Shown piece after piece: positions 1 to 64,000 of a stretch of DNA of 64,000 bases; position 1 is the first letter of the stretch, and each line of letters opens with the position of its first letter. Below the pieces are notes generated by a model that had not been told where the DNA came from, searched no databases, and saw nothing but the letters and a program-made list of their open reading frames with translations. The stretch covers positions 1,550,001 to 1,614,000 of the forward strand of contig NC_008268.1 in assembly GCF_000014565.1 (NCBI RefSeq). The letters are read 5' to 3'. The position numbers were made by a program, and so were the translations under genes. This DNA is from Rhodococcus jostii RHA1. GTDB lineage: Bacteria; Actinomycetota; Actinomycetes; Mycobacteriales; Mycobacteriaceae.

Positions 1-33
1 CACACTCGCCAGCCGCTCCGGGGCAACCGTTCC

Positions 34-62
34 ATCTTATCCTACCAGCCTCACCGGCGCAA
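34..62 (-). promoter_or_regulatory. Candidate rRNA operon promoter (proximal)
   Basis: Reading the minus strand, a TTGCGC -35 (57-62) and a TAAGAT -10 (34-39) are separated by exactly 17 bp. It points out of the window, away from murA. In mycobacteria the rRNA operon lies directly downstream of murA and its promoters sit in this gap, so an rrn promoter is the likely role. The rRNA genes themselves are outside the window, so this is inference from position and hexamers. Confidence 0.4.
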
Positions 63-206
63 GCCGAGACGCTGAACAGAATCTAACCGGGATGGAAGCA
101 CCACCGTACACGACGGTGAACTTCCGATGTACCAGGCGCCTTCGTCCAACCTCGTGTCCCCCGCCTTCCGGCCGGGGTCGGTGTCCGTGTCGCTCTGACC
201 TGGAAT

Positions 207-236
207 AAGTTACGCGAAGGGAAACTGCTTGCCAAA
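207..236 (-). promoter_or_regulatory. Candidate rRNA operon promoter (distal)
   Basis: A second minus-strand promoter-like pair: TTTGGC (231-236), an 18-bp spacer and TAACTT (207-212). With the proximal pair it would give a tandem-promoter arrangement, common for actinobacterial rRNA operons. The stretch 1-341 has no believable gene; apart from these elements I see nothing else in it. Confidence 0.35.
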
Positions 237-341
237 TCGCCAGGTCACGGTGTTCGCCGGTTCGGATTCCGCTGGTCAGAGCCGGTGTGCCGGAACCGAT
301 TCGGCGTTCTGCCGCTCACACCGGCCGCTGTGACGCCGGAC

Positions 342-1616
342 TCACCGCTGAGAAGCGGGATCCGCGGCCACCCTTTCGATGCGGCCGCCGAGTTCCTGGA
401 GGATCTCGACGAAACGGGGGTAGCCCCGGTCGATGTGGAAGACGTCGTGCACTTCAGTCACGCCGTCGGCGACGAGTCCCGCCAGCACCAGGCCGGCGCC
501 GGCCCGGATGTCCGAGGACCACACCGGCGCACTCGACAGCTGCGCGATTCCCCGGATCACAGCGTGGTGACCATCCGTCCGAGCATCGGCACCCAACCGG
601 ATCATCTCCTCGACGAACCGGAACCGCGCCTCGAAGACGTTCTCCGTGATCATCGACGTTCCCTCCGCGACCGCGGCGAGACCGATGGCCATCGGCTGGA
701 GGTCGGTGGGGAAACCCGGATAGGGCAGAGTCGCGAAGTTGACGGCCGTGGGCCGCGCTTCCTGGACCACCCGGAATCCGTCGGACTCGGCCGTGACTTC
801 GGCTCCGGCCACCCGCAGCTTGTCGAGCACCAGGCTGAGGTGCTTCGGGTTGACTCCGCGGACTCGCACGTCGCCACGGGTCATCGACGCGGCGATCCCC
901 CACGTCGCTGCGACGATCCGATCGCCGATGACCCGGTGCGTGGTGGGCTCGAGTTTGGGGACGCCCTGGATCGTCAGCGTGGACGTGCCGGCACCCCGGA
1001 TCTTCGCGCCCATCTGAATCAGCATGTTGCACAGGTCGACGATCTCGGGTTCGCGGGCCGCGTTGTCGATCACCGTCTCACCCTTGGCGAGTACGGCGGC
1101 CATCAGGATGTTCTCGGTCGCCCCCACCGACGGGAACGCGAGCCGGATGTTCGCGCCGTGCAGGTCGTCGGCCTGCGCCACCACGCAGCCGTGTTCGATC
1201 GTGCTGTGCGCGCCCAGCAATCGCAGCCCCGACTGGTGCATGTCGAGGGGCCGCGATCCGATGGCATCGCCACCCGGTAGCGCGACCACGGCGCGTCGGC
1301 ACCGCGCGACCAGCGGTCCGAGCACACACACCGACGCGCGGAACTGACGTACCGCGGCGAAATCGGCGTGGTGTTTCGGCTCCGCGGGTGTGGTGATCCG
1401 GACGATGGAATCGTCGAGGTCCACCTCGCAGCCGAGGCCGCGCAGGACGTCGGCCATCAAAGGGACATCGAGGATGTCCGGGCAGTTGGTGACAGTTGTG
1501 GTGCCCTCAGCCAACAGCGCTGCCGCCATCAGCTTGAGAACGCTGTTCTTGGCGCCCCCGACAGACACTTCACCTACGAGGCGGTTACCGCCGGTGACAA
1601 GGAAGCGTTCACTCAC
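342..1616 (-). CDS. murA: UDP-N-acetylglucosamine 1-carboxyvinyltransferase MurA
   Basis: First committed step of peptidoglycan synthesis: transfer of enolpyruvate from PEP to UDP-GlcNAc in the cytoplasm. 424 residues, close to the family's ~420. The start of the family shows as a GGxxLxGxVxVxGAKNS pattern at residues 9-25. The catalytic loop reads [11 protein letters not shown], so the usual fosfomycin-target Cys is Asp117, as in M. tuberculosis MurA. The GTG start at 1616 is chosen because family homology begins there; the frame stays open to 2060 but that part lies over the divergent adenosyltransferase gene. A TAGGCT -10-like hexamer lies 7 nt before the GTG and no Shine-Dalgarno is seen, so the mRNA may be leaderless. 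Confidence 0.96.
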
Positions 1617-1623
1617 AGAACAC

Positions 1624-1629
1624 AGCCTA
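1624..1629 (-). promoter_or_regulatory. Candidate -10 element for leaderless murA mRNA
   Basis: TAGGCT on the minus strand fits the actinobacterial TANNNT -10 pattern and ends 7 nt before the murA GTG, so transcription would begin at or next to the start codon. No convincing -35 is visible and there is no ribosome-binding site in the gap. Confidence 0.4.
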
Positions 1630-1670
1630 GAGCCAGGGATACCGACCCCGGAGGCCGGTACCGTAACGCT

Positions 1671-2246
1671 ATGGCCGTACACCTCACCAAGATCTACACC
1701 CGGACCGGCGACGACGGGACCACCGGACTCAGCGATTTCTCCCGTGTGTCGAAGAACGATCCGCGGCTGATCGCCTACGCCGACTGCGACGAGGCGAACG
1801 CCTCGATCGGGGTCGCGGTGGCATTGGGCGACCCGCCCGAGGAGATCCGGTCGATCCTGCGGCAGATCCAGAACGACCTGTTCGACGCCGGCGCCGACCT
1901 CTCCACCCCGGTGGAGGAGGAACCGAAGTACCCGCCGCTGCGCATCTCCGACGAGTACATCGACCGTCTCGAGGGCTGGTGCGACGAACTGAACGAACGC
2001 CTGGAGCCGCTGAACTCCTTCATTCTCCCCGGCGGCACGGCACTCGGAGCGCTGCTGCACGTGGCACGGACCGTGACCCGGCGGGCCGAGCGGTCTGCGT
2101 GGGCGGCCGTCGACGCGAACCCGGAGACCACCAACGCACTTCCGGCGAAGTATCTCAACCGGCTGTCGGATCTGCTGTTCATCGTCAGCAGGCTCGCGAA
2201 CCCCGAGGGCGACGTGCTCTGGAAGCCCGGAGCCGGGAAGTCCTGA
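1671..2246 (+). CDS. Cob(I)alamin adenosyltransferase, PduO type
   Basis: Adenosylates cob(I)alamin with ATP to make coenzyme B12. 191 residues, typical of the trimeric PduO/MMAB family. The N-terminal [14 protein letters not shown] motif (residues 6-19) is the ATP-binding signature, and the C-terminal half has the family RRAERS and [10 protein letters not shown] motifs. The ATG at 1671 begins right at family homology and is divergent from murA with a 54-bp gap. Its stop abuts the stop of the convergent DUF2550 gene with no spacer. The same neighbour is found beside murA in mycobacteria. Confidence 0.93.
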
Positions 2247-2681
2247 TCAGAGTCGGCGACCGCGAACCGATCGGCCGGACGGTCGTGATTCGACCCAGGA
2301 CAGGAACGCGGTCAACGCTCCCCCGTCCAATGCGATCTCGTACGAGCTACCGCGGTCCTTGACCGACAGGATGATGATTTCCTCGGACATGATGTCGAAC
2401 TCGGAGCCCTCCGGGCTGCGACGACCTGCGACTTCGATGCCCTGGCGGTCGATGCGCGAATCAGGGCCGGGGCGCAAACTCGACAGTTTGAAGAAGACGA
2501 GGGAACCCTCGCCGTAGCGGATGACGCCGTGGCGCCACCCGGTGTCCCCCGGGGCAGGCGTCACCCGAAGGATCGCCGCGGTGCCACCGCGGCGCAGTAC
2601 TGCAAGCCGATACAAAAAGACCGCGACGAAGGCCGCGAGCAGCACAACCAGAATGATCAACACAGTCATTCCGATTGTCAC
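2247..2681 (-). CDS. DUF2550 membrane-anchored protein, last gene of the atp operon
   Basis: 144 residues with one N-terminal membrane segment (about residues 4-26, hydrophobic I/V/L/A-rich) followed by a charged RRGG turn and a soluble domain. It matches the actinobacterial DUF2550 family that follows atpC in mycobacteria. It lies 36 nt downstream of atpC in the same direction, so it is probably co-transcribed with the ATP synthase. The function is unknown; an accessory or membrane-associated role is only suggested by position. Confidence 0.85.
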   Translation of the reverse strand: MTIGMTVLIILVVLLAAFVAVFLYRLAVLRRGGTAAILRVTPAPGDTGWRHGVIRYGEGSLVFFKLSSLRPGPDSRIDRQGIEVAGRRSPEGSEFDIMSEEIIILSVKDRGSSYEIALDGGALTAFLSWVESRPSGRSVRGRRL

Positions 2682-2717
2682 TGTTCGTCGGCTCCGTCGC
2701 GGTCTTTCTCGTGCAGC

Positions 2718-3086
2718 CTAAGCGCGCTCTACAGCGCGGATCCGACCCTTGGCGACAGCAATCGCCTCGAGATCGTCTCCACTCTCTGCGAGCACGGCCT
2801 TGGCCGCTTCCACATCGATGTCCTCGGCCAAGTCGGCTGACTCGGCGAGGATCGTGACTGTCTTCGCGGTCACGGACAGGAACCCGCCGTGCACAGCAGC
2901 GACGATACGCTCACCGTCAGCCGTCGTGATCGCAACCACTCCGGCCTCGACCAGCTGTCCGAGAACCGGCTCATGCCCAGGCATGACACCGATCTCGCCC
3001 TCGGTCGTCTGTGCGCTGACGAGAGTCGCCGAACCAGACCACAACCGTCGCTCCACGGCGACGAGTTCCACGGTCATCTCAGCCAT
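2718..3086 (-). CDS. atpC: F1Fo ATP synthase epsilon subunit
   Basis: Central-stalk subunit of F1 that couples and can inhibit rotation. 122 residues. The N-terminal beta-sandwich carries the family [11 protein letters not shown] motif (residues 35-45). The C-terminal helical part is short, as in other mycolata where the inhibitory helix pair is reduced. It starts 6 nt after atpD ends, in the atp operon. Confidence 0.95.
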
Positions 3087-3092
3087 CGTCGA

Positions 3093-4547
<1,455 letters not shown>

Positions 4548-5528
4548 TTAGTCACTTCCTGCGCTCGAGGCAAGCGCATTCGCGCCGCCGACGATCTCGC
4601 TGATTTCCTGGGTGATCTGGGCCTGGCGAGCCTGGTTTGCCTGACGGCTCAACGTGTTCACCAGTTCGTTTGCGTTGTCCGTCGCCGCCTTCATGGCGGT
4701 ACGACGGGCAGCCGACTCCGACGCCGCAGCATCCAGCAGCGAGGAGTAGATGCGGGTGCTGATGTACTTCGGCAGCAGGGCACCGAGCAACTTGTCGGGT
4801 TCCGGCTCGAAGTTGTATCCGGCGACCGGCTCCGAGTCGCTGGACCCGTGACCGTTCGACAGCATGTCTTCGCCGAGCTCGACGCGCTCCTCCGAAACCA
4901 TCACCTCGAGGGGAGCCATCCGGCGAACCTCGGGAGACTGGGTCAGCATCGACACGAAGCGGGTGTAGACGATGTGCAGCTCGTCGACGCCTTCGATGGT
5001 GCCCTCGCCGTTCGGCGCGGGGACCTCCGAGCCGGATCCGGCCATGAACAGGTCGACCAGGTGACGGCTCGCCTTGGCAGCGTCGGAGTAGCCCGGATCC
5101 TGGGAGAACCCGGTCCACGCACCTCCCAAGTCGCGGCCACGGAACGTGTAGTACCCCAGGCCCTTGGATCCGAGCACGTAGATGACCGGATCCTTGCCCT
5201 CGCTGCGCAGCAGCTGGAACAGCTCCTCGGCCTCCTTGAGGACGTTGGAGTTGTATCCGCCGCACATACCGCGGTCGCTGGTGACGACCAGAACCGCGGC
5301 ACGCTTGGGATCGGTGCGCTCGTTGAGCAACGGGTGGTCCAGCGAAGCCGACGCGCTCGCCAGCTCCGACAGAACCTTCGTGATCTCTTCGGCGTACGGC
5401 TTCGCCGCGGCGACGCGCGACTGTGCCTTCGTGATGCGCGAGGTCGCGATCAGTTCCTGGGCCTTGGTGATCTTCTTGGTCGAGTTGACCGACTTGATGC
5501 GAGACCTCAGTTCGAGAATGCTTGCCAT
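4548..5528 (-). CDS. atpG: F1Fo ATP synthase gamma subunit
   Basis: Rotor shaft of F1. 326 residues. It has the N-terminal helix [20 protein letters not shown] and a C-terminal helix (about residues 270-315) that form the coiled coil. The central Rossmann-like part contains [13 protein letters not shown]. It is longer than the E. coli protein because of acidic/polar insertions around residues 145-170 and 215-235, in line with the extended gamma loops of mycolata. It follows atpA with a 48-nt gap. Confidence 0.96.
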
Positions 5529-5576
5529 CGATCGATCACTCTCCCTTCATGTTTCGCAGCATCATGGGCAGGCCGC

Positions 5577-7220
5577 TCACTTGCTGACGGTGGTGCGCTT
5601 GACGTTGATCTGCTCGTGGCCGACCTCGCCGGCGTCCAGAGCTTCGGCCTCGGCCTCGTTCACGACCCGGCTTCCGTCGGACGCGATGAAGGTTTCCTTG
5701 AACTTGTCGGTGGCCTCCACCAGCGCCTTGGCGTTGTCGGCGTCGAGGGCCTTGCCGCCCTTGATGCTCTCGTACACGCCGGAGGCGGTGCGGTGCAGCT
5801 CGTCGAGCAGTTCGGCTTCGAAGCGGCGGACGTCGCCGACCGGCACGCTGTCGAAGACACCTTCGCCGGCGAGGTAGATCGAGACGATCTGGTCCTCGAC
5901 GGGGATCGGGCTGTACTGATCCTGCTTGAGCAGCTCCACCAGGCGGGCACCGCGCTCGAGCTGTGCCTTCGAGGCGGCGTCCAGGTCGGAGGCGAAGGCG
6001 GAGAACGCCTCGAGCTCACGGAACTGAGCCAGCTCCAGACGCAGCGAACCGGAGACCTTCTTCATGCCCTTGGTCTGCGCGGCGCCACCGACTCGGGACA
6101 CCGAGATGCCGACGTTGATGGCCGGGCGGACACCCTTGTTGAACAGGTCCGACTCGAGGAACACCTGACCGTCGGTGATGGAAATGACGTTGGTCGGGAT
6201 GTAGGCCGAGACGTCGTTGGCCTTGGTCTCGATGATCGGCAGCGCGGTCAGCGAGCCTCCACCCAGGGCGTCGGACAGCTTGGCCGAACGCTCCAGCAGG
6301 CGGGAGTGCAGGTAGAAGACGTCACCGGGGTATGCCTCACGTCCCGGCGGGCGACGCAGCAGCAGCGAGATGGCGCGGTACGCCTCGGCCTGCTTGGTCA
6401 GGTCGTCGAACACGACCAGGACGTGCTTGCCCTGGTACATCCAGTGCTGGCCGATGGCGGAGCCGGTGTAGGGCGCGAGCCACTTGAATCCGGCGGAGTC
6501 GGAGGCCGGGGCGGCGACGATGGTGGTGTACTCCATCGCGCCCTGCTCCTCGAGGGCAGCCTTGACGCCCGCAATGGTGGAGCCCTTCTGGCCGATCGCG
6601 ACGTAGATGCAGCGAACCTGCTGCTTCTCGTCGCCGGTCTCCCAGTTGGCCTTCTGGTTCAGGATCGCGTCGATGCAGACGGCGGTCTTGCCCGTCTTAC
6701 GGTCGCCGATGACGAGCTGGCGCTGTCCGCGGCCGATCGGGGTCATCGCGTCGATGGCCTTGATGCCGGTCTGCAGCGGCTCCTCGACGGGCTGACGCTC
6801 GAGCACCGAGGCAGCCTGCAGTTCGAGCGCGCGGGTCTCGTTGCTCTCGATCTCGCCCAGGCCGTCGATCGGCTGTCCGAGCGGGTTGATGACGCGGCCG
6901 AGGAAGGCGTCGCCGACGGGTACCGACAGCACGTCGCCGGTCCGCTTGACTTCCTGGCCTTCCTGGATGTTCTCGTAATCGCCCAGGATGACGGCACCGA
7001 TCTCGGTGGCGTCCAGGTTGAGCGCGACACCCAGAATTCCGCCGGGGAACTCCAGCAGTTCGTTGGCCATCGCCGAAGGCAGGCCACTGACGTGCGCGAT
7101 GCCGTCGCTGGTGTCGGTCACAAGGCCGACCTCTTCGCGGGAGGCCTCCGGGGAGTAGCTCGCGGTGTAGTTCTCGATCGCACTACGGATCTCGTCGGAG
7201 GAGATCGTCAGCTCCGCCAT
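5577..7220 (-). CDS. atpA: F1Fo ATP synthase alpha subunit
   Basis: Non-catalytic nucleotide-binding subunit of F1. 547 residues. It shows Walker [10 protein letters not shown], the family [17 protein letters not shown] signature and a C-terminal helical domain. The C-terminus runs ~35 residues beyond the E. coli protein; mycobacterial alpha subunits also carry a C-terminal extension that suppresses ATP hydrolysis, so a similar role here is possible but inferred. Spacing is 62 nt from atpH and 48 nt to atpG. Confidence 0.97.
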
Positions 7221-7282
7221 GTTTTTCCTGCTCTCGGTGTCTGGTCTTCGAAAAGATCTGGGGTATGGGGTTCGGTTGCGGA

Positions 7283-8119
7283 CTACTTGAGGGATTTCCG
7301 CAGCGCTGCGAGACGTCCCGCGCCGCTGCCGTCGATCACCTCGTCGCCCACCCGGACGACCAAGCCGCTGAGGAGTTCAGGATCGACCTCCACGTGAACC
7401 GTCACCGGCTTCCCGTAGGTACGGGTGAGGGTGGCGGTCAGCCGATCCGACTGCTCACTGGACAGCGGAGCAGAGCTGCGCACCTTGGCGACAACTGCTT
7501 CCCGCTGTGCTGCTGCCAGATTCGACAGTTCGTCGAAGGCGTCCGCGGGTGCGGAGTTCTTCAACCGGCCCACTGCCTGGGTCGCCAGCGCCTCGGCGAC
7601 AGCGGTGACCTTGCCGTACAGCAGCTTGGAGAGCAGTTCACGCTTCCTCTTCGCCGGCACGGAACGGTCGGACAGTGACTGCTCGAGCTTCGGGTTACCG
7701 GCAACGATGCGGCCGAGGCGGAAGAGCTCGTCCTCGACAGCGTCGAGCTGTCCCTGATCGGCCGCTGCCTTCAGCAGCGATTCCCGACCGACGAGCACCA
7801 GCGAGTTGAGCAGGTCGGAGGTGACGGACCAGTCCTGGCCCACCGCCGCCTTCAGGACGGCGAGGGTCTCGGCCGAGACCTTGCCACCGAATACCTGCTC
7901 GGCCAGACCTTCGCGAACGTTCCCGGGCGTCGAGGTGTCCGACAGGGCACTCCGGAGAGTGCGCTGCTCGTCCAGGATCTCGACGACCGAGAACAGCTCG
8001 GCCCCGATCTGGGCCGCGGCCGCTGTGGCTGCTCCGGCAGAGACGGATCCCAAGGCCGAAGACAACGCAGCACGGGTCTGCGTCAAGGCCTCACGGCTCG
8101 CTGCGTACATGGTGCTCAC
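7283..8119 (-). CDS. atpH: F1Fo ATP synthase delta subunit, long actinobacterial form
   Basis: Peripheral-stalk subunit on top of F1. 278 residues, about 100 more than the E. coli delta. The C-terminal 180 residues carry the classic delta pattern ([36 protein letters not shown] near the end). The extra N-terminal ~100 residues resemble the additional domain of the mycobacterial b-delta fusion, but here delta is a separate protein with its own b subunit upstream. Its start overlaps the atpF stop by 4 nt. Confidence 0.93.
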
Positions 8120-8673
8120 TTCCCTGCTGCGGAATTTGCGCCGATGGTGTCGAGCTCGTTCAGGAAGCGATCGACCGTGCCGGCCCGCTTGACGTCGTCG
8201 GCGAGGGACTCACCGATGACCTTCTCAGCGAGGTCGACCGCGGTGCGGCCGAGATCGGCGCGCAGTTCGGCGACGATCTGCTGACGCTGGGCAACCAACT
8301 GGTTGTTGCCGGCGGCCACGATGCGGTCGCTTTCTTCCTGAGCCTGTGCCTTCATTTCGGCGATGATCTGCTGCCCCTGGGTGCGCGCGTCCTCACGGAT
8401 CTGCGCAGCCTCGGTGCGAGCTTCGGCGAGCTGAGCGCGGTACTGCTCGAGCGCCGCCTTCGCTTCGGCCTGGGCCTCTTCGGCCCTCTTGATGCCGCCG
8501 TCGATCTGCTCGGTTCGCTCGGCAAGGACCTTCTGGAACATCGGAAGGACGTACTTCCAGAAGACGAAACCAACGATGACCAGGCAGACGATCGACCAAA
8601 CGATGTCATACGTCTCGGGCAGGAGAGGGTTGTGACTCTCTTCCTGCGCGAGGACTGCGATGTTGGCTGCCAT
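8116..8673 (-). CDS. atpF: F1Fo ATP synthase b subunit
   Basis: Membrane-anchored part of the peripheral stalk. 185 residues with one membrane helix (about residues 23-44, ending FWKYVLPMF) followed by a long charged coiled coil rich in Ala/Glu/Gln/Arg. It begins 7 nt after atpE and overlaps atpH by 4 nt. Confidence 0.95.
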
Positions 8674-8680
8674 GACGATC

Positions 8681-8974
<294 letters not shown>

Positions 8975-9011
8975 TCAGTTCTTGGTGTAGCTGGTCGTGA
9001 AATTTGTGGTG

Positions 9012-9809
9012 CTAGTGCGAATCCGCGTGCAGCGCCAGATCGATGTACACCGACGTGAGCAGCGCGAAGACGTAGGCCTGCAGGAAGATCACCAGCAGTT
9101 CGAAGAAGGTGAATGCAATGCCGGCGGCAAGCGAGGCCACACCGAACACGGCCTGGAAGCCACCGGAGACGAAGAAGAAGTACTGGGTGGCGCTGAAGAA
9201 CAGCACCAGCAGGATGTGGCCGGCCAGCATGTTGGCCATGAGACGAACCATGAGCGTGAACGGCCGGAGGACGAACGTCGAGATGAACTCGATCGGCACG
9301 AGCAGGAAGTGCAGCGGAAGCGGAACACCGGGGACCACGATGCTGCTCTTCACGTACTTGAAGAAGCCGTACTTCTTGATGCCGACGTAGTTGAACACGA
9401 TGTACGCGAGGGCGGCGAGCACGAGCGGCATGCCGATACGCGCGTTCGGAGAGATGTTGATGAAGGGGATGATGCTGCCGAGGTTGGAGGCGAGCACCAG
9501 GAAGAAGATGGTGGTGATGACCGGCAGGAAGCGCTTGCCCTGCTCCTTGCCGAGAATCTCTTCCGCGATGTTGATCCGGACGAAGTCGAGCGCGATCTCA
9601 CCGATGTTCTGGACACCGCGAGGGATGATCTTCGGGCTGCGCAGCGCGATGACGAAGAAGAGCATCATCAGTCCGGACAGCAGGATGCGAACCAGCATCA
9701 GGCGGTCGAGTTCGAACGGAGTCCCTTCGAACAGGACCGCGGGCGGGAAGAAGTCGTTCAGGGAAGGCGCGTGGAATTCTTCTCCAGCAGCCACGTTGAT
9801 GACGCTCAG
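9012..9809 (-). CDS. atpB: F1Fo ATP synthase a subunit
   Basis: Stator channel subunit carrying protons to the c-ring. 265 residues with five or six membrane helices. The essential Arg lies in the FTLMVRLMANMLAGH motif, followed by the C-terminal helices. The start is uncertain: no ATG is near family homology. I chose CTG at 9809, preceded by a good GGGAGAG at 9814-9820; GTG at 9794 is the alternative but lacks a ribosome-binding site. The frame is open up to 10031 but that part has no family resemblance. Confidence 0.93.
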   Translation of the reverse strand: MSVINVAAGEEFHAPSLNDFFPPAVLFEGTPFELDRLMLVRILLSGLMMLFFVIALRSPKIIPRGVQNIGEIALDFVRINIAEEILGKEQGKRFLPVITTIFFLVLASNLGSIIPFINISPNARIGMPLVLAALAYIVFNYVGIKKYGFFKYVKSSIVVPGVPLPLHFLLVPIEFISTFVLRPFTLMVRLMANMLAGHILLVLFFSATQYFFFVSGGFQAVFGVASLAAGIAFTFFELLVIFLQAYVFALLTSVYIDLALHADSH

Positions 9810-10006
9810 CGTTCTCTCCCGTAGTCGGTCCGCAGCCTTCGTTGACTGCGGTTCGATCGGACATTGACGATCAAACAAGTCGACAAGCTCGACTCGCGTA
9901 TTCGTCAGCTGCTGCGGACTGTTCGAGTCCAGCGTCTGTCGGTGTCGGCGACTCTCGTCGACTCGGCGGCCCTGAAAGTGCGGCCACCTACAAGCATGCA
10001 ATACCG

Positions 10007-10023
10007 GCGAGTAACTTACTCGC
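10007..10023. promoter_or_regulatory. 17-bp palindrome in the atp leader
   Basis: GCGAGTAA-C-TTACTCGC, a perfect inverted repeat with a one-base centre, lies about 200 nt before atpB. The whole 312-nt gap 9810-10121 has no gene. The palindrome could be an operator or, in RNA, a 5' hairpin; it is close behind the promoter-like element at 10050-10055. Confidence 0.4.
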
Positions 10024-10049
10024 ACTCTCATTGCTCTCGCTTGACCCAG

Positions 10050-10058
10050 ACCTTAGCA
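10050..10058 (-). promoter_or_regulatory. Candidate extended -10 promoter before atpB
   Basis: Minus-strand TGC-TAAGGT (TAAGGT at 10050-10055) is an extended -10 element; no good -35 is seen. It would drive atpBEFHAGDC with a leader of about 230 nt that includes the 17-bp palindrome. Confidence 0.3.
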
Positions 10059-10121
10059 AGTCATCTACGACGTTGTGTAGACGGGGTCCGGGTCGATTCA
10101 ATTTTACTACATCTCGTAGTA

Positions 10122-10586
10122 CTACTTATCGTCCGATTCCGGCGATCCGGCGTCGTCCGACGGCGTCGGCTCGACGTACGGCGCCTTGGTTCCCAGGACG
10201 CCGAACGTTTCCGCTCCCAGCACGATCACCAACGACAGCACCATGACCAGCACCAATGCCGTCTTGTCGTAGAAGTCGAGCGGTTTGAGGATCGCCAGGA
10301 CCGTGATCGCGAGAATCATCTTCAGCAACCACGTACCGAGCAGTACCGCTCCCGCCGTCAAGGCCGGAAGTTTCGCGGTGAACAGCACACCCAGTGCCGT
10401 GCACAGGATGAACCCTCCCCCGACTGCCGCACCGAGAAGAGCGCCGTACAGACCGGGCTTGCCCGCGACGAGAAATGCGATGATCGAGCCGACCACTGCC
10501 AGCACGATCAGACCGAGAACTCCGTAGCGGACGGCAGCCCGCAACGACGCGGTGTGATCAGGGGCGGAGGCGGGGGTGAACGTCAC
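10122..10586 (-). CDS. AtpI-like small membrane protein of the atp operon
   Basis: 154 residues with four hydrophobic segments (about residues 24-42, 47-67, 75-95 and 100-120) and an acidic Pro/Ser/Asp-rich tail. It occupies the place of mycobacterial Rv1303 between wecA and atpB and resembles the AtpI/Rv1303 family, thought to help c-ring assembly. The GTG at 10586 is chosen; a TTG three codons upstream (10595) is equally possible, and neither has a clear ribosome-binding site. Confidence 0.8.
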   Translation of the reverse strand: MTFTPASAPDHTASLRAAVRYGVLGLIVLAVVGSIIAFLVAGKPGLYGALLGAAVGGGFILCTALGVLFTAKLPALTAGAVLLGTWLLKMILAITVLAILKPLDFYDKTALVLVMVLSLVIVLGAETFGVLGTKAPYVEPTPSDDAGSPESDDK

Positions 10587-10633
10587 GGTCGCCAAGGGTA
10601 GTGGATCTTCGCCGGTCCGCCGCAACCCTCCGG

Positions 10634-11815
10634 TCAGCCGCGACGGTCGTGCTGCTGTCCGCGAATCGACGGGACGGCCGTCACGACCAGCGCGAAGACG
10701 AGGCCTCCCGCAACCAGGAGGACGACGACGCGACGGTCGAACAGGGCCGATCCGACCGCGCCGAACGCCAGGACACCGACCCACAAGTAGATGAGCAGCA
10801 CGACGCGGCGGTGCGAGTGCCCGATCTGCAGCAACCGGTGGTGCAGGTGCATCTTGTCGGGACTGAACGGGCTCACGCCCGCACGGGTCCGCCGGACGAC
10901 GGCGAGCAGCAGGTCGAGGATCGGGATGAACATGACGGCACCGACGAGGAGCAGCGGCGAGAGAAGACCGAGCAGGTCGCGGGTGCCGTACGCGGTCAGC
11001 GGGATGCGACCGGACGCGCTGGTGGAGATGGCCGCGAGCATCAGACCGATCAGCATGGAGCCGGAGTCGCCCATGAAGATCTTGGCGGGCTGGAAGTTGT
11101 GCGGAAGGAATCCGAGACACGCACCTGCCAGCGCCGCGGCGATCAGCGCGGGCGGATACGCGCTGACGTCGCCGCCCTGATCGTGCAGAAGCCCCACCGA
11201 GAACACGCAGATCGCGAGCGAGGAGATCAGACCGAGGCCCGCCGCGAGACCGTCGAGGCCGTCGACGAAGTTCATGGCGTTCACCATCACGACCGCGACA
11301 CCCACAGTGACGAGACCGGCCTGGAGCTGGTCGAGGATGACGGTGCTGCCGTCCCCGAACGGCATATAGATGATGAACCAGCTCACTCCCATCACGACGA
11401 GAATGCCCGCCGCGGTGACCTGACCGACGAACTTGGTGAGCGCGTCCAGGCCCCATCGGTCGTCGACCACCCCCACCAGCACGATCACGAACCCCGAGAC
11501 CAGCGCCGCGGGAATGTCGGAGGTGAACTCGAATCCCCGGGTCAGTGCGGGTAGCTGCTGCGCGAACAACAACGCGACGAGCATCCCGAGATACATGCCG
11601 ACCCCGCCGAGACGGGGCGTCGGGGTGACGTGGACGTCCCGGTCCCGCGGCACGGCAACGGCCCCGAACCGGAGCGCGAACAGCCGCACCGCCCCGGTGG
11701 CCAGGTAGGTGACCACCGCAGCGGTGAAGAGTACGAGCAGGAGTTCGCGCAGCGGGACACCCGCGCCCCCACCTGCTTGAGCCAGCGCCACGCCGGCCGA
11801 TTCGGCAGCACTCAC
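10634..11815 (-). CDS. wecA: Polyprenyl-phosphate GlcNAc-1-phosphate transferase (WecA/Rfe family)
   Basis: Integral membrane enzyme that transfers GlcNAc-1-P from UDP-GlcNAc to the lipid carrier, the first step of arabinogalactan linker synthesis in mycolata. 393 residues, about eleven membrane helices. Family motifs: PRLGG near residue 70, VDDRWGLD (Asp-Asp, Mg/substrate), NAMNFVDGLDGLA, FMGDSGSM and the HLHHRLL histidine motif. The GTG start overlaps the sua5 stop by 4 nt. It is the counterpart of mycobacterial Rv1302. Confidence 0.93.
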   Translation of the reverse strand: MSAAESAGVALAQAGGGAGVPLRELLLVLFTAAVVTYLATGAVRLFALRFGAVAVPRDRDVHVTPTPRLGGVGMYLGMLVALLFAQQLPALTRGFEFTSDIPAALVSGFVIVLVGVVDDRWGLDALTKFVGQVTAAGILVVMGVSWFIIYMPFGDGSTVILDQLQAGLVTVGVAVVMVNAMNFVDGLDGLAAGLGLISSLAICVFSVGLLHDQGGDVSAYPPALIAAALAGACLGFLPHNFQPAKIFMGDSGSMLIGLMLAAISTSASGRIPLTAYGTRDLLGLLSPLLLVGAVMFIPILDLLLAVVRRTRAGVSPFSPDKMHLHHRLLQIGHSHRRVVLLIYLWVGVLAFGAVGSALFDRRVVVLLVAGGLVFALVVTAVPSIRGQQHDRRG

Positions 11816-12468
11816 TGGGCGGACAGACTCTCCGCCGTCACCCCGAGCACGTCGGCGACATCGCCGGTGGGAACGGCGCCTTCACGCAGGATCCGGGGGG
11901 TCGCGCCGGTGAGGTCGACGATCGTCGATGCCTGCCCCTGCTCCGCCCGGCCACCGTCGAGGTACACGCTCGCCGAGCCGCCGAGTTGCTCGCGCGCTTC
12001 CTCGACCGTCGTCGCGGGCGGCTGCCCGGAGACGTTCGCGCTCGACACCGCCAGCGGTCCGACTTCACGCAACAGTTCGAGGGCGACGGGGTGCAGCGGC
12101 ATGCGCAGCATGACCGTGCCCCGGGTGTCGCCGAGGTCCCACGCCAGCGAAGGTGCTTGCTCCACAACGAGACTCAGCCCGCCCGGCCAGAACGCCCGGA
12201 TGAGGTCGCGCGTCTGCGGGCGCACGCTGTACACCAGGCCGTCGATCGTGTTCCACGAGCCGACAAGCACGGGAACCGGCATGTCGCGCCCGCGACCCTT
12301 GGCCCGCAGGAGGGCGGCGACAGCCTCGCTGTCGAATGCGTCCGCGCCGATCCCGTACAGCGTGTCCGTGGGGAGCACGACGAGCCGCCCGGCCTTGAGC
12401 GCATTCTTGGCCGCACTCATTCCGGCGGAGCGTGAATCGGGAAGGCCACAGTCGTAAACGGTACTCAC
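11812..12468 (-). CDS. L-threonylcarbamoyladenylate synthase (Sua5/YrdC/TsaC)
   Basis: Makes threonylcarbamoyl-AMP from Thr, bicarbonate and ATP for the t6A modification of tRNAs reading ANN codons. 218 residues with the YrdC fold: the LPTDTLYGIGADA motif (residues 33-45), FWPGGLSLVV, the VMLRMPLHP segment and SSANVSGQPP. It lacks the long C-terminal Sua5 domain, so it is the short form. The GTG start overlaps prmC by 4 nt. Confidence 0.92.
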   Translation of the reverse strand: MSTVYDCGLPDSRSAGMSAAKNALKAGRLVVLPTDTLYGIGADAFDSEAVAALLRAKGRGRDMPVPVLVGSWNTIDGLVYSVRPQTRDLIRAFWPGGLSLVVEQAPSLAWDLGDTRGTVMLRMPLHPVALELLREVGPLAVSSANVSGQPPATTVEEAREQLGGSASVYLDGGRAEQGQASTIVDLTGATPRILREGAVPTGDVADVLGVTAESLSAQ

Positions 12469-13394
12469 CCGCCCATTCTTTCACCCTCGGTGACGGCCCC
12501 TGCACGCTGCGCCTCGATATCCGTGGCGACGCGCCGGGCGACCACGAAGCGCGGCTTGCCTGCGAGGTCCGGGTGCTCCGCGACCTCGCCGAACACCCGG
12601 CGGGACGCGAACAGTGCCGCCACGTCGGCCCCGTTGGAGTCGTCGTGTTCGATGCCTACCGCTCCCCCGATCCGCAACCAGCGGGCGACGTTCGAGATCA
12701 TCGGCTTGATGACGGACAGACCGTCCGGTCCGGCGAACAGTGCACTGTGCGGATCGTGGTCGGCCACCTCGGGTTCGAGCTCGACGCCCTCCGGGATGTA
12801 GGGCGGGTTCGCCACGATCAGGTCGACGCCGCCTTCGAGCCCGGCCAGTAACGTCCGGTCGGTCACGTCACCCTGGTACAGGCGGATCGGTGCGTCACCT
12901 GCCTGTTCGCGGGCGTCGGCGTTGCGCCGGGCCCATGCGAGCGCGTGCGGTTCGAGTTCGACGGCGTGCACGACGGCGTCGGGGCGGGCATTGGCGATCG
13001 CGAGCGCGAGCGCGCCCGAGCCGGTGCACAGGTCGAGGACCACCGGCGGATGCTGATCGCAGCTTCCGAGGAAGGCGAGCGCCCACCCGAGCAGCAGTTC
13101 CGTCTCGGGACGCGGCACGAAGACCCCGGGACCGACCTCGATGTCGATGTCCCCCATCGCGGCCGTACCGAGGATGTACTGCAACGGAATCCGCTTGGCG
13201 CGCTGGTCGACCATCTTCTTGTAGGCGTCGATCACCGACTCGTCGACCAGCGGGACGAGGCCGAGCCGGGTCCGTTCCACCCCCAGCAGGTGGGCCGCGA
13301 GCAGTTCGGCATCCGCACGGGAGCTACGCACCCCGGCCTCGTCGAGTTGCGCGGTTGCGTCGATCAGGGCCAGGCGAAGAGGAAGGCGACTCAC
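12465..13394 (-). CDS. prmC: Release factor N5-glutamine methyltransferase PrmC
   Basis: Methylates the Gln of the GGQ motif of release factors using S-adenosylmethionine. 309 residues: an N-terminal helical substrate domain (1-~85), then a Rossmann methyltransferase domain with VLDLCTGSGALALAIA (SAM site), the acidic loop VELEPHAL and the catalytic NPPY (VANPPYIPEG). It lies just downstream of prfA, whose product it modifies. GTG start; the gene is 4-nt coupled to sua5. Confidence 0.95.
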   Translation of the reverse strand: MSRLPLRLALIDATAQLDEAGVRSSRADAELLAAHLLGVERTRLGLVPLVDESVIDAYKKMVDQRAKRIPLQYILGTAAMGDIDIEVGPGVFVPRPETELLLGWALAFLGSCDQHPPVVLDLCTGSGALALAIANARPDAVVHAVELEPHALAWARRNADAREQAGDAPIRLYQGDVTDRTLLAGLEGGVDLIVANPPYIPEGVELEPEVADHDPHSALFAGPDGLSVIKPMISNVARWLRIGGAVGIEHDDSNGADVAALFASRRVFGEVAEHPDLAGKPRFVVARRVATDIEAQRAGAVTEGERMGG

Positions 13395-13447
13395 AGGTAC
13401 AGAGTGCCACGCGGCTTGCCGCCCGGTGGCGCGGTCCCGCTTCGCGG

Positions 13448-14527
13448 CTACTCCGCGGCGAGCCTCGCCTCGCGGTCGGACTTGCCCAGGGCATCCAGCA
13501 GGGCGTCGAGTTCGCCGTCCAGGACCGCATCCAGGTTGTGGGACTTGAAACCGATCCGGTGATCGGTGATGCGGTTCTCCGGGAAGTTGTAGGTGCGGAT
13601 GCGCTCCGAACGATCGACGGTGCGCACCTGACTCTGCCTGCCCGCCGACGCCTCCGCATCCGCGGCTTCCTCGGCGGCGGCCTGCAGCCGCGCGGCGAGC
13701 ACCTGCATGGCGCGGGCCTTGTTCTGCAGCTGTGAGCGCTCGTTCTGGCAGGTCACGACGATTCCGGTGGGCAGGTGCGTGATACGGACCGCGGAGTCGG
13801 TGGTGTTGACACCCTGACCGCCCTTGCCCGAGGAGCGGTAGACGTCGATGCGCAGATCGGTTTCGTCGATCTGCACCTCCTCGACCTCTTCCGGTTCGGG
13901 GTAGATGAGGACGCCGGCGGCGGACGTGTGCACGCGTCCCTGCGATTCCGTGACCGGCACGCGCTGCACGCGGTGGACACCGCCCTCGAACTTCAGTCGT
14001 GCCCAGACCCCGTCACGCACATCGCCCTTCGACTTGATCGACAGGGTCGCGTCCTTGTATCCACCGAGATCGGACACGGTCGCGTCGAGGATCTCGACAC
14101 GCCAGCCGTGACGCTCGGCGTACCGGACGTACATCCGGGCCAGATCGGAGGCGAACAGCGCGGATTCCTCGCCGCCCTCCCCCGACTTCACCTCGAGCAC
14201 CACGTCGTCACCGTCGTGCGGGTCGCGGGGGGCCAGAAGGTCGGTGAGGGCCTTGTCGAGTTCCAGGACCTGCGCCTCGAGTTCGGGCACCTCGGCGGCG
14301 AAGCTGGAGTCGTCGGCGGCGAGTTCGCGCGCGGCATCCAGATCGTCCTGCGCCGACTTGAGCTTGGCATACGTCGCCATGATCGGCGCGAGCTCGGCGA
14401 ATCGCTTGCCCGCCTTGCGGGCGGCGGAAGGGTCGTTGTGCAGGGCCGGGTCCGCCAACTGCTGCTCCAGGCCGGCATGTTCGGCCAGGATGTCGTCGAT
14501 GGCCGAAGGCTGGGTGGTCCCTGCCAT
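13448..14527 (-). CDS. prfA: Peptide chain release factor 1
   Basis: Releases peptides at UAA and UAG codons. 359 residues. The GGQ motif lies in [18 protein letters not shown], and an [16 protein letters not shown] segment precedes it. The PxT-type anticodon motif is not easily read by eye, but length and placement upstream of prmC fit RF1. The ATG at 14527 starts at family homology; the frame extends upstream through the rpmE terminator, which rules out the longer form. Confidence 0.95.
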
Positions 14528-14563
14528 GATTCGCTCCGCTCTGCGTTCTTTCGGGAATAGGCA

Positions 14564-14611
14564 CAAAAAAGCCGACGCCCGGCCTGCAATTATCGCAGGA
14601 CGGGCGTCGGC
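14564..14611 (-). terminator. Rho-independent terminator after rpmE
   Basis: Minus-strand stem with 11-bp outer arms (GCCGACGCCCG against its complement, 14571-14611), extended by an inner CCTGC/GCAGG pair, then six Ts (14565-14570). This is a strong intrinsic terminator between rpmE and prfA. Confidence 0.85.
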
Positions 14612-14618
14612 GGAACAG

Positions 14619-14861
14619 CTAGGACTCTGCAGATTCCTTGGCTGCGCCCTTGCCGGCGCGCTTGCCGTAGCGAGCCTCGAAGCGGGCGACACGTCCACCG
14701 GTGTCGAGGATCTTCTGCTTGCCGGTGTAGAACGGGTGGCACTGCGAGCAGACCTCGACGTTGATACGCCCGGTCTCCTTGGTGCTGTGGGTCTCGAAGG
14801 TGTTTCCGCAACCGCAGACCACGGTGGTGGCCACGTAGTTGGGGTGAATGCCTGACTTCAT
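14619..14861 (-). CDS. rpmE: 50S ribosomal protein L31, zinc-binding form
   Basis: 80 residues. It keeps the zinc ligands of the C+ form: CGCG near residue 16 and [11 protein letters not shown] further on, so it belongs to the zinc-replete L31 type. The C-terminus is a basic tail rich in Lys, Arg and Ala. It stands alone between rho and prfA, with a strong terminator behind it. Confidence 0.96.
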
Positions 14862-15034
14862 GGTGTCCCTTTCAATGGTCGCCGGGTCGCCTTCGCCGTT
14901 CGAAGACGTGAACCGGAACCGGACTCAGCCGCTCAGTATGCCAGATCGCAGGTTCGCGATCCCAATCGGCATTTGTGCTTGCGGTGTGGTCAACGCGGGT
15001 GGTCTGCGTTTTGTTCCACGGTGATTTCGAGGGG

Positions 15035-15075
15035 AAAACAGCGGGGCCCGGCGACCGAAAGTCGCCGGGCCCCGC
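15035..15075 (-). terminator. Rho-independent terminator after rho
   Basis: Perfect 15-bp GC-rich stem (arms 15041-15055 and 15061-15075) with a 5-nt loop, followed on the minus strand by a short T tract (15035-15038). It lies 12 nt after the rho stop codon. Confidence 0.85.
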
Positions 15076-15086
15076 TCTGGTCGCGA

Positions 15087-17171
15087 TCAGTCGTCGATCG
15101 CGCCCGGAGCAGTCTTCGACACCTGCATGAGGAACTCGATGTTGCTCTTGCTCTTCTTGAGGCGGTCGATCAGCAGATCGATGGCCTGGTGCGAGTCGAG
15201 ACCCGAGAGCACGCGCCGGAGCTTGTGCAGCACCGCGGCCTCGTCCGGGCTGAGCAGCAGCTCGTCCTTACGCGTACCCGAGGGGTTCACGTCCACGGCC
15301 GGGAACACACGACGTTCCGCGATCTTGCGGTCGAGCTTCAGCTCGGCGTTACCGGTGCCCTTGAACTCCTCGAAGATCACGGTGTCGCCGGTGGAACCGG
15401 TCTCGACCATGGCCGTCGCGATGATCGTGAGCGAACCGCCGTTCTCGATGTTGCGCGCAGCACCGAGGAAACGCTTCGGCGGGTAGAGCGCGGTCGAGTC
15501 GACACCACCGGAGAGGATGCGTCCCGAAGCCGGCGACGAGTTGTTGTACGCACGGCCGAGGCGAGTGATCGAGTCGAGGAGGACGACGACATCCTTACCC
15601 GCCTCCACCAGACGCTTCGCACGCTCGATGGCCAGTTCGGCGACCGAGGTGTGGTCTCCCGGCGGACGGTCGAAGGTCGAGGAGATGACCTCGCCCTTCA
15701 CCGAACGCTGCATGTCGGTGACCTCTTCGGGCCGCTCGTCGACCAGCACGACCATGAGGTAGCACTCGGGGTTGTTGGTCGCGATGGCGTTCGCGATGGC
15801 CTGCAGAACGCTGGTCTTACCGGCCTTCGGCGGGCTCACGATCAGCGCACGCTGTCCCTTGCCGATCGGCATCACCAGGTCGATGACACGGGTCGTCAAG
15901 ATGTTCGGCGTCGTCTCCAGACGCAGCCGCTGATTCGGGTACAGCGGGGTGAGCTTGCCGAACTCGGGGCGCTTCTTGGCCGCTTCCACGTCGCCACCGT
16001 TGACGGTGTCGATGCGGACCAGCGGGTTGAACTTCTGGCGCTGGTTGCCCTGTTCACCCTCGCGCCCGACCCGGACTGCGCCGGTGATGGCGTCGCCGCG
16101 ACGGAGGCCGTTCTTACGGATCAGGTTCATCGACACGTAGACGTCGTTCGGTCCGGCCAGGTAGCCGGAGGTCCGCACGAACGCGTAGTTGTCGAGGACG
16201 TCCAGGATGCCGGCGACCGGCTGCAGGACGTCGTCCTCGCGGATCTCGGTCTCGCGGGCGTCACCGCCGCCGCCTTCGCCGCGGTCGCGTCCACGACGAC
16301 GTTCGCGGAAGCGACGTCCGCGGCGTCCGCGACCGCCTTCCTCGTCGTCGCCCGGGCGGTTGTCGTTGTTGCGCGGGCCGTTGTTGCCCTGGCTGCGGTC
16401 CCCACGGTTGTCGCGATCGCCGCGTTCGCCGCGGTCACCGCGTTCGCCGCGGGTGTCGCCACGATCACCGCGGTCGCCGCCCCGCTCACGTCGGTTGCGG
16501 TCGCCGCCCTGTTCGCCGGAGCCGTCCTGCTTGGCCGGCTTCTCTGCGGAATCCTGACGGTCGTCGGCCTGCTTGCGCTCGGCCTGCTGCGTGTCGGCGG
16601 CATTCGCCGAGGCGGTGTCCTGAGCGTTACCGCTCTGGTCACCCTGCTCGGGTGCGCCTGCCCGACGCGCGGATCCGCGGCGCTGACGCCCGCGGCGGCC
16701 GCCTTCGGCGGTGTCCGTGTCGGCGGCTGCGCCGTCGCCCGTCGCGGGTTCGGCCGTCTTGGGCTCGGCGGCCTTCTCCGTGGTCTCCACCTGGGGAGTC
16801 ACTTCGAGTTCGGTCTGAGCGGACTCGACGCGCTTCGCGCGGGTCGCCCGGGTCCGGGGAGCGGCTTCGGTCGCGGCAGCGGCCGGGGCGGAAGAGCCGC
16901 CCTGGCGCTCCTTGATCGCGGCAATCAGGTCGCCCTTGCGCATCCCCGAGATGCCCTTGATGCCCAGCTCACCTGCGAGAGTGCGGAGCTCGGTGAGCAC
17001 CATTCCGGACAGCCCGGCACCCCGGCGCGCCTCGGCGCGCTTGGTGGAGGCCGTCACTGCACCTTGGCCGGGTGCGGTCGATGACGCCTGTGAAGAGTCG
17101 CCTGCCTGCGCGCCAACGGTATCCACCGAGGAGGCGCGCACAGGAGCGGCGATGAGGTCCGTATCGGTCAC
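15087..17171 (-). CDS. rho: Transcription termination factor Rho with RG-rich insert
   Basis: Hexameric RNA helicase that ends transcription. 694 residues against ~420 in E. coli. Order: Rho_N helical domain (about 45-90), an Ala/Thr/Glu-rich then Arg/Gly/Asp-rich low-complexity insert (about 90-305, with GDRGDRGDTRGERGDRGER-type repeats), the cold-shock RNA-binding domain (about 315-390), and the RecA-like ATPase with Walker A PPKAGKTS (448-455) and the LLDSITRLGRAYN segment. Such inserts are typical of actinobacterial Rho and bind RNA. Monocistronic, with its own terminator. Confidence 0.96.
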   Translation of the reverse strand: MTDTDLIAAPVRASSVDTVGAQAGDSSQASSTAPGQGAVTASTKRAEARRGAGLSGMVLTELRTLAGELGIKGISGMRKGDLIAAIKERQGGSSAPAAAATEAAPRTRATRAKRVESAQTELEVTPQVETTEKAAEPKTAEPATGDGAAADTDTAEGGRRGRQRRGSARRAGAPEQGDQSGNAQDTASANAADTQQAERKQADDRQDSAEKPAKQDGSGEQGGDRNRRERGGDRGDRGDTRGERGDRGERGDRDNRGDRSQGNNGPRNNDNRPGDDEEGGRGRRGRRFRERRRGRDRGEGGGGDARETEIREDDVLQPVAGILDVLDNYAFVRTSGYLAGPNDVYVSMNLIRKNGLRRGDAITGAVRVGREGEQGNQRQKFNPLVRIDTVNGGDVEAAKKRPEFGKLTPLYPNQRLRLETTPNILTTRVIDLVMPIGKGQRALIVSPPKAGKTSVLQAIANAIATNNPECYLMVVLVDERPEEVTDMQRSVKGEVISSTFDRPPGDHTSVAELAIERAKRLVEAGKDVVVLLDSITRLGRAYNNSSPASGRILSGGVDSTALYPPKRFLGAARNIENGGSLTIIATAMVETGSTGDTVIFEEFKGTGNAELKLDRKIAERRVFPAVDVNPSGTRKDELLLSPDEAAVLHKLRRVLSGLDSHQAIDLLIDRLKKSKSNIEFLMQVSKTAPGAIDD

Positions 17172-17499
17172 GGAGGTCCTTTCCTTCCCTCACTCGCGCT
17201 GCGCAGAGTCGAGGGTTCGTCCCGTAATTCGGTTTCGAATACCGAATTCGGATGTGCCGTACGTAGTTGCATGTGAAGAACTGCCGGCTTGCCCGCCATC
17301 ACATCACCTTTGAAACAGGCGCGTACTCGCAATCCCTACACGACAGATAGTGCGGAGGATCGTGCCAGGAGCCGTCAACCCCGATTGACCTGGAGTAATT
17401 GCCCTGGTGAAGCACCGGCGTCTGATGCGCACGATGTACGGACATTGCCCAGGATAGCTGTGAACGACCGTAGGGGCAAGGACACGCCCCTACGGCGTG
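17172..17499. other. Intergenic region between thrB and rho (328 bp)
   Basis: This holds the thrB terminator-like hairpin (17468-17495) and the rho 5' leader. The leader is AT-richer than its surroundings (for example 17220-17270). I see no small gene and no confident promoter hexamer pair in it. Rho genes are often autoregulated through long leaders, so this may be regulatory, but nothing specific can be read. Confidence 0.4.
17468..17495 (-). terminator. Hairpin after thrB
   Basis: Inverted repeat CCGTAGGGGC (17468-17477) and its complement (17486-17495) with an 8-nt loop, 4 nt after the thrB stop. There is no T tract, as is common for actinobacterial hairpins of this kind. Confidence 0.6.
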
Positions 17500-19567
<2,068 letters not shown>

Positions 19568-19571
<4 letters not shown>

Positions 19572-20881
19572 TGTTCGGTGCCTTCCAGTCGCAGCACGCT
19601 GGTCACAGCGGTGACGAATTCGAGTTTGCTCAGTGCCTCAACGGTTTCCGACAGAGCAGAATCCGTCGCGACGTGGGTGACGACGACGAGGCGGGCCCCG
19701 TCGCCGGCGCCTTCCTGCCGCACGGTGGAGATGCTGACGCCGTGCTGCGAGAATTCGGCAGCGACCGCCGACAGGACCCCGGCCTTGTCCGTCACCTGCA
19801 TGTTGACGTAGTACCGCGTGGGGATGTCGCCGATCGGCGCGATCTTCAGCTTGGCGTACTTGGACTCGCGGGGGCCGCGGCCGCCGTTCACCTTGTTGCG
19901 CGCGGCCATCACCAGGTCGCCCATCACGGCCGACGCGGTGGGGGCGCCGCCTGCGCCCTGGCCGTAGAACATGAGGCGCCCGGCGTTCTCCGCCTCGACG
20001 ACGACGGCGTTGAACGCACCGTTGACCGAGGCCAGCGGATGTTCCAGCGGCACGAGCGCCGGGTAGACCCGCGCGGAAATCCGCTCCTTGCCCTCGGGGG
20101 TGGCGATCCGCTCGCAGATGGACAGCAGCTTGATCGTGCAGTCGAGTGCGCGAGCCGACGTCAGGTCGGCCGCGGTGATCTTGGAGATCCCCTCGCGGTA
20201 CACGTCGGCGGCGGTGACCCGGGTGTGGAACGCGATCGACGCGAGGATGGCCGCCTTGGCCGCGGCGTCGTAACCCTCCACGTCGGCGGTCGGGTCGGCC
20301 TCGGCGTAACCCAGACGTCCGGCCTCGGCGAGGGTCGCGGCGTAGTCCGCGCCGGTCTCGTCCATCGCCGACAGGATGAAGTTGGTGGTTCCGTTCACGA
20401 TTCCGGCGACCTTGTTCACCCGGTCACCGGCGAGGGACTGGATGAGCGGGCGGATCACGGGGATCGCACCGGCCACGGCGGCCTCGAAGTAGAGGTCGAC
20501 GTTGTGCAGTTCCGCCGCCTCGGCCAGTTCACCGGTGTGATCGGCGAGCAGCGCCTTGTTGGCGGTGACGACGGACTTGCCGGAATTGAGCGCCGAGAGG
20601 ATCAGCTTGCGGGGCAGGTCCATGCCGCCGATCACCTCGACGACGATGTCGACGTCGTCGCGGGCCACGAGGGACTCCGCGTCGGTGGTCTGCAACTCCT
20701 CGGGAATTCCGCGGTCCTTGCCGGGGCGGCGCACGGCCACTCCACGCAGTTCCAGCGGGGCACCGACGCGAGCCTCGAGGTCTTCGCTGTGCTCCCGCAG
20801 GATGCGCACCACCTCGCTCCCGACGTTGCCGAGGCCGAGGACGGCCACACCGATAGCGCGATGCGCCGATTCGCTCGTCAC
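19568..20881 (-). CDS. hom: Homoserine dehydrogenase
   Basis: Reduces aspartate semialdehyde to homoserine. 437 residues: NAD(P)-binding domain with [10 protein letters not shown] (about 16-25), a catalytic domain containing VNGTTNFIL and [24 protein letters not shown], and a C-terminal ACT domain (about 355-430) for threonine feedback inhibition. The gene is monofunctional, with no aspartokinase domain. It starts just before the lysA stop (4-nt overlap). Confidence 0.97.
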
Positions 20882-22299
20882 TCCTGTACCTCCAAGCTCA
20901 GCAGGTCTTCCACGGTTTCCCTCCGGAGGATCACGCGCGACTGTCCGTCGCGCACCGCCACCACGGCAGGGCGGGCGAGCAGGTTGTACCTGCTCGACAT
21001 CGAATAGCAGTATGCACCGGTGGCCGCGACGGCGAGCAAATCGCCGGCGTCGATGTCCTCGGGCATCCAGGTGTCGCGGATCACGACGTCACCGGACTCG
21101 CAGTGCTTGCCGACGACACGGGACACCACCGGCGCCGCGTCGCTGACCCGCGAGACCAGTTTGGCCTCGTACTCCGCCTGGTACAGCGCGGTACGGATGT
21201 TGTCGCTCATTCCGCCGTCGACGCTGACGTACCGGCGGGTGAGGTTGGCGCCGACGGTGACGTCCTTGATGGTGCCGACCTCGTACAGCGTCACCGTGCC
21301 GGGTCCGGCGATCGCGCGTCCGGGTTCGACGGCCAGCGTCGGCTCGGGCAGACCGGCGAGCGCCGACTCGTTGCGCACGATGTCGCCGAGTTTGGCGGCG
21401 AGCTGATCGACCGGCGGCGGGTCGTCGGAGGGGACGTACGAGATTCCCATGCCACCACCGAGGTCGATGATCGAGATCTGGGCGGTCTTCTCCACACCGA
21501 ACTCCGCGACGACGTCCCGCAGCAGCCCGATCACACGGTGCGCGGCCAACTCGAATCCGTCGACATCGAAGATCTGCGAACCGATGTGGCTGTGGAGACC
21601 TACCAGCCGCAGGTTGCCGGCGGCGAAGACCCGGCGGACCGCGTCGATCGCCTTTCCGCCCGCGAGCGAGAACCCGAACTTCTGGTCCTCGTGGGCCGTG
21701 GAGATGAACTCGTGGGTGTGCGCCTCGACTCCGACCGTCACGCGGATCAGAACGTCCTGCACCACACCGGCTTCGGCGGCCACCTTGTCGAGGCGGTCGA
21801 TCTCCGTGGCGGAGTCGAGCACGATGTGCCCGACCCGGGCCGACACGGCGGCGTTCAGCTCGGCGACCGATTTGTTGTTGCCGTGCATGGCAATTCGCTC
21901 AGCCGGGAATCCGGCGTGCAGGGCGACCGCCAGTTCGCCGCCCGACGCGACGTCCAGGGACAGGCCCTCGTCGGCGACCCAGCGGGCGATCTCGCCGCAC
22001 AGGAACGCCTTGGACGCGTAGTGCACCTTGGCGGTGGGCCCGAACGCACGGGCCATGTCGCGGCAGCGGGACCGGAAATCGTCCTCGTCGACGACGAATA
22101 GTGGGGTGCCGTACTTCTCGGCCAGTTCGGTGACCGGGATGCCTGCCAGGCTCACGACCCCGTCCGCGCCGCGGTGGGCGTTGCGAGGCCACACCTCGGG
22201 CGAGAGTGCGGCGAACGCAGCCGCGTCGGCGGGACGTTCGGGCAGACCGGGTGCGTGCAGCTGTTCGGCGTGCTTGGGACCTGCGGGGTGCGCGTTCAC
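20878..22299 (-). CDS. lysA: Diaminopimelate decarboxylase
   Basis: Last step of lysine synthesis; fold III PLP enzyme. 473 residues from the GTG at 22299, which forms a GTGA overlap with the argS stop. The PLP lysine is Lys97 in [10 protein letters not shown], the phosphate-binding glycines are in [10 protein letters not shown], and the second-subunit CESGDVV motif lies near the C-terminus. The longer open frame upstream (to 22368) lies inside argS and is rejected. Confidence 0.96.
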
Positions 22300-23948
22300 A
22301 TCTGCTCCGGTGCGCTGACGCCGAGCAGGGCGAGCCCGTTGGACAGGACCTGCCGGGACGCGTCGCACAGCGCCAGTCGCGCGATGTGCAGCGGGCCGAC
22401 CTCCTCGTCGCCCTGGGGCAGGATCCGGCAGGCGCCGTAGAACCGGTGGTAGGCACCGGCCAGCTCCTCGAGATACCGCGCAATGCGGTGCGGCTCACGC
22501 AGATTCGCGGCACTGGTGACGACGCGCGGGTACTCGCCGAGGGTGCGGATCAGATCACCCTCCTGCTCCGAGACGAGCAGCGAGAAGTCGGGATCCGCGA
22601 CGGCGATACCGAGGTCGGCGGCGTTGCGGGCGATGGCCGACAGGCGGGCATGTGCGTATTGCACGTAGTACACCGGATTCTCGTTGCCGGTGCTCGTCCA
22701 CAGTTCGAGGTCGATGTCGATGCTCGAATCCACCGACGACCGGATCATCGCGTACCGCGACGCGTCGACGCCGATCGCCTCGACCAGGTCGTCGAGGGTG
22801 ATGACCGTCCCGGCGCGCTTGCTCATCTTCACGGCGACACCGTCGCGGACGAGGTTCACCATCTGGCCGATCAGCACCTCGACGGTGTCGGGGTCGTCGC
22901 CGAACGCGGCCGCGGCCGCCTTGAGCCGGCCGATGTACCCGTGGTGGTCGGCACCGAGCATGTAGATGCACAGGTCGAAGCCGCGGGAGCGCTTGTCCTG
23001 GAAGTAGGCGATGTCACCGGCGATGTACGCCGCGTTGCCGTCGCTCTTGATGACGACACGGTCCTTGTCGTCGCCGAAGTCGGTGCTCTTGAGCCACCAG
23101 GCGCCGTCCTCCTGGAAGAGGTTGCCGGAGTCCTTGAGCGTCTCGACGGCCTTCTCCACCGCACCGGACTCGAACAGCGAGTTCTCGTGGAAGTAGACGT
23201 CGAAGTCGACACCGAACTCGTGCAGGGTGCGCTTGATGTGGGCGAACATCAGGTCGACGCCGATGGCGCGGAACACTTCCTGCTGCTCGCCCGCGGGCAG
23301 TTCCAGCACGTCGGGGCGCTGGGACTGCACCTGGGCGGCGATGTCGGCGATGTACGCGCCCGCGTAACCGTCCTCGGGGGCGGGTTCGCCCTTGGCGGCC
23401 GCGATCAGCGAGCGGGAGAACCGGTCGATCTGGGCGCCGTGGTCGTTGAAGTAGTACTCGCGGGTGACCGCCGCGCCCTGGGTGGACAGGATCCGGCCCA
23501 GCGCGTCGCCCACCGCGGCCCAGCGCGTTCCACCGAGGTGGATGGGCCCGGTCGGGTTGGCGGAGACGAACTCGAGGTTGATCCGCTTGCCGTCGAGCGT
23601 GTGGCCGGACCCGAAGGCGGCGCCCTCGTCGAGGATCTTCGCGACGATCGCGCCCTGCGCGTCGGCGGCCAGGCGGATGTTGAGGAAGCCCGGGCCTGCG
23701 ATGTCGGCGCTGTCGATGCCCTCGGCCGCGGTCAGCGCCTCGGCGAGCCAGCCGGCCAGCTCACGCGGGTTGGTACCGACCTTCTTGGCCACCTGCATCG
23801 CGACGTTGGTGGCGTAATCGCCGTGCTCGGGATTGCGCGGACGCTCGACCGTGAGAGTTTCGGGAAGCACGGACACGTCGAGTCCGCGTTCGTCGAGCAC
23901 TTTCGCGGCGGTTCCGCGGAGCAGTTCGGCAAGGTCAGCTGGAGTCAC
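22296..23948 (-). CDS. argS: Arginyl-tRNA synthetase
   Basis: Charges tRNA-Arg. 550 residues: an N-terminal Add1 domain, the HIGH-type motif HLGGTRW in the Rossmann core, a KMSKRAGT motif and a C-terminal DALR anticodon-binding domain. The GTG at 23948 sits 8 nt after a TAGGAT -10-like hexamer with no Shine-Dalgarno, suggesting a leaderless message. Head gene of the argS-lysA-hom-thrC-thrB operon; a tRNA-Arg gene lies 4.4 kb away. Confidence 0.97.
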
Positions 23949-23956
23949 AGGTATCT

Positions 23957-23962
23957 ATCCTA
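23957..23962 (-). promoter_or_regulatory. Candidate -10 element for leaderless argS mRNA
   Basis: TAGGAT on the minus strand, 8 nt before the argS GTG. It fits TANNNT; no clear -35 is seen. The upstream 23963-24166 stretch holds only the divergent promoter region for the DUF3105 gene. Confidence 0.4.
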
Positions 23963-24166
23963 TGGCCAACGTGTCCCGGGCGGTGATCCGCCTTGCCGCG
24001 AGTCCCGTCGCGGGCCCGGCGACCGCCGGCGAGCGTGGCCGCGGCCACTCTCCCAGGTTGCGCTCAGGGTGGGAAAGTACAGTGGTGTCGCCCTGAGTCC
24101 CGGCCCTCAGCTTCCGGTTGCCGGGGGTCGAGCGCCCGTAACCCTCACACCGAAAGATCACAATCG

Positions 24167-25087
24167 ATGCCAAGCGGTTCGGAAAGTCGCGGTCCCGATA
24201 AGAACTCGGGCGCGAAGTCGGCGAAGGCCATCAAGGCCGCCAAGAAGAAGAGCGGCGGCGCGAAAGTCAAGGGTGGCGCGTCCGCTCCGCGGAGCATCCC
24301 CTGGCTGACGATCGGCGCCGGAGCTGCCGTTCTCGCACTCGTGGCGGTCCTCGCGATCAACCTGGTCCCCAAGTACCAGGCCAAGGAAGAGGCCGCGAAG
24401 TACGCGCCGAGCGCCGAAAATCCCGACCCGTCGGTCAACATCGACGGCGTCGTCAAGGTCGACTACCCGGCCGGCATCCACATCCAGCCGACGCAGCGCG
24501 TCGCGTACGACCAGTCGCCCCCGTTCGGCGGCCCCCACGACGCAATCTGGGCGACGTGCACCGGCACGGTCTACCCGAACGCGATCCGCACCGAGAACGC
24601 CGTGCACTCGCTCGAGCACGGCGCCGTGTGGATCGCCTACAACCCGGACGAGCTGTCCGCCGACCAGGTCGAGACGCTGAAGGACAAGGTGGACGGCGAG
24701 ACGTACACGCTGCTCTCGCCGTACCCGGGCCTCGACAGCCCGGTCTCGCTGCAGTCGTGGGGCCACCAGCTGAAGCTGGACAGCGTCGACGACGAGCGCA
24801 TCGACCAGTTCATCACCGCGTTGCGGATCAACAAGAACACCTACCCGGAGGTCGGTGCGAGCTGCTCGTCCATCCCGGGCTCCGGTTTCGACCCGGACAA
24901 CCCGCCGCCGTTCGACCCGAGCACACCCGGCGCGGACGCGGTCCCGATGGACGGTGGCGGCATCAGCCCCGACCAGTCGGAATCCGGTGGTGCGGGAGCG
25001 CAGCTGCCCAGCGGCATGCAGCTCCCGAGCGACCTGCAGCTGCCGTCCGATCTGCAGCAGGCGCCGGCCGAGGGTGGCAATGGCTAG
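24167..25087 (+). CDS. DUF3105 membrane-anchored extracytoplasmic protein
   Basis: 306 residues. Lys-rich cytoplasmic N-terminus (1-~40), one membrane segment (about 44-67, IPWLTIGAGAAVLALVAVLAINL), then an extracytoplasmic domain with the DUF3105 signature (GGPHDAIWATCTGTVY, AVHSLEHGAVWIAYNP). The tail (about 240-306) is low complexity: Pro/Asp-rich, then a LPSDLQLPSDLQ repeat. Function unknown. Its stop overlaps the DUF305 gene by 8 nt, a pairing common in actinobacteria. Confidence 0.88.
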   Translation: MPSGSESRGPDKNSGAKSAKAIKAAKKKSGGAKVKGGASAPRSIPWLTIGAGAAVLALVAVLAINLVPKYQAKEEAAKYAPSAENPDPSVNIDGVVKVDYPAGIHIQPTQRVAYDQSPPFGGPHDAIWATCTGTVYPNAIRTENAVHSLEHGAVWIAYNPDELSADQVETLKDKVDGETYTLLSPYPGLDSPVSLQSWGHQLKLDSVDDERIDQFITALRINKNTYPEVGASCSSIPGSGFDPDNPPPFDPSTPGADAVPMDGGGISPDQSESGGAGAQLPSGMQLPSDLQLPSDLQQAPAEGGNG

Positions 25088-25790
25088 TCCTGCCGAACCC
25101 GCAGACGATCCAGCCCCGTCCCGGCCCAGTCAGCGAACAGCGCTGCTGGTCATCGGGTTGATCGGCGCCATCGCGCTCGGATTCGCGCTCGGGTTCCTCG
25201 CCCGGCTTCCGCTCGAGGACACCGGCGCCCCGGTCCCCGAGGCAGGTTCCGTCGATGTCGGATTCGCGCAGGACATGAGCGTGCACCACAGCCAGGCGGT
25301 GGAGATGTCGGCGATCGCGCTGCCGGGCGCCACCGACCCGGCGGTGCGCGGCCTCGCGTACGACATTCTCACCACGCAGCAGAATCAGCTCGGGCAGATG
25401 CAGGGCTGGCTCGCGTTGTGGGATCAGCCGGCGCTGCCGTCCGGCGGTTACATGGGCTGGATGGAATCCGAGCACTCCGACGGTCACGACCACGGGGCCG
25501 CCGACAGCGGGCACATGGGTTCGATGTCGAAGATGCCGGGCATGGCGTCCTCGGAGGACATGGCCGCGCTGCGTCAGGCCACCGGACCGGCTGTCGACGT
25601 CCTGTACCTGCAGCTGATGCTGCGCCACCACCAGGGCGGGCTCCCGATGATGGAGTACGCGGCCCAGCACGCGTCGGAGGACGCGGTGCGCTCTCTCGCG
25701 CAGACGATGGTGGACACGCAGCAGAGCGAATCGACGGTGATGACGACCATGCTCACCGCGAAGGGCGCCGCTCCCCTCCCGATGAACTGA
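25080..25790 (+). CDS. DUF305 family protein, His/Met-rich
   Basis: 236 residues. One N-terminal membrane anchor (about 21-42) followed by a DUF305 four-helix-type domain with two histidine motifs, MSVHHSQAVEM and LMLRHHQGGLPMM, and a His/Met-rich middle (about 120-160: HSDGHDHG, MGSMSKMPGM). The His/Met content suggests metal (perhaps copper) binding outside the membrane; that is inference. The ATG at 25080 overlaps the upstream DUF3105 gene by 8 nt, so the two are coupled. Confidence 0.88.
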   Translation: MASPAEPADDPAPSRPSQRTALLVIGLIGAIALGFALGFLARLPLEDTGAPVPEAGSVDVGFAQDMSVHHSQAVEMSAIALPGATDPAVRGLAYDILTTQQNQLGQMQGWLALWDQPALPSGGYMGWMESEHSDGHDHGAADSGHMGSMSKMPGMASSEDMAALRQATGPAVDVLYLQLMLRHHQGGLPMMEYAAQHASEDAVRSLAQTMVDTQQSESTVMTTMLTAKGAAPLPMN

Positions 25791-25799
25791 CCTCCGGCT

Positions 25800-28202
25800 T
25801 CACGACCACGTCCAGTCGCGCACCTCGGGCATGTCCTCGAGGTGCGCGACGACGTATTCGCCGTGCCGTTCGAGTTGCCGGAGGCAGAAGTCGGCCAGTT
25901 CCCCGGCACCGGACGGTTCCCTCCGCGTGCGTCGCAGCGCCTCGAGGACCAGGTGATAGCGGCTCATACGGTTGAGCACGACCATGTCGAACGGGGTGGT
26001 CGTGGTGCCCTGTTCGCTGAAGCCGCGAACGTGGAAACGGTCCGGGGTGGGACGCCCGTGGATCAGCTCGTGGACGGCGCGCGAGTACCCGTGGAACGCG
26101 AACACCACGTCCGTGTCCGCGGTGAACAGGTCCAGGAACATGCGCGCGTCGAATCCGTGCGGATGTTCCGTGGGTGTGAGCAACCCCATCAGGTCGACGA
26201 CGTTGACCACCCGGGTGACCAGTTCCGGCGTGTGCTCGCGCAGCAACTGCGCCGCCGCCAGGATCTCCTGGGTCGGAACGTCCCCGGCGGCCGCGAGCAC
26301 GACGTCCAGGTCGGCGCCCGCCGCGGCTTCCGTCCCCGCCCACGCCCACACCGACGCCCCGGCCGCGCAGTGTGCGTGCGCCTCCGCGAGGGTCAGGTAC
26401 TGCAGGTGCGGCTGCTTGTCGACGACGATGAGGTTGACGTGGTCGGTGCTGCGGAGGCAGTGGTCGGAGATGGACAGCAGAGTGTTCGAGTCCGGTGGCA
26501 GCCAGATCCGGACGACGTCCGGTGCGAGCGGGATGACGGCGTCGATCATGCCCGGCCCTTGATGACTGAACCCGTTGTGGTCGTTGCGCCAGCAGGTGCT
26601 GGTCAGCAGGACGTTCAGCGACGCCACCGGCGCCCGCCACGGCAGATCCACCGCATGCTGCAACCACTTCGTGTGCTGGATGAGCATCGACACGCTCACC
26701 ATCGCGAACGCCTCGTAGCTGGCGAACAGCCCGTGCCGCCCCGACAGCAGATACCCCTCGAGCCATCCCTCGCAGAGGTGCTCGCTGAGCACCTCCATCA
26801 CCCGGCCGCGGGCCGACAGCCCGTCGTCGTGGTCGGTGACCGGCAGCTGCCAGCAGCGGTCGGTCACCTCGAACACGGCGCCCAACCGGTTGCTGGACGT
26901 TTCGTCCGGGCAGAACAGCCGGAAGTAGCCGCCGCCGTCGGGCGTGGTGGTGGCGGCGTACAGGTCGCGGAGCAGTTCCCCGAGCACCCGGGTGGTCTCG
27001 TGGTGGGTGGTGCCGGGTTTCTCGATCGCAAGCGCGTACTTCTCCAGCGGCGGCACGGGAAGATCCGCACGCAGGCGGCCGCCGTTCGCGTACGGCGACG
27101 AACCCATCCGCTTGTCGCCCTGCGGCGCCAGCCGCTCGAGGTCCGCAAAGAGTGCGCCGGACGAGTCGAACAGTGCGTCCGGGCGGTACGACCGCATCCA
27201 CTCCTCGAGCTGACGCAGGTGCGCCTCGTCGGTCCGCACCCCCGACAGCGGAACCTGATGGGCCCGGTGCGTGCCCTCGACGAGCACGCCGTCGACGGTC
27301 CGCGGCCCGGTCCAGCCCTTCGGAGTGCGCAGCACGATCGCCGGCCACTTGGCGGCGCTGCGCCTGCCGGCCCGCGCCTCCCGCTGAAGGTCGGAGATCG
27401 CGGTGTGCGCGTCGGTGAGTGCGCGATGCAGCGCCGGGAAGACCTGCCGCGGGTCGTCGCCGGAGACGACGGTCGGCGCCCACCCCTGACCGCCGAGGAA
27501 TGCCTCGATGTCCGCGTCGCTGCTGCGGCCGTAGACGGTGGGCCCGGCGATCTTCGCTCCGTTGACGTGCAGGATCGGCAACACCGCACCGTCGCGTTCC
27601 GGATTGAGGAAGGCGGGGAGTTTCCACGAACCGGACAGCGGTCCCGTCTCTGCCTCGCCGTCTCCGATCACGCACGCCACCAACAGATTCGGGTGATCGA
27701 ACGCCGCCCCGGCGGCATGCGCGAGGGCGTAGCCGAGCTCGCCGCCCTCGTGGATGCTGCCCGGTGTCTGCACACTGACGTGACTCGGGATGCCACCCGG
27801 GGTCGAGAACTGCCGGCAGAGCCGGTGGATACCCGCTGCGTCGCGGGACACACCCGGATACACCTCCGAGTACGTCCCCTCCAGGTACGTGGCGGCGACG
27901 AGCGCCGGACCACCGTGTCCGGGACCCGTCACGTAGAGACAATCGGTGTCGGTCCGGCGGATGAGACGGTTCAGCAGGGCGTAGATCATCGACAGACCCG
28001 GGCTCGTCCCCCAGTGCCCGAGCAGCCGGGGTTTGATGTGTTCCGGGCGCAGCGGCTCACGCAGAAGCGCGTTGTCCTGCAGGTAGATCTGCGCGACCGT
28101 CAGATAGTTGGCCGCCGCCCACCACCGCAGGTCCAGCTCGAGGTCGGAATCGGAATAGTGCCCGTCGGGGTCCTGCGACCCCAACTGCGGTCCATCGGTC
28201 AT
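25800..28202 (-). CDS. Xylulose-5-phosphate/fructose-6-phosphate phosphoketolase
   Basis: Thiamine-diphosphate enzyme cleaving xylulose-5-P or fructose-6-P to acetyl-P plus an aldose phosphate. 800 residues, normal length. N-terminal TPP domain with GHWGTSPGLSMIYALLNRLI, GPGHGGPALVAATYLEG and the GDGEAETGPL TPP motif; central and C-terminal transketolase-like domains follow. The ATG at 28202 has GGGGAGG about 10 nt upstream. It is convergent with the DUF305 gene, with only 9 bp between the stops. Substrate preference cannot be told from sequence. Confidence 0.95.
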   Translation of the reverse strand: MTDGPQLGSQDPDGHYSDSDLELDLRWWAAANYLTVAQIYLQDNALLREPLRPEHIKPRLLGHWGTSPGLSMIYALLNRLIRRTDTDCLYVTGPGHGGPALVAATYLEGTYSEVYPGVSRDAAGIHRLCRQFSTPGGIPSHVSVQTPGSIHEGGELGYALAHAAGAAFDHPNLLVACVIGDGEAETGPLSGSWKLPAFLNPERDGAVLPILHVNGAKIAGPTVYGRSSDADIEAFLGGQGWAPTVVSGDDPRQVFPALHRALTDAHTAISDLQREARAGRRSAAKWPAIVLRTPKGWTGPRTVDGVLVEGTHRAHQVPLSGVRTDEAHLRQLEEWMRSYRPDALFDSSGALFADLERLAPQGDKRMGSSPYANGGRLRADLPVPPLEKYALAIEKPGTTHHETTRVLGELLRDLYAATTTPDGGGYFRLFCPDETSSNRLGAVFEVTDRCWQLPVTDHDDGLSARGRVMEVLSEHLCEGWLEGYLLSGRHGLFASYEAFAMVSVSMLIQHTKWLQHAVDLPWRAPVASLNVLLTSTCWRNDHNGFSHQGPGMIDAVIPLAPDVVRIWLPPDSNTLLSISDHCLRSTDHVNLIVVDKQPHLQYLTLAEAHAHCAAGASVWAWAGTEAAAGADLDVVLAAAGDVPTQEILAAAQLLREHTPELVTRVVNVVDLMGLLTPTEHPHGFDARMFLDLFTADTDVVFAFHGYSRAVHELIHGRPTPDRFHVRGFSEQGTTTTPFDMVVLNRMSRYHLVLEALRRTRREPSGAGELADFCLRQLERHGEYVVAHLEDMPEVRDWTWS

Positions 28203-28329
28203 TCTCGACGCCTCCCCGGGAGTTCGCGAGCGTCCACGTCCTCCCGACACTAGGCGTGTCCGGGCCGCTACCGGGGCGAGTCCACGAAGTAGGGGGACCG
28301 ATTTGGTCGATCCCACTACCCATGCGCTA

Positions 28330-28367
28330 CGATTGGCCAGCCCAATCGGCACACCGGTTTTCCGGTG
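28330..28367 (+). promoter_or_regulatory. Two tandem hairpins just 5' of the tRNA
   Basis: CGATTGG (28330-28336) with its complement (28342-28348), then CACCGG-TTTT-CCGGTG (28352-28367), ending one base before the mature tRNA 5' end. They may be part of the tRNA precursor leader or a terminator-like barrier. No T tract follows. Confidence 0.4.
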
Positions 28368-28368
28368 C

Positions 28369-28444
28369 GCCCCCGTAGCTCAGGGGATAGAGCGTTCGCC
28401 TCCGGAGCGAAAGGTCGCAGGTTCGAATCCTGCCGGGGGCACCA
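28369..28444 (+). tRNA. tRNA-Arg (anticodon CCG), CCA encoded
   Basis: Complete cloverleaf: acceptor GCCCCCG paired with CGGGGGC, D-arm GCTC...GAGC, anticodon stem TTCGC/GCGAA with loop CTCCGGA giving anticodon CCG (reads CGG), T-arm GCAGG-TTCGAATC-CTGC, discriminator A (28441) and encoded CCA (28442-28444). Confidence 0.97.
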
Positions 28445-28501
28445 CGAGAAACTGGGTCGCCTGTCGCGGCGCAGTCTTTCTCTCTGGTGCTACCAGTCTT
28501 C

Positions 28502-28523
28502 CCCGAGTGATCTCCTCGGGCTT
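28502..28523 (+). terminator. Hairpin downstream of tRNA-Arg
   Basis: CCCGAG (28502-28507) and CTCGGG (28515-28520) with a 7-nt loop, followed by CTTTG. A plausible terminator for the tRNA transcript. The rest of 28445-28657 shows no gene. Confidence 0.45.
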
Positions 28524-28657
28524 TGTCGAGAGCTGCAGCCGCGCCGGCAGATGCCGCGCGCCCACCGATCGAACGCTGGCCTCCTCCATTGCGGGTTCCG
28601 CGGTAAGAACTCTCTGCCGAAGACTCTCTCCGGCAGTGTCGACCAAGGGACACCCCT

Positions 28658-29818
28658 GTGCAGCAACACCGCTCTCATCCACTCACCCTCGGCGTCGTCG
28701 CGCGTTCGAGTAAGCCCGACGAACGCCGGCTCCCGATCCATCCGCTCCACTTCGACCGGATCGACCCCGACCTCCGTGGCCGCATCCACCTCGAGTACGG
28801 CTACGGCGAGCCCTTCGGTGTCTCCGACGAGCAGCTGGCCCGCTCGGTGGGCGGGCTGCGCACCCGGGAGCAGCTGATCGAGCACTCCGACGTCCTCCTG
28901 CTGCCCAAACCTCTCGCGAAGGATCTGGCGGACCTGCGCGACGGCCAGATCCTGTGGGGGTGGCCGCACTGCGTCCAGGACACGGAGCTCACCCAGGTGG
29001 CCGTCGATCGCCACCTCACGTTGATCGCGTTCGAGGCCATGAACCACTGGAGCGTCGAGGGGTCGTTCCAGCTCCATGTCTTCCACAAGAACAACGAACT
29101 TGCCGGATACAGCTCGGTGCTGCACGCCCTGTCGATCGCGGGTTCGACCGGCGACTACGGCCGCCGCCTGCGCGCCGTGGTGCTCGGCTTCGGTGCCACC
29201 GCTCGCGGCGCCGTCACCGCGTTGAACGCCTTGGGCATCCACGACGTCCACGTCGTCACGCAACGCGGGGTCACCGCCGTGAGCTCGCCGATCCACTCGG
29301 CTGAGATCGTGCAGTTCGATCACGACGACGCCGATCCGCGCCGCAGCCACGTCACCACGGACGAGGGCCGGATGCCGCTCGCCGGGTTCCTCGCCCGGCA
29401 CGACATCATCGTCAACTGCGTCCTGCAGGACACGGAATCGCCGCTGACGTTCCTGATCGACTCGGACATCGAGACCCTCCTGCCCGGCAGCCTCGTCGTC
29501 GACGTGTCCTGCGACCAGGGAATGGGCTTCAGCTGGGCCCGGCCGACGTCGTTCGCCGATCCGACGTTCATGATCAGTGAGAACGTCCGCTACTACGCGG
29601 TCGACCACAGCCCGTCCTACCTGTGGAATTCGGCGACCTGGGAGATCAGCGAGGCCCTGCTCCCCCATCTGGGGACGGTCCTCGACGGACCCGCCGCCTG
29701 GGACCGCAGCGACACGATCCGGCGGGCCGTCGAGATCCGTGACGGAGTCGTGCAGAACCCCCGCATCCTGTCGTTCCAGCACCGCGCGGCGGACTACCCG
29801 CACCCGGTCGTCGCCTGA
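28658..29818 (+). CDS. N5-(carboxyethyl)ornithine synthase-like NAD(P)-dependent dehydrogenase
   Basis: 386 residues, alanine dehydrogenase/transhydrogenase fold. The N-terminal substrate part has RRLPIHPLHFDRI (the K/R-rich family motif) and HSDVLLLPKP; the Rossmann part has VLGFGATARGAVTAL (about 170-184). It most resembles N5-(carboxyethyl)ornithine synthases, which reductively join pyruvate to ornithine, but the substrate is inferred. GTG start with AAGGGA 7 nt upstream. The gene stands alone and ends at a strong bidirectional hairpin. Confidence 0.75.
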   Translation: MQQHRSHPLTLGVVARSSKPDERRLPIHPLHFDRIDPDLRGRIHLEYGYGEPFGVSDEQLARSVGGLRTREQLIEHSDVLLLPKPLAKDLADLRDGQILWGWPHCVQDTELTQVAVDRHLTLIAFEAMNHWSVEGSFQLHVFHKNNELAGYSSVLHALSIAGSTGDYGRRLRAVVLGFGATARGAVTALNALGIHDVHVVTQRGVTAVSSPIHSAEIVQFDHDDADPRRSHVTTDEGRMPLAGFLARHDIIVNCVLQDTESPLTFLIDSDIETLLPGSLVVDVSCDQGMGFSWARPTSFADPTFMISENVRYYAVDHSPSYLWNSATWEISEALLPHLGTVLDGPAAWDRSDTIRRAVEIRDGVVQNPRILSFQHRAADYPHPVVA

Positions 29819-29824
29819 TCGACT

Positions 29825-29875
29825 GGACGAACGGGACGCTCGTTCGATCTGACGCAACGAGCGTCCCGTTCGTCC
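29825..29875. terminator. Bidirectional terminator hairpin
   Basis: Perfect 20-bp inverted repeat (29825-29844 and 29856-29875) with an 11-nt loop, between the convergent dehydrogenase and acyl-CoA synthetase genes. It can serve both strands. Confidence 0.85.
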
Positions 29876-29890
29876 GGGATGGCGGCGGGT

Positions 29891-31549
29891 TCAGGCCGGG
29901 GTGCTGCGGCGCATTTCGCGTCGGAGGATCTTTCCGCTGGCCGTCTTGGGTAGTTCGTCGACGATTTCGACGCGCCTCGGGGCCTTGTAGCTCGCCAGCC
30001 GCTCCCGGCAGTACTCGACGAGGTCGTCCGTCTCGGCCGTCTGCCCGGGGCGGAGGCTGACGAACGCGGCGACGGTCTCGCCGCGGTAGCTGTCCGGCTC
30101 CCCGACGACGGCGGCCTCCCGGACCGCGGGATGCCGGTAGAGGACGTCCTCGACCTCGCGGGGCCAGACCTTGAACCCGGACGCGTTGATCATGTCCTTC
30201 TTGCGGTCGACGACGTACACCCAGCCCTGGGCGTCCATGAATCCCACGTCGCCGGTGAGCAGCCGGCCGCCGGGCAGCGACTGCGCCGTGGCGTCGGGTT
30301 TGTTCCAGTACGCGGGCACGACCATCGGCCCGTCGACGGCGATCTCCCCGACCTCGAGTGGGTCGAGATCCTGCCCGTCCTCCCCCACGATCCGGATCAC
30401 GGCGGAGGGAAGGGGCAGGCCGATCGCCAGCGTGCCCGACGACGGATCGACCGGCGCCTCCAGGTTCGGCGGGACGACGACGCAGGGCGCGCTGGTCTCG
30501 GTGAGCCCGTAGCCGTTGCGGATGTACTTTCCGGTCAGCTCCCGGAACCGTTCGACGATGGCAGGGGGCAGCGGGGCGCCACCGGACATCACGGCCTCCA
30601 GCGAGGCGAAGCGCTCACCGGAGAAGTCGGGGTGGGCCATCAGCGCCATATAGGCGGTGGACGGGCCGACCATGAACACCGGCCGCTCCCGCTCGAGGGC
30701 GTCGAGCACCACCCCTGCCTCGAACCGGTATGCGAGGATCAGCGGCGACGCCAGGTCGATCGCGGTGAGCAGCTGGCACACCATGCCCGTGATGTGGAAC
30801 AGCGGCGCGAGCGCGAAGATCGGCGAACCGGCGGGCTTGCTCTCGTACAGGCGCAGGATGGAACTGTTGACGGTGAGATTCCGATGGGTGTTGGTCGCTC
30901 CCTTGGGGACTCCACTCGTTCCGGACGTGTAGGACACGAGCGCGACGTCGTCCGGGACCAGACCGGGATCCGGCACGTCGGCTCCCGCGCACGCCCGCGC
31001 CACCTCGAGCAGGTCCGGCACGCCCTGGGCGCGCACCCGGGTCACGCCCCCGAACACCCGTGGGTCGTCCGACGTCTGGATGTCGAGTTCGCTTGCGGTC
31101 ATCGCGATCCGCACACCCGCGGCGGACGCCCGCTCCGCCACCCGATCGGCCCACGCGTTCTCGCTGCACACGATCGCGGTGACTCCGGCGTCGGTGAGGA
31201 TGTGGGAGAGCTCGTCCCGGTACATCGGGTTCAGCGGGACGACGACACCGCCCGCCTTCCACGTGCCGAGCAACGCGAGCACGAACTGCGGGACGTTCTG
31301 CAGGTAGATGGCGAGCCGGTCGCCCTTCCCGAACCCGTTCTCGGCGAGGTAGGCGGCCACACCGTCGCTGAGTTCGTCGACCGCGCGGTAGTCGAGGGTG
31401 CCGCCGAGGTACCGGATGGCCGGCCCGTCCGGGGCGGATTCGACCGCGGCCGAGAACATGTCGAGCGCTGTCCGCGCGGGGATCTCCCCCACGGAACGTG
31501 TGTTCTCGTCGTACCGTTCCATCCAGGGTCTGTCGTCGTACCAGCTCAT
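29891..31549 (-). CDS. Long-chain acyl-CoA synthetase (FadD-like, AMP-forming)
   Basis: Activates a carboxylic acid to its CoA thioester through an acyl-AMP. 552 residues of the ANL superfamily: P-loop YTSGTSGVPKGAT, the NGYGLTETSAP motif, TGDVGFMDAQGWVYVVDRKKDMI hinge region, and the catalytic C-terminal Lys in PKTASGKILRREMR. Last gene of the minus-strand catabolic array; a 53-nt gap separates it from the SDR gene before it. Substrate unknown. Confidence 0.9.
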   Translation of the reverse strand: MSWYDDRPWMERYDENTRSVGEIPARTALDMFSAAVESAPDGPAIRYLGGTLDYRAVDELSDGVAAYLAENGFGKGDRLAIYLQNVPQFVLALLGTWKAGGVVVPLNPMYRDELSHILTDAGVTAIVCSENAWADRVAERASAAGVRIAMTASELDIQTSDDPRVFGGVTRVRAQGVPDLLEVARACAGADVPDPGLVPDDVALVSYTSGTSGVPKGATNTHRNLTVNSSILRLYESKPAGSPIFALAPLFHITGMVCQLLTAIDLASPLILAYRFEAGVVLDALERERPVFMVGPSTAYMALMAHPDFSGERFASLEAVMSGGAPLPPAIVERFRELTGKYIRNGYGLTETSAPCVVVPPNLEAPVDPSSGTLAIGLPLPSAVIRIVGEDGQDLDPLEVGEIAVDGPMVVPAYWNKPDATAQSLPGGRLLTGDVGFMDAQGWVYVVDRKKDMINASGFKVWPREVEDVLYRHPAVREAAVVGEPDSYRGETVAAFVSLRPGQTAETDDLVEYCRERLASYKAPRRVEIVDELPKTASGKILRREMRRSTPA

Positions 31550-31602
31550 CGCCGCCGTGCCGCCTCTCGCTCGTTCCGTGTTCCGACTGTCTGACGTGCT
31601 GT

Positions 31603-32391
31603 TCAGCGTGTTCCCGAGATCCCGCCGTCGACGGGGACGACGGTGCCGGTGAGGTAGGCCCCGGCGCGCGAGGAGAGGAAGATCGCGGCGCCGGCGACGT
31701 CTTCCGGTGTGCCGACCCGGCCGAGCGGGACCGATCTCTCGACCGCTTCCTTGCGCTCCGGGTCGTCGAGGACGAACGCCATCATCTTGCTCGGGAACGG
31801 TCCGGGGGCAATGACATTGACGGTGATCCGCTCGGCAGCCAGCGTCGCTGCGAGCTTGCGGGTGAGCATGTGGACCGCGGCCTTGCTCGCCCCGTACGAG
31901 AAGTTCTCGCTACCCGACACCACGAGTCCGTCGATCGACCCGATGTTGATCACCCGGGCCGGGTCACCGTCCGTCGCCGCGGCCCGCAGACTCGGCAGCA
32001 ACGCCTGGGTGAGCATGAACACGCCCTTGACGTTGATGTCGAAGATCTTGTCGAAACCGGCGGCGGGGAAATCGTCGACCGACGCACCCCACGTTGCTCC
32101 GGCATTGTTCACCAGGACGTCCAGTCGGGGTGACACCTCGGCGACCCGCGCGACGAGCCCCTCGATCCCCTCCTCGGTGGACAGGTCGGCGGGGTGTGCG
32201 TGACACGTCCCCGGCCCGGCGGCGGACAGTTCGGCCGCGGCCTTCTCGCATGCCTCGGCCTTGCGGGCGGAGATGATCACGGTCGCCCCGGCGAGGACGA
32301 ATCCCTGTGCGATCATCCGGCCGATACCCCGCGAACCTCCGGTGACCACCACGGTCTTGCCCGCGACGTCGAACAGTGAACCTATGTCCAT
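31603..32391 (-). CDS. Short-chain dehydrogenase/reductase
   Basis: 262 residues, classical SDR: TGGSRGIG cofactor loop (about 18-25), NNAG motif, catalytic Ser/Tyr/Lys with YGASK and a C-terminal GTVVPVDGG motif. No Asp directly after beta-2 (SARKAE), which favours NADP(H). Starts 11 nt after the quinone oxidoreductase gene in the catabolic array. Probably acts on a hydroxyacyl- or oxoacyl-CoA; substrate unknown. Confidence 0.88.
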   Translation of the reverse strand: MDIGSLFDVAGKTVVVTGGSRGIGRMIAQGFVLAGATVIISARKAEACEKAAAELSAAGPGTCHAHPADLSTEEGIEGLVARVAEVSPRLDVLVNNAGATWGASVDDFPAAGFDKIFDINVKGVFMLTQALLPSLRAAATDGDPARVINIGSIDGLVVSGSENFSYGASKAAVHMLTRKLAATLAAERITVNVIAPGPFPSKMMAFVLDDPERKEAVERSVPLGRVGTPEDVAGAAIFLSSRAGAYLTGTVVPVDGGISGTR

Positions 32392-32402
32392 GTGCGTTCC
32401 CT

Positions 32403-33386
32403 TCAGGGTTGGAAGACGAGGCGGCCGACGGTGCTGCCGTCACCGAGACGGCCGATGCCGTCGGCCACGTCCGCGAGCGAGAGCCGCTCGCTGATGAGCG
32501 GCGTGATCGCACCGGAGTCGGCGAGCCGGGTCAGTTCCGCGTGGCAGTCGGCGATCGCCTGCTGGTTGTACTGCTTGTACAGACCCCAGTGCAGTCCGAT
32601 GATCGAGTAGTTCTTGATCAGGGCGTGATTGAGGCCGGGTGTCGGGATGGTGCCGCCGGCGAAACCGATGATCAGGATCCGGCCTTCGAACGCGATGCAC
32701 TTGGTGGACTTCGCGTAGGCGTCGCCGCCGACCGGGTCGTAGACGACGTCCGCGCCGCGTCCGCCGGTGAATTCCTTGACCAGCGGAACGAAATCGTCGG
32801 TGTGCCGGTCGATCACCAGATCCGCCCCCAGCCGGCGGCAGTACTCGACCTTGTCGGCGCCGCCGACGACGCCGATCACCTTCGCTCCCGCGGCCTTGCC
32901 CAATTGCACTGCGGCGCTGCCCACTCCGCCCGCGGCGGCATGGACGAGCAGCGTCTCCCCCGGCTTCAGTTGGGTGCGCCGGTGGAGAGCGAACCAGCTC
33001 GTCTGGTAGCCGATGCTCAACGCCGACGCCTCGGCGTCGTCGAGCGCGGACGGTGCGGCGAACGTGTTGGCCTCGTCCATCACCGCCAGCTGAGCGAATC
33101 CGCCGCCGGGAAGGTTGGGGTTGCCGATCACCCGGTCGCCGACGGCGAAGCGGGTCACGCCGTCACCGACCTCCAGCACCTCGCCGCACAGCTCGACTCC
33201 GGGTGTGAACGGCAGCGGTGGCTTGATCTGGTATTCGCCGCGGCACAGCAGCACGTCGGGGAAGTTCGCCGGTGCGGCGAGAACCTTCACCAGCACCTGG
33301 CCGGGGCCTGCTGTCGGGTCCGGGACCTCCTCGAGTTGCAGCGCGGTGCGCGGCTCGCCGAGTTCGTGGACACGCCATGCCTTCAT
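32403..33386 (-). CDS. NADPH:quinone oxidoreductase-type MDR enzyme
   Basis: 327 residues, zinc-free medium-chain reductase. GroES-like N-terminal part (1-~120), nucleotide loop VHAAAGGVGSAAVQLGKAAGA (about 148-168) and VVYDPVGGDAYAKS. Closest to the quinone oxidoreductase/acryloyl-CoA reductase-like group. The ATG at 33386 begins at family homology; the frame is open well upstream but only over the acyl-CoA dehydrogenase gene. It follows that gene after 35 nt. Confidence 0.88.
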   Translation of the reverse strand: MKAWRVHELGEPRTALQLEEVPDPTAGPGQVLVKVLAAPANFPDVLLCRGEYQIKPPLPFTPGVELCGEVLEVGDGVTRFAVGDRVIGNPNLPGGGFAQLAVMDEANTFAAPSALDDAEASALSIGYQTSWFALHRRTQLKPGETLLVHAAAGGVGSAAVQLGKAAGAKVIGVVGGADKVEYCRRLGADLVIDRHTDDFVPLVKEFTGGRGADVVYDPVGGDAYAKSTKCIAFEGRILIIGFAGGTIPTPGLNHALIKNYSIIGLHWGLYKQYNQQAIADCHAELTRLADSGAITPLISERLSLADVADGIGRLGDGSTVGRLVFQP

Positions 33387-33421
33387 GGATTGCTTCCTGA
33401 CTGTCGGTGATGGAGCTCGCG

Positions 33422-34522
33422 TTACGCGGGCAGGTCGATCAGGTCGGCGAGATGCGCGCGGTGACGGTAGGCGGTGCCGAACGCGAGCTGATCGCTCTTC
33501 GCCCTCTTCAGATACAGGTGCGCGGGGTATTCCCACGTCATGCCGATCCCGCCGTGCAGCTGGACGCATTCCTCGGCGGCGTGGACGGCGACGTCGCTGC
33601 AGTACGCCTGCGCGACGGTGGCCGCGACCTCGGCGTCCGCGTCGCCCCGGGCGGCGGTGTCCGCGGCGTAGCGGGCAGCGGCGGCCGCGGAGGTGACCTC
33701 GAGCCACAGGTCGGCGAGGCGGTGTTTGATCGCCTGGAACGACCCGACGGCGCGGCCGAACTGGGTTCGCTCCTTGACGTACGCCAGGGTCGTCTCGAAG
33801 CACCACTGCGCGAGCCCGAGTTGCTCGGAGGCGAGCAGTGCGGCGCCGACGACGAGGGCCTCACGGACCGCCGCCGCGGCGTTGCCGTCGTCGATGCGGG
33901 TGGATGCGGCGGCGTCGAACGCGACATCCGACAGTGGCCGGGTCATGTCGAGCGCGAGCACGGGCGTGACCGTGACACCGGCGGTGCCGGCGGGCACCGT
34001 GTGCAGTTCGAGTCCACCCGGACCCAGGGCCGGCACGATCAGGATGTCGGCCTCCGAGACGCCCACGACGCTGGTCACGGTGCCCGTCAGGGTGTCGCCC
34101 TCTCGGCGCACGGTCGGAGTGAACCGCCCCGGTGCGGTTGCGAGCCCGACCGTGAGTGCACCGGTGGTCGTCCCGTCGGCGAGTGCGCCGACCGTTCGCG
34201 TGTCTCCCGCCTTCAGCAATGCGACCGTCGCGAGCACGGCACTGGACAGGTACGGGACGGGCGCGACGGCACGTCCGATCTCCTCCATGACCACGGCGGC
34301 CTCACGTGCGCCGGCTCCGGCGCCGCCCAGGTCCTCGGGAACGAGCAGCCCGGCCAGTCCGAGTTCGACGGCGAGGGATTTCCATACTCCGGAGAAGTCG
34401 GCGGGTGCCCGGTCGTACGCTCCGACCACCAGTTCCGGTGGGCAGCGGTCGGCGAGGAGGCGGCGGACGGAGTCGCGCAGGGCGTCTTCCGTATCGGAGT
34501 ACAGCAGATCTGCGGTGCTCAT
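33422..34522 (-). CDS. Acyl-CoA dehydrogenase, short subunit of a likely heteromer
   Basis: FAD enzyme forming an alpha,beta-double bond in an acyl-CoA. 366 residues with ACAD N-, middle- and C-terminal domains; the C-terminal motif is QLHGGIGMTWEYPAHLYLKRA with the candidate catalytic Glu. The ATG overlaps the stop of the next ACAD gene by 4 nt. Two tightly coupled, dissimilar ACADs in mycolata usually form alpha2beta2 enzymes for bulky substrates such as sterol side chains; that assembly here is inference. Confidence 0.9.
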   Translation of the reverse strand: MSTADLLYSDTEDALRDSVRRLLADRCPPELVVGAYDRAPADFSGVWKSLAVELGLAGLLVPEDLGGAGAGAREAAVVMEEIGRAVAPVPYLSSAVLATVALLKAGDTRTVGALADGTTTGALTVGLATAPGRFTPTVRREGDTLTGTVTSVVGVSEADILIVPALGPGGLELHTVPAGTAGVTVTPVLALDMTRPLSDVAFDAAASTRIDDGNAAAAVREALVVGAALLASEQLGLAQWCFETTLAYVKERTQFGRAVGSFQAIKHRLADLWLEVTSAAAAARYAADTAARGDADAEVAATVAQAYCSDVAVHAAEECVQLHGGIGMTWEYPAHLYLKRAKSDQLAFGTAYRHRAHLADLIDLPA

Positions 34523-35709
34523 CGTGGCAGGTCCTTCCAGGCGATGTCCTTGTCGACGCGGTGTTCCGGCGGGAGGCCGAGAACGCGTTCTGCGATGACG
34601 TTGCGCAGGATCTCGGACGTGCCGCCCTCGATCGAGTTGCCTTTCGCGCGCAGGTACCGGTAGCCGGGTTCACGGCCGGTGAAGTCGACCCTGTCCGGTC
34701 GGCGCATGGTCCAGTCGTCGTACCGCAGCCCGGCCTCGCCGTGGAGTTCGATGTCGAAACCCGAGATGGTCTGCGCGAGCCGGGCGAAGGCCAGCTTCAG
34801 GCCGGATCCCTCCGGGCCGGGTTGCCCGGCCTCGAGTTGCTGCCGCAGGCGTTCCCCGGTCAGCCGGGCGACCTCCGCCTCGACCCACAGCCGGAGCAGT
34901 TCGTCGTGCATCGCCGGGTCGCGGAGTTCGGGTTGCTCTCGCCAGGCCTGTGCGACCGGTCCGATCATGCCGCTCTCGCGGGCGGCCGCGGAACCGCCGA
35001 TCGCGACGCGCTCGTTGTTGAGGGTCGCGGTGGCCACCCGCCAGCCCTGCCCCTCGTCGCCGAGCCGATCGGTATCGGGAATGTGGACGTCGGTGAGGAA
35101 CACTTCGTTGAACTCGGCCTCACCGGTGATCTGCCGCAACGGCCGGACGTCGATACCGGGATCGCTCATGTCGCACAGGAAGTACGTGAGCCCGGCGTGC
35201 TTGGGCACCGTCGGATCCGTCCGGGCCACAAGGATGGCCATCTGCGCGTTCTGCGCCCCCGACGTCCACACTTTCTGCCCGTTGACCCTCCAGCCGTCAC
35301 CCTCACGGACGGCTCGCGTCGCGACCGCGGCCAGGTCGGAGCCCGCCCCCGGTTCACTGAACAACTGGCAGTAGATGTGCTCGCTGGTGAAGATCGGCCG
35401 CAGGTACTTCTGTTGTTGTTCCTCGGTGCCGAACGCGGCGATGGTCGGAGCGGCCATGCCCAATCCGATCCCGTTGCGGCCCTTCGCCGGGCCGGGCGCT
35501 CCGGCGGCCGCGAGTTCGGCATCGACCTGTGCCTGGAAGCTCTGCGGCAGACCGAGTCCGCCGCGTCCGGGCGGGAAGTGGACCCACGCGAGGCCGGCGT
35601 CGAATCGGGCTCCGAGGAACCCGGTCGGATCCGACAGGTCGTTCTGTTCGACGAGGGTCGCGACGCGGCCGCTGAGGTCGCGTGCGATCGCCTGTTCGTC
35701 AGTGGTCAT
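34519..35709 (-). CDS. Acyl-CoA dehydrogenase, long subunit of a likely heteromer
   Basis: 396 residues. ACAD motifs: LFSEPGAGSDLA (FAD/substrate), VNGQKVWTSGA, and the C-terminal SIEGGTSEILRNVIAERVLGLP typical of mycobacterial FadE partners. It is encoded directly before the 366-residue ACAD with a 4-nt overlap. The ATG at 35709 lies 5 nt after the SDR gene upstream. Confidence 0.92.
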   Translation of the reverse strand: MTTDEQAIARDLSGRVATLVEQNDLSDPTGFLGARFDAGLAWVHFPPGRGGLGLPQSFQAQVDAELAAAGAPGPAKGRNGIGLGMAAPTIAAFGTEEQQQKYLRPIFTSEHIYCQLFSEPGAGSDLAAVATRAVREGDGWRVNGQKVWTSGAQNAQMAILVARTDPTVPKHAGLTYFLCDMSDPGIDVRPLRQITGEAEFNEVFLTDVHIPDTDRLGDEGQGWRVATATLNNERVAIGGSAAARESGMIGPVAQAWREQPELRDPAMHDELLRLWVEAEVARLTGERLRQQLEAGQPGPEGSGLKLAFARLAQTISGFDIELHGEAGLRYDDWTMRRPDRVDFTGREPGYRYLRAKGNSIEGGTSEILRNVIAERVLGLPPEHRVDKDIAWKDLPR

Positions 35710-35714
35710 GTTCC

Positions 35715-36464
35715 TCAGTCCTTCGGTCCGCCGGCCACGTAGATCACTTGTCCGGACACGAATCCGGCACCCTCACTCGCCAGGAACGACGCGGTGTTGG
35801 CGATGTCCTCGGGCTGTCCGACGCGGTTGACGGGGATCTGCGACGCCGCCGCCTTCTTGAAGTCCTCGAATCCGACACCCACCCGTTCGGCGGTGGCGGC
35901 GGTCATCTCGGTCTCGATGAAGCCGGGCGCGATCGCGTTGGCGGTGACCCCGAACTTGCCCAGTTCGATGGCGAGGGTCTTGGTGAAGCCCTGCATGCCC
36001 GCCTTGGCGGCGGAGTAGTTGACCTGCCCGCGGTTACCGAGTGCGGACGTGCTCGAGAGGTTGACGATGCGGCCGAACCCGGCGTCGACCATGTGCTGCT
36101 GCACGGCCCGCGACATCAGGAACGCACCGCGCAGGTGCACGTTCATCACGGCGTCCCAGTCGTCGACGGTCATCTTGAACAGCAGGTTGTCGCGGGTGAT
36201 CCCGGCGTTGTTGATCAGGATCGTCGGGGCACCGAGTTCGGTCGCCACCCGCTCGACTGCCGCGGCGACCGACGCCTCGTCGGCGACGTTCGCGCCCACG
36301 GCGAGTGCCCGGCCTCCGGTGGACTCGATGGCGTCGACGGTTGCCGCGCAGGCGGACTCGTCGAGGTCGAGCACGGCCACCGCGTACCCGTCGCTCGCCA
36401 GTTTCTTCGCCACCGCGGCACCGATGCCCCGTGCTGCGCCGGTGACGATTGCCGTTCGCTTCAT
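35715..36464 (-). CDS. FabG-like short-chain dehydrogenase
   Basis: 249 residues, 3-oxoacyl-reductase-like SDR: TGAARGIGAAVAKKL, DLDE after beta-2, NNAG, catalytic YSAAK and a VIYVAGG C-terminus. I chose the ATG at 36464 because GGAG lies 6 nt before it; an ATG four codons upstream (36476) is possible. Part of the array between the APH-fold kinase and the paired ACADs. Substrate unknown. Confidence 0.88.
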   Translation of the reverse strand: MKRTAIVTGAARGIGAAVAKKLASDGYAVAVLDLDESACAATVDAIESTGGRALAVGANVADEASVAAAVERVATELGAPTILINNAGITRDNLLFKMTVDDWDAVMNVHLRGAFLMSRAVQQHMVDAGFGRIVNLSSTSALGNRGQVNYSAAKAGMQGFTKTLAIELGKFGVTANAIAPGFIETEMTAATAERVGVGFEDFKKAAASQIPVNRVGQPEDIANTASFLASEGAGFVSGQVIYVAGGPKD

Positions 36465-36486
36465 GAAGTTCTCCATCGTCGTGTGA

Positions 36487-37513
36487 TCAGATTCCGGCCC
36501 GGGCGGCGATGTCGCACGCCTTGGCCACGAGGTCGTCGATACGCTCGACGGTCGGGGTGCCCGCGGCCGCCTTGTTCTGCGGTTCGTCCCGCGCGCGGCG
36601 CATGACGCCCTCGGCGATGACCGCGACCTTCCAGAGGCCGAGGACGTGCCAGAACGCCAGGGCCTCCGGGTCGCGGCCGGTCTCGTCGAGGTACACCCCG
36701 GCGATCTCCACCCGGTCCGGGAAACCGTCGAGGGTGGACGCGGGGAAGTCGCCGCCGGTGGTCTCGCCCGGCTCCGGCCAGTACGCGAGCAGGCTGCCGA
36801 CGTCGGCGAGCGGGTCGCCGAGGGTGCACAACTCCCAGTCCAGGGCCGCGGTCACCTCCCCGGTCTGGTGCGAGGTGATGACGTTGCGCAGGTGGAAGTC
36901 GCCGTGCACCAGTGTCAGTTCCCGCTGCTCCGGTACCGAGGCGGCGAGCCGCCGTGTCAGGTCGTCGAGGGCGGGCAGCTCGCGGGTCTTCGACTTCTCC
37001 CACTGACCCGACCACCGCTTGAGCTGACGCTGCGCATACGGCTTGTGGCTGGCCAGGTCGGTCAACCCGGTCCGGTCGAGGTCCACCGCGTGGATCTTCG
37101 CCAGCGTCCGCGGCAGCGACAGACCGATCGCCCGGCGACGTTCCGGCGTCAGGGACTCCGCGATCGACATGCGATCGACGACCTGTCCGTCGACGAACTC
37201 CATCAGCAGCAGCGGTACCTCGGTCACCTCCGGGTCGTCGGTGAGCCCGAATACCCGCGGGGTGGGCACCGCGGTGTCCTCGAGGGCGGAGAGGATCCGC
37301 GCCTCCCGTGCGACGTCGTGGGCCGACGCCAGCAGGTGTCCGAGGGGCGGGCGCCGGAGCACCCATCTGCCACCCGCCTCGTCCCGGACGAGGTAGGTGA
37401 GGTTGGACTGTCCGAGTCCGATCCGGTCGAAGGTCAGCGGTCCGGCACTGTCGATGCCGAGCGTGCCGAACCAGCGGCTCACGGCCTCGATGTCGATGCC
37501 GACGACGTCCACG

Positions 37514-37521
<8 letters not shown>
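36487..37521 (-). CDS. APH-fold kinase, ACAD10/ACAD11 N-domain type
   Basis: 344 residues of the phosphotransferase family. N-lobe motif WVLRRPPLGHLLASAHDVAREARIL; kinase motifs LVHGDFHLRNVI (catalytic Asp and Asn) and LDWELCTLGDPLADVG (metal Asp). This matches the kinase domain of ACAD10/ACAD11 and LvaA of the Pseudomonas levulinate pathway, which phosphorylate 4-hydroxyacyl-CoA. An ACAD11-like gene is two genes away (38298-39551), supporting this role. Not an antibiotic-resistance enzyme by context. It overlaps the upstream SDR by 8 nt. Confidence 0.87.
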
Positions 37522-38296
<775 letters not shown>

Positions 38297-38297
38297 G

Positions 38298-39551
38298 TCA
38301 GCTCACCGCAACCTTGTGTCCGTTGGTGGAGGCGCTGACGGCGGCGTCGCGGTACTGCCGAAGTTCCTGCCGTGCGATGGCGCGCTTGTGGACCTCGTCG
38401 GGACCGTCCGCCAGGCGCAGCGTGCGCAGGTGCGCCCAGGCCATGGCGAGGGGGAAGTCGTCGGTCACGCCGGCCCCACCGTGCACCTGAATCGCCCGAT
38501 CCACAATCTTGAGCGCAATATTCGGAGCCGCCACCTTGATCGCCGCGATCTCTGTCCGCGCCTCCTTGTTCCCCACCGTATCCATCAGATACGCCGCCTT
38601 CAGCGTCAACAACCGAATCATCTCGATCTCGATCCGCGCCTCCGCAATCCAATCCTGAACATTCGCATTCTCACTGACCGGCTTACCGAACGTCACCCGC
38701 GACGACGCCCGACGACACATCAACTCCAACGCCCGCTCCGCCATCCCGATCGCCCGCATGCAATGGTGAATCCGACCCGGACCCAGGCGCGCCTGCGAAA
38801 TCGCGAAACCCTCCCCCTCCCCCTTCAGCACATCCTCGACCGGAACCCGCACATCCGCGAAATCGATCTCCGCATGCCCCTCACGATCCTGATACCCGAA
38901 CACCGGCAACCCCCGCATCACCGTCACCCCCGGCGCATCGATCGGCACCACCATCATCGACTGCTGCCGATGCGGCGCCGCCGACGGATCCGTCTTCCCC
39001 ATCACGATCAACACCCGACAATTACGATGCAACGCATTCGACGCAAACCACTTCCGCCCGTTCAGCACATACTCGTCACCGTCCCGGACCATCGACAACT
39101 CCACATTCGTCGCATCCGAACTCGCCACCGCCGGCTCCGTCATCGCGAACGCCGACGCCATCGTCCCCTCCAGCAACGGCGTCAGATACTTCTCCTTGTG
39201 CTCGGCCGTACCGAACAACTCCAGCACCTCCATATTTCCCGTATCCGGCGCATTACAATTGCACGCCTCCGACGCAATATGACTGCGCCCCATGATCTCC
39301 GCCAACGGCGCATACTCGAGATTCGTCAACCCCGCACCCGTCCCCGGATGCGGATGAAACAGATTCCACAACCCCCGCCGCCGCGCCTCCGCCTTCAACT
39401 CCTCCAACACCGGCGGCTGGAAATGCGGATCCCCCGACTCCCGCATCTGCTCCTCGTACACCGCCTCCGCCGGATACACATGCGAATCCATGAACTCCAG
39501 CAGATCGGTCTGCAACTGCTGGGCGCGATCCGAGATGTCAAACAGGGACAT
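38298..39551 (-). CDS. ACAD10/ACAD11-like acyl-CoA dehydrogenase
   Basis: 417 residues. It carries segments typical of ACAD10/11 C-domains: [72 protein letters not shown] and [13 protein letters not shown]. In this family the enzyme removes phosphate from 4-phosphoacyl-CoA to give an enoyl-CoA, together with the partner kinase (36487-37521). The first ~350 codons use T/G in the third position (GAT, CAT, AAT, TTG) unlike every neighbour; the last ~65 codons return to normal C/G-ending use. The next gene upstream overlaps by 14 nt. Confidence 0.92.
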
Positions 39552-40350
39552 GGGAACTCCTGACGGGTAGTGAGGGAAACATGGGTGTGCGCTTGTCGAG
39601 GTGACTCTGTATGCCCTCGACGAGATCGGCCCCGCGGAACGCCTGCAACATCAGGCCTTCCGCGCGGGCCACGGACTCGGCGTAGGTGCCGTCCGCATCG
39701 TTCTGTAGTTGGTCCTTGATGACGGCCATCGACGTCGGGGAGCAGTGCGCCGACAGCTGTTCGGCATACGCGACCGCGGCGTCGACGACCGAACCGTCCG
39801 GCACGAGGTGGTCGACGAGTCCGATGCGCAGTGCCTCCTCGGCGTCCACCATGCGGCTCGACAGCAGCAGGTCGGCGGCGCGGCTGCGTCCCACGAGCCG
39901 GGGCAGCAGCCAGGAGATGCCGTATTCGGCGATCAGTCCCCGCTTGGCGAAGGCGGTCGTGAACCGGGCGGACGCCGAGGCGAACCGGACGTCGCAGTAG
40001 AGGGCTTCCACCATTCCGAGCCCGGCGGCGACCCCGTTGATCGCCCCGATCAGCGGCTTGCGCAGTGTCGCGGGAAGGTCGCGGGGACGCGGTCGGAGGA
40101 GGTCTTCTTCGGAGACGTCACCGACGGCCTGCAGGCGTCCGAGGTCGGCGCCTGCGCAGAACCCGCGCCCGGCTCCGGTCACGACGATCGCGCGTACGCC
40201 GGGGTCGTCCTCGGCGTCGCTCAGCAGCGTGAAGTAGCGGTCCTCGAGGTCGTCGGTCCAGGCGTTCAGCTTGTCCGGCCGGTTGAACGTCAGCACCAGG
40301 ACCGGTCCGCGCCGCTCGGCGAGGACCAGGTCTGCGTGCTCGGGTGTCAC
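39538..40350 (-). CDS. Enoyl-CoA hydratase/isomerase family protein
   Basis: 270 residues, crotonase fold. Oxyanion-hole segments [14 protein letters not shown] and [22 protein letters not shown]. It would add water to, or isomerise, an enoyl-CoA made by the ACADs of the same array. Overlaps the ACAD11-like gene by 14 nt and the SDR upstream by 4 nt. Confidence 0.9.
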
Positions 40351-41165
40351 GCGTGCTCCATCAGCGAACTCTGGTAGCGGCGCATCCCGCGGAGCCAGCG
40401 GTCGTAGTCGGACCCCTTCTGCCGGTACATGGTGAGGACGCTCTCGTGGGGCAGGATCAGGAACGTCTCCCGGTCCACGGCGTCGAGCACGATGTCGGCG
40501 ACCTGCTCCGGCTGCAGCACGTCGCCTGCCGAGACGACGGCCCGGGTGGCCGCGACGCCGAGTGGATCACCCGAGTTCTCGCCGGAGCGCATCAACTTCG
40601 TCTCGACTCCCATCGGACAGAGGCAGCTGACCCGGACTCCGTTGTCCCCGTAGGTGACCGACAGCCATTCGGAGAACGCGACAGCCGCATGCTTGGTGAC
40701 GGCGTAGGTGGCCGAGCCGATCTGAGTGAGGAGCCCGGCCGCGGACGCGGTCGACACGAAGTACCCCTCCCCCCGCTCGATCCACTTCGGCACGAGTTGC
40801 CGGGCGGCGCGGATGTGGGCGCGGACGTTGACGTCGATCGCGAGATCCCAGCCGGCGTCGTCGGCGTCGAGGCCGGGTGCTCCCGCGATACCGGCGTTGG
40901 CGAAGTAGAGATCGACCGGGCCGAACTCGGTCTCGGCGCGCTCGATGATGCGCCGGATCTGATCGGCGTCCGCGACGTCGGCGCCCTCGGCGACGGCCGT
41001 TCCGGGGTGGCGTGCGTTGATTCGGTCCGCAACCGCGGCGGCTGCGTTCGGATCGAGATCGGCGACCAGCACCTTGGCACCCTGGTCGGCGAGACGGTCT
41101 GCGATCGCTCCGCCGATACCGCCTCCACCGCCGGTCACGATGGCGACCTTCTGTGCAACCTTCAC
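40347..41165 (-). CDS. Short-chain dehydrogenase/reductase, first gene of the array
   Basis: 272 residues: TGGGGGIGGAIADRL, ADLD after beta-2 (NAD-type acidic residue), NAGI, catalytic YAVTK. The GTG at 41165 has AGGAG/GGAC about 8-15 nt upstream and starts at family homology. It is preceded by a consensus-like promoter (41212-41240), so it heads the eleven-gene minus-strand transcription unit down to 29891. Substrate unknown. Confidence 0.88.
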   Translation of the reverse strand: MKVAQKVAIVTGGGGGIGGAIADRLADQGAKVLVADLDPNAAAAVADRINARHPGTAVAEGADVADADQIRRIIERAETEFGPVDLYFANAGIAGAPGLDADDAGWDLAIDVNVRAHIRAARQLVPKWIERGEGYFVSTASAAGLLTQIGSATYAVTKHAAVAFSEWLSVTYGDNGVRVSCLCPMGVETKLMRSGENSGDPLGVAATRAVVSAGDVLQPEQVADIVLDAVDRETFLILPHESVLTMYRQKGSDYDRWLRGMRRYQSSLMEHA

Positions 41166-41211
41166 GAGGTGTCCTCTCCTTCGCCGTGCGTTGTGACTCG
41201 CGTCTCTCTTT

Positions 41212-41240
41212 TGTATAGTTGAATCCGTCGTCAAGTTCAA
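41212..41240 (-). promoter_or_regulatory. Sigma-70-type promoter with embedded inverted repeat
   Basis: Minus strand: -35 TTGAAC (41235-41240), 17-bp spacer, -10 TATACA (41212-41217), 47 nt before the SDR GTG. Most of it is spanned by a TTGAA/TTCAA inverted repeat (41219-41240), which could be an operator. It faces the divergent MaoC gene at 41328. Confidence 0.6.
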
Positions 41241-41327
41241 GTGTCGGAGTTCGACGAACACCTCGAAGTTCGATGCAGCCAACGTGACACATCCAGGCCC
41301 TGCACCACCCGGAATTGAGGGAGACAG

Positions 41328-41807
41328 ATGACCGACACCACCGCACTGCCCGTTCGCCCCGCGAGCTTCGACGAGCTCACGGCGCTGATCGGCAAGGAGC
41401 TGGGCCCCACCGACTGGCACGACGTCACCCAGGAACGCGTCAACGCCTTCGCCGACGCGACCGGCGACCACCAGTGGATTCACATCGATCCCGAGCGCGC
41501 CGCCGCCAGCCCGCTCGGCAGCACCATCGCGCACGGGTTGTACAGCCTGTCCCTCGGACCGGCACTGTCGGCGACCCTGCTGCGGTTCGACGGTTTCGCC
41601 CACAGCCTGAACTACGGCTACAACAAGGTGCGTTTCCCCGCGCCGGTGCCGGTGGGTTCACGCATCCGGATGCGCGCCACCGTGCAGTCCGCGGAACAGG
41701 TCGGGGGCGGCATCCAGGTGACGATGAGCCAGGTCGTCGAGCGCGAGGGCTCCGACAAGCCGGTGGTCGTGTCCGAGTCCGTCGCCCGCGTCGTCGAGGC
41801 CGGATAA
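41328..41807 (+). CDS. MaoC-family (R)-specific enoyl-CoA hydratase
   Basis: 159 residues, single hot-dog domain. The hydratase-2 motif is FADATGDHQWIHIDPERA with the catalytic pair Asp47 and His52, followed by IAHGLYSLSLGP. It would hydrate enoyl-CoA. First gene of the plus-strand operon divergent from the eleven-gene array; GAGGGAGACAG lies just before the ATG. Confidence 0.9.
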   Translation: MTDTTALPVRPASFDELTALIGKELGPTDWHDVTQERVNAFADATGDHQWIHIDPERAAASPLGSTIAHGLYSLSLGPALSATLLRFDGFAHSLNYGYNKVRFPAPVPVGSRIRMRATVQSAEQVGGGIQVTMSQVVEREGSDKPVVVSESVARVVEAG

Positions 41808-41835
41808 TCCTGCTACCGCGTCGGAGGTTGACGAC

Positions 41836-43356
41836 ATGGCAAACGTGATCGATCCGGTGTCCCGCCACGCGGACGCCACTCCCGGCAACATCGCGCTACG
41901 GGGCGCGGACAGCACCCTGACCTACGGACAGTTGCGCGACGCGAGCACCCGGTATGCGGGAGCACTCACCCGAGCGGGCCTGTCCCCTGGCAGCAGAGTC
42001 CTCCTGGCCGCACCCTCCGTGCCCGAATTCGTGGTGGCGTATCTGGGAATTCAGGCGGCGGGGTGCGTCGTGGTCCCGGTGAACACGATGTCCACCCGGC
42101 CCGAGACCGAGTACGTCCTCGCCGACGCCGGCGCCGCGCTCGCCATCGTGTGGCACGAACTCGGGCCCGCGATCGGCGACGCCGCGTCCGCGTTGGACAT
42201 CCCCGTCTGGACGCTCGCACCCGGTGCCGCCGCACCGGACGCCGAGCCGGTTCCCGTCGTCGAGCGGGACCGCGACGACACCGCCGCCATCCTCTACACG
42301 TCCGGCACCACCGGGCGGCCGAAGGGCGCGGAGCTGACGGTCGGGAACCTGTTGTCCGGCGGTGAGATCGGCGCCGAATGCAGTCGCGGTTCCAGCGACG
42401 ACCGGACGGGCACCGGGCTTCCCCTGTTCCACGTCTTCGGCCAGGCCTCGGTCATGATGGCGACGTTCACGGGCGGCGGGTCGCTGTCGCTGCTGGCGCG
42501 GTTCGACCCGGCCGCGATGCTCGCCCTCCTGCGACGCGACCGGCTCACGATCATGGCCGGGGTGCCGACGATGTGGAACGCAATGCTCCACGCCGCGGAC
42601 GGCGCCGACTCGCAGGACTTCATCCAACTGCGCATCGCCATCTCCGGGGGCGCGTCGCTGCCGGGCGAAGTGGCCCGCGAATTCGAGTCCCGCTTCGGGT
42701 GCACCATCCTCGAGGGATACGGGCTCACCGAAACCACCGCGTTCGGCACGTTCAACGACATCGACCGCGGCGGAAAGATCGGCTACACCGGACGCGCGGT
42801 GCCCCGGCTGGAGGTCGAGGTGCGGGACCACGACGACACCGCCTGCCCTCCCGGCACCGTCGGCGAGGTGTTCGTGAAGGGGGCGACCGTGATGAAGGGC
42901 TACTGGAACCGGCCGTCCGACACGGCGGCCGTCCTGGACGCGGACGGCTGGCTGCGCACGGGCGATCTGGGTGAGATCGATGCGGACGGGGATCTGCGCA
43001 TCGTCGACCGGGTGAAGGACCTCATCATCCGCGGCGGCTACAACGTGTACCCGAGCGAAGTCGAGGAGGTGTTGTACACACACCCCGACATCCTCGAGGC
43101 CGCCGTCGTGGGTGTTCCCGACGATCACTACGGCGAGGAGGTGGCCGCGGTCGTGGCCACCGTCCCCGGTTCCGGACTGGACGGCGGCGAACTGACCAGC
43201 TGGGCGCGGGAACGACTGTCCGCATACAAGATTCCCCGGATCGTCGCGATCGTCGATTCCCTCCCCAAGGGGTCGACCGGAAAGATCCTCAAGCGGTCGA
43301 TCGACCGGACCGCACTGAAGAACGACGCATTGACCGCAGAAGTACCCGAAAGGTGA
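41836..43356 (+). CDS. Long-chain acyl-CoA synthetase (AMP-forming)
   Basis: 506 residues, ANL superfamily: P-loop LYTSGTTGRPKGAEL (about 150-164), LEGYGLTETTAFG, GDLGEIDADGDLRIVDRVKDLIIRGGYNVYP, and the C-terminal Lys in PKGSTGKILKRSI. Second CoA ligase of the region; it sits between the MaoC hydratase and a reductase, so it likely activates the substrate of this operon. GGAGG 5-10 nt before the ATG; overlaps the next gene by 4 nt. Confidence 0.92.
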   Translation: MANVIDPVSRHADATPGNIALRGADSTLTYGQLRDASTRYAGALTRAGLSPGSRVLLAAPSVPEFVVAYLGIQAAGCVVVPVNTMSTRPETEYVLADAGAALAIVWHELGPAIGDAASALDIPVWTLAPGAAAPDAEPVPVVERDRDDTAAILYTSGTTGRPKGAELTVGNLLSGGEIGAECSRGSSDDRTGTGLPLFHVFGQASVMMATFTGGGSLSLLARFDPAAMLALLRRDRLTIMAGVPTMWNAMLHAADGADSQDFIQLRIAISGGASLPGEVAREFESRFGCTILEGYGLTETTAFGTFNDIDRGGKIGYTGRAVPRLEVEVRDHDDTACPPGTVGEVFVKGATVMKGYWNRPSDTAAVLDADGWLRTGDLGEIDADGDLRIVDRVKDLIIRGGYNVYPSEVEEVLYTHPDILEAAVVGVPDDHYGEEVAAVVATVPGSGLDGGELTSWARERLSAYKIPRIVAIVDSLPKGSTGKILKRSIDRTALKNDALTAEVPER

Positions 43357-44375
43357 ACACCGTGACATCCGTGAACAGGCAGGTCCGACTGGCGAAGCGC
43401 CCGGTCGGCCGTCCCGACGACTCCACCTGGGAGATCACGTCGGAACCGATCCCCGAACCCGCGGACGGCGAATTCACCGTGAAGGTGGACTACGTGTCCC
43501 TCGACCCCGCGATGCGCGGGTGGCTCGACGACGTGAAGTCGTACGTGCCGCCGGTGGCGATCGGTGAGGTGATGCGCACCCATGCCGTCGGCCGGGTGGT
43601 GGCGTCGAAGAACGCGAAGTTCCCGGAGGGGCAACTGGTCTCCGGGCAGTTCGGCGTGCAGGAGTTCGCGCTCTCCGACGGCCGCGGCGCTCTCGCCGTC
43701 GACGAGTCGCTCGCCCCGGCACCGACATGGCTGGGCGCGCTCGGGTTTCCCGGCATGACCGCCTATTTCGGCCTCACCGACGTCGGCAAGCTAGAAAAGG
43801 GCGACACCGTGCTCATCTCGGGTGCGGCGGGAGCGGTCGGGAGTATCGCCGGGCAGATCGCCAAGCTGAAGGGCGCCACCGTGATCGGCATCGCCGGCGG
43901 CCCGGAGAAGTGCGCGTGGCTGACCGAGGATCTGGGTTTCGACGCGGCGATCGACTACAAATCCGAATCGGTCGGGAAGGCGCTGCGCGCCGCCGCACCG
44001 GACGGAATCGACATCTACTTCGACAACGTCGGCGGCGAGATCCTCGACGCCGCACTGGCCCGGCTCCGCAAGAACGCCCGGGTCGCGCTGTGCGGTGCGA
44101 TCTCCGGATACAACGCCACCGACCCGCAGCCCGGCCCGTCCCGGTATCTGTCGCTGCTGGTCAACCGGGCGTCGATGACCGGGTTCATCGTGTTCGACTA
44201 CCTCGACCGGTTCCCCGAGGGCATGGAGGCGATGTCGGAGTGGATCCGCGCCGGGGAGATCGTGACCCGCGAGCAGGTGGAGACCGGGGGCGTCGAGGCC
44301 TTCGGCCGCACACTCAATCTGCTGTTCGACGGCGCCAACACCGGCAAGCTCGTGCTGGAGATCGGCGACCACTGA
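43353..44375 (+). CDS. NADP-dependent alkenal/prostaglandin-reductase-like oxidoreductase
   Basis: 340 residues, zinc-free medium-chain reductase of the CurA/leukotriene B4 dehydrogenase type. Motifs: YVSLDPAMRGWL, LGFPGMTAYFGL, the nucleotide loop ISGAAGAVGSIAGQIAK, and YFDNVGGEILDAAL. These enzymes reduce alpha,beta-unsaturated ketones or aldehydes. GTG start in a GTGA overlap with the CoA-ligase gene; third gene of the plus operon. Confidence 0.9.
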   Translation: MNTVTSVNRQVRLAKRPVGRPDDSTWEITSEPIPEPADGEFTVKVDYVSLDPAMRGWLDDVKSYVPPVAIGEVMRTHAVGRVVASKNAKFPEGQLVSGQFGVQEFALSDGRGALAVDESLAPAPTWLGALGFPGMTAYFGLTDVGKLEKGDTVLISGAAGAVGSIAGQIAKLKGATVIGIAGGPEKCAWLTEDLGFDAAIDYKSESVGKALRAAAPDGIDIYFDNVGGEILDAALARLRKNARVALCGAISGYNATDPQPGPSRYLSLLVNRASMTGFIVFDYLDRFPEGMEAMSEWIRAGEIVTREQVETGGVEAFGRTLNLLFDGANTGKLVLEIGDH

Positions 44376-44463
44376 CAGCACACACGCTCGGAGGGCTCGT
44401 CGCGGCCGTCACCGTACTACGGTGGCGGCCGTACCCGTGCGACGACGAGATGACGAGGTAGGC

Positions 44464-45447
44464 ATGCGCGCGATCACCATTTCACGCTTCGGCGAGGTAG
44501 ACGTCCTCGAGGCGGCCGACCTCGCCGTTCCGGAACCGGGGCCCGGCCAGGTGAGTATCGACGTGTCGCACGCCGCGGTCGGGTTGGCGGACGTCCTCAT
44601 GCGGCGTGGTGAATTCGGTGGGACACCACCGATCGTGCCCGGCCTCGAGGTGGCGGGAACGGTGCGGGAAGTCGGTGCCGGCGTACATCATCTGCGGGTC
44701 GGCCAGCCCGTCGTGACGCTCTCTCGCCCCACCGCGGGCGGTTATGCCGAGGTGTCGGTGGCCGATGCGGCCATCACGATCCCGCTGGATTCCGTCGACC
44801 CTCGCCTCGATGCGGCCGAGGCGGTCGCGGTGGTCCCGAACACGACCACGGCGCTGCTGTCTCTGGAACTCGTGGGCAATGTCGGCCCGGGAAGTCAGGT
44901 GCTGATCCACGGCGCCGCAGGTGCCCTCTCGGGAATCACTGCACAGGTGGCCCGTCGGCTCGGCGCCGCGCAGGTGCTGGGCACGGTCCGGTCCTCCCGG
45001 CGTGCGGCGGAGGCCGAGCGGTACGGATACGACCTGGTGATGTCGAGCAACGGATTCCGCATCGCTCTGTCGGACGCGGGCATCGATTCGGTGGACATCG
45101 TCGTGGACCCGGTCGGCGGCCGGTTGCGCGCCGAGAGCCTCGAGGTGCTGGCGCCGCTGGGCCGGCTTCTCGCCGTGGGCAATGCGAGCGGAGAGGACGA
45201 CGTGCGGGTCGGGGCCAACGAGTTGTGGCTCGCCAACCGCGCCGTCCTGGGTTTCAACGTCGGTGGACTGCTGATGCAGGATCCGACTGCCGCGGAGGCC
45301 GCCGCGCGCCGCGCGATCGCATGGGTGGCCGCGGGCACGGTGAGCATGCCGCACGCCACGCTGCCGCTGGCGCAGGCCGCCGAGGCGCACCGCCTGCTCG
45401 AATCCGGGGACTGCGAGGGCCGGATCGTGCTGACGGTGCCGGACTGA
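44464..45447 (+). CDS. Zinc-free quinone oxidoreductase-like MDR enzyme
   Basis: 327 residues: GroES-like N-terminus with PEPGPGQVSIDVSHAAVGLADVLMRRGEF, nucleotide loop IHGAAGALSGITAQVARRLGA, and VVDPVGGRLRAES. The ATG at 44464 has GAGG about 7 nt upstream. An 88-nt gap separates it from the preceding reductase, so it may be co-transcribed or have its own promoter. Substrate unknown. Confidence 0.88.
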   Translation: MRAITISRFGEVDVLEAADLAVPEPGPGQVSIDVSHAAVGLADVLMRRGEFGGTPPIVPGLEVAGTVREVGAGVHHLRVGQPVVTLSRPTAGGYAEVSVADAAITIPLDSVDPRLDAAEAVAVVPNTTTALLSLELVGNVGPGSQVLIHGAAGALSGITAQVARRLGAAQVLGTVRSSRRAAEAERYGYDLVMSSNGFRIALSDAGIDSVDIVVDPVGGRLRAESLEVLAPLGRLLAVGNASGEDDVRVGANELWLANRAVLGFNVGGLLMQDPTAAEAAARRAIAWVAAGTVSMPHATLPLAQAAEAHRLLESGDCEGRIVLTVPD

Positions 45448-45452
45448 CGGCT

Positions 45453-45481
45453 GTGGGGTGGCTGGATCCCAGCCACCCCAC
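45453..45481. terminator. Bidirectional terminator hairpin
   Basis: Perfect 13-bp stem (GTGGGGTGGCTGG at 45453-45465 against 45469-45481) with a 3-nt loop, between the convergent oxidoreductase and MFS transporter genes. Confidence 0.8.
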
Positions 45482-45499
45482 GCCGCCCGGAAGTGCCGG

Positions 45500-46876
45500 C
45501 TAGTAGAACTGGGCGCCGGGTACGGCGGTGGGATCGTTCCGGACCTCGGCGGTGTTGGTCTCGCGGAGCTTCCACGCGCAGAGGAACGTGACCAGCCCCA
45601 TCAGTGCGACGAAGACGGCGACGAACGTGGTGGTTCCGGTCTTGGCGATCAGCGCGGTCATGATGAACGGAGTGCCGCCGCTCACCGTGATCGCCGCCAG
45701 CTGGTACGCGAGCGACGCCGCCGAGTATCGGACGTTGGGAGCGAACAGTTCACCCATGTATGCGGCGATCGGGCCGTAGGTCATGGACTGGAAGACGCTG
45801 CCGACCGTGACGGCGATGAAGAACAGCAGCAGGTTCCGGGTGTTGATCAGCCAGAAGTACGGGAACGCCCACACGATGATCATCGCCGCGCCGATCAGGA
45901 TCATCGGCCTGCGCCCGATCTTGTCGGACATGTGCCCGGACCACAGCACGACACCGACCGTGAGTCCGGCGCTGAGCAGCGAGATCGCGAGCAGGTCGTT
46001 GCGCTTCATTCCCAGTTCCGCGGTGCCGTAGCTGAGCACGCCGGCAATGGAGATGTAGAACAGGGAGTTGGTGGCCGCGAGCAGGCCGCAGCCGAGCAGG
46101 ATCTTGCGCCAGTGTTCCTTGATCGCCTCCGTCAACGGTGCGCGGACGACGGTCTTGTTCTTCTTCTGCGCCTCCTCCTGCAGGTCCCGGAATTCGGGGG
46201 TGTCCTCGACCTTGGTCTGGATGTAGAGCACCACCGGGAACAGCAGTGCGCTCGCGAAGAACGGGATCCGCCAGCCCCAGCTGAGGAACGCCTCGTTCGA
46301 GATCGCCGCCGTGGCGCCGAGGAATACGAGGTTGCCGAGCAGGACGCCGAAGGAGACGCCCATCTGGCCGAAGGTCCCGGAGAATCCCCGGCGCTTCGGG
46401 CTCGCCGATTCGGTCAGCAGCAGGACGATCCCACCCCATTGACCACCGCATGCGAGGCCCTGGACGAACCGCAGGGCCACCAGCAGGATCGGGGCCGCGA
46501 CGCCGATGGTCGCGGCACCCGGAAGGCAGCCGATGAGGAACGTCGCCAGTCCCATGAACAGCAGGCAGGTGACGACGGCCGGCTTGCGGCCGTACTTGTC
46601 GCCGAAGTGCCCGGCCACGAGGCCGCCGAGTGGGCGTGCGACGAAGCCCGCCCAGAATGTGCTGAACGAGAGCAGGGTGCCCATCAACGCCGACGAGTCG
46701 GGGAAGAAGACGTGGGGAAAGACCAGTGCCGCAGCGGTTCCGTACAGGAAGAAGTCGTACCACTCGATCGAGCTGCCGACGAGCCCCGCCGCAAGCAGTT
46801 TCCGATGTGCACGCTTGCGCGAGACGGCTGTGTCGCCGGCTGCGTCCTTACTCGGCTGCACCGCGGATGTAGTCAT
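45500..46876 (-). CDS. MFS metabolite:H+ symporter (MHS family)
   Basis: 458 residues with about 12 membrane helices. The N-terminal part has SSIEWYDFFLYGTAAALVF, the MFS signature GHFGDKYGRKP between helices 2 and 3, and a second such loop GHMSDKIGRRP. It belongs to the MHS group of carboxylate or metabolite symporters. Given its place beside the CoA-ligase clusters it may import an organic acid. Upstream (46877-47068) lies a TetR-type operator-like repeat and a divergent TetR gene. Confidence 0.9.
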   Translation of the reverse strand: MTTSAVQPSKDAAGDTAVSRKRAHRKLLAAGLVGSSIEWYDFFLYGTAAALVFPHVFFPDSSALMGTLLSFSTFWAGFVARPLGGLVAGHFGDKYGRKPAVVTCLLFMGLATFLIGCLPGAATIGVAAPILLVALRFVQGLACGGQWGGIVLLLTESASPKRRGFSGTFGQMGVSFGVLLGNLVFLGATAAISNEAFLSWGWRIPFFASALLFPVVLYIQTKVEDTPEFRDLQEEAQKKNKTVVRAPLTEAIKEHWRKILLGCGLLAATNSLFYISIAGVLSYGTAELGMKRNDLLAISLLSAGLTVGVVLWSGHMSDKIGRRPMILIGAAMIIVWAFPYFWLINTRNLLLFFIAVTVGSVFQSMTYGPIAAYMGELFAPNVRYSAASLAYQLAAITVSGGTPFIMTALIAKTGTTTFVAVFVALMGLVTFLCAWKLRETNTAEVRNDPTAVPGAQFY

Positions 46877-46931
46877 CCGATCACTCCTCGAGATAGGTCT
46901 TCGTATGGATGTGGGAATGAGACTTTTCAGA

Positions 46932-46971
46932 ACATGACGCCAACTTCAAGTCAGTGAGCGCTTGCTTAGTG
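46932..46971. promoter_or_regulatory. Operator-like region between MFS and tetR genes
   Basis: An imperfect palindrome AGTGAGC-GCTTGCT (46954-46967) is of the kind used by TetR repressors in actinobacteria. Next to it (46932-46952) is ACTTGAAGTTGGCGTCA on the minus strand, a motif with near copies at 41221-41241 and 49394-49410. Probable target of the TetR encoded at 47069. Confidence 0.45.
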
Positions 46972-47068
46972 TGTTTGAATAGCTGTGTGATGTCAATCAC
47001 TCGAGGGGATTGATCTTGCCGGATCCCGCCGGTGCGGACGAAGCTCGAAACGGCGGAGAGGACTACCG

Positions 47069-47695
47069 ATGACCGAATTGCGAGACGACGTGTCCGCGAC
47101 CGAGGAGCCGAGCCCGGGTCCGCCGACATCCGAGGAACGCCTGCTCCGGGCGGCGACGACACTGTTCTCCGACAAGGGTTTCGAAGCCACCCGCACGAGG
47201 GACATCTCCACCATGGCCGGGATGAGCCCCTCCGCGATGTACGTGCACTTCCCCTCCAAGGAGGATTTGCTGTTCCAGCTCGTCCGCCGGTCGAACGAGC
47301 GCGCGCTCGCGCTGGTGCTGGAGGCCGTGGCGCCGTTCACCGACCCCATCGACCGTGTCCGGGCCTTGGTTCGCGAATTCAGCATCATGCACGCCCGGAA
47401 CTTCCGGCGAGCGCGCATCGCCCAGTACGAGAGCAGGCATCTCTCCCCCGACCACCGCGAGGTGGTCGCCGAGACCCGGCTCCAGATCCGGGTCGCGGCA
47501 ATCCGGGAGGTGCAGAACGGGATCGATCAGGGGGTGTTCCTGATCCCCGACCCCCGCGTCGCGGTCCTGGCGATCATGTCGCTCGCGGTGGACATCTGCC
47601 GGTGGTACAGCCCCGACGGTGAATTCACACCGGAGGAGCTGGGCGACATCAACGCCGACCTCGTTCTGCGCATCCTCCACGCACCCGGCTACTGA
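47069..47695 (+). CDS. TetR-family transcriptional regulator
   Basis: 208 residues. N-terminal HTH (about 28-75): RLLRAATTLFSDKGFEATRTRDISTMAGMSPSAMYVHFPSKEDLLFQLV, the standard TetR_N signature; variable ligand-binding C-terminus. Divergent from the MFS gene over a 192-bp region with an operator-like repeat, so it likely controls the transporter and itself. Confidence 0.9.
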   Translation: MTELRDDVSATEEPSPGPPTSEERLLRAATTLFSDKGFEATRTRDISTMAGMSPSAMYVHFPSKEDLLFQLVRRSNERALALVLEAVAPFTDPIDRVRALVREFSIMHARNFRRARIAQYESRHLSPDHREVVAETRLQIRVAAIREVQNGIDQGVFLIPDPRVAVLAIMSLAVDICRWYSPDGEFTPEELGDINADLVLRILHAPGY

Positions 47696-47702
47696 CAGCT
47701 CC

Positions 47703-48341
47703 TCACACGCGGTCGGGGACGCGTAGCGCGTTCGTCCACATCCGCGCGAGTCCGGCGGTCAACTGCTCGAAGGTGAGTGATCTCCGCTCGCTCGGCGGTC
47801 CGACGAAATAGCTGTAGGCCATCCTTCCGACCATGGCGGACAACGCCTTCGACGTCAGCATCGGATCGAGCGACGCGTCGGCGAGACTGCGGTCCTGCAG
47901 ATCGGCGATCGCCCGCGCGTTCCGGCGGTAGAACGTCTCGTCCCGTGAGCGTTCCAGTTCACGGAATGCGGGGTCGACGTGCGCGACCTGCTCGAGCAGG
48001 GCCAGCAGTCGCGCATTCCGGCGGCACGCGTGCAGGTAGGCGCGGATGCTCGCCTCCACCACCGCGTGCACGTCGCCTTCGTCCGCGACCCGTCCCATGC
48101 CGGGATGCAGCAGGTCGTTCTGCGTGACCTCGACGACCGCCGCGAACACCTCCTCCTTGTTGGTGAAGTAGGTGTAGAACGATCCGGTCGAGAGTCCGGC
48201 CTCCTTGCTGATGTCGACGAGACGGGCGTCGAGGTACCCCTCCCGCTCGAACACCACCCGGGCGGCGGCGACGAGACGATCGCGGGTGCGGACGCCCCTG
48301 GCCGTGACCGGTGGCGTGGGTGCGATTCGCGGGCGCGACAT
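47703..48341 (-). CDS. TetR-family regulator linked to the lactonase
   Basis: 212 residues. N-terminal HTH: RDRLVAAARVVFEREGYLDARLVDISKEAGLSTGSFYTYFTNKEEVFAAVV (about 20-70). It starts 1 nt after the lactonase gene ends, so the two are one transcription unit. In R. erythropolis a TetR (QsdR) represses the lactonase gene qsdA; a similar pairing is suggested by this context but not proven. Confidence 0.88.
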   Translation of the reverse strand: MSRPRIAPTPPVTARGVRTRDRLVAAARVVFEREGYLDARLVDISKEAGLSTGSFYTYFTNKEEVFAAVVEVTQNDLLHPGMGRVADEGDVHAVVEASIRAYLHACRRNARLLALLEQVAHVDPAFRELERSRDETFYRRNARAIADLQDRSLADASLDPMLTSKALSAMVGRMAYSYFVGPPSERRSLTFEQLTAGLARMWTNALRVPDRV

Positions 48342-48342
48342 G

Positions 48343-49335
48343 TCAGTAGGGGTCGACGTTCTCGAAGTATCGCCGAGGCACCTCGACCAGCATCTCGGTG
48401 ATCATCTTCTCGGTGACACCCCGCTCGCGGACGTACGGCAGCACGTCGTTCTCGATGTGCAGGTAGTGCCACTGCGGGAGCGCGGCCATCAGGTTGGGGT
48501 CGATCCAGTCGATGTAGCAGGAGGCGTCCTGCGACAGGACCATCTGCCCCGCGAATCCCCGGCGGCACATCTCGACGAGCGTGTCGGCGCGGGCCTCGAA
48601 CGTCGTCTCGAGGTTGATCCCGAACCGGTCCATCCCGAGAACGAAGCCGGCCTCGGCGAGGCTCGTCAGATGCTCGATGTCGGTACTGTCTCCGCTGTGC
48701 CCGAGCACGATCCGGTCCGGCCGCACCCCCTCCTCGTCGCACATCACACGTTTGACGTGCACTCCGGCCTCACTGCCGGGGTGGGTGTGCACCGTGATGG
48801 GAACGCCCGTGCGCCGATGCGCCTTCGCGACCGCCCGCATCACCCGCTCGACACCGGGCGTGGGCCCCTGGTGGTCGATCGCGCACTTGAGCAGCCCCGC
48901 GCGAACCCCGGTGCCGGCGATCCCCTCTTCGATGTCCTTCACGAACATGTCCACCATCGGGTCGGGGACCTCGGCCCCCACGATCGCATCCAGCGCCGGA
49001 CCGCGGTAGTGGAAGAAGAACGGCACGTCGTCGTAGGTGTACAGCCCTGTTGCCGCAACGATGTTCAGCTCGGGAAGCTGTTCCGCGACCCGCTGGATGC
49101 GCGGGATGTACCGGCCGAGGCCGACGACGGTGGGGTCGACGATGGTCCGGACACCCTGCGCCGCCAGCGCGCGCAGCTTGGTGACGGCGTCGGCGACCCG
49201 CTCGTCCTCGCCCCCCCACTCGTCCGGGTAGTTCTGCTGCACGTCGGGCGTCAGCACGAACACGTGTTCGTGCATGTAGGTGCGTCCGAGTTCGGCGCTG
49301 TCGATCGGTCCGCGGACCGTGTTGACTTGGCTCAT
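48343..49335 (-). CDS. Phosphotriesterase-like lactonase (QsdA-like)
   Basis: 330 residues, amidohydrolase TIM barrel. Metal ligands read as His22 and His24 (MHEHVF), carboxylated Lys150 (GLLKCA), His183 (VHTHPG), His213 (LGHSGD) and Asp270 (LSQDAS). The GMDRFGIN segment fits the PLL lactonases rather than true organophosphate hydrolases. Such enzymes open acyl-homoserine lactones and other gamma/delta-lactones. Motif-level resemblance to Rhodococcus QsdA is strong. Co-transcribed with a TetR gene. Confidence 0.85.
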   Translation of the reverse strand: MSQVNTVRGPIDSAELGRTYMHEHVFVLTPDVQQNYPDEWGGEDERVADAVTKLRALAAQGVRTIVDPTVVGLGRYIPRIQRVAEQLPELNIVAATGLYTYDDVPFFFHYRGPALDAIVGAEVPDPMVDMFVKDIEEGIAGTGVRAGLLKCAIDHQGPTPGVERVMRAVAKAHRRTGVPITVHTHPGSEAGVHVKRVMCDEEGVRPDRIVLGHSGDSTDIEHLTSLAEAGFVLGMDRFGINLETTFEARADTLVEMCRRGFAGQMVLSQDASCYIDWIDPNLMAALPQWHYLHIENDVLPYVRERGVTEKMITEMLVEVPRRYFENVDPY

Positions 49336-49393
49336 ACAGACTCGCCCTCTCCGGGTGTGACCGTCGTCATACTCCCGAGCTCAGCGTAGAGCT

Positions 49394-49410
49394 AACTTGA
49401 ACCTGACGTC
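49394..49410. promoter_or_regulatory. Shared ACTTGAA...TGACGTCA element upstream of the lactonase
   Basis: ACTTGAACCTGACGTCA on the plus strand, about 60-75 nt before the lactonase start. Near copies occur before the SDR-headed array (41221-41241) and before the MFS gene (46932-46952). It may be a regulator-binding site common to these promoters. Confidence 0.35.
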
Positions 49411-49415
49411 AACAT

Positions 49416-50082
49416 TTATTCCGGAGTGAATGCACCCCGAGCCAGACGGAATCCGACGTCGTCGATGCGATAGGTCGGGTGACTGCGCCGACGCACGGAG
49501 GCACGGCAACTCCAGTGCTCGTCGAACCACCCACCGCCGCGCAGTACCCGGTACGTGCCGTACACCTCGGGGTCGTACAGATCCCAGCACCACTCCCACA
49601 CATTGCCCAGGGTGTCGTGCAGGCCCCAGGCGTTCGGCTGCTTCCCCCCCCACATCCCGCGACCGGCCGTCGGAGTTGCCGCGGTACCACGCAATCGCGT
49701 CGAGCGGGCCGTACCGCGGACCCGTGGTGCCCGCCCGGCAGGCGCGTTCCCATTCCGCCTCGGCCGGAAGCCGGTACCCGTCGGCCGTGGTGTCCCACAC
49801 GACGTCGTTGCTGGTTACGCGATAGGCAGCGCCGAGCCCGGCGCGCTCGGACAGGGTGTTGCAGAACAGGATCGCGTCCCGCCACGACACTCCGTCGACC
49901 GGCAGCCGCGTTCCCCGCGTCGTGCCCGGCCACTCGCCGGTGATCTCGGCGTACTCTCCCTGCGTCACAGGGTGGACGGCGACCTCGAAGGCATTCAGCT
50001 CAACGCTCCAGCTGCGGGTGGTCCGCCGATCCGACAGCGTGATCTCCCCGGCCGCGACGGCGATCATCGGGCCGCTATCCAC
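49416..50082 (-). pseudogene. Formylglycine-generating-enzyme-like protein, frameshifted
   Basis: Two overlapping frames together give a ~221-residue FGE-sulfatase/SUMF1-domain protein: the first part has VHPVTQGEYAEITG, LPVDGVSWRDAILFCN, YRLPAEAEWERACRAG; the second has NAWGLHDTLGNVWEWCWDLY, RVLRGGGWFDEHW, SCRASVRR and DDVGFRLAR. The frames join at a run of eight Gs (49645-49652); seven would keep the reading frame. Either a true slip mutation or a sequencing error. GTG start at 50082 overlaps the LEH-like gene. FGE-type proteins oxidise a Cys in sulfatases or, in other members, act in different oxidations; the role here is unknown. Confidence 0.75.
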
Positions 50083-50476
50083 CGCCGGCAGCAGCCTGGA
50101 TCGGTGCCATGTCGAAGTAGTCGCGCCAGGTGGTGATCTTGCCGCCGGTGATCTCGAAGACCCCGACGACGGGCAGTTCGACGACGTTGCCGTTCAGCGT
50201 GAACACGTCGATCCGCTCGTTCATCACCACCCCGCTCGATTCCTCGGCGTTGGGGCTCTGACCGCCATCGGTGACCTGCCGGTGCACACGGAAGTCGATG
50301 CCGCCGAACGCCGCGATGAAGCCGGCGACGAACTCGCGGATCGCGTCACGCCCGATGACGGGTTCCATCGGAATGTTGTGGTAAACGGCATCTTCCGCGA
50401 AGTACTCCGCGATTTTCGCCGGATCGGGCTCGATCCACTCGGCGCAGAATTGGGTGACCAGTTGATCCGGAGTCAT
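50075..50476 (-). CDS. Limonene-1,2-epoxide-hydrolase-like protein (NTF2/SnoaL fold)
   Basis: 133 residues, cone-shaped NTF2 fold. The catalytic triad of LEH enzymes can be read: Arg and Asp in MNERIDVF and the second Asp in TTWRDYFDM. LEH-family enzymes open epoxides; the mycobacterial member Rv2740 (EphG) acts on cholesterol 5,6-oxide, notable given the KstR-like sites nearby. ATG with GGAG 8 nt upstream, 4-nt overlap with the CysQ fusion gene. Confidence 0.82.
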   Translation of the reverse strand: MTPDQLVTQFCAEWIEPDPAKIAEYFAEDAVYHNIPMEPVIGRDAIREFVAGFIAAFGGIDFRVHRQVTDGGQSPNAEESSGVVMNERIDVFTLNGNVVELPVVGVFEITGGKITTWRDYFDMAPIQAAAGGG

Positions 50477-51603
50477 CGGTTCTCCCTTTCGATCGCGGAC
50501 GGTTCGATGATGGCCATGACGGACTGGATCGCCCCGGCCGGGATGTCGAAGTGTTCCGTGATCCGGACGGACGTCACCTCGGTGGGCGTGGCGCCGAGAT
50601 CGAGCACGAACCGCGCCACCACGTTGTCACCCCACTCGTGGAAGGAGAGTTCGCGCACGGCCTGGATGGCCTGATACTGCAGGCCGTTCTCGAGTTCGTC
50701 CCGGATGAAGGCCCCCGATTCGCCCGTATGCTGCCCGTTCTCCACGCGCCATGCATTGTCCGCGAGACGCACCTTGGTGGCGTCGTGGCTGACCAGCGCA
50801 TCGATATAGGCCCTGGCCATCGCGACCCGGCCGCTGTCGGCCGTGTCGGTGGCGTGTGTCGCGATCGCGGCGAGCAGCGGCCGAGCCAGCTCCGGTCGGC
50901 AGATCAGGAGGTCGGGCAGGTAGGGGTGGGACTCGTTGTAATCCAACGGAGTTCCGTCGATCCGCGAGCAGTGCAGGCCCGCAGCCTCGGCGACGCCGAC
51001 GGGGGCGGCCGAGTCCCATTCCCACTGCCCACCCGCGTGGATGTAGGCGTCCACGTCCCCACGAAGCACGGCCATCGCCTTCGCTCCGGCCGAACCCATG
51101 GTGGTGACCTCGGCACCGATCTCCGTCGCGACGGCGTCGACGAAGGCGGGCGGCCTGCTCGCGGACACGACGATCCGTGGTCGTGCCGGGAGCTGTTCGG
51201 TATGCACCGCGTGGCTGTCGTCGTCACTGGCATACACCGCACCCAGTGCCGGTTGCGCGACCGCTGCCGCCGTGATGCCCCGGCCGCGTTCCCACAGTGC
51301 GACGTGCACCGCCCAATCCGAGTGACCGGGCAGTCCGTACTCCTTGGAACCGTCGAGCGGGTCGATGATCCACACCCGGGAACTCTCCAGCCGCGACCGG
51401 TCGTCGGCGGACTCCTCGGAGAGGATCGCGTCGTCGGGTCGCTCCGCGGAGAGCTTGCCGAGAATGAACGCGTCGGCGGCGACGTCGCCCCGCCTGCCCA
51501 GTTCACGACCGTCCGCCGATCCGAGTCCCGCGGTGCGGATGTCCAGCAGCAGGGCACCGGCACCGGAGGCGATGTCGGCCGCGAGTCGTGCGTCAGTGAT
51601 CAC
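50473..51603 (-). CDS. CysQ-like 3'-phosphoadenosine phosphatase fused to an NTF2-like domain
   Basis: 376 residues. Residues 1-~252 are an inositol-monophosphatase-fold CysQ: metal motifs SEESADD (62-68), DPLDGSKEYG (81-90, Asp81/Asp84) and WEWDSAAP (194-201, Asp197). CysQ removes the 3'-phosphate of PAP left after sulfate transfer. Residues ~255-376 are an added alpha+beta domain that looks SnoaL/NTF2-like. CysQ normally ends near residue 265, so this fusion is unusual. GTG start overlaps the cysNC stop by 11 nt. Confidence 0.85.
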   Translation of the reverse strand: MITDARLAADIASGAGALLLDIRTAGLGSADGRELGRRGDVAADAFILGKLSAERPDDAILSEESADDRSRLESSRVWIIDPLDGSKEYGLPGHSDWAVHVALWERGRGITAAAVAQPALGAVYASDDDSHAVHTEQLPARPRIVVSASRPPAFVDAVATEIGAEVTTMGSAGAKAMAVLRGDVDAYIHAGGQWEWDSAAPVGVAEAAGLHCSRIDGTPLDYNESHPYLPDLLICRPELARPLLAAIATHATDTADSGRVAMARAYIDALVSHDATKVRLADNAWRVENGQHTGESGAFIRDELENGLQYQAIQAVRELSFHEWGDNVVARFVLDLGATPTEVTSVRITEHFDIPAGAIQSVMAIIEPSAIERENR

Positions 51604-53443
51604 GTCTCAACAATTCCATAATTCTCTCGGCTTGTTCGGTCGGCGTGCCGTCCCCGGGCCGGAGGACGAGTTCGGCGTGCTCCGGGGCCTCGTACGGGTC
51701 GTCGACCCCGGTGAACCCGGTGATCTCCCCCGCGCGGGCTTTCGCGTACATGCCCTTGGGGTCCCGCGCCTCGCACTGCTCCACCGGCGTGTCGACGAAC
51801 ACCTCGACGAAGTCGAGCCCGGCAGCCCGGTGCTGCTCCCGGACGCGGTCCCGGTCGGCGCGGTACGGGCTGATCAGGGACGCGATCGCGACCACCCCGG
51901 AGTCCGCGAGCAGTTGTGCCACGGCGCCGACGCGGCGCACGTTCTCGGCGCGGTCCTCGGCACTGAAACCGAGGTCGGCGTTCAGACCGTGACGCAGGTT
52001 GTCGCCGTCCAGCCGGTAGGCGGGCACCCCGGCCGCGACGAGACGTCGTTCGAGTTCCACCGCGACCGTCGACTTTCCCGACGCCGACAGTCCCGTCAGC
52101 CACACCGTGCGACCCCGCGTCGCCCGCTCGTCCCGCGAGACGGCCGCGGCGTGCCACACCACCTTGGAACGCGACAGCGTCGGCCCGGTGATCATGCCGG
52201 CGGCGACGGTGTTGTGGGTCGACTCGTCGACGAGGATGAAACTGCCCGTCACGTGGTTGCGGCGGTACGGGTCGAACATCAGCGGCTGCGACGTCCTCAA
52301 CTGGACACGGCCGATCTCGTTGAGCGAGAGCGACTGTGTGGACTCGTCGCGGTGCAGGGTGTTCACGTCGAGGCGGTAGTCGAGCCGCACGACGGAAGCC
52401 CTGGTGGCGCGGGTGGTGTGCAGCAGCGTGTACCGCGCGTCCGGCGTCAGCGAGGACTGTTCGCTGAACCAGCAGACCATCGCGTCGAGTTCCTGCCCGA
52501 CGAGCGGACGGTTGTTGGGGCGGCACAGCACGTCTCCGCGACCCACGTCCAGCTGGTCGGCGAGCTGCACGCACACCGCCGACGGTGCGAACGCCTCGTC
52601 GAGGCGGGTTCCGCCGGGACCCCAGATGGCGCTGACGGTGGAGGTGAATCCGGACGGCAGCACCACCACCTCGTCGCCCGGCTTGAACACGCCGCTGGCG
52701 ACCGTGCCCGCGTATCCGCGGAAATCGTGCAGCGCGGAATCGGTCCGGCGCTGCGGCCGGACCACGTACTGCACCGGGAACCGCGCGTCGATGAGGTTGC
52801 GGTCGGATGCCACGTGGACCTGCTCGAGGTAGTGCAGCAGCGACGCGCCCCCGTACCAGGCCATGTTGGCGGTGCGCTGCGCGATGTTGTCGCCGCGCAG
52901 CGCCGACACCGGGATGAACGTCAGGTCGTGGACCTCGAGTTTGATCGCGAACTGCCGGAACTCCTCCTTGATCTCCTCGAACCGTTCCTCGGACCATCCG
53001 ACGAGATCCATCTTGTTGACGCACAGCACGAGGTGGGGAATTCCGAGGAGGCTGGCGATGAACGCGTGGCGGCGCGTCTGCTCGAGGATCCCCTTGCGGG
53101 CGTCGACGAGGATGAGGGCCAGGTCGGCGGTGGACGCGCCGGTCACCATGTTCCGGGTGTACTGCTCGTGCCCCGGCGTGTCCGCGATGATGAACTTGCG
53201 GTGCGGTGTGGCGAAATAGCGGTGCGCGACGTCGATGGTGATGCCCTGTTCGCGTTCGGCGCGCAGACCGTCGGTGAGCAGTGCCAGGTCGGCGTGCTCG
53301 TCGCCCCGCTCGCGGCTGGTGCGTTCGACCGCCTCGAGCTGATCCTCGAAGATCGCCTTGGAGTCGTACAGCAGCCGGCCGATGAGGGTGGACTTGCCGT
53401 CGTCGACGCTGCCCGCGGTCGCGACCCGCAGTAGCTGCGGCAT
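51593..53443 (-). CDS. cysNC: Bifunctional sulfate adenylyltransferase GTPase subunit / APS kinase (CysN-CysC)
   Basis: 616 residues. CysN part (1-~440): GTPase motifs GSVDDGKST (11-19), DTPGHE (88-93), NKMD (143-146) and EF-Tu-like beta barrels. CysC part (443-616): P-loop GLSASGKST (451-459) and LDGDNLRHGLN, then IASLISPYRADRD. With CysD it makes APS from sulfate and ATP, and the kinase domain converts APS to PAPS, the sulfate donor. The ATG at 53443 overlaps the cysD stop by 1 nt. Confidence 0.96.
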   Translation of the reverse strand: MPQLLRVATAGSVDDGKSTLIGRLLYDSKAIFEDQLEAVERTSRERGDEHADLALLTDGLRAEREQGITIDVAHRYFATPHRKFIIADTPGHEQYTRNMVTGASTADLALILVDARKGILEQTRRHAFIASLLGIPHLVLCVNKMDLVGWSEERFEEIKEEFRQFAIKLEVHDLTFIPVSALRGDNIAQRTANMAWYGGASLLHYLEQVHVASDRNLIDARFPVQYVVRPQRRTDSALHDFRGYAGTVASGVFKPGDEVVVLPSGFTSTVSAIWGPGGTRLDEAFAPSAVCVQLADQLDVGRGDVLCRPNNRPLVGQELDAMVCWFSEQSSLTPDARYTLLHTTRATRASVVRLDYRLDVNTLHRDESTQSLSLNEIGRVQLRTSQPLMFDPYRRNHVTGSFILVDESTHNTVAAGMITGPTLSRSKVVWHAAAVSRDERATRGRTVWLTGLSASGKSTVAVELERRLVAAGVPAYRLDGDNLRHGLNADLGFSAEDRAENVRRVGAVAQLLADSGVVAIASLISPYRADRDRVREQHRAAGLDFVEVFVDTPVEQCEARDPKGMYAKARAGEITGFTGVDDPYEAPEHAELVLRPGDGTPTEQAERIMELLRRDH

Positions 53444-54360
53444 CAGAAGTACCCTTCCTTCTTGCGGTCTTCCATGCCGGCCTCGGAGATCCGGTCGTCG
53501 GCCCGGGTGGCCCCGCGCTCGGTCAGCCTGCTCGCGGCGACCTCGGTGACCACGGCCGCGGCGGTGGTTGCCGACGACTCGACGCAGCCCGTGCACGTGG
53601 CGTCGCCGACGGTCCGGAAGCGGACGAGGGCCTCGTACGGCTCGTCACCGGGGAGCAGGGTCAGGAACCGGGTGTGCGCCAACAGCATTCCGTCGCGGGG
53701 CACGACCTCCCTGCGGTGCGCGTAGTACAGGGGCGGCAGTTCGATCTTCTCCTCGCTGATGTACTGCCAGATGTCGAGTTCGGTCCAGTTGGACAGCGGG
53801 AACACCCGGATGTGCTCCCCCTTGCGGTGCCTGCCGTTGTAGAGGCTCCACAACTCGGGGCGCTGCGCCCGCGGATCCCACTGCCCGAACTCGTCGCGGA
53901 AGCTGAACACCCGCTCCTTCGCGCGGGCCTTCTCCTCGTCGCGGCGGGCGCCGCCGAAGATGGCGTCGAATCCGTTGTCCCGGATCCCGCGCAGCAGCGC
54001 CGTGGTCTGGAGACGGTTGCGGCTGGCCCGCGGACCCGTCTCCTCGCTGACGCGGCCGGCGTCGATGTCGTCCTGCACGCTGGACACCACCATCCGCAGG
54101 TCGAGGCGGTCGACGGTCCGGTCGCGGAATTCGATGACCTCGTCGAAGTTGTGGCCGGTGTCGACGTGCATGACGGCGAACGGGAGCGGTGCGGGCCAGA
54201 ACGCCTTGGCGGCCACGTGGAGCATCACCACCGAGTCCTTGCCGCCGGAGAACAGCAGAACCGGACGCTCGAACGTGGCGGCCACTTCTCGGAAGATGTG
54301 CACGGCTTCGGCTTCGAGCGCGCCGAGATGGGACAACTCGTACACGGGCGGTGCGGTCAT
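53443..54360 (-). CDS. cysD: Sulfate adenylyltransferase subunit 2
   Basis: 305 residues, PAPS-reductase-like adenylyl-transfer fold. PP-loop LLFSGGKDSVVML (36-48), then MHVDTGHNFDEVIEFRD, and a C-terminal TVGDATCTGCVES segment. Partner of CysN in ATP sulfurylase. First gene of the cysD-cysNC-cysQ-LEH operon, downstream of a palindrome (54395-54414) and a KstR-like site (54445-54458). Confidence 0.96.
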   Translation of the reverse strand: MTAPPVYELSHLGALEAEAVHIFREVAATFERPVLLFSGGKDSVVMLHVAAKAFWPAPLPFAVMHVDTGHNFDEVIEFRDRTVDRLDLRMVVSSVQDDIDAGRVSEETGPRASRNRLQTTALLRGIRDNGFDAIFGGARRDEEKARAKERVFSFRDEFGQWDPRAQRPELWSLYNGRHRKGEHIRVFPLSNWTELDIWQYISEEKIELPPLYYAHRREVVPRDGMLLAHTRFLTLLPGDEPYEALVRFRTVGDATCTGCVESSATTAAAVVTEVAASRLTERGATRADDRISEAGMEDRKKEGYF

Positions 54361-54394
54361 GGGCGACTCCTCGTCGCGAGTGCCTTACCGGTCA

Positions 54395-54414
54395 CTGGTC
54401 CATATTTGGACCAG
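54395..54414. promoter_or_regulatory. Palindrome with ATATTT centre upstream of cysD
   Basis: CTGGTCC-ATATTT-GGACCAG, perfect 7-bp arms, centred about 44 nt before the cysD ATG. The core GGTCC-ATATTT-GGACC is nearly the same as the site at 55458-55473 on the other side of the iclR gene, so both are candidate sites for that IclR regulator. Confidence 0.55.
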
Positions 54415-54444
54415 CTCGGTCGAAAATGATTGCACCTCCGAGAA

Positions 54445-54458
54445 TAGAACGTGTTTCA
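54445..54458. promoter_or_regulatory. KstR-type operator before cysD
   Basis: TAGAACGTGTTTCA fits the published KstR consensus TNNAACNNGTTNNA at every fixed position. KstR is the TetR-family repressor of cholesterol catabolism in mycobacteria and rhodococci. The site is about 85 nt upstream of the cysD ATG. Confidence 0.65.
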
Positions 54459-54479
54459 GATTGCGGTCAATGCCCGGTG

Positions 54480-55403
54480 TCACCGCGGCCGGCGGCCGCC
54501 CACCTCCGCCGTGATCGCGTCCGCGGCCGCAGCGAGAGCCTTGCCCCGCCGCGCGATCTCCGACGGCGCGAGTTCGGCGCCCACATAGAGCGTCAGGACC
54601 ATCGCCTGATGCCCCTCGGGGTCGTACGTCGGCGCGGCGATGAGACTGACGGGGTGCGGCGCAGCGGGGTCCGCGCGTTCGGCGTCCAGGTACACCCGCT
54701 CCCCCAGGCTGGACACCATCTCACCGAGCACGTCGCGCAACTCCGGCGGCAGGTCGTGCGCGGCAACCCCGGCCATGAGCGTGTGCAGGCGCTGACCGAC
54801 CGGAGTGAGCGTCTCCACGAGATACCCGGCCCGGGAACACTCGTCCACCACGGTGCGCAACCGGTCGCGGTCGAGACGCACCGGCAGGGTCGGCTCCCGG
54901 CGCAACCACGACTGCAGCGCGTCGTCGCCGTCCCACAGCACGTACATCAGGCCGACGGGCGGCGCGAACGGGTACATCTCCCCGACCTTGGCGGCGGCCC
55001 GCACACCCGGCGGACTCGTCAGCTCCAGGACGGTGATGCGGTCGCCGACCACCGCCGACGCCGTGCACGTCGTCCGGAACTCCTCGCTGAGCACGGCGAG
55101 ATGCCTGCGCGCCACCGGCCCGGCCGCGAATCCTTGCTGCGCCGCGCGGCCGGCCGCGATGAGGGCGGGCCCGAGGCCGTACGTCTTGGTGGCGGGATCC
55201 CGGACGAGGTAGCCGCCGCGGGCCAGTTCGGTGAGGATTCCCAGGCAGGTGGGCTTGCTGATGTCGAGCTGCCGGGCCAGCTCCGACAACCCGAAGCGGT
55301 GCTCCTTGCGCGCCACCAGGAAGTCGAGCACCTGCACCACACGTTCGGTGGGCGGCGACCGTCGGCCCTGCGCCCGGTCAGGCGTCTCGTCCTCGTGCCC
55401 CAT
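54480..55403 (-). CDS. IclR-family transcriptional regulator
   Basis: 307 residues. N-terminal winged HTH (about 18-75: TERVVQVLDFLVARKEHRFGLSELARQLDISKPTCLGILTELARGGYLVRD) and a GAF-like IclR ligand domain (about 85-265). ATG at 55403 with GGAG 7 nt upstream. It lies between the cysD operon and the divergent DUF1214-SDR-sulfotransferase operon, and near-identical palindromes flank it, so it probably regulates both. A KstR-type site is 12 nt upstream of its start. Confidence 0.9.
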   Translation of the reverse strand: MGHEDETPDRAQGRRSPPTERVVQVLDFLVARKEHRFGLSELARQLDISKPTCLGILTELARGGYLVRDPATKTYGLGPALIAAGRAAQQGFAAGPVARRHLAVLSEEFRTTCTASAVVGDRITVLELTSPPGVRAAAKVGEMYPFAPPVGLMYVLWDGDDALQSWLRREPTLPVRLDRDRLRTVVDECSRAGYLVETLTPVGQRLHTLMAGVAAHDLPPELRDVLGEMVSSLGERVYLDAERADPAAPHPVSLIAAPTYDPEGHQAMVLTLYVGAELAPSEIARRGKALAAAADAITAEVGGRRPR

Positions 55404-55414
55404 TGACCACTCCT

Positions 55415-55428
55415 TAGAACACGTTCTA
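55415..55428. promoter_or_regulatory. KstR-type operator, perfect palindrome
   Basis: TAGAACACGTTCTA, a perfect 14-bp palindrome and exact match to TNNAACNNGTTNNA. It lies between the iclR start (55403) and the divergent DUF1214 gene (55497), so it can control both directions. Confidence 0.75.
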
Positions 55429-55457
55429 TTGTCGGTTCATCAACGTTCTACCACGCA

Positions 55458-55473
55458 GGTACATATTTGTACC
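55458..55473. promoter_or_regulatory. Palindrome with ATATTT centre upstream of the DUF1214 gene
   Basis: GGTAC-ATATTT-GTACC, centred 32 nt before the GTG of the DUF1214 gene and 44 bp from the KstR-type site. Shares centre and outer bases with the site at 54395-54414. Confidence 0.55.
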
Positions 55474-55496
55474 ACCCCCATCGTGAGGAGCACGGT

Positions 55497-56663
55497 GTGC
55501 TGACCGACCCATTCGCCGACGCCATGGCCGAGGCCGAGAAACTGATCGAGGGCGCCCCCCACATCCGCACCGAACAGGATCTGCTGGAGGGCTACCAGTA
55601 CCTCGCCGGCGGCATTCTCGCCACGACGCACGCGGCCTGGGCCACCGAACAGTCGCACCCGACGTTCATCTCGGGCACCGGCCCGTACATGAAGATGGGC
55701 CTCGACAACCCCGACACGCTGTACTTCGGCGCGCGGATCAACGACGACGTCGAATACGTGGTCACCGGGCGGCGCGGCACCACCGCGGACCTGAGCTTCC
55801 AGGTGCTGAGCGGAAACTACACGGCCGCACACGTACCCGGCAGTGTCACCGCGTTCGACGACCGCGAGATCGACATCGCCCCCGACGGCTCGTTCGAGGT
55901 GCGATTCGGCCCCGACGAGAGCTCAGGCAGGCGCAACTACTTCACCCTCGCGCCGGGTTCGTCGCAACTGGTGGTCCGGGAGGTGTACAGCGACTGGAGC
56001 CAGCAGCGCGGCACCATCCGCATCGCCAGGGCGGATACGACGGGTACTCCTCCGGGTCCGCTCACCCGGGAAGCCGTCGAGAAGCGTTACGCCCGTGCGG
56101 GCAGAGCCCTCGTCTCCCGGGTCAAGACGTGGCTGCAGTTCCCGGAGTGGTTCTATCTGAACCTGCCGGTGAACACGATGACCGAACCGCGGCTGACGCC
56201 GGGCGGCCTCGCCACGCAGTACTCGTCCGTCGGGCACTACGAACTCGCCGACGACGAGGCCATCGTCATCACCGTCCCGAAAGCCGATGTGCCCTACCAG
56301 GGTTTTCAGCTGGGCAGCATGTGGTACATCTCCCTCGACTACGTCAATCACCAGACCTCGCTGAACGTCGCCCAGTCGCAGGTGGATCCGGACGACCACA
56401 TCCGTCTCGTCGTCAGCGAGCGCAACCCCGGCGTGGCCAACTGGATCGCCACCGTCGGGCACCTCCGCGGGTACCTGCAGTTCCGCTGGCAACGCGTCTC
56501 CCGCGAACTGACCCCGGCCGACGGGCCCCGCATCGAGGTCGTGAAGTTCGACGAGATCCATCGGGCGCTGCCGTACTACGACTCCAACAAGATCTCGCCC
56601 GAGGACTTCGCCGCACGCATCGCCGCACGCCAGGCCGCGGTCGCGGACCGGATGCTGGGGTGA
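55497..56663 (+). CDS. DUF1214 domain protein
   Basis: 388 residues, soluble, no signal peptide. The C-terminal half carries a DUF1214-type segment (VPYQGFQLGSMWYISLDYVNHQTSLN, DDHIRLVVSERNPGVANWIATVGHLRGYLQFRWQ). The N-terminal half (TFISGTGPYMKMGLDNPDTLYFGARIN) resembles proteins annotated in sterol and lipid clusters of mycolata. Function unknown. The GTG at 55497 is chosen because GAGGAG lies 6 nt before it; other upstream starts run into the palindrome. First gene of the DUF1214-SDR-sulfotransferase operon. Confidence 0.8.
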   Translation: MLTDPFADAMAEAEKLIEGAPHIRTEQDLLEGYQYLAGGILATTHAAWATEQSHPTFISGTGPYMKMGLDNPDTLYFGARINDDVEYVVTGRRGTTADLSFQVLSGNYTAAHVPGSVTAFDDREIDIAPDGSFEVRFGPDESSGRRNYFTLAPGSSQLVVREVYSDWSQQRGTIRIARADTTGTPPGPLTREAVEKRYARAGRALVSRVKTWLQFPEWFYLNLPVNTMTEPRLTPGGLATQYSSVGHYELADDEAIVITVPKADVPYQGFQLGSMWYISLDYVNHQTSLNVAQSQVDPDDHIRLVVSERNPGVANWIATVGHLRGYLQFRWQRVSRELTPADGPRIEVVKFDEIHRALPYYDSNKISPEDFAARIAARQAAVADRMLG

Positions 56664-56668
56664 CCGCC

Positions 56669-57457
56669 ATGACTGCTCCGCAACTCCTGCAGGACAGGGT
56701 GGTCGTCATCTCCGGCGTCGGACCGGCCCTGGGCCGCACCCTCGCCGTCCGCTGCGCCGACGCCGGCGCGGACGTGGTGCTGGCCGCCCGCACCGCATCG
56801 CGTCTCGACGAGGTTGCCAAAGAGATCATCGCCGTCGGCCGCCGCGCGGTGACCGTCCCGACCGACATCACGGATCAGGCATCGGCCGAGAATCTGGTGT
56901 CCGCTGCCGTCGACGCGTACGGCAAGGTCGACGTGCTGATCAACAACGCGTTCTCGGTTCCGTCGATGAAACCGCTGGCCCGCACGGAATTCGACCACCT
57001 CCGCAGCAGTTTCGAGCTGACCGTGATCGGGGCGCTGCGGCTGACCCAGCTGTTCACCCCCGCGCTCGCCGAAGCGAACGGAGCGGTGGTGAACATCAAC
57101 TCGATGGTGCTCCGGCACTCACAGGAGCGGTACGGCAGCTACAAGATGGCCAAATCCGCCCTGCTCGCGACGTCGCAGTCGCTTGCCACGGAACTGGGAC
57201 CGCAGGGTATCCGCGTCAATTCCGTTGCTCCCGGCTATATCTGGGGAGACACGCTGAAGCAGTACTTCACGCACCAGGCCGAGAAGTACGGGACGACCGT
57301 CGAGCAGATCGACGAGCACACCGCCGCGAACACCGATCTGAAGAGGCTCCCCACCACCGAGGAGGTGGCCGACGCCGTGATCTTCCTGGCCTCACCGTTG
57401 GCGAGCGCCGTGACCGGCCAGTGCCTCGACGTCAACTGCGGCGAATTCCATCATTAG
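56669..57457 (+). CDS. Short-chain dehydrogenase/reductase of the sulfotransferase operon
   Basis: 262 residues: cofactor loop SGVGPALGRTLAVRCADAGA (variant of TGxxxGxG), AARTAS, NNAF in place of NNAG, catalytic YKMAK and a GQCLDVNCG C-terminus. ATG at 56669; an in-frame GTG at 56660 forms a GTGA overlap with the upstream stop and is an alternative. Between the DUF1214 and sulfotransferase genes, it may make or oxidise the hydroxyl used by the sulfotransferase; inference. Confidence 0.87.
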   Translation: MTAPQLLQDRVVVISGVGPALGRTLAVRCADAGADVVLAARTASRLDEVAKEIIAVGRRAVTVPTDITDQASAENLVSAAVDAYGKVDVLINNAFSVPSMKPLARTEFDHLRSSFELTVIGALRLTQLFTPALAEANGAVVNINSMVLRHSQERYGSYKMAKSALLATSQSLATELGPQGIRVNSVAPGYIWGDTLKQYFTHQAEKYGTTVEQIDEHTAANTDLKRLPTTEEVADAVIFLASPLASAVTGQCLDVNCGEFHH

Positions 57458-57476
57458 CGACGAGAACCGGAGCATC

Positions 57477-58634
57477 ATGAGCGAGCGCACCACCGTCGGC
57501 ACGGTCGAGGACCTTCACGCCTCGGCCACCCGTCTGACCGGCCTCACCGACTTCGGCGTGGACGACTACACCGAGGCCCTCGGCGTCCTGCTGGACTCGT
57601 ATCACGTCGACGAGAAACTGACCCCGCTCGGCAGCAAGGTGTCCCGGGTGTTCCTCCGCGGCGCCCTGGTGGCGCGGCTGCTGAGCGAGGCGGCGTGGAA
57701 GCAGAACCCCGAGCACGCGGACGTGCGGATCGAGCGGCCGATCTTCGTCACCGGACTTCCCCGCACGGGGACGACGGCGCTGCACCGGCTGCTCACCGCG
57801 GACCCGTCGCATCAGGGCCTGGAGATGTGGCTGACCGAGATGCCCCAGCCCCGGCCGCCGCGCGAGACGTGGGAATCGAATCCCGTGTTCCAGAAGATCG
57901 AGGAGGGCTTCAGCCGCCACCACATCGAACGCCCCGAATTCATGGGCGTGCACTACATGTCGGCGAGCGAGGTCGAGGAGTGCTGGCAACTGCTGCGGCA
58001 GACGTTCAAATCGATCTCCTACGAGTGCCTGGCCTCTCTCCCGACGTACTCCCGCTGGCTGGAAGGCCAGGACTGGACCAACGCCTATCAGCGGCACATG
58101 AAGAACTTGCAGCTGATCGGACTTCCCGATCGGGACCGCCGCTGGGTGCTGAAGAATCCCAGCCACCTGTTCGCGCTCGACGAGTTGCTCGCGGTGTATC
58201 CGGATGCCCTGATCGTCCAGACCCACCGGCCGCCGTGCACGATCGTCCCGTCGGTGTGCAGCCTGGCGGAACAGGCGACGGAAGGGTGGTCGGAGAAGTT
58301 CCGGGGCAGCGTCATCGGGGAGAGCCAGCTCGAGCTGTGGGCGCGGGGCCTGGAGCAGTTCACCGCGGCCCGCGCCCGGCACGACCCCGCTCAGTTCATC
58401 GACGTCGACTACCACGATTTCGTGGCCGATCCGCTCGGCACTGTCGAAGGGGTCTACACGCACTTCGGGCTCGATCTCAGCTCCTCGGCCCAGTCGGCGA
58501 TGGAGGCGATGCACGCCGAAAGTCGCAGCGGCGACCGCCGCCCGTCCCACAAGTACACACTCGAGGAATTCGGGCTGACGGCCGAGCAGGTGGACGAGAG
58601 ATTCGCCAACTATCAGTTCAGCGCGACCAGCTGA
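57477..58634 (+). CDS. PAPS-dependent sulfotransferase (Sulfotransfer_3 type)
   Basis: 385 residues. The 5'-phosphosulfate-binding loop is PIFVTGLPRTGTTALHRLL (88-106). Later segments WVLKNPSHLFALDELLAVYPDALIVQTHRPP and the C-terminal Arg/Lys-rich RRPSHKYTLEEFGL are as in mycobacterial Stf-type enzymes. Transfers sulfate from PAPS to a hydroxyl of an unknown acceptor, probably a lipid or sterol-like molecule judging by neighbours. Its last 17 nt overlap the convergent phosphatase gene. Confidence 0.9.
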   Translation: MSERTTVGTVEDLHASATRLTGLTDFGVDDYTEALGVLLDSYHVDEKLTPLGSKVSRVFLRGALVARLLSEAAWKQNPEHADVRIERPIFVTGLPRTGTTALHRLLTADPSHQGLEMWLTEMPQPRPPRETWESNPVFQKIEEGFSRHHIERPEFMGVHYMSASEVEECWQLLRQTFKSISYECLASLPTYSRWLEGQDWTNAYQRHMKNLQLIGLPDRDRRWVLKNPSHLFALDELLAVYPDALIVQTHRPPCTIVPSVCSLAEQATEGWSEKFRGSVIGESQLELWARGLEQFTAARARHDPAQFIDVDYHDFVADPLGTVEGVYTHFGLDLSSSAQSAMEAMHAESRSGDRRPSHKYTLEEFGLTAEQVDERFANYQFSATS

Positions 58635-59277
58635 CGGGATAGTCGAGGATCGACGACGCCGCCCGCGCCGCGATCAACGGCCTGGGCGACAGGGGCAGGT
58701 GGACGACCGGGGACGGCAGCGGTTCGGGTTCGGGTTCGGGTTCCCGCATCTTCGTGCCGCTGCCGAGGTCGAGTGCGTCGAGCAGCGGCATCAGTTCGGC
58801 GGCGATCCGATCTCCCACCTGTGTGAACGCCGCCTCGCCGAGGCCGACGGGGTCGCTGATGTTCGCGTCGTCGATGGGCCCGTACTCCCTTCGCGCAATG
58901 GCGAGTTCGGCGACGGTGCGGGCACCGGTGTCGGTGGCGATCCGGCGGGCCTCGACAAGCGTGAACGTGCAGTGGCTCGTCCCGAGGAGCAGTTCCATCG
59001 AACGGTCCCGGATCTGCTCGGTCATCGCGAGGACGAGGTCGGCGCGTTTGATCATCTCGGGCCGCAGGCGCCGCGCTCGGAATCCTTCGGCGCTCGCGCC
59101 CAGGCCTTCGATGACGCGGGCGGCGACGGGTTCGATCGGAAAGCCCACGAGGGCGCGGACACCGGCGCTCTCCGCGGTGAGGTTCGGCAGGTCGTGGGCA
59201 AGCGCGTACGCGTGCGTCAGCCGCTCTGCAATCGGCGAGCGGCAGACGTTCCCGCTGCAGATGAACAGAACGTGCAT
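58618..59277 (-). CDS. Low-molecular-weight protein-tyrosine-phosphatase-like protein
   Basis: 219 residues. Catalytic loop CSGNVCRSP (Cys7, Arg13) and general acid Asp142 in ISDPVG. Core domain ends near residue 168; the extra C-terminal ~50 residues include an EPEPEPEP run coded by a 6-bp tandem repeat (58721-58743) and a hydrophobic tail. Could be a tyrosine phosphatase or an arsenate-reductase relative; not resolvable here. Convergent with the sulfotransferase and overlapping it by 17 nt. Confidence 0.87.
   Translation of the reverse strand: MHVLFICSGNVCRSPIAERLTHAYALAHDLPNLTAESAGVRALVGFPIEPVAARVIEGLGASAEGFRARRLRPEMIKRADLVLAMTEQIRDRSMELLLGTSHCTFTLVEARRIATDTGARTVAELAIARREYGPIDDANISDPVGLGEAAFTQVGDRIAAELMPLLDALDLGSGTKMREPEPEPEPLPSPVVHLPLSPRPLIAARAASSILDYPVSWSR
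58721..58743. repeat. Hexanucleotide tandem repeat in the phosphatase gene
   Basis: GGTTCG repeated almost four times, coding for alternating Glu-Pro on the minus strand. A six-base unit keeps the frame when copy number changes, so length variation between strains is likely. Confidence 0.7.
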
Positions 59278-59581
59278 GAGGGCACCCTAACCAGCGACTT
59301 CGCCTTCGCGCGCGGGCAATTCCACTGTCCGAGCGGTCTGTTTCCGACGTTCATCTGCCCGTGGCGAGTCGTTCACCCCTCGGACTCCTCGCAGTCACCT
59401 CGAATCACGAACGCCCAGCTCACCGCGGTCGACGCCGGAGTGCCGCCACGTATGCGATCTGCGTCACTTTCCGGGTGGGCGCCCCGCCGTCGCCGGGGGT
59501 TCGGAACCTCCCCGGCACAGGCCGTCTGCCCACAGCAGACAAGTGCCGGTCCGGCGCCGACGCGGCGGTAGTAATGGAGGC
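59278..59581. other. Intergenic region upstream of the clpP pair (304 bp)
   Basis: No gene is visible. It contains a sequence resembling the ClgR/PopR box GTTCGC-Y-N5-GCG at 59298-59312, with one mismatch, and otherwise nothing I can name. It must hold the promoters of the divergent phosphatase and clpP genes. Confidence 0.4.
59298..59312 (+). promoter_or_regulatory. Candidate ClgR/PopR box
   Basis: CTTCGC-C-TTCGC-GCG against the published Streptomyces consensus GTTCGC-Y-N5-GCG (first base differs). It is 270 nt before the clpP start, so its use depends on where the promoter lies. Confidence 0.25.
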
Positions 59582-60190
59582 ATGACCACAGCCGCACTAC
59601 CCGACCTGAACTACCGCGACCTGTTGGCGGACAGACTGTTTCGCCAGCGCACGATCCTCCTCACCGGCGAGGTGGACGACGCCATGGCCGAGCGGGCCTG
59701 CTCCGAACTGGTGCTGCTCGCGGCCGCCGACCCCAAACGCGACATCGTGCTGTACATCAATTCCCCGGGCGGCTCCGTCTTCGCCGGCCTGGCCATCTAC
59801 GACACGATGAAGCTCGTTCCGAACGACGTGGTCACCGTCGCCATGGGTTTCGCCGCCAGCATGGGCCAGGTACTGCTGTGCTCGGGCACCCACGGCAAGC
59901 GAATCAGCCTGGCGCACAGCCGCATCATGATGCACCAGCCCTCGGCGGGCATCGGCGGCACCGCCGTCGACATCGCCATCCAGGCCGAGAGCCTCGAACG
60001 GATGAAACGACAGTCGCAGGAGATCCTCGCCGCCGAGACGGGGCATCCGGTCGAGCAGATCGCCGAGGACAGCGACCGGGACCGGTGGTTCACCGCCGAC
60101 GAGGCCCGTGACTACGGGATCGTCGACCGCGTCGTGTCCTCGTTCGCCGAGATCGCCCCGCACACCACCGCCCCGAGAATTGGATTGTGA
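59582..60190 (+). CDS. clpP: ATP-dependent Clp protease proteolytic subunit (first of pair)
   Basis: 202 residues, S14 peptidase. Triad Ser93 ([11 protein letters not shown]), His118 ([10 protein letters not shown]) and Asp167 (SDRDRW). Assembles with a second ClpP and a Clp ATPase to degrade proteins. GGAGG lies 1-5 nt before the ATG (close). The pair, with a convergent PopR/ClgR-type regulator, resembles Streptomyces clpP3-clpP4 rather than the essential clpP1P2 next to clpX; no clpX or tig is seen here. Confidence 0.94.
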
Positions 60191-60194
60191 AGCC

Positions 60195-60779
60195 ATGTCC
60201 CAATACACCATTCCCCACGTCATCGAGCGCACCCCGGCAGGCGAGCGGTCGTTCGACATCTTCAGCCGACTGCTGAACGAGCGGATCGTCTTCCTGGGCA
60301 CCGAGATCGACGACGGAGTCGCCAACGTCGTGATGGCACAGCTGCTCCACCTCCAGGCGGACAGTTCCGATCAGGAGATCGGGCTGTACATCAATTCGCC
60401 CGGCGGCTCCACGACCGCGATGCTCGCGATCTACGACACGATGCAGTTCCTCCGCCCGACCATCGCCACGTACTGCATGGGTCAGGCCGCGTCCGCCGCC
60501 GCCGTGCTCCTGGCGGCGGGAACCAAGGGACACCGCCACGTCCTGGCCCATTCCCGGACGCTTCTGCACCAGCCGTCCACCCAGGGCAACGGCACGATCT
60601 CCGACCTGGCGCTCCAGGCCGCGGAGATCATGCGGGTCCGTTCGCAGACCGAGGCGATCCTCAGTAAACACACCGGTCAGACCGTCGAGCGCCTGCGGCG
60701 GGACACCGACCGGGACCGCATCTTCACAGCCGAGGAGGCCATCGAGTACGGCCTGGCCGACACGCTCGTCGCGGCCTGA
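60195..60779 (+). CDS. clpP: ATP-dependent Clp protease proteolytic subunit (second of pair)
   Basis: 194 residues. Triad Ser100 ([12 protein letters not shown]), His125 ([11 protein letters not shown]) and Asp174 (TDRDRIF). Only 4 nt separate it from the first clpP, so the two are co-translated and probably form a mixed tetradecamer. GTGAAGCC precedes the ATG; the ribosome-binding site is weak. Confidence 0.94.
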
Positions 60780-60788
60780 CGGAAGCCG

Positions 60789-61136
60789 CTACGCGGCGAG
60801 CAGCGTGGGCACCTGCCGGTTCGGGCTCCTGGTCGCCGGGTTCCGGTTCGCCGCGCCGAGCCGGCGCCCGGACCGGAACAGCAGGTGTTCCACCGGCAGA
60901 CCGAGCGCGCCACACACTGCGCGCAGCATCTCCGACGACGGCTCCTTCTTCCCGCGTTCGATCTCGGAGAGGTACTGCTTCGACATGCCGACGGCGGCGG
61001 CGACGTCCTCGAGACTCCGATCCTGGTCCCGGCGCGCCTCGCGGAGCACTCGCCCGTACAGCTCACGCACCAGCGGCTCCTCCCGTGATTGCTCGGGAGC
61101 GGCCGTCACCAGCGTCAGTCTGCGCTGAGCTTCCAT
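60789..61136 (-). CDS. XRE-family regulator, ClgR/PopR-like
   Basis: 115 residues. HTH_3 domain (about 25-85): LYGRVLREARRDQDRSLEDVAAAVGMSKQYLSEIERGKKEPSSEMLRAVCGALGLPVEHLL. The pattern matches ClgR and PopR, activators of clpP genes in actinobacteria. It is convergent with the clpP pair, 9 bp from its stop. The ATG at 61136 is directly preceded by GGAGGT (too close for a normal site); a GTG at 61163 is an alternative. A C-terminal degron like the AA end (LLAA) is visible, and ClgR/PopR are themselves Clp substrates. Confidence 0.85.
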   Translation of the reverse strand: MEAQRRLTLVTAAPEQSREEPLVRELYGRVLREARRDQDRSLEDVAAAVGMSKQYLSEIERGKKEPSSEMLRAVCGALGLPVEHLLFRSGRRLGAANRNPATRSPNRQVPTLLAA

Positions 61137-61242
61137 ACCTCCGGAGTCTTCCAGACGACGCACCCGGCCGGAGCGGCGTTCACCGACAGCGGACAGCCGA
61201 TCAATACCGCCCGCCGACGGAGCGCGGACGGATCGATCGGCG

Positions 61243-62091
61243 TCACGACTGATCGAGCAGGTGGCTGCCGAGTAGTTCGTCGACGCGCTCGGCCGCCTCG
61301 TCCGGAATCCAGTGGCTCACGCCGCGGAGCACCTCGTAGGTGTACGGGCCGTCGACGAAGCGTGCGGTCAGCTCGGGACCTACCGGCCCGATCGCCGTGT
61401 CGCCGTCGCTCCACACGAAGAGCGTGGGCACCCGCACCTTCCGGGAGGCCGATCGGGGTGCGGTGAACGGGATGGCCCGATACCAGTTCAGGGCGCCCCG
61501 GGCCCGCGTCCGGTCGCGCATGGGCTCCAGGTCGCGCTTCGCACCGTCTTCGGATTGGCCGCTGGCGAGCAGTGCCCGGTAGCCGTAACCGTCCGGGGTG
61601 ATCAGCCGCTCCGGAATCCACGGCAGCTGGAACGCGAACATGTACCAGGACTTCAGGATCTGGCGACTGGTGAGCATCGCCCGCACGAACGCCGCCGGGT
61701 GCGGCACCGACAGCGCCGTGAGCGTGCGAACCCTGTCGGGCCGTTCCGCCGCGATTCCCCAGGCCACCGCCGCGCCCCAGTCGTGCCCGACGACATGCGC
61801 CGGACCGAGGCCCGCCTGGTCGATGAGCGCGACGACGTCCGCGACCAGTTCCGAGGCGCGGTACGCCCAGCGGGCGCGGGGCCGGGCCCCGGCCGAATAG
61901 CCACGCTGGTCCGGCGCGAGGGTGCGGAATCCTCGCCGGTGCAGCAGCGGCGCCAGTTCGTCCCACGACCGCGAGTCCTGCGGAAATCCATGTAACAGCA
62001 CCACCGGCGTGCCATCGATCGGACCCTCGTCGCGGACGTCGAACACGAGCCCGTCCCGGGTGAACGTGCCGATCCGTTCCGTGCCGCTCAT
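61243..62091 (-). CDS. Alpha/beta hydrolase, epoxide-hydrolase-like
   Basis: 282 residues. Oxyanion motif HGFPQ (34-38), nucleophile Asp104 in VGHDWGAAVAW, and catalytic His in GVSHWIPDE (about 262). An Asp nucleophile in a GHDWG context indicates epoxide hydrolase or haloacid/haloalkane-type members rather than esterases. Substrate unknown. Its ATG overlaps the amidohydrolase stop by 4 nt. Confidence 0.88.
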   Translation of the reverse strand: MSGTERIGTFTRDGLVFDVRDEGPIDGTPVVLLHGFPQDSRSWDELAPLLHRRGFRTLAPDQRGYSAGARPRARWAYRASELVADVVALIDQAGLGPAHVVGHDWGAAVAWGIAAERPDRVRTLTALSVPHPAAFVRAMLTSRQILKSWYMFAFQLPWIPERLITPDGYGYRALLASGQSEDGAKRDLEPMRDRTRARGALNWYRAIPFTAPRSASRKVRVPTLFVWSDGDTAIGPVGPELTARFVDGPYTYEVLRGVSHWIPDEAAERVDELLGSHLLDQS

Positions 62092-63875
62092 CGGACGACC
62101 GGCTCACGCTGGCTGCGGTCGGCGGCCGACGCTCCGGCGCGGAGGAACCGTCCCGTCTTGGTGACGCCGAACCCGCCGGTGAACTCCCCGTCGCGGTAGA
62201 CGAGCCTGCCGTTGATCACCGTCGCGACCGCCGCGCCGTCGCTGCGGTTCACCATCCGGCGCAGACCGCCGTACTCGGGGACCTCGGCCTCGAACAATCC
62301 GTCCACGGTGGCGTCGAGGCCCGCCGGATCGATGACGACGAGATCGGCGCGGTCCCCCTCGCGCAGATGTCCGGCGTCGATGCCGTACCAGTCGGCCAGT
62401 TCTCCCGTCAGCCGGTGGACGGCGCGTTCGACGGACAGGAATGGCTTGCGGTCGGACTGCGCGTCCTTGACCTTCTTCAGCAACCGGATCGGATAGTTGT
62501 AGAACGCCATGTTGCGTAGGTGCGCACCCGCGTCGCCGAATCCCATCTGCACGCCGGAGCTCGCCGCGAGTTTCTTCGCGAACTTGGGTCGATGATTGGC
62601 GATAGTGGTCCGCCACCGCAGGTCGGTGCCGTACTTCACGACGAGATCGAGGTACGCGTCGACCGGGTGGACGCCACGCAGGTCGCCCACCGCGCCGAAC
62701 GTCTTGCCGATCAGCGTCTCGTCGGGGCAACCGACGATCACCGCGTCGTAGAAATTGCGGTGCCAGATGCGGGGGCTGAACTTGTTGTCGTAGTCCTTGC
62801 GGAACCGACGTCGGTAGGATTCGTCCTGCAGCAGGGCGTTTCGCTCCACCTGGTCCTTGAGATGCAGGGCCGCCGCGCCGGCACCGAACTCCTCGAACAC
62901 CACGAGGTCGATTCCGTCCGCGTAGACGGTGAACGGCACCGGGAGGTGCTGCCACTTGAAGTCGGTCTTCGCGAAGCGGTTCAGCAGTGGCGCCGCGGCG
63001 AGCATGAAGTACACGATCGGCGGGTAGGCCTTCGAGTCCGCCGCCGACAGCAGCGACGTCTTGAGCGGCTTGCGTCGTCCCAGACCCGAACTCTCCGCGA
63101 AGAATCCCGCGATGTTGGGGTGCAGGTTGATCGTCGGCGCGCTCTGCAGGATCTTGCCATGCTCGCGCAGGATGCGGTTGAGGAAGCGGAACTCCTTCCA
63201 CCGCGCGTACGTGGACGGCAATGAGCGCGAACGGTATTCGTCGCCGTCGATCTTGTCGAGCGCATTCGTCATCGAGGACAGGCCGAGGAAGCCGGCGTCC
63301 ACGGCCTCGGTGAGCATCGTGCCCATCCGCTCGAGTTCGCGAGCACTCGGCTTGACCCGCTTGTCGGTGCCCCGGCCGAGGCCGAGCACATGGGTGCGGA
63401 TGTCCGAGTGCCCGATGAAACCGGCGATGTTGGGGCCGAGCGGCAGCGATTCGAGTGCCTCGACGTACTCCGCCGGGCTCTGCCAGATCTTGTTCTCCTC
63501 CAGGATCCTGAGCACGGACTCGTGTGGCACGGCCTCGACCCGGCTGAACAGGTCGGCGCACTCGCGCGGCGTCGAGTACACGGTGGACAGGGAGCAGTTT
63601 CCGAGGACGACGGTGGTCACGCCGTGTCGCACCGACTCCGGCAGTCCGGGGCTGACCAGCACCTCGGCGTCGTAGTGGGTGTGCACGTCCACGAACCCGG
63701 GGACCACCCATTTGCCTGCCGCATCGATGATCTCGGTGTCGGGCCCGACGGGCAGCGGACGGATCGATGCGCGGACGACGACACCGTCGCGGATGCCGAG
63801 ATTGCGCCGCCGGGGCGCGGATCCGGTTCCGTCGAACCACAGCCCACCATTGACGACGACATCGAAATCCGACAT
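62088..63875 (-). CDS. N-acyl-D-amino-acid deacylase-like amidohydrolase
   Basis: 595 residues, amidohydrolase superfamily. Metal motif VPGFVDVHTHYDAEV (His-x-His), a GFGDAGAHLRNMAF segment with the conserved Asp, and a C-terminal beta-sandwich with GDRADLVVID. Closest to D-aminoacylases, which hydrolyse N-acyl-D-amino acids, although rhodococcal members often act on other amides. ATG at 63875 with GAGGAG 8 nt upstream. First gene of a two-gene operon with the epoxide-hydrolase-like protein. Confidence 0.87.
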   Translation of the reverse strand: MSDFDVVVNGGLWFDGTGSAPRRRNLGIRDGVVVRASIRPLPVGPDTEIIDAAGKWVVPGFVDVHTHYDAEVLVSPGLPESVRHGVTTVVLGNCSLSTVYSTPRECADLFSRVEAVPHESVLRILEENKIWQSPAEYVEALESLPLGPNIAGFIGHSDIRTHVLGLGRGTDKRVKPSARELERMGTMLTEAVDAGFLGLSSMTNALDKIDGDEYRSRSLPSTYARWKEFRFLNRILREHGKILQSAPTINLHPNIAGFFAESSGLGRRKPLKTSLLSAADSKAYPPIVYFMLAAAPLLNRFAKTDFKWQHLPVPFTVYADGIDLVVFEEFGAGAAALHLKDQVERNALLQDESYRRRFRKDYDNKFSPRIWHRNFYDAVIVGCPDETLIGKTFGAVGDLRGVHPVDAYLDLVVKYGTDLRWRTTIANHRPKFAKKLAASSGVQMGFGDAGAHLRNMAFYNYPIRLLKKVKDAQSDRKPFLSVERAVHRLTGELADWYGIDAGHLREGDRADLVVIDPAGLDATVDGLFEAEVPEYGGLRRMVNRSDGAAVATVINGRLVYRDGEFTGGFGVTKTGRFLRAGASAADRSQREPVVR

Positions 63876-63899
63876 TGTTGCGCTCCTCACACGGTATGT

Positions 63900-63937
63900 G
63901 TAACCCGAGGTTACGTTTCCCGTTGAGTAAAAGTCAA
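63900..63937 (-). promoter_or_regulatory. Promoter overlapped by a palindromic operator
   Basis: Minus strand: -35 TTGACT (63932-63937), 18-bp spacer, -10 TAACCT (63908-63913). The perfect inverted repeat GTAACC-CGA-GGTTAC (63900-63914) covers the -10, a typical repressor site. It drives the amidohydrolase operon; a divergent gene may begin at about 63973. Confidence 0.6.
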
Positions 63938-63972
63938 TGGACGCCTCGAGGGGTTCCCAATAGAGTGCAGGG

Positions 63973-64000
63973 GTGGCCGCCGCACCCCGCTCTCCCGAAG
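63973..64000 (+). CDS. Possible start of a divergent gene (partial)
   Basis: A GTG at 63973 opens a frame reading VAAAPRSPE to the window end, divergent from the amidohydrolase operon and behind the palindromic promoter. It could be the regulator of that promoter, but only nine codons are visible, so this is weak. Confidence 0.2.

What the first reader, a model, noticed from the sequence alone, without database searches (positions are those of the whole stretch)
54361..55500. Two KstR-type operators control a sulfation locus
TAGAACGTGTTTCA (54445-54458, before cysD) and the perfect palindrome TAGAACACGTTCTA (55415-55428, between iclR and the DUF1214 operon) both match TNNAACNNGTTNNA exactly. 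KstR is the cholesterol-catabolism repressor. PAPS synthesis under a sterol repressor would link sulfate activation to sterol metabolism.
Basis: partly seen in the sequence, partly recalled or inferred. Interest (0 to 1): 0.78.

Follow-up and report, generated by a model that had tools for sequence, protein, structure and literature searches.

The report
Sterol repressor sites on sulfation genes
In this soil bacterium and many relatives, genes that make activated sulfate and a sulfate-transferring enzyme carry apparent binding sites of the sterol-breakdown repressor KstR, plus a second set of sites that probably belongs to a local regulator, so sulfation looks switched together with sterol use; this is inferred from sequence and untested at the bench.

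Summary
Observation confirmed and beyond chance. Both sites are at the stated coordinates, are the window's only exact TNNAACNNGTTNNA matches (0.12 expected), and score 23.4 and 23.5 on a matrix from 47 published KstR sites (next best 6.6). In this genome high-scoring sites also adjoin kstR, hsaA and a steroid thiolase. In 80 named relatives a site lies upstream of linked cysD in 56 of 64 loci and upstream of the DUF1214-SDR-sulfotransferase operon in 67 of 80. The 13 unlinked cysD copies found in ten such genomes, and the two other copies here, have none. The sulfotransferase is orthologous to M. tuberculosis STF1, whose operon carries a published KstR site; I found no report of the coupling to a dedicated PAPS synthase (CysD-CysNC). 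In relatives the palindrome upstream of DUF1214 follows iclR (68/68 loci with iclR, 2/12 without; second, partly overlapping sample 30/30 and 0/20). KstR sites overlap a -10-like hexamer; palindromes lie about 44 bp downstream. I infer two-repressor gating. Binding, induction and the sulfated substrate are untested.

The parts
50473..51603 (-). CysQ-like PAP(S) phosphatase gene, overlapping the end of cysNC
   Evidence: PF00459 101.3 bits (cut-off 27); best NCBIfam match TIGR01331 CysQ at 92.4 bits, below its cut-off 228.8; CysQ lies within 400 nt of the CysNC end in 32 of 64 loci with CysNC
51593..53443 (-). cysNC: ATP sulfurylase GTPase subunit fused to APS kinase
   Evidence: PF00009 158.4 bits and PF01583 APS_kinase 227.4 bits, both over cut-off
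53443..54360 (-). cysD: sulfate adenylyltransferase small subunit
   Evidence: TIGR02039 451.8 bits, cut-off 396.6
54397..54412 (.). GGTCCATATTTGGACC, candidate operator of the local IclR, upstream of cysD
   Evidence: exact GGTNCATATTTGNACC at only two places in the genome; inverted repeat
54441..54446 (-). TATTCT, -10-like hexamer (TANNNT) overlapping the gene-facing end of the KstR-type site
   Evidence: TANNNT at this position in 56 of 56 cysD sites of relatives; mirrored end 0 of 56
54445..54458 (.). TAGAACGTGTTTCA, KstR-type operator of cysD-cysNC
   Evidence: matrix score 23.4; site upstream of cysD in 56 of 64 loci
54480..55403 (-). iclR: IclR-family regulator
   Evidence: PF09339 HTH_IclR 31.3 bits, cut-off 22
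55415..55428 (.). TAGAACACGTTCTA, KstR-type operator of the DUF1214-SDR-STF1 operon, 11 bp from iclR
   Evidence: matrix score 23.5; site upstream of DUF1214 in 67 of 80 loci
55427..55432 (+). TATTGT, -10-like hexamer facing the DUF1214 gene
   Evidence: TANNNT in 64 of 66 DUF1214 sites of relatives; mirrored end 4 of 66
55458..55473 (.). GGTACATATTTGTACC, candidate operator of the local IclR, upstream of DUF1214
   Evidence: present upstream of DUF1214 in 68 of 68 loci with iclR
55497..56663 (+). DUF1214-like protein, function unknown
56669..57457 (+). short-chain dehydrogenase/reductase
   Evidence: PF13561 167.6 bits; NF005909 430.2 bits, cut-off 258
57477..58634 (+). sulfotransferase, orthologue of M. 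tuberculosis STF1

Best explanation
A sterol-gated sulfation cassette of the KstR regulon, with a second gate from its own IclR regulator. Shown by sequence: high-scoring, conserved KstR-type operators sit in the promoter regions of cysD-cysNC(-cysQ) and of DUF1214-SDR-STF1, and a second palindrome lies 44-47 bp (centre to centre) further towards each gene and co-occurs with iclR in relatives. Inferred: KstR covers the -10 element of both promoters and leaves when sterol catabolism makes its ligand; the IclR protein binds the palindrome inside the transcribed leader and acts as a roadblock repressor until its own, unknown ligand appears. With both off, the cell makes a dedicated PAPS pool (CysD, CysNC), transfers sulfate with STF1, and clears PAP with CysQ. 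The acceptor is unknown; a hydroxylated sterol-derived or SDR-processed lipid is my best guess.
For: Score and genome background. kstR is present with a site overlapping the start region of its ORF; sites adjoin hsaA and a steroid thiolase. Sites in 56 of 64 cysD and 67 of 80 DUF1214 upstream regions, and 19 of 24 and 28 of 50 in a second sample (without overlaps 14 of 17 and 20 of 40). KstR of at least 60% identity in 29 of 31 genomes searched. No site at 13 unlinked cysD copies nor at the two other copies here. Palindrome and iclR go together. Fixed spacing and an oriented -10 hexamer. The mycobacterial STF1 operon has an EMSA-positive KstR site.
Against: No binding or expression data. The 80 loci are related and are the best 80 of 567, and the threshold 14 was set after seeing scores. 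DUF1214 sites are missing in 13 of 80 loci and cysD sites in 8 of 64; 7 of 80 have neither, one of them (L118) cut off 38 bases before the gene. Mycobacteroides-type loci have only the cysD site. The palindrome is absent at cysD in 28 of 59 loci with iclR. Two of ten permuted matrices also gave 9 and 11 hits in the promoter regions. Neither Pfam nor NCBIfam showed the usual IclR effector domain. No substrate evidence.
Confidence: 0.7

Rival explanations
1. The sites bind another TetR-family repressor with the same motif (for example the 49% identical KstR paralogue), so the locus answers a different ligand.
For: Two KstR relatives of 49% and 32% identity exist in the genome. Actinomadura (L112) has a strong site (22.8) but only a KstR relative of 40% identity.
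Against: kstR itself has the motif at its start region; no motif place's list (which is complete up to 6.84 Mb of contig 1) lies within 75 kb of either paralogue; the matrix comes from KstR sites.
Confidence: 0.12
2. The IclR protein is an activator, or does not bind the palindromes, so only KstR represses here.
For: IclR-family proteins can be activators or repressors (recalled; the title of a review in a reference list shown says so). A palindrome without iclR occurs in L118 (cut-off contig), weakly in L082, and at cysD in L184 with no iclR in the fetched 2.6 kb.
Against: The palindrome lies downstream of the inferred -10 element, a poor place for activation, and follows iclR presence closely.
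Confidence: 0.25
3. KstR control is real, but the sulfated product has nothing chemically to do with sterols: KstR is used only as a signal of a lipid-rich niche and STF1 modifies an envelope lipid or another metabolite.
For: STF1's substrate is unknown to me; its fold comparison favours no substrate. Kendall 2007 suggests that the regulon is wider than cholesterol use.
Against: In two mycobacterial loci examined kshA lies just past the sulfotransferase gene; Rv3531c is tabulated as predicted to be required for growth on cholesterol (PMC6429209).
Confidence: 0.45
4. Chance matches or relics without function.
For: The loose consensus alone is common in the genome.
Against: Scores, half-perfect pattern count, conservation and spacing.
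Confidence: 0.03

Closest known systems
KstR regulon of M. tuberculosis and M. smegmatis (Kendall 2007, PMC1995591; passages and section 10 seen)
   Same: Same operator; the STF1 operon site Rv3531c/Rv3532 is EMSA-positive and the MSMEG_5932/5933 site RT-qPCR-positive
   Different: That text mentions neither cysD nor 'sulf'. Here a PAPS synthase and an iclR gene are joined to the operon and carry their own KstR-type and IclR-type sites
CysDNC sulfate-activating complex of M. tuberculosis (review PMC3141025; passages seen)
   Same: Same enzymes making PAPS; CysQ acts on PAP and PAPS
   Different: Described there as responding to stress and sulfur supply, with no mention of KstR or cholesterol in the text; here it is one of three cysD sets and carries KstR-type and IclR-type sites
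STF1 sulfotransferase of M. tuberculosis (PDB 2zq5)
   Same: 61% identity over 346 aligned residues; the same neighbour kshA in two mycobacterial loci
   Different: Here the operon is far from the main steroid cluster of the genome and next to its own PAPS genes
IclR-family SRTF2 beside a ketosteroid dehydrogenase gene, sterol-induced (PMC7062782; passage seen)
   Same: An IclR regulator linked with steroid genes
   Different: Different gene neighbourhood; I did not compare the proteins or operators

Membership tests
KstR regulon | operator matching the published KstR motif | tested here: met
   scores 23.4 and 23.5, training range 18.0-32.2
KstR regulon | operator in the promoter, overlapping the -10 region | tested here: met
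   by position and a conserved TANNNT; no transcription start was mapped
KstR regulon | kstR present in the genome | tested here: met
KstR regulon | site conserved in front of orthologues | tested here: met
   56 of 64 cysD, 67 of 80 DUF1214; 19 of 24 and 28 of 50 in the second sample
KstR regulon | binding by KstR and derepression without it or on cholesterol | not testable with these tools
   no experimental data for this locus were reachable; van der Geize 2007 is not held
STF1 orthologue group | sequence and fold of STF1, with the same operon order | tested here: met
   DUF-SDR-STF order as in Rv3531c-Rv3529c, with kshA nearby in L109 and L073; that STF1 is Rv3529c is recalled
STF1 orthologue group | PAPS-binding residues kept | tested here: met
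   TGL.R.GTT loop and R251/S259 invariant in 16 sequences; the roles of these residues are recalled
STF1 orthologue group | PAPS-dependent sulfotransferase activity | not testable with these tools
   needs an assay
IclR regulators | N-terminal IclR helix-turn-helix | tested here: met
   PF09339 over cut-off
IclR regulators | C-terminal IclR effector-binding domain | tested here: inconclusive
   not among matches at E up to 0.001 in Pfam or over cut-off in NCBIfam; weak full-length-type matches to IclR subfamilies
IclR regulators | palindromic operator at its own and target promoters | tested here: met
   by co-occurrence only; binding untested
CysDNC PAPS synthase | CysD plus CysN GTPase plus APS kinase | tested here: met
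CysQ | equivalog score for CysQ | tested here: not met
   TIGR01331 92.4 bits against cut-off 228.8; I call the gene CysQ-like only

The most novel reading that the evidence does not exclude
The cassette is an AND gate that makes and spends a private PAPS pool only when sterol catabolism runs and a second, IclR-sensed metabolite is present; STF1 sulfates a sterol-catabolic intermediate or a lipid derived from it, which would give the orphan STF1 of M. tuberculosis a sterol-linked substrate.
Probability: 0.35. Interest if true: 0.8.

Novelty: new variant of a known kind. Interest (0 to 1): 0.6.

Why it matters
It ties sulfate activation, usually treated as sulfur or stress physiology, to sterol catabolism through a conserved promoter design. 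It makes the open question of what STF1 sulfates directly testable in a soil laboratory strain: compare sulfated metabolites of cholesterol-grown cells with and without this cassette. It also provides a candidate operator pair for an IclR regulator whose ligand is unknown.

Tried and rejected

Limits of the samples: the 80 loci are the best 80 of 567 confirmed, so they lean to close relatives. The second sample took the best hit of up to the first three listed genomes per genus (own genome left out), 50 of the 124 genomes with a match (161 searched). Ten of the 50 share a contig length with loci; I dropped them by hand for the non-overlap counts, from the outputs. The genomes were picked by me.

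Full report
Observation. The loose consensus is not specific in the whole genome (67 places, 30 for the reversed control); the half-perfect form is (19 forward and 16 reverse matches against 2 and 2). A symmetric matrix built from the 47 sites of Table 3 in PMC1995591 (section 10 read) scores them 23.4 and 23.5, inside the training range of 18.0-32.2; the next best place in the window scores 6.6 and the best of 2 Mb of random sequence 15.8.

Organism. The genome has 9,702,737 bases in four contigs, the window's contig being 7,804,765 bases. From memory this fits Rhodococcus jostii RHA1; no tool gave the name. The closest named loci are from R. wratislaviensis, R. opacus and R. koreensis.

Is it KstR? 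The genome encodes a KstR: three of its four strongest PDB matches are named KstR, and a site overlaps the start region of its ORF. Other sites adjoin hsaA (NF045629 over cut-off), a steroid 3-ketoacyl-CoA thiolase (NF005889 over cut-off) and a gene with a ChsH2-type OB-fold domain. Two paralogues at 49% and 32% identity exist, besides weaker TetR matches; no motif place's list, complete up to 6.84 Mb of contig 1, lies within 75 kb of them. A KstR of at least 60% identity is in 29 of the 31 genomes searched (32 asked for, one not held); the two others (L101, L112) have relatives of 38-40%.

Conservation. Of 80 named loci (the best 80 of 567), 58 have all six genes, all 58 in the window's order. 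Sites scoring 14 or more, a threshold chosen after seeing scores, lie upstream of the linked cysD in 56 of 64, of DUF1214 in 67 of 80, and in either place in 73 of 80; there are 150 such sites in 1.30 Mb, of which 27 lie elsewhere. Eight of those 27 are sites 4.7-6.7 kb downstream in eight mycobacterial loci; kshA was identified beside them in the two loci tested (L073, L109). Ten column-permuted matrices gave no hit in the two promoter regions in eight cases and 9 and 11 hits in two. Against: the seven loci with neither site are L064 (Nocardia cyriacigeorgica), L068 (R. maanshanensis), L095, L101, L115, L116 and L118 (contig begins 38 bases before the gene); the five Mycobacteroides-type loci have only the cysD site; cysD lacks a site in L047, L050, L051, L053, L059, L064, L068 and L121. 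In ten of these genomes, picked by me (nine with a match), 13 of 13 unlinked cysD copies have no site (best score 2.8), while the two linked copies returned do. The two other cysD copies of this genome have none in the 17.5-kb stretch that holds both (best 5.9); one is followed by a CysN without APS kinase and one by a CysNC. In the second sample the site is upstream of cysD in 19 of 24 measured and of DUF1214 in 28 of 50; without overlaps 14 of 17 and 20 of 40. Of its 16 loci with neither iclR nor cysD beside the DUF gene, 3 have the site.

A second operator. Both intergenic regions hold GGTNCATATTTGNACC (54397-54412 and 55458-55473). The pattern is exact at only these two places in the whole genome. 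With up to 3 mismatches it lies upstream of DUF1214 in 68 of 68 loci with iclR and 2 of 12 without; of these two, L118 is the cut-off contig, where iclR may be missing from the record, and L082 is a 3-mismatch match. Elsewhere in the 1.30 Mb there are 26 such places. In the second sample the counts are 30 of 30 with iclR and 0 of 20 without; without overlaps 21 of 21 and 0 of 19. At cysD the palindrome is present in 31 of 59 loci with iclR and cysD, and weakly in one of five without iclR; the second sample has one 1-mismatch copy at cysD with no iclR in the fetched 2.6 kb (L184). I read the palindrome as the operator of the local IclR.

Architecture and mechanism. In 60 DUF1214 promoters with both elements the centre-to-centre distance is 44 bp in 42 and 42-46 bp in 56; in three the best palindrome match lies upstream instead. 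In 30 cysD promoters it is 43-50 bp (these counts include the window). The gene-facing end of the KstR-type operator reads TANNNT in 64 of 66 DUF1214 and 56 of 56 cysD sites (51 of 53 and 40 of 40 distinct ones); the mirrored end does so in 4 of 66 and 0 of 56. The sixth base lies outside the matrix, so its conservation is not a product of the scan. Kendall 2007 likewise places the kstR site over a putative -10 region. I infer that KstR masks the -10 element and that IclR binds within the leader transcript's DNA as a roadblock repressor. The inducer of KstR in M. smegmatis is given as 3-oxo-4-cholestenoic acid in a passage of PMC4881515. Together this makes a two-input switch for PAPS supply and STF1. 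The substrate remains unknown.

Verdict. It is a variant of the KstR regulon: a known target operon joined to a dedicated PAPS synthase and a second regulator.

Noticed in passing
49381-50082 (-): FGE/sulfatase-modifying-factor-like gene (PF03781, 62.5 bits, profile 8-150 of 255) near the CysQ-like gene; the family-like reading seems to leave the frame at a run of G near 49644-49651, so it may be broken or misread.
   Followed up: no
50473-51603 (-): The CysQ-like protein has a C-terminal extension of about 110 residues; its only Pfam hint is SnoaL_2 at E 0.078, below cut-off. Nocardia loci with a match align over only about 240-255 residues.
   Followed up: partly
45500-49335 (-): MFS transporter, TetR regulator and phosphotriesterase-family genes upstream in the window; relation to the sulfation genes not tested.
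   Followed up: no
58618-59277 (-): Low-molecular-weight phosphatase-like gene (PF01451) running convergent to and overlapping the end of the sulfotransferase gene; a ClpP-like gene follows at 59543-60190.
   Followed up: no
L032 (G000:C1:7372861 and 7372992): Two high-scoring KstR-type sites (29.3 and 23.9) between a wax ester/DGAT-family gene (TIGR02946 over cut-off) and a LipQ-like esterase (below cut-off).
   Followed up: no
L027 (G000:C1:5357259): KstR-type site (28.6) between an NRAMP-type metal transporter gene and a gene for an HsaA-like oxygenase (below the HsaA cut-off).
   Followed up: no
55446-55454 and 55467-55475: A half-site (TTCTACCAC / TTGTACCAC) repeats 21 bp apart, the second copy reaching into the IclR palindrome; similar half-sites are visible in relatives, so the IclR protein may bind as more than one dimer.
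   Followed up: partly
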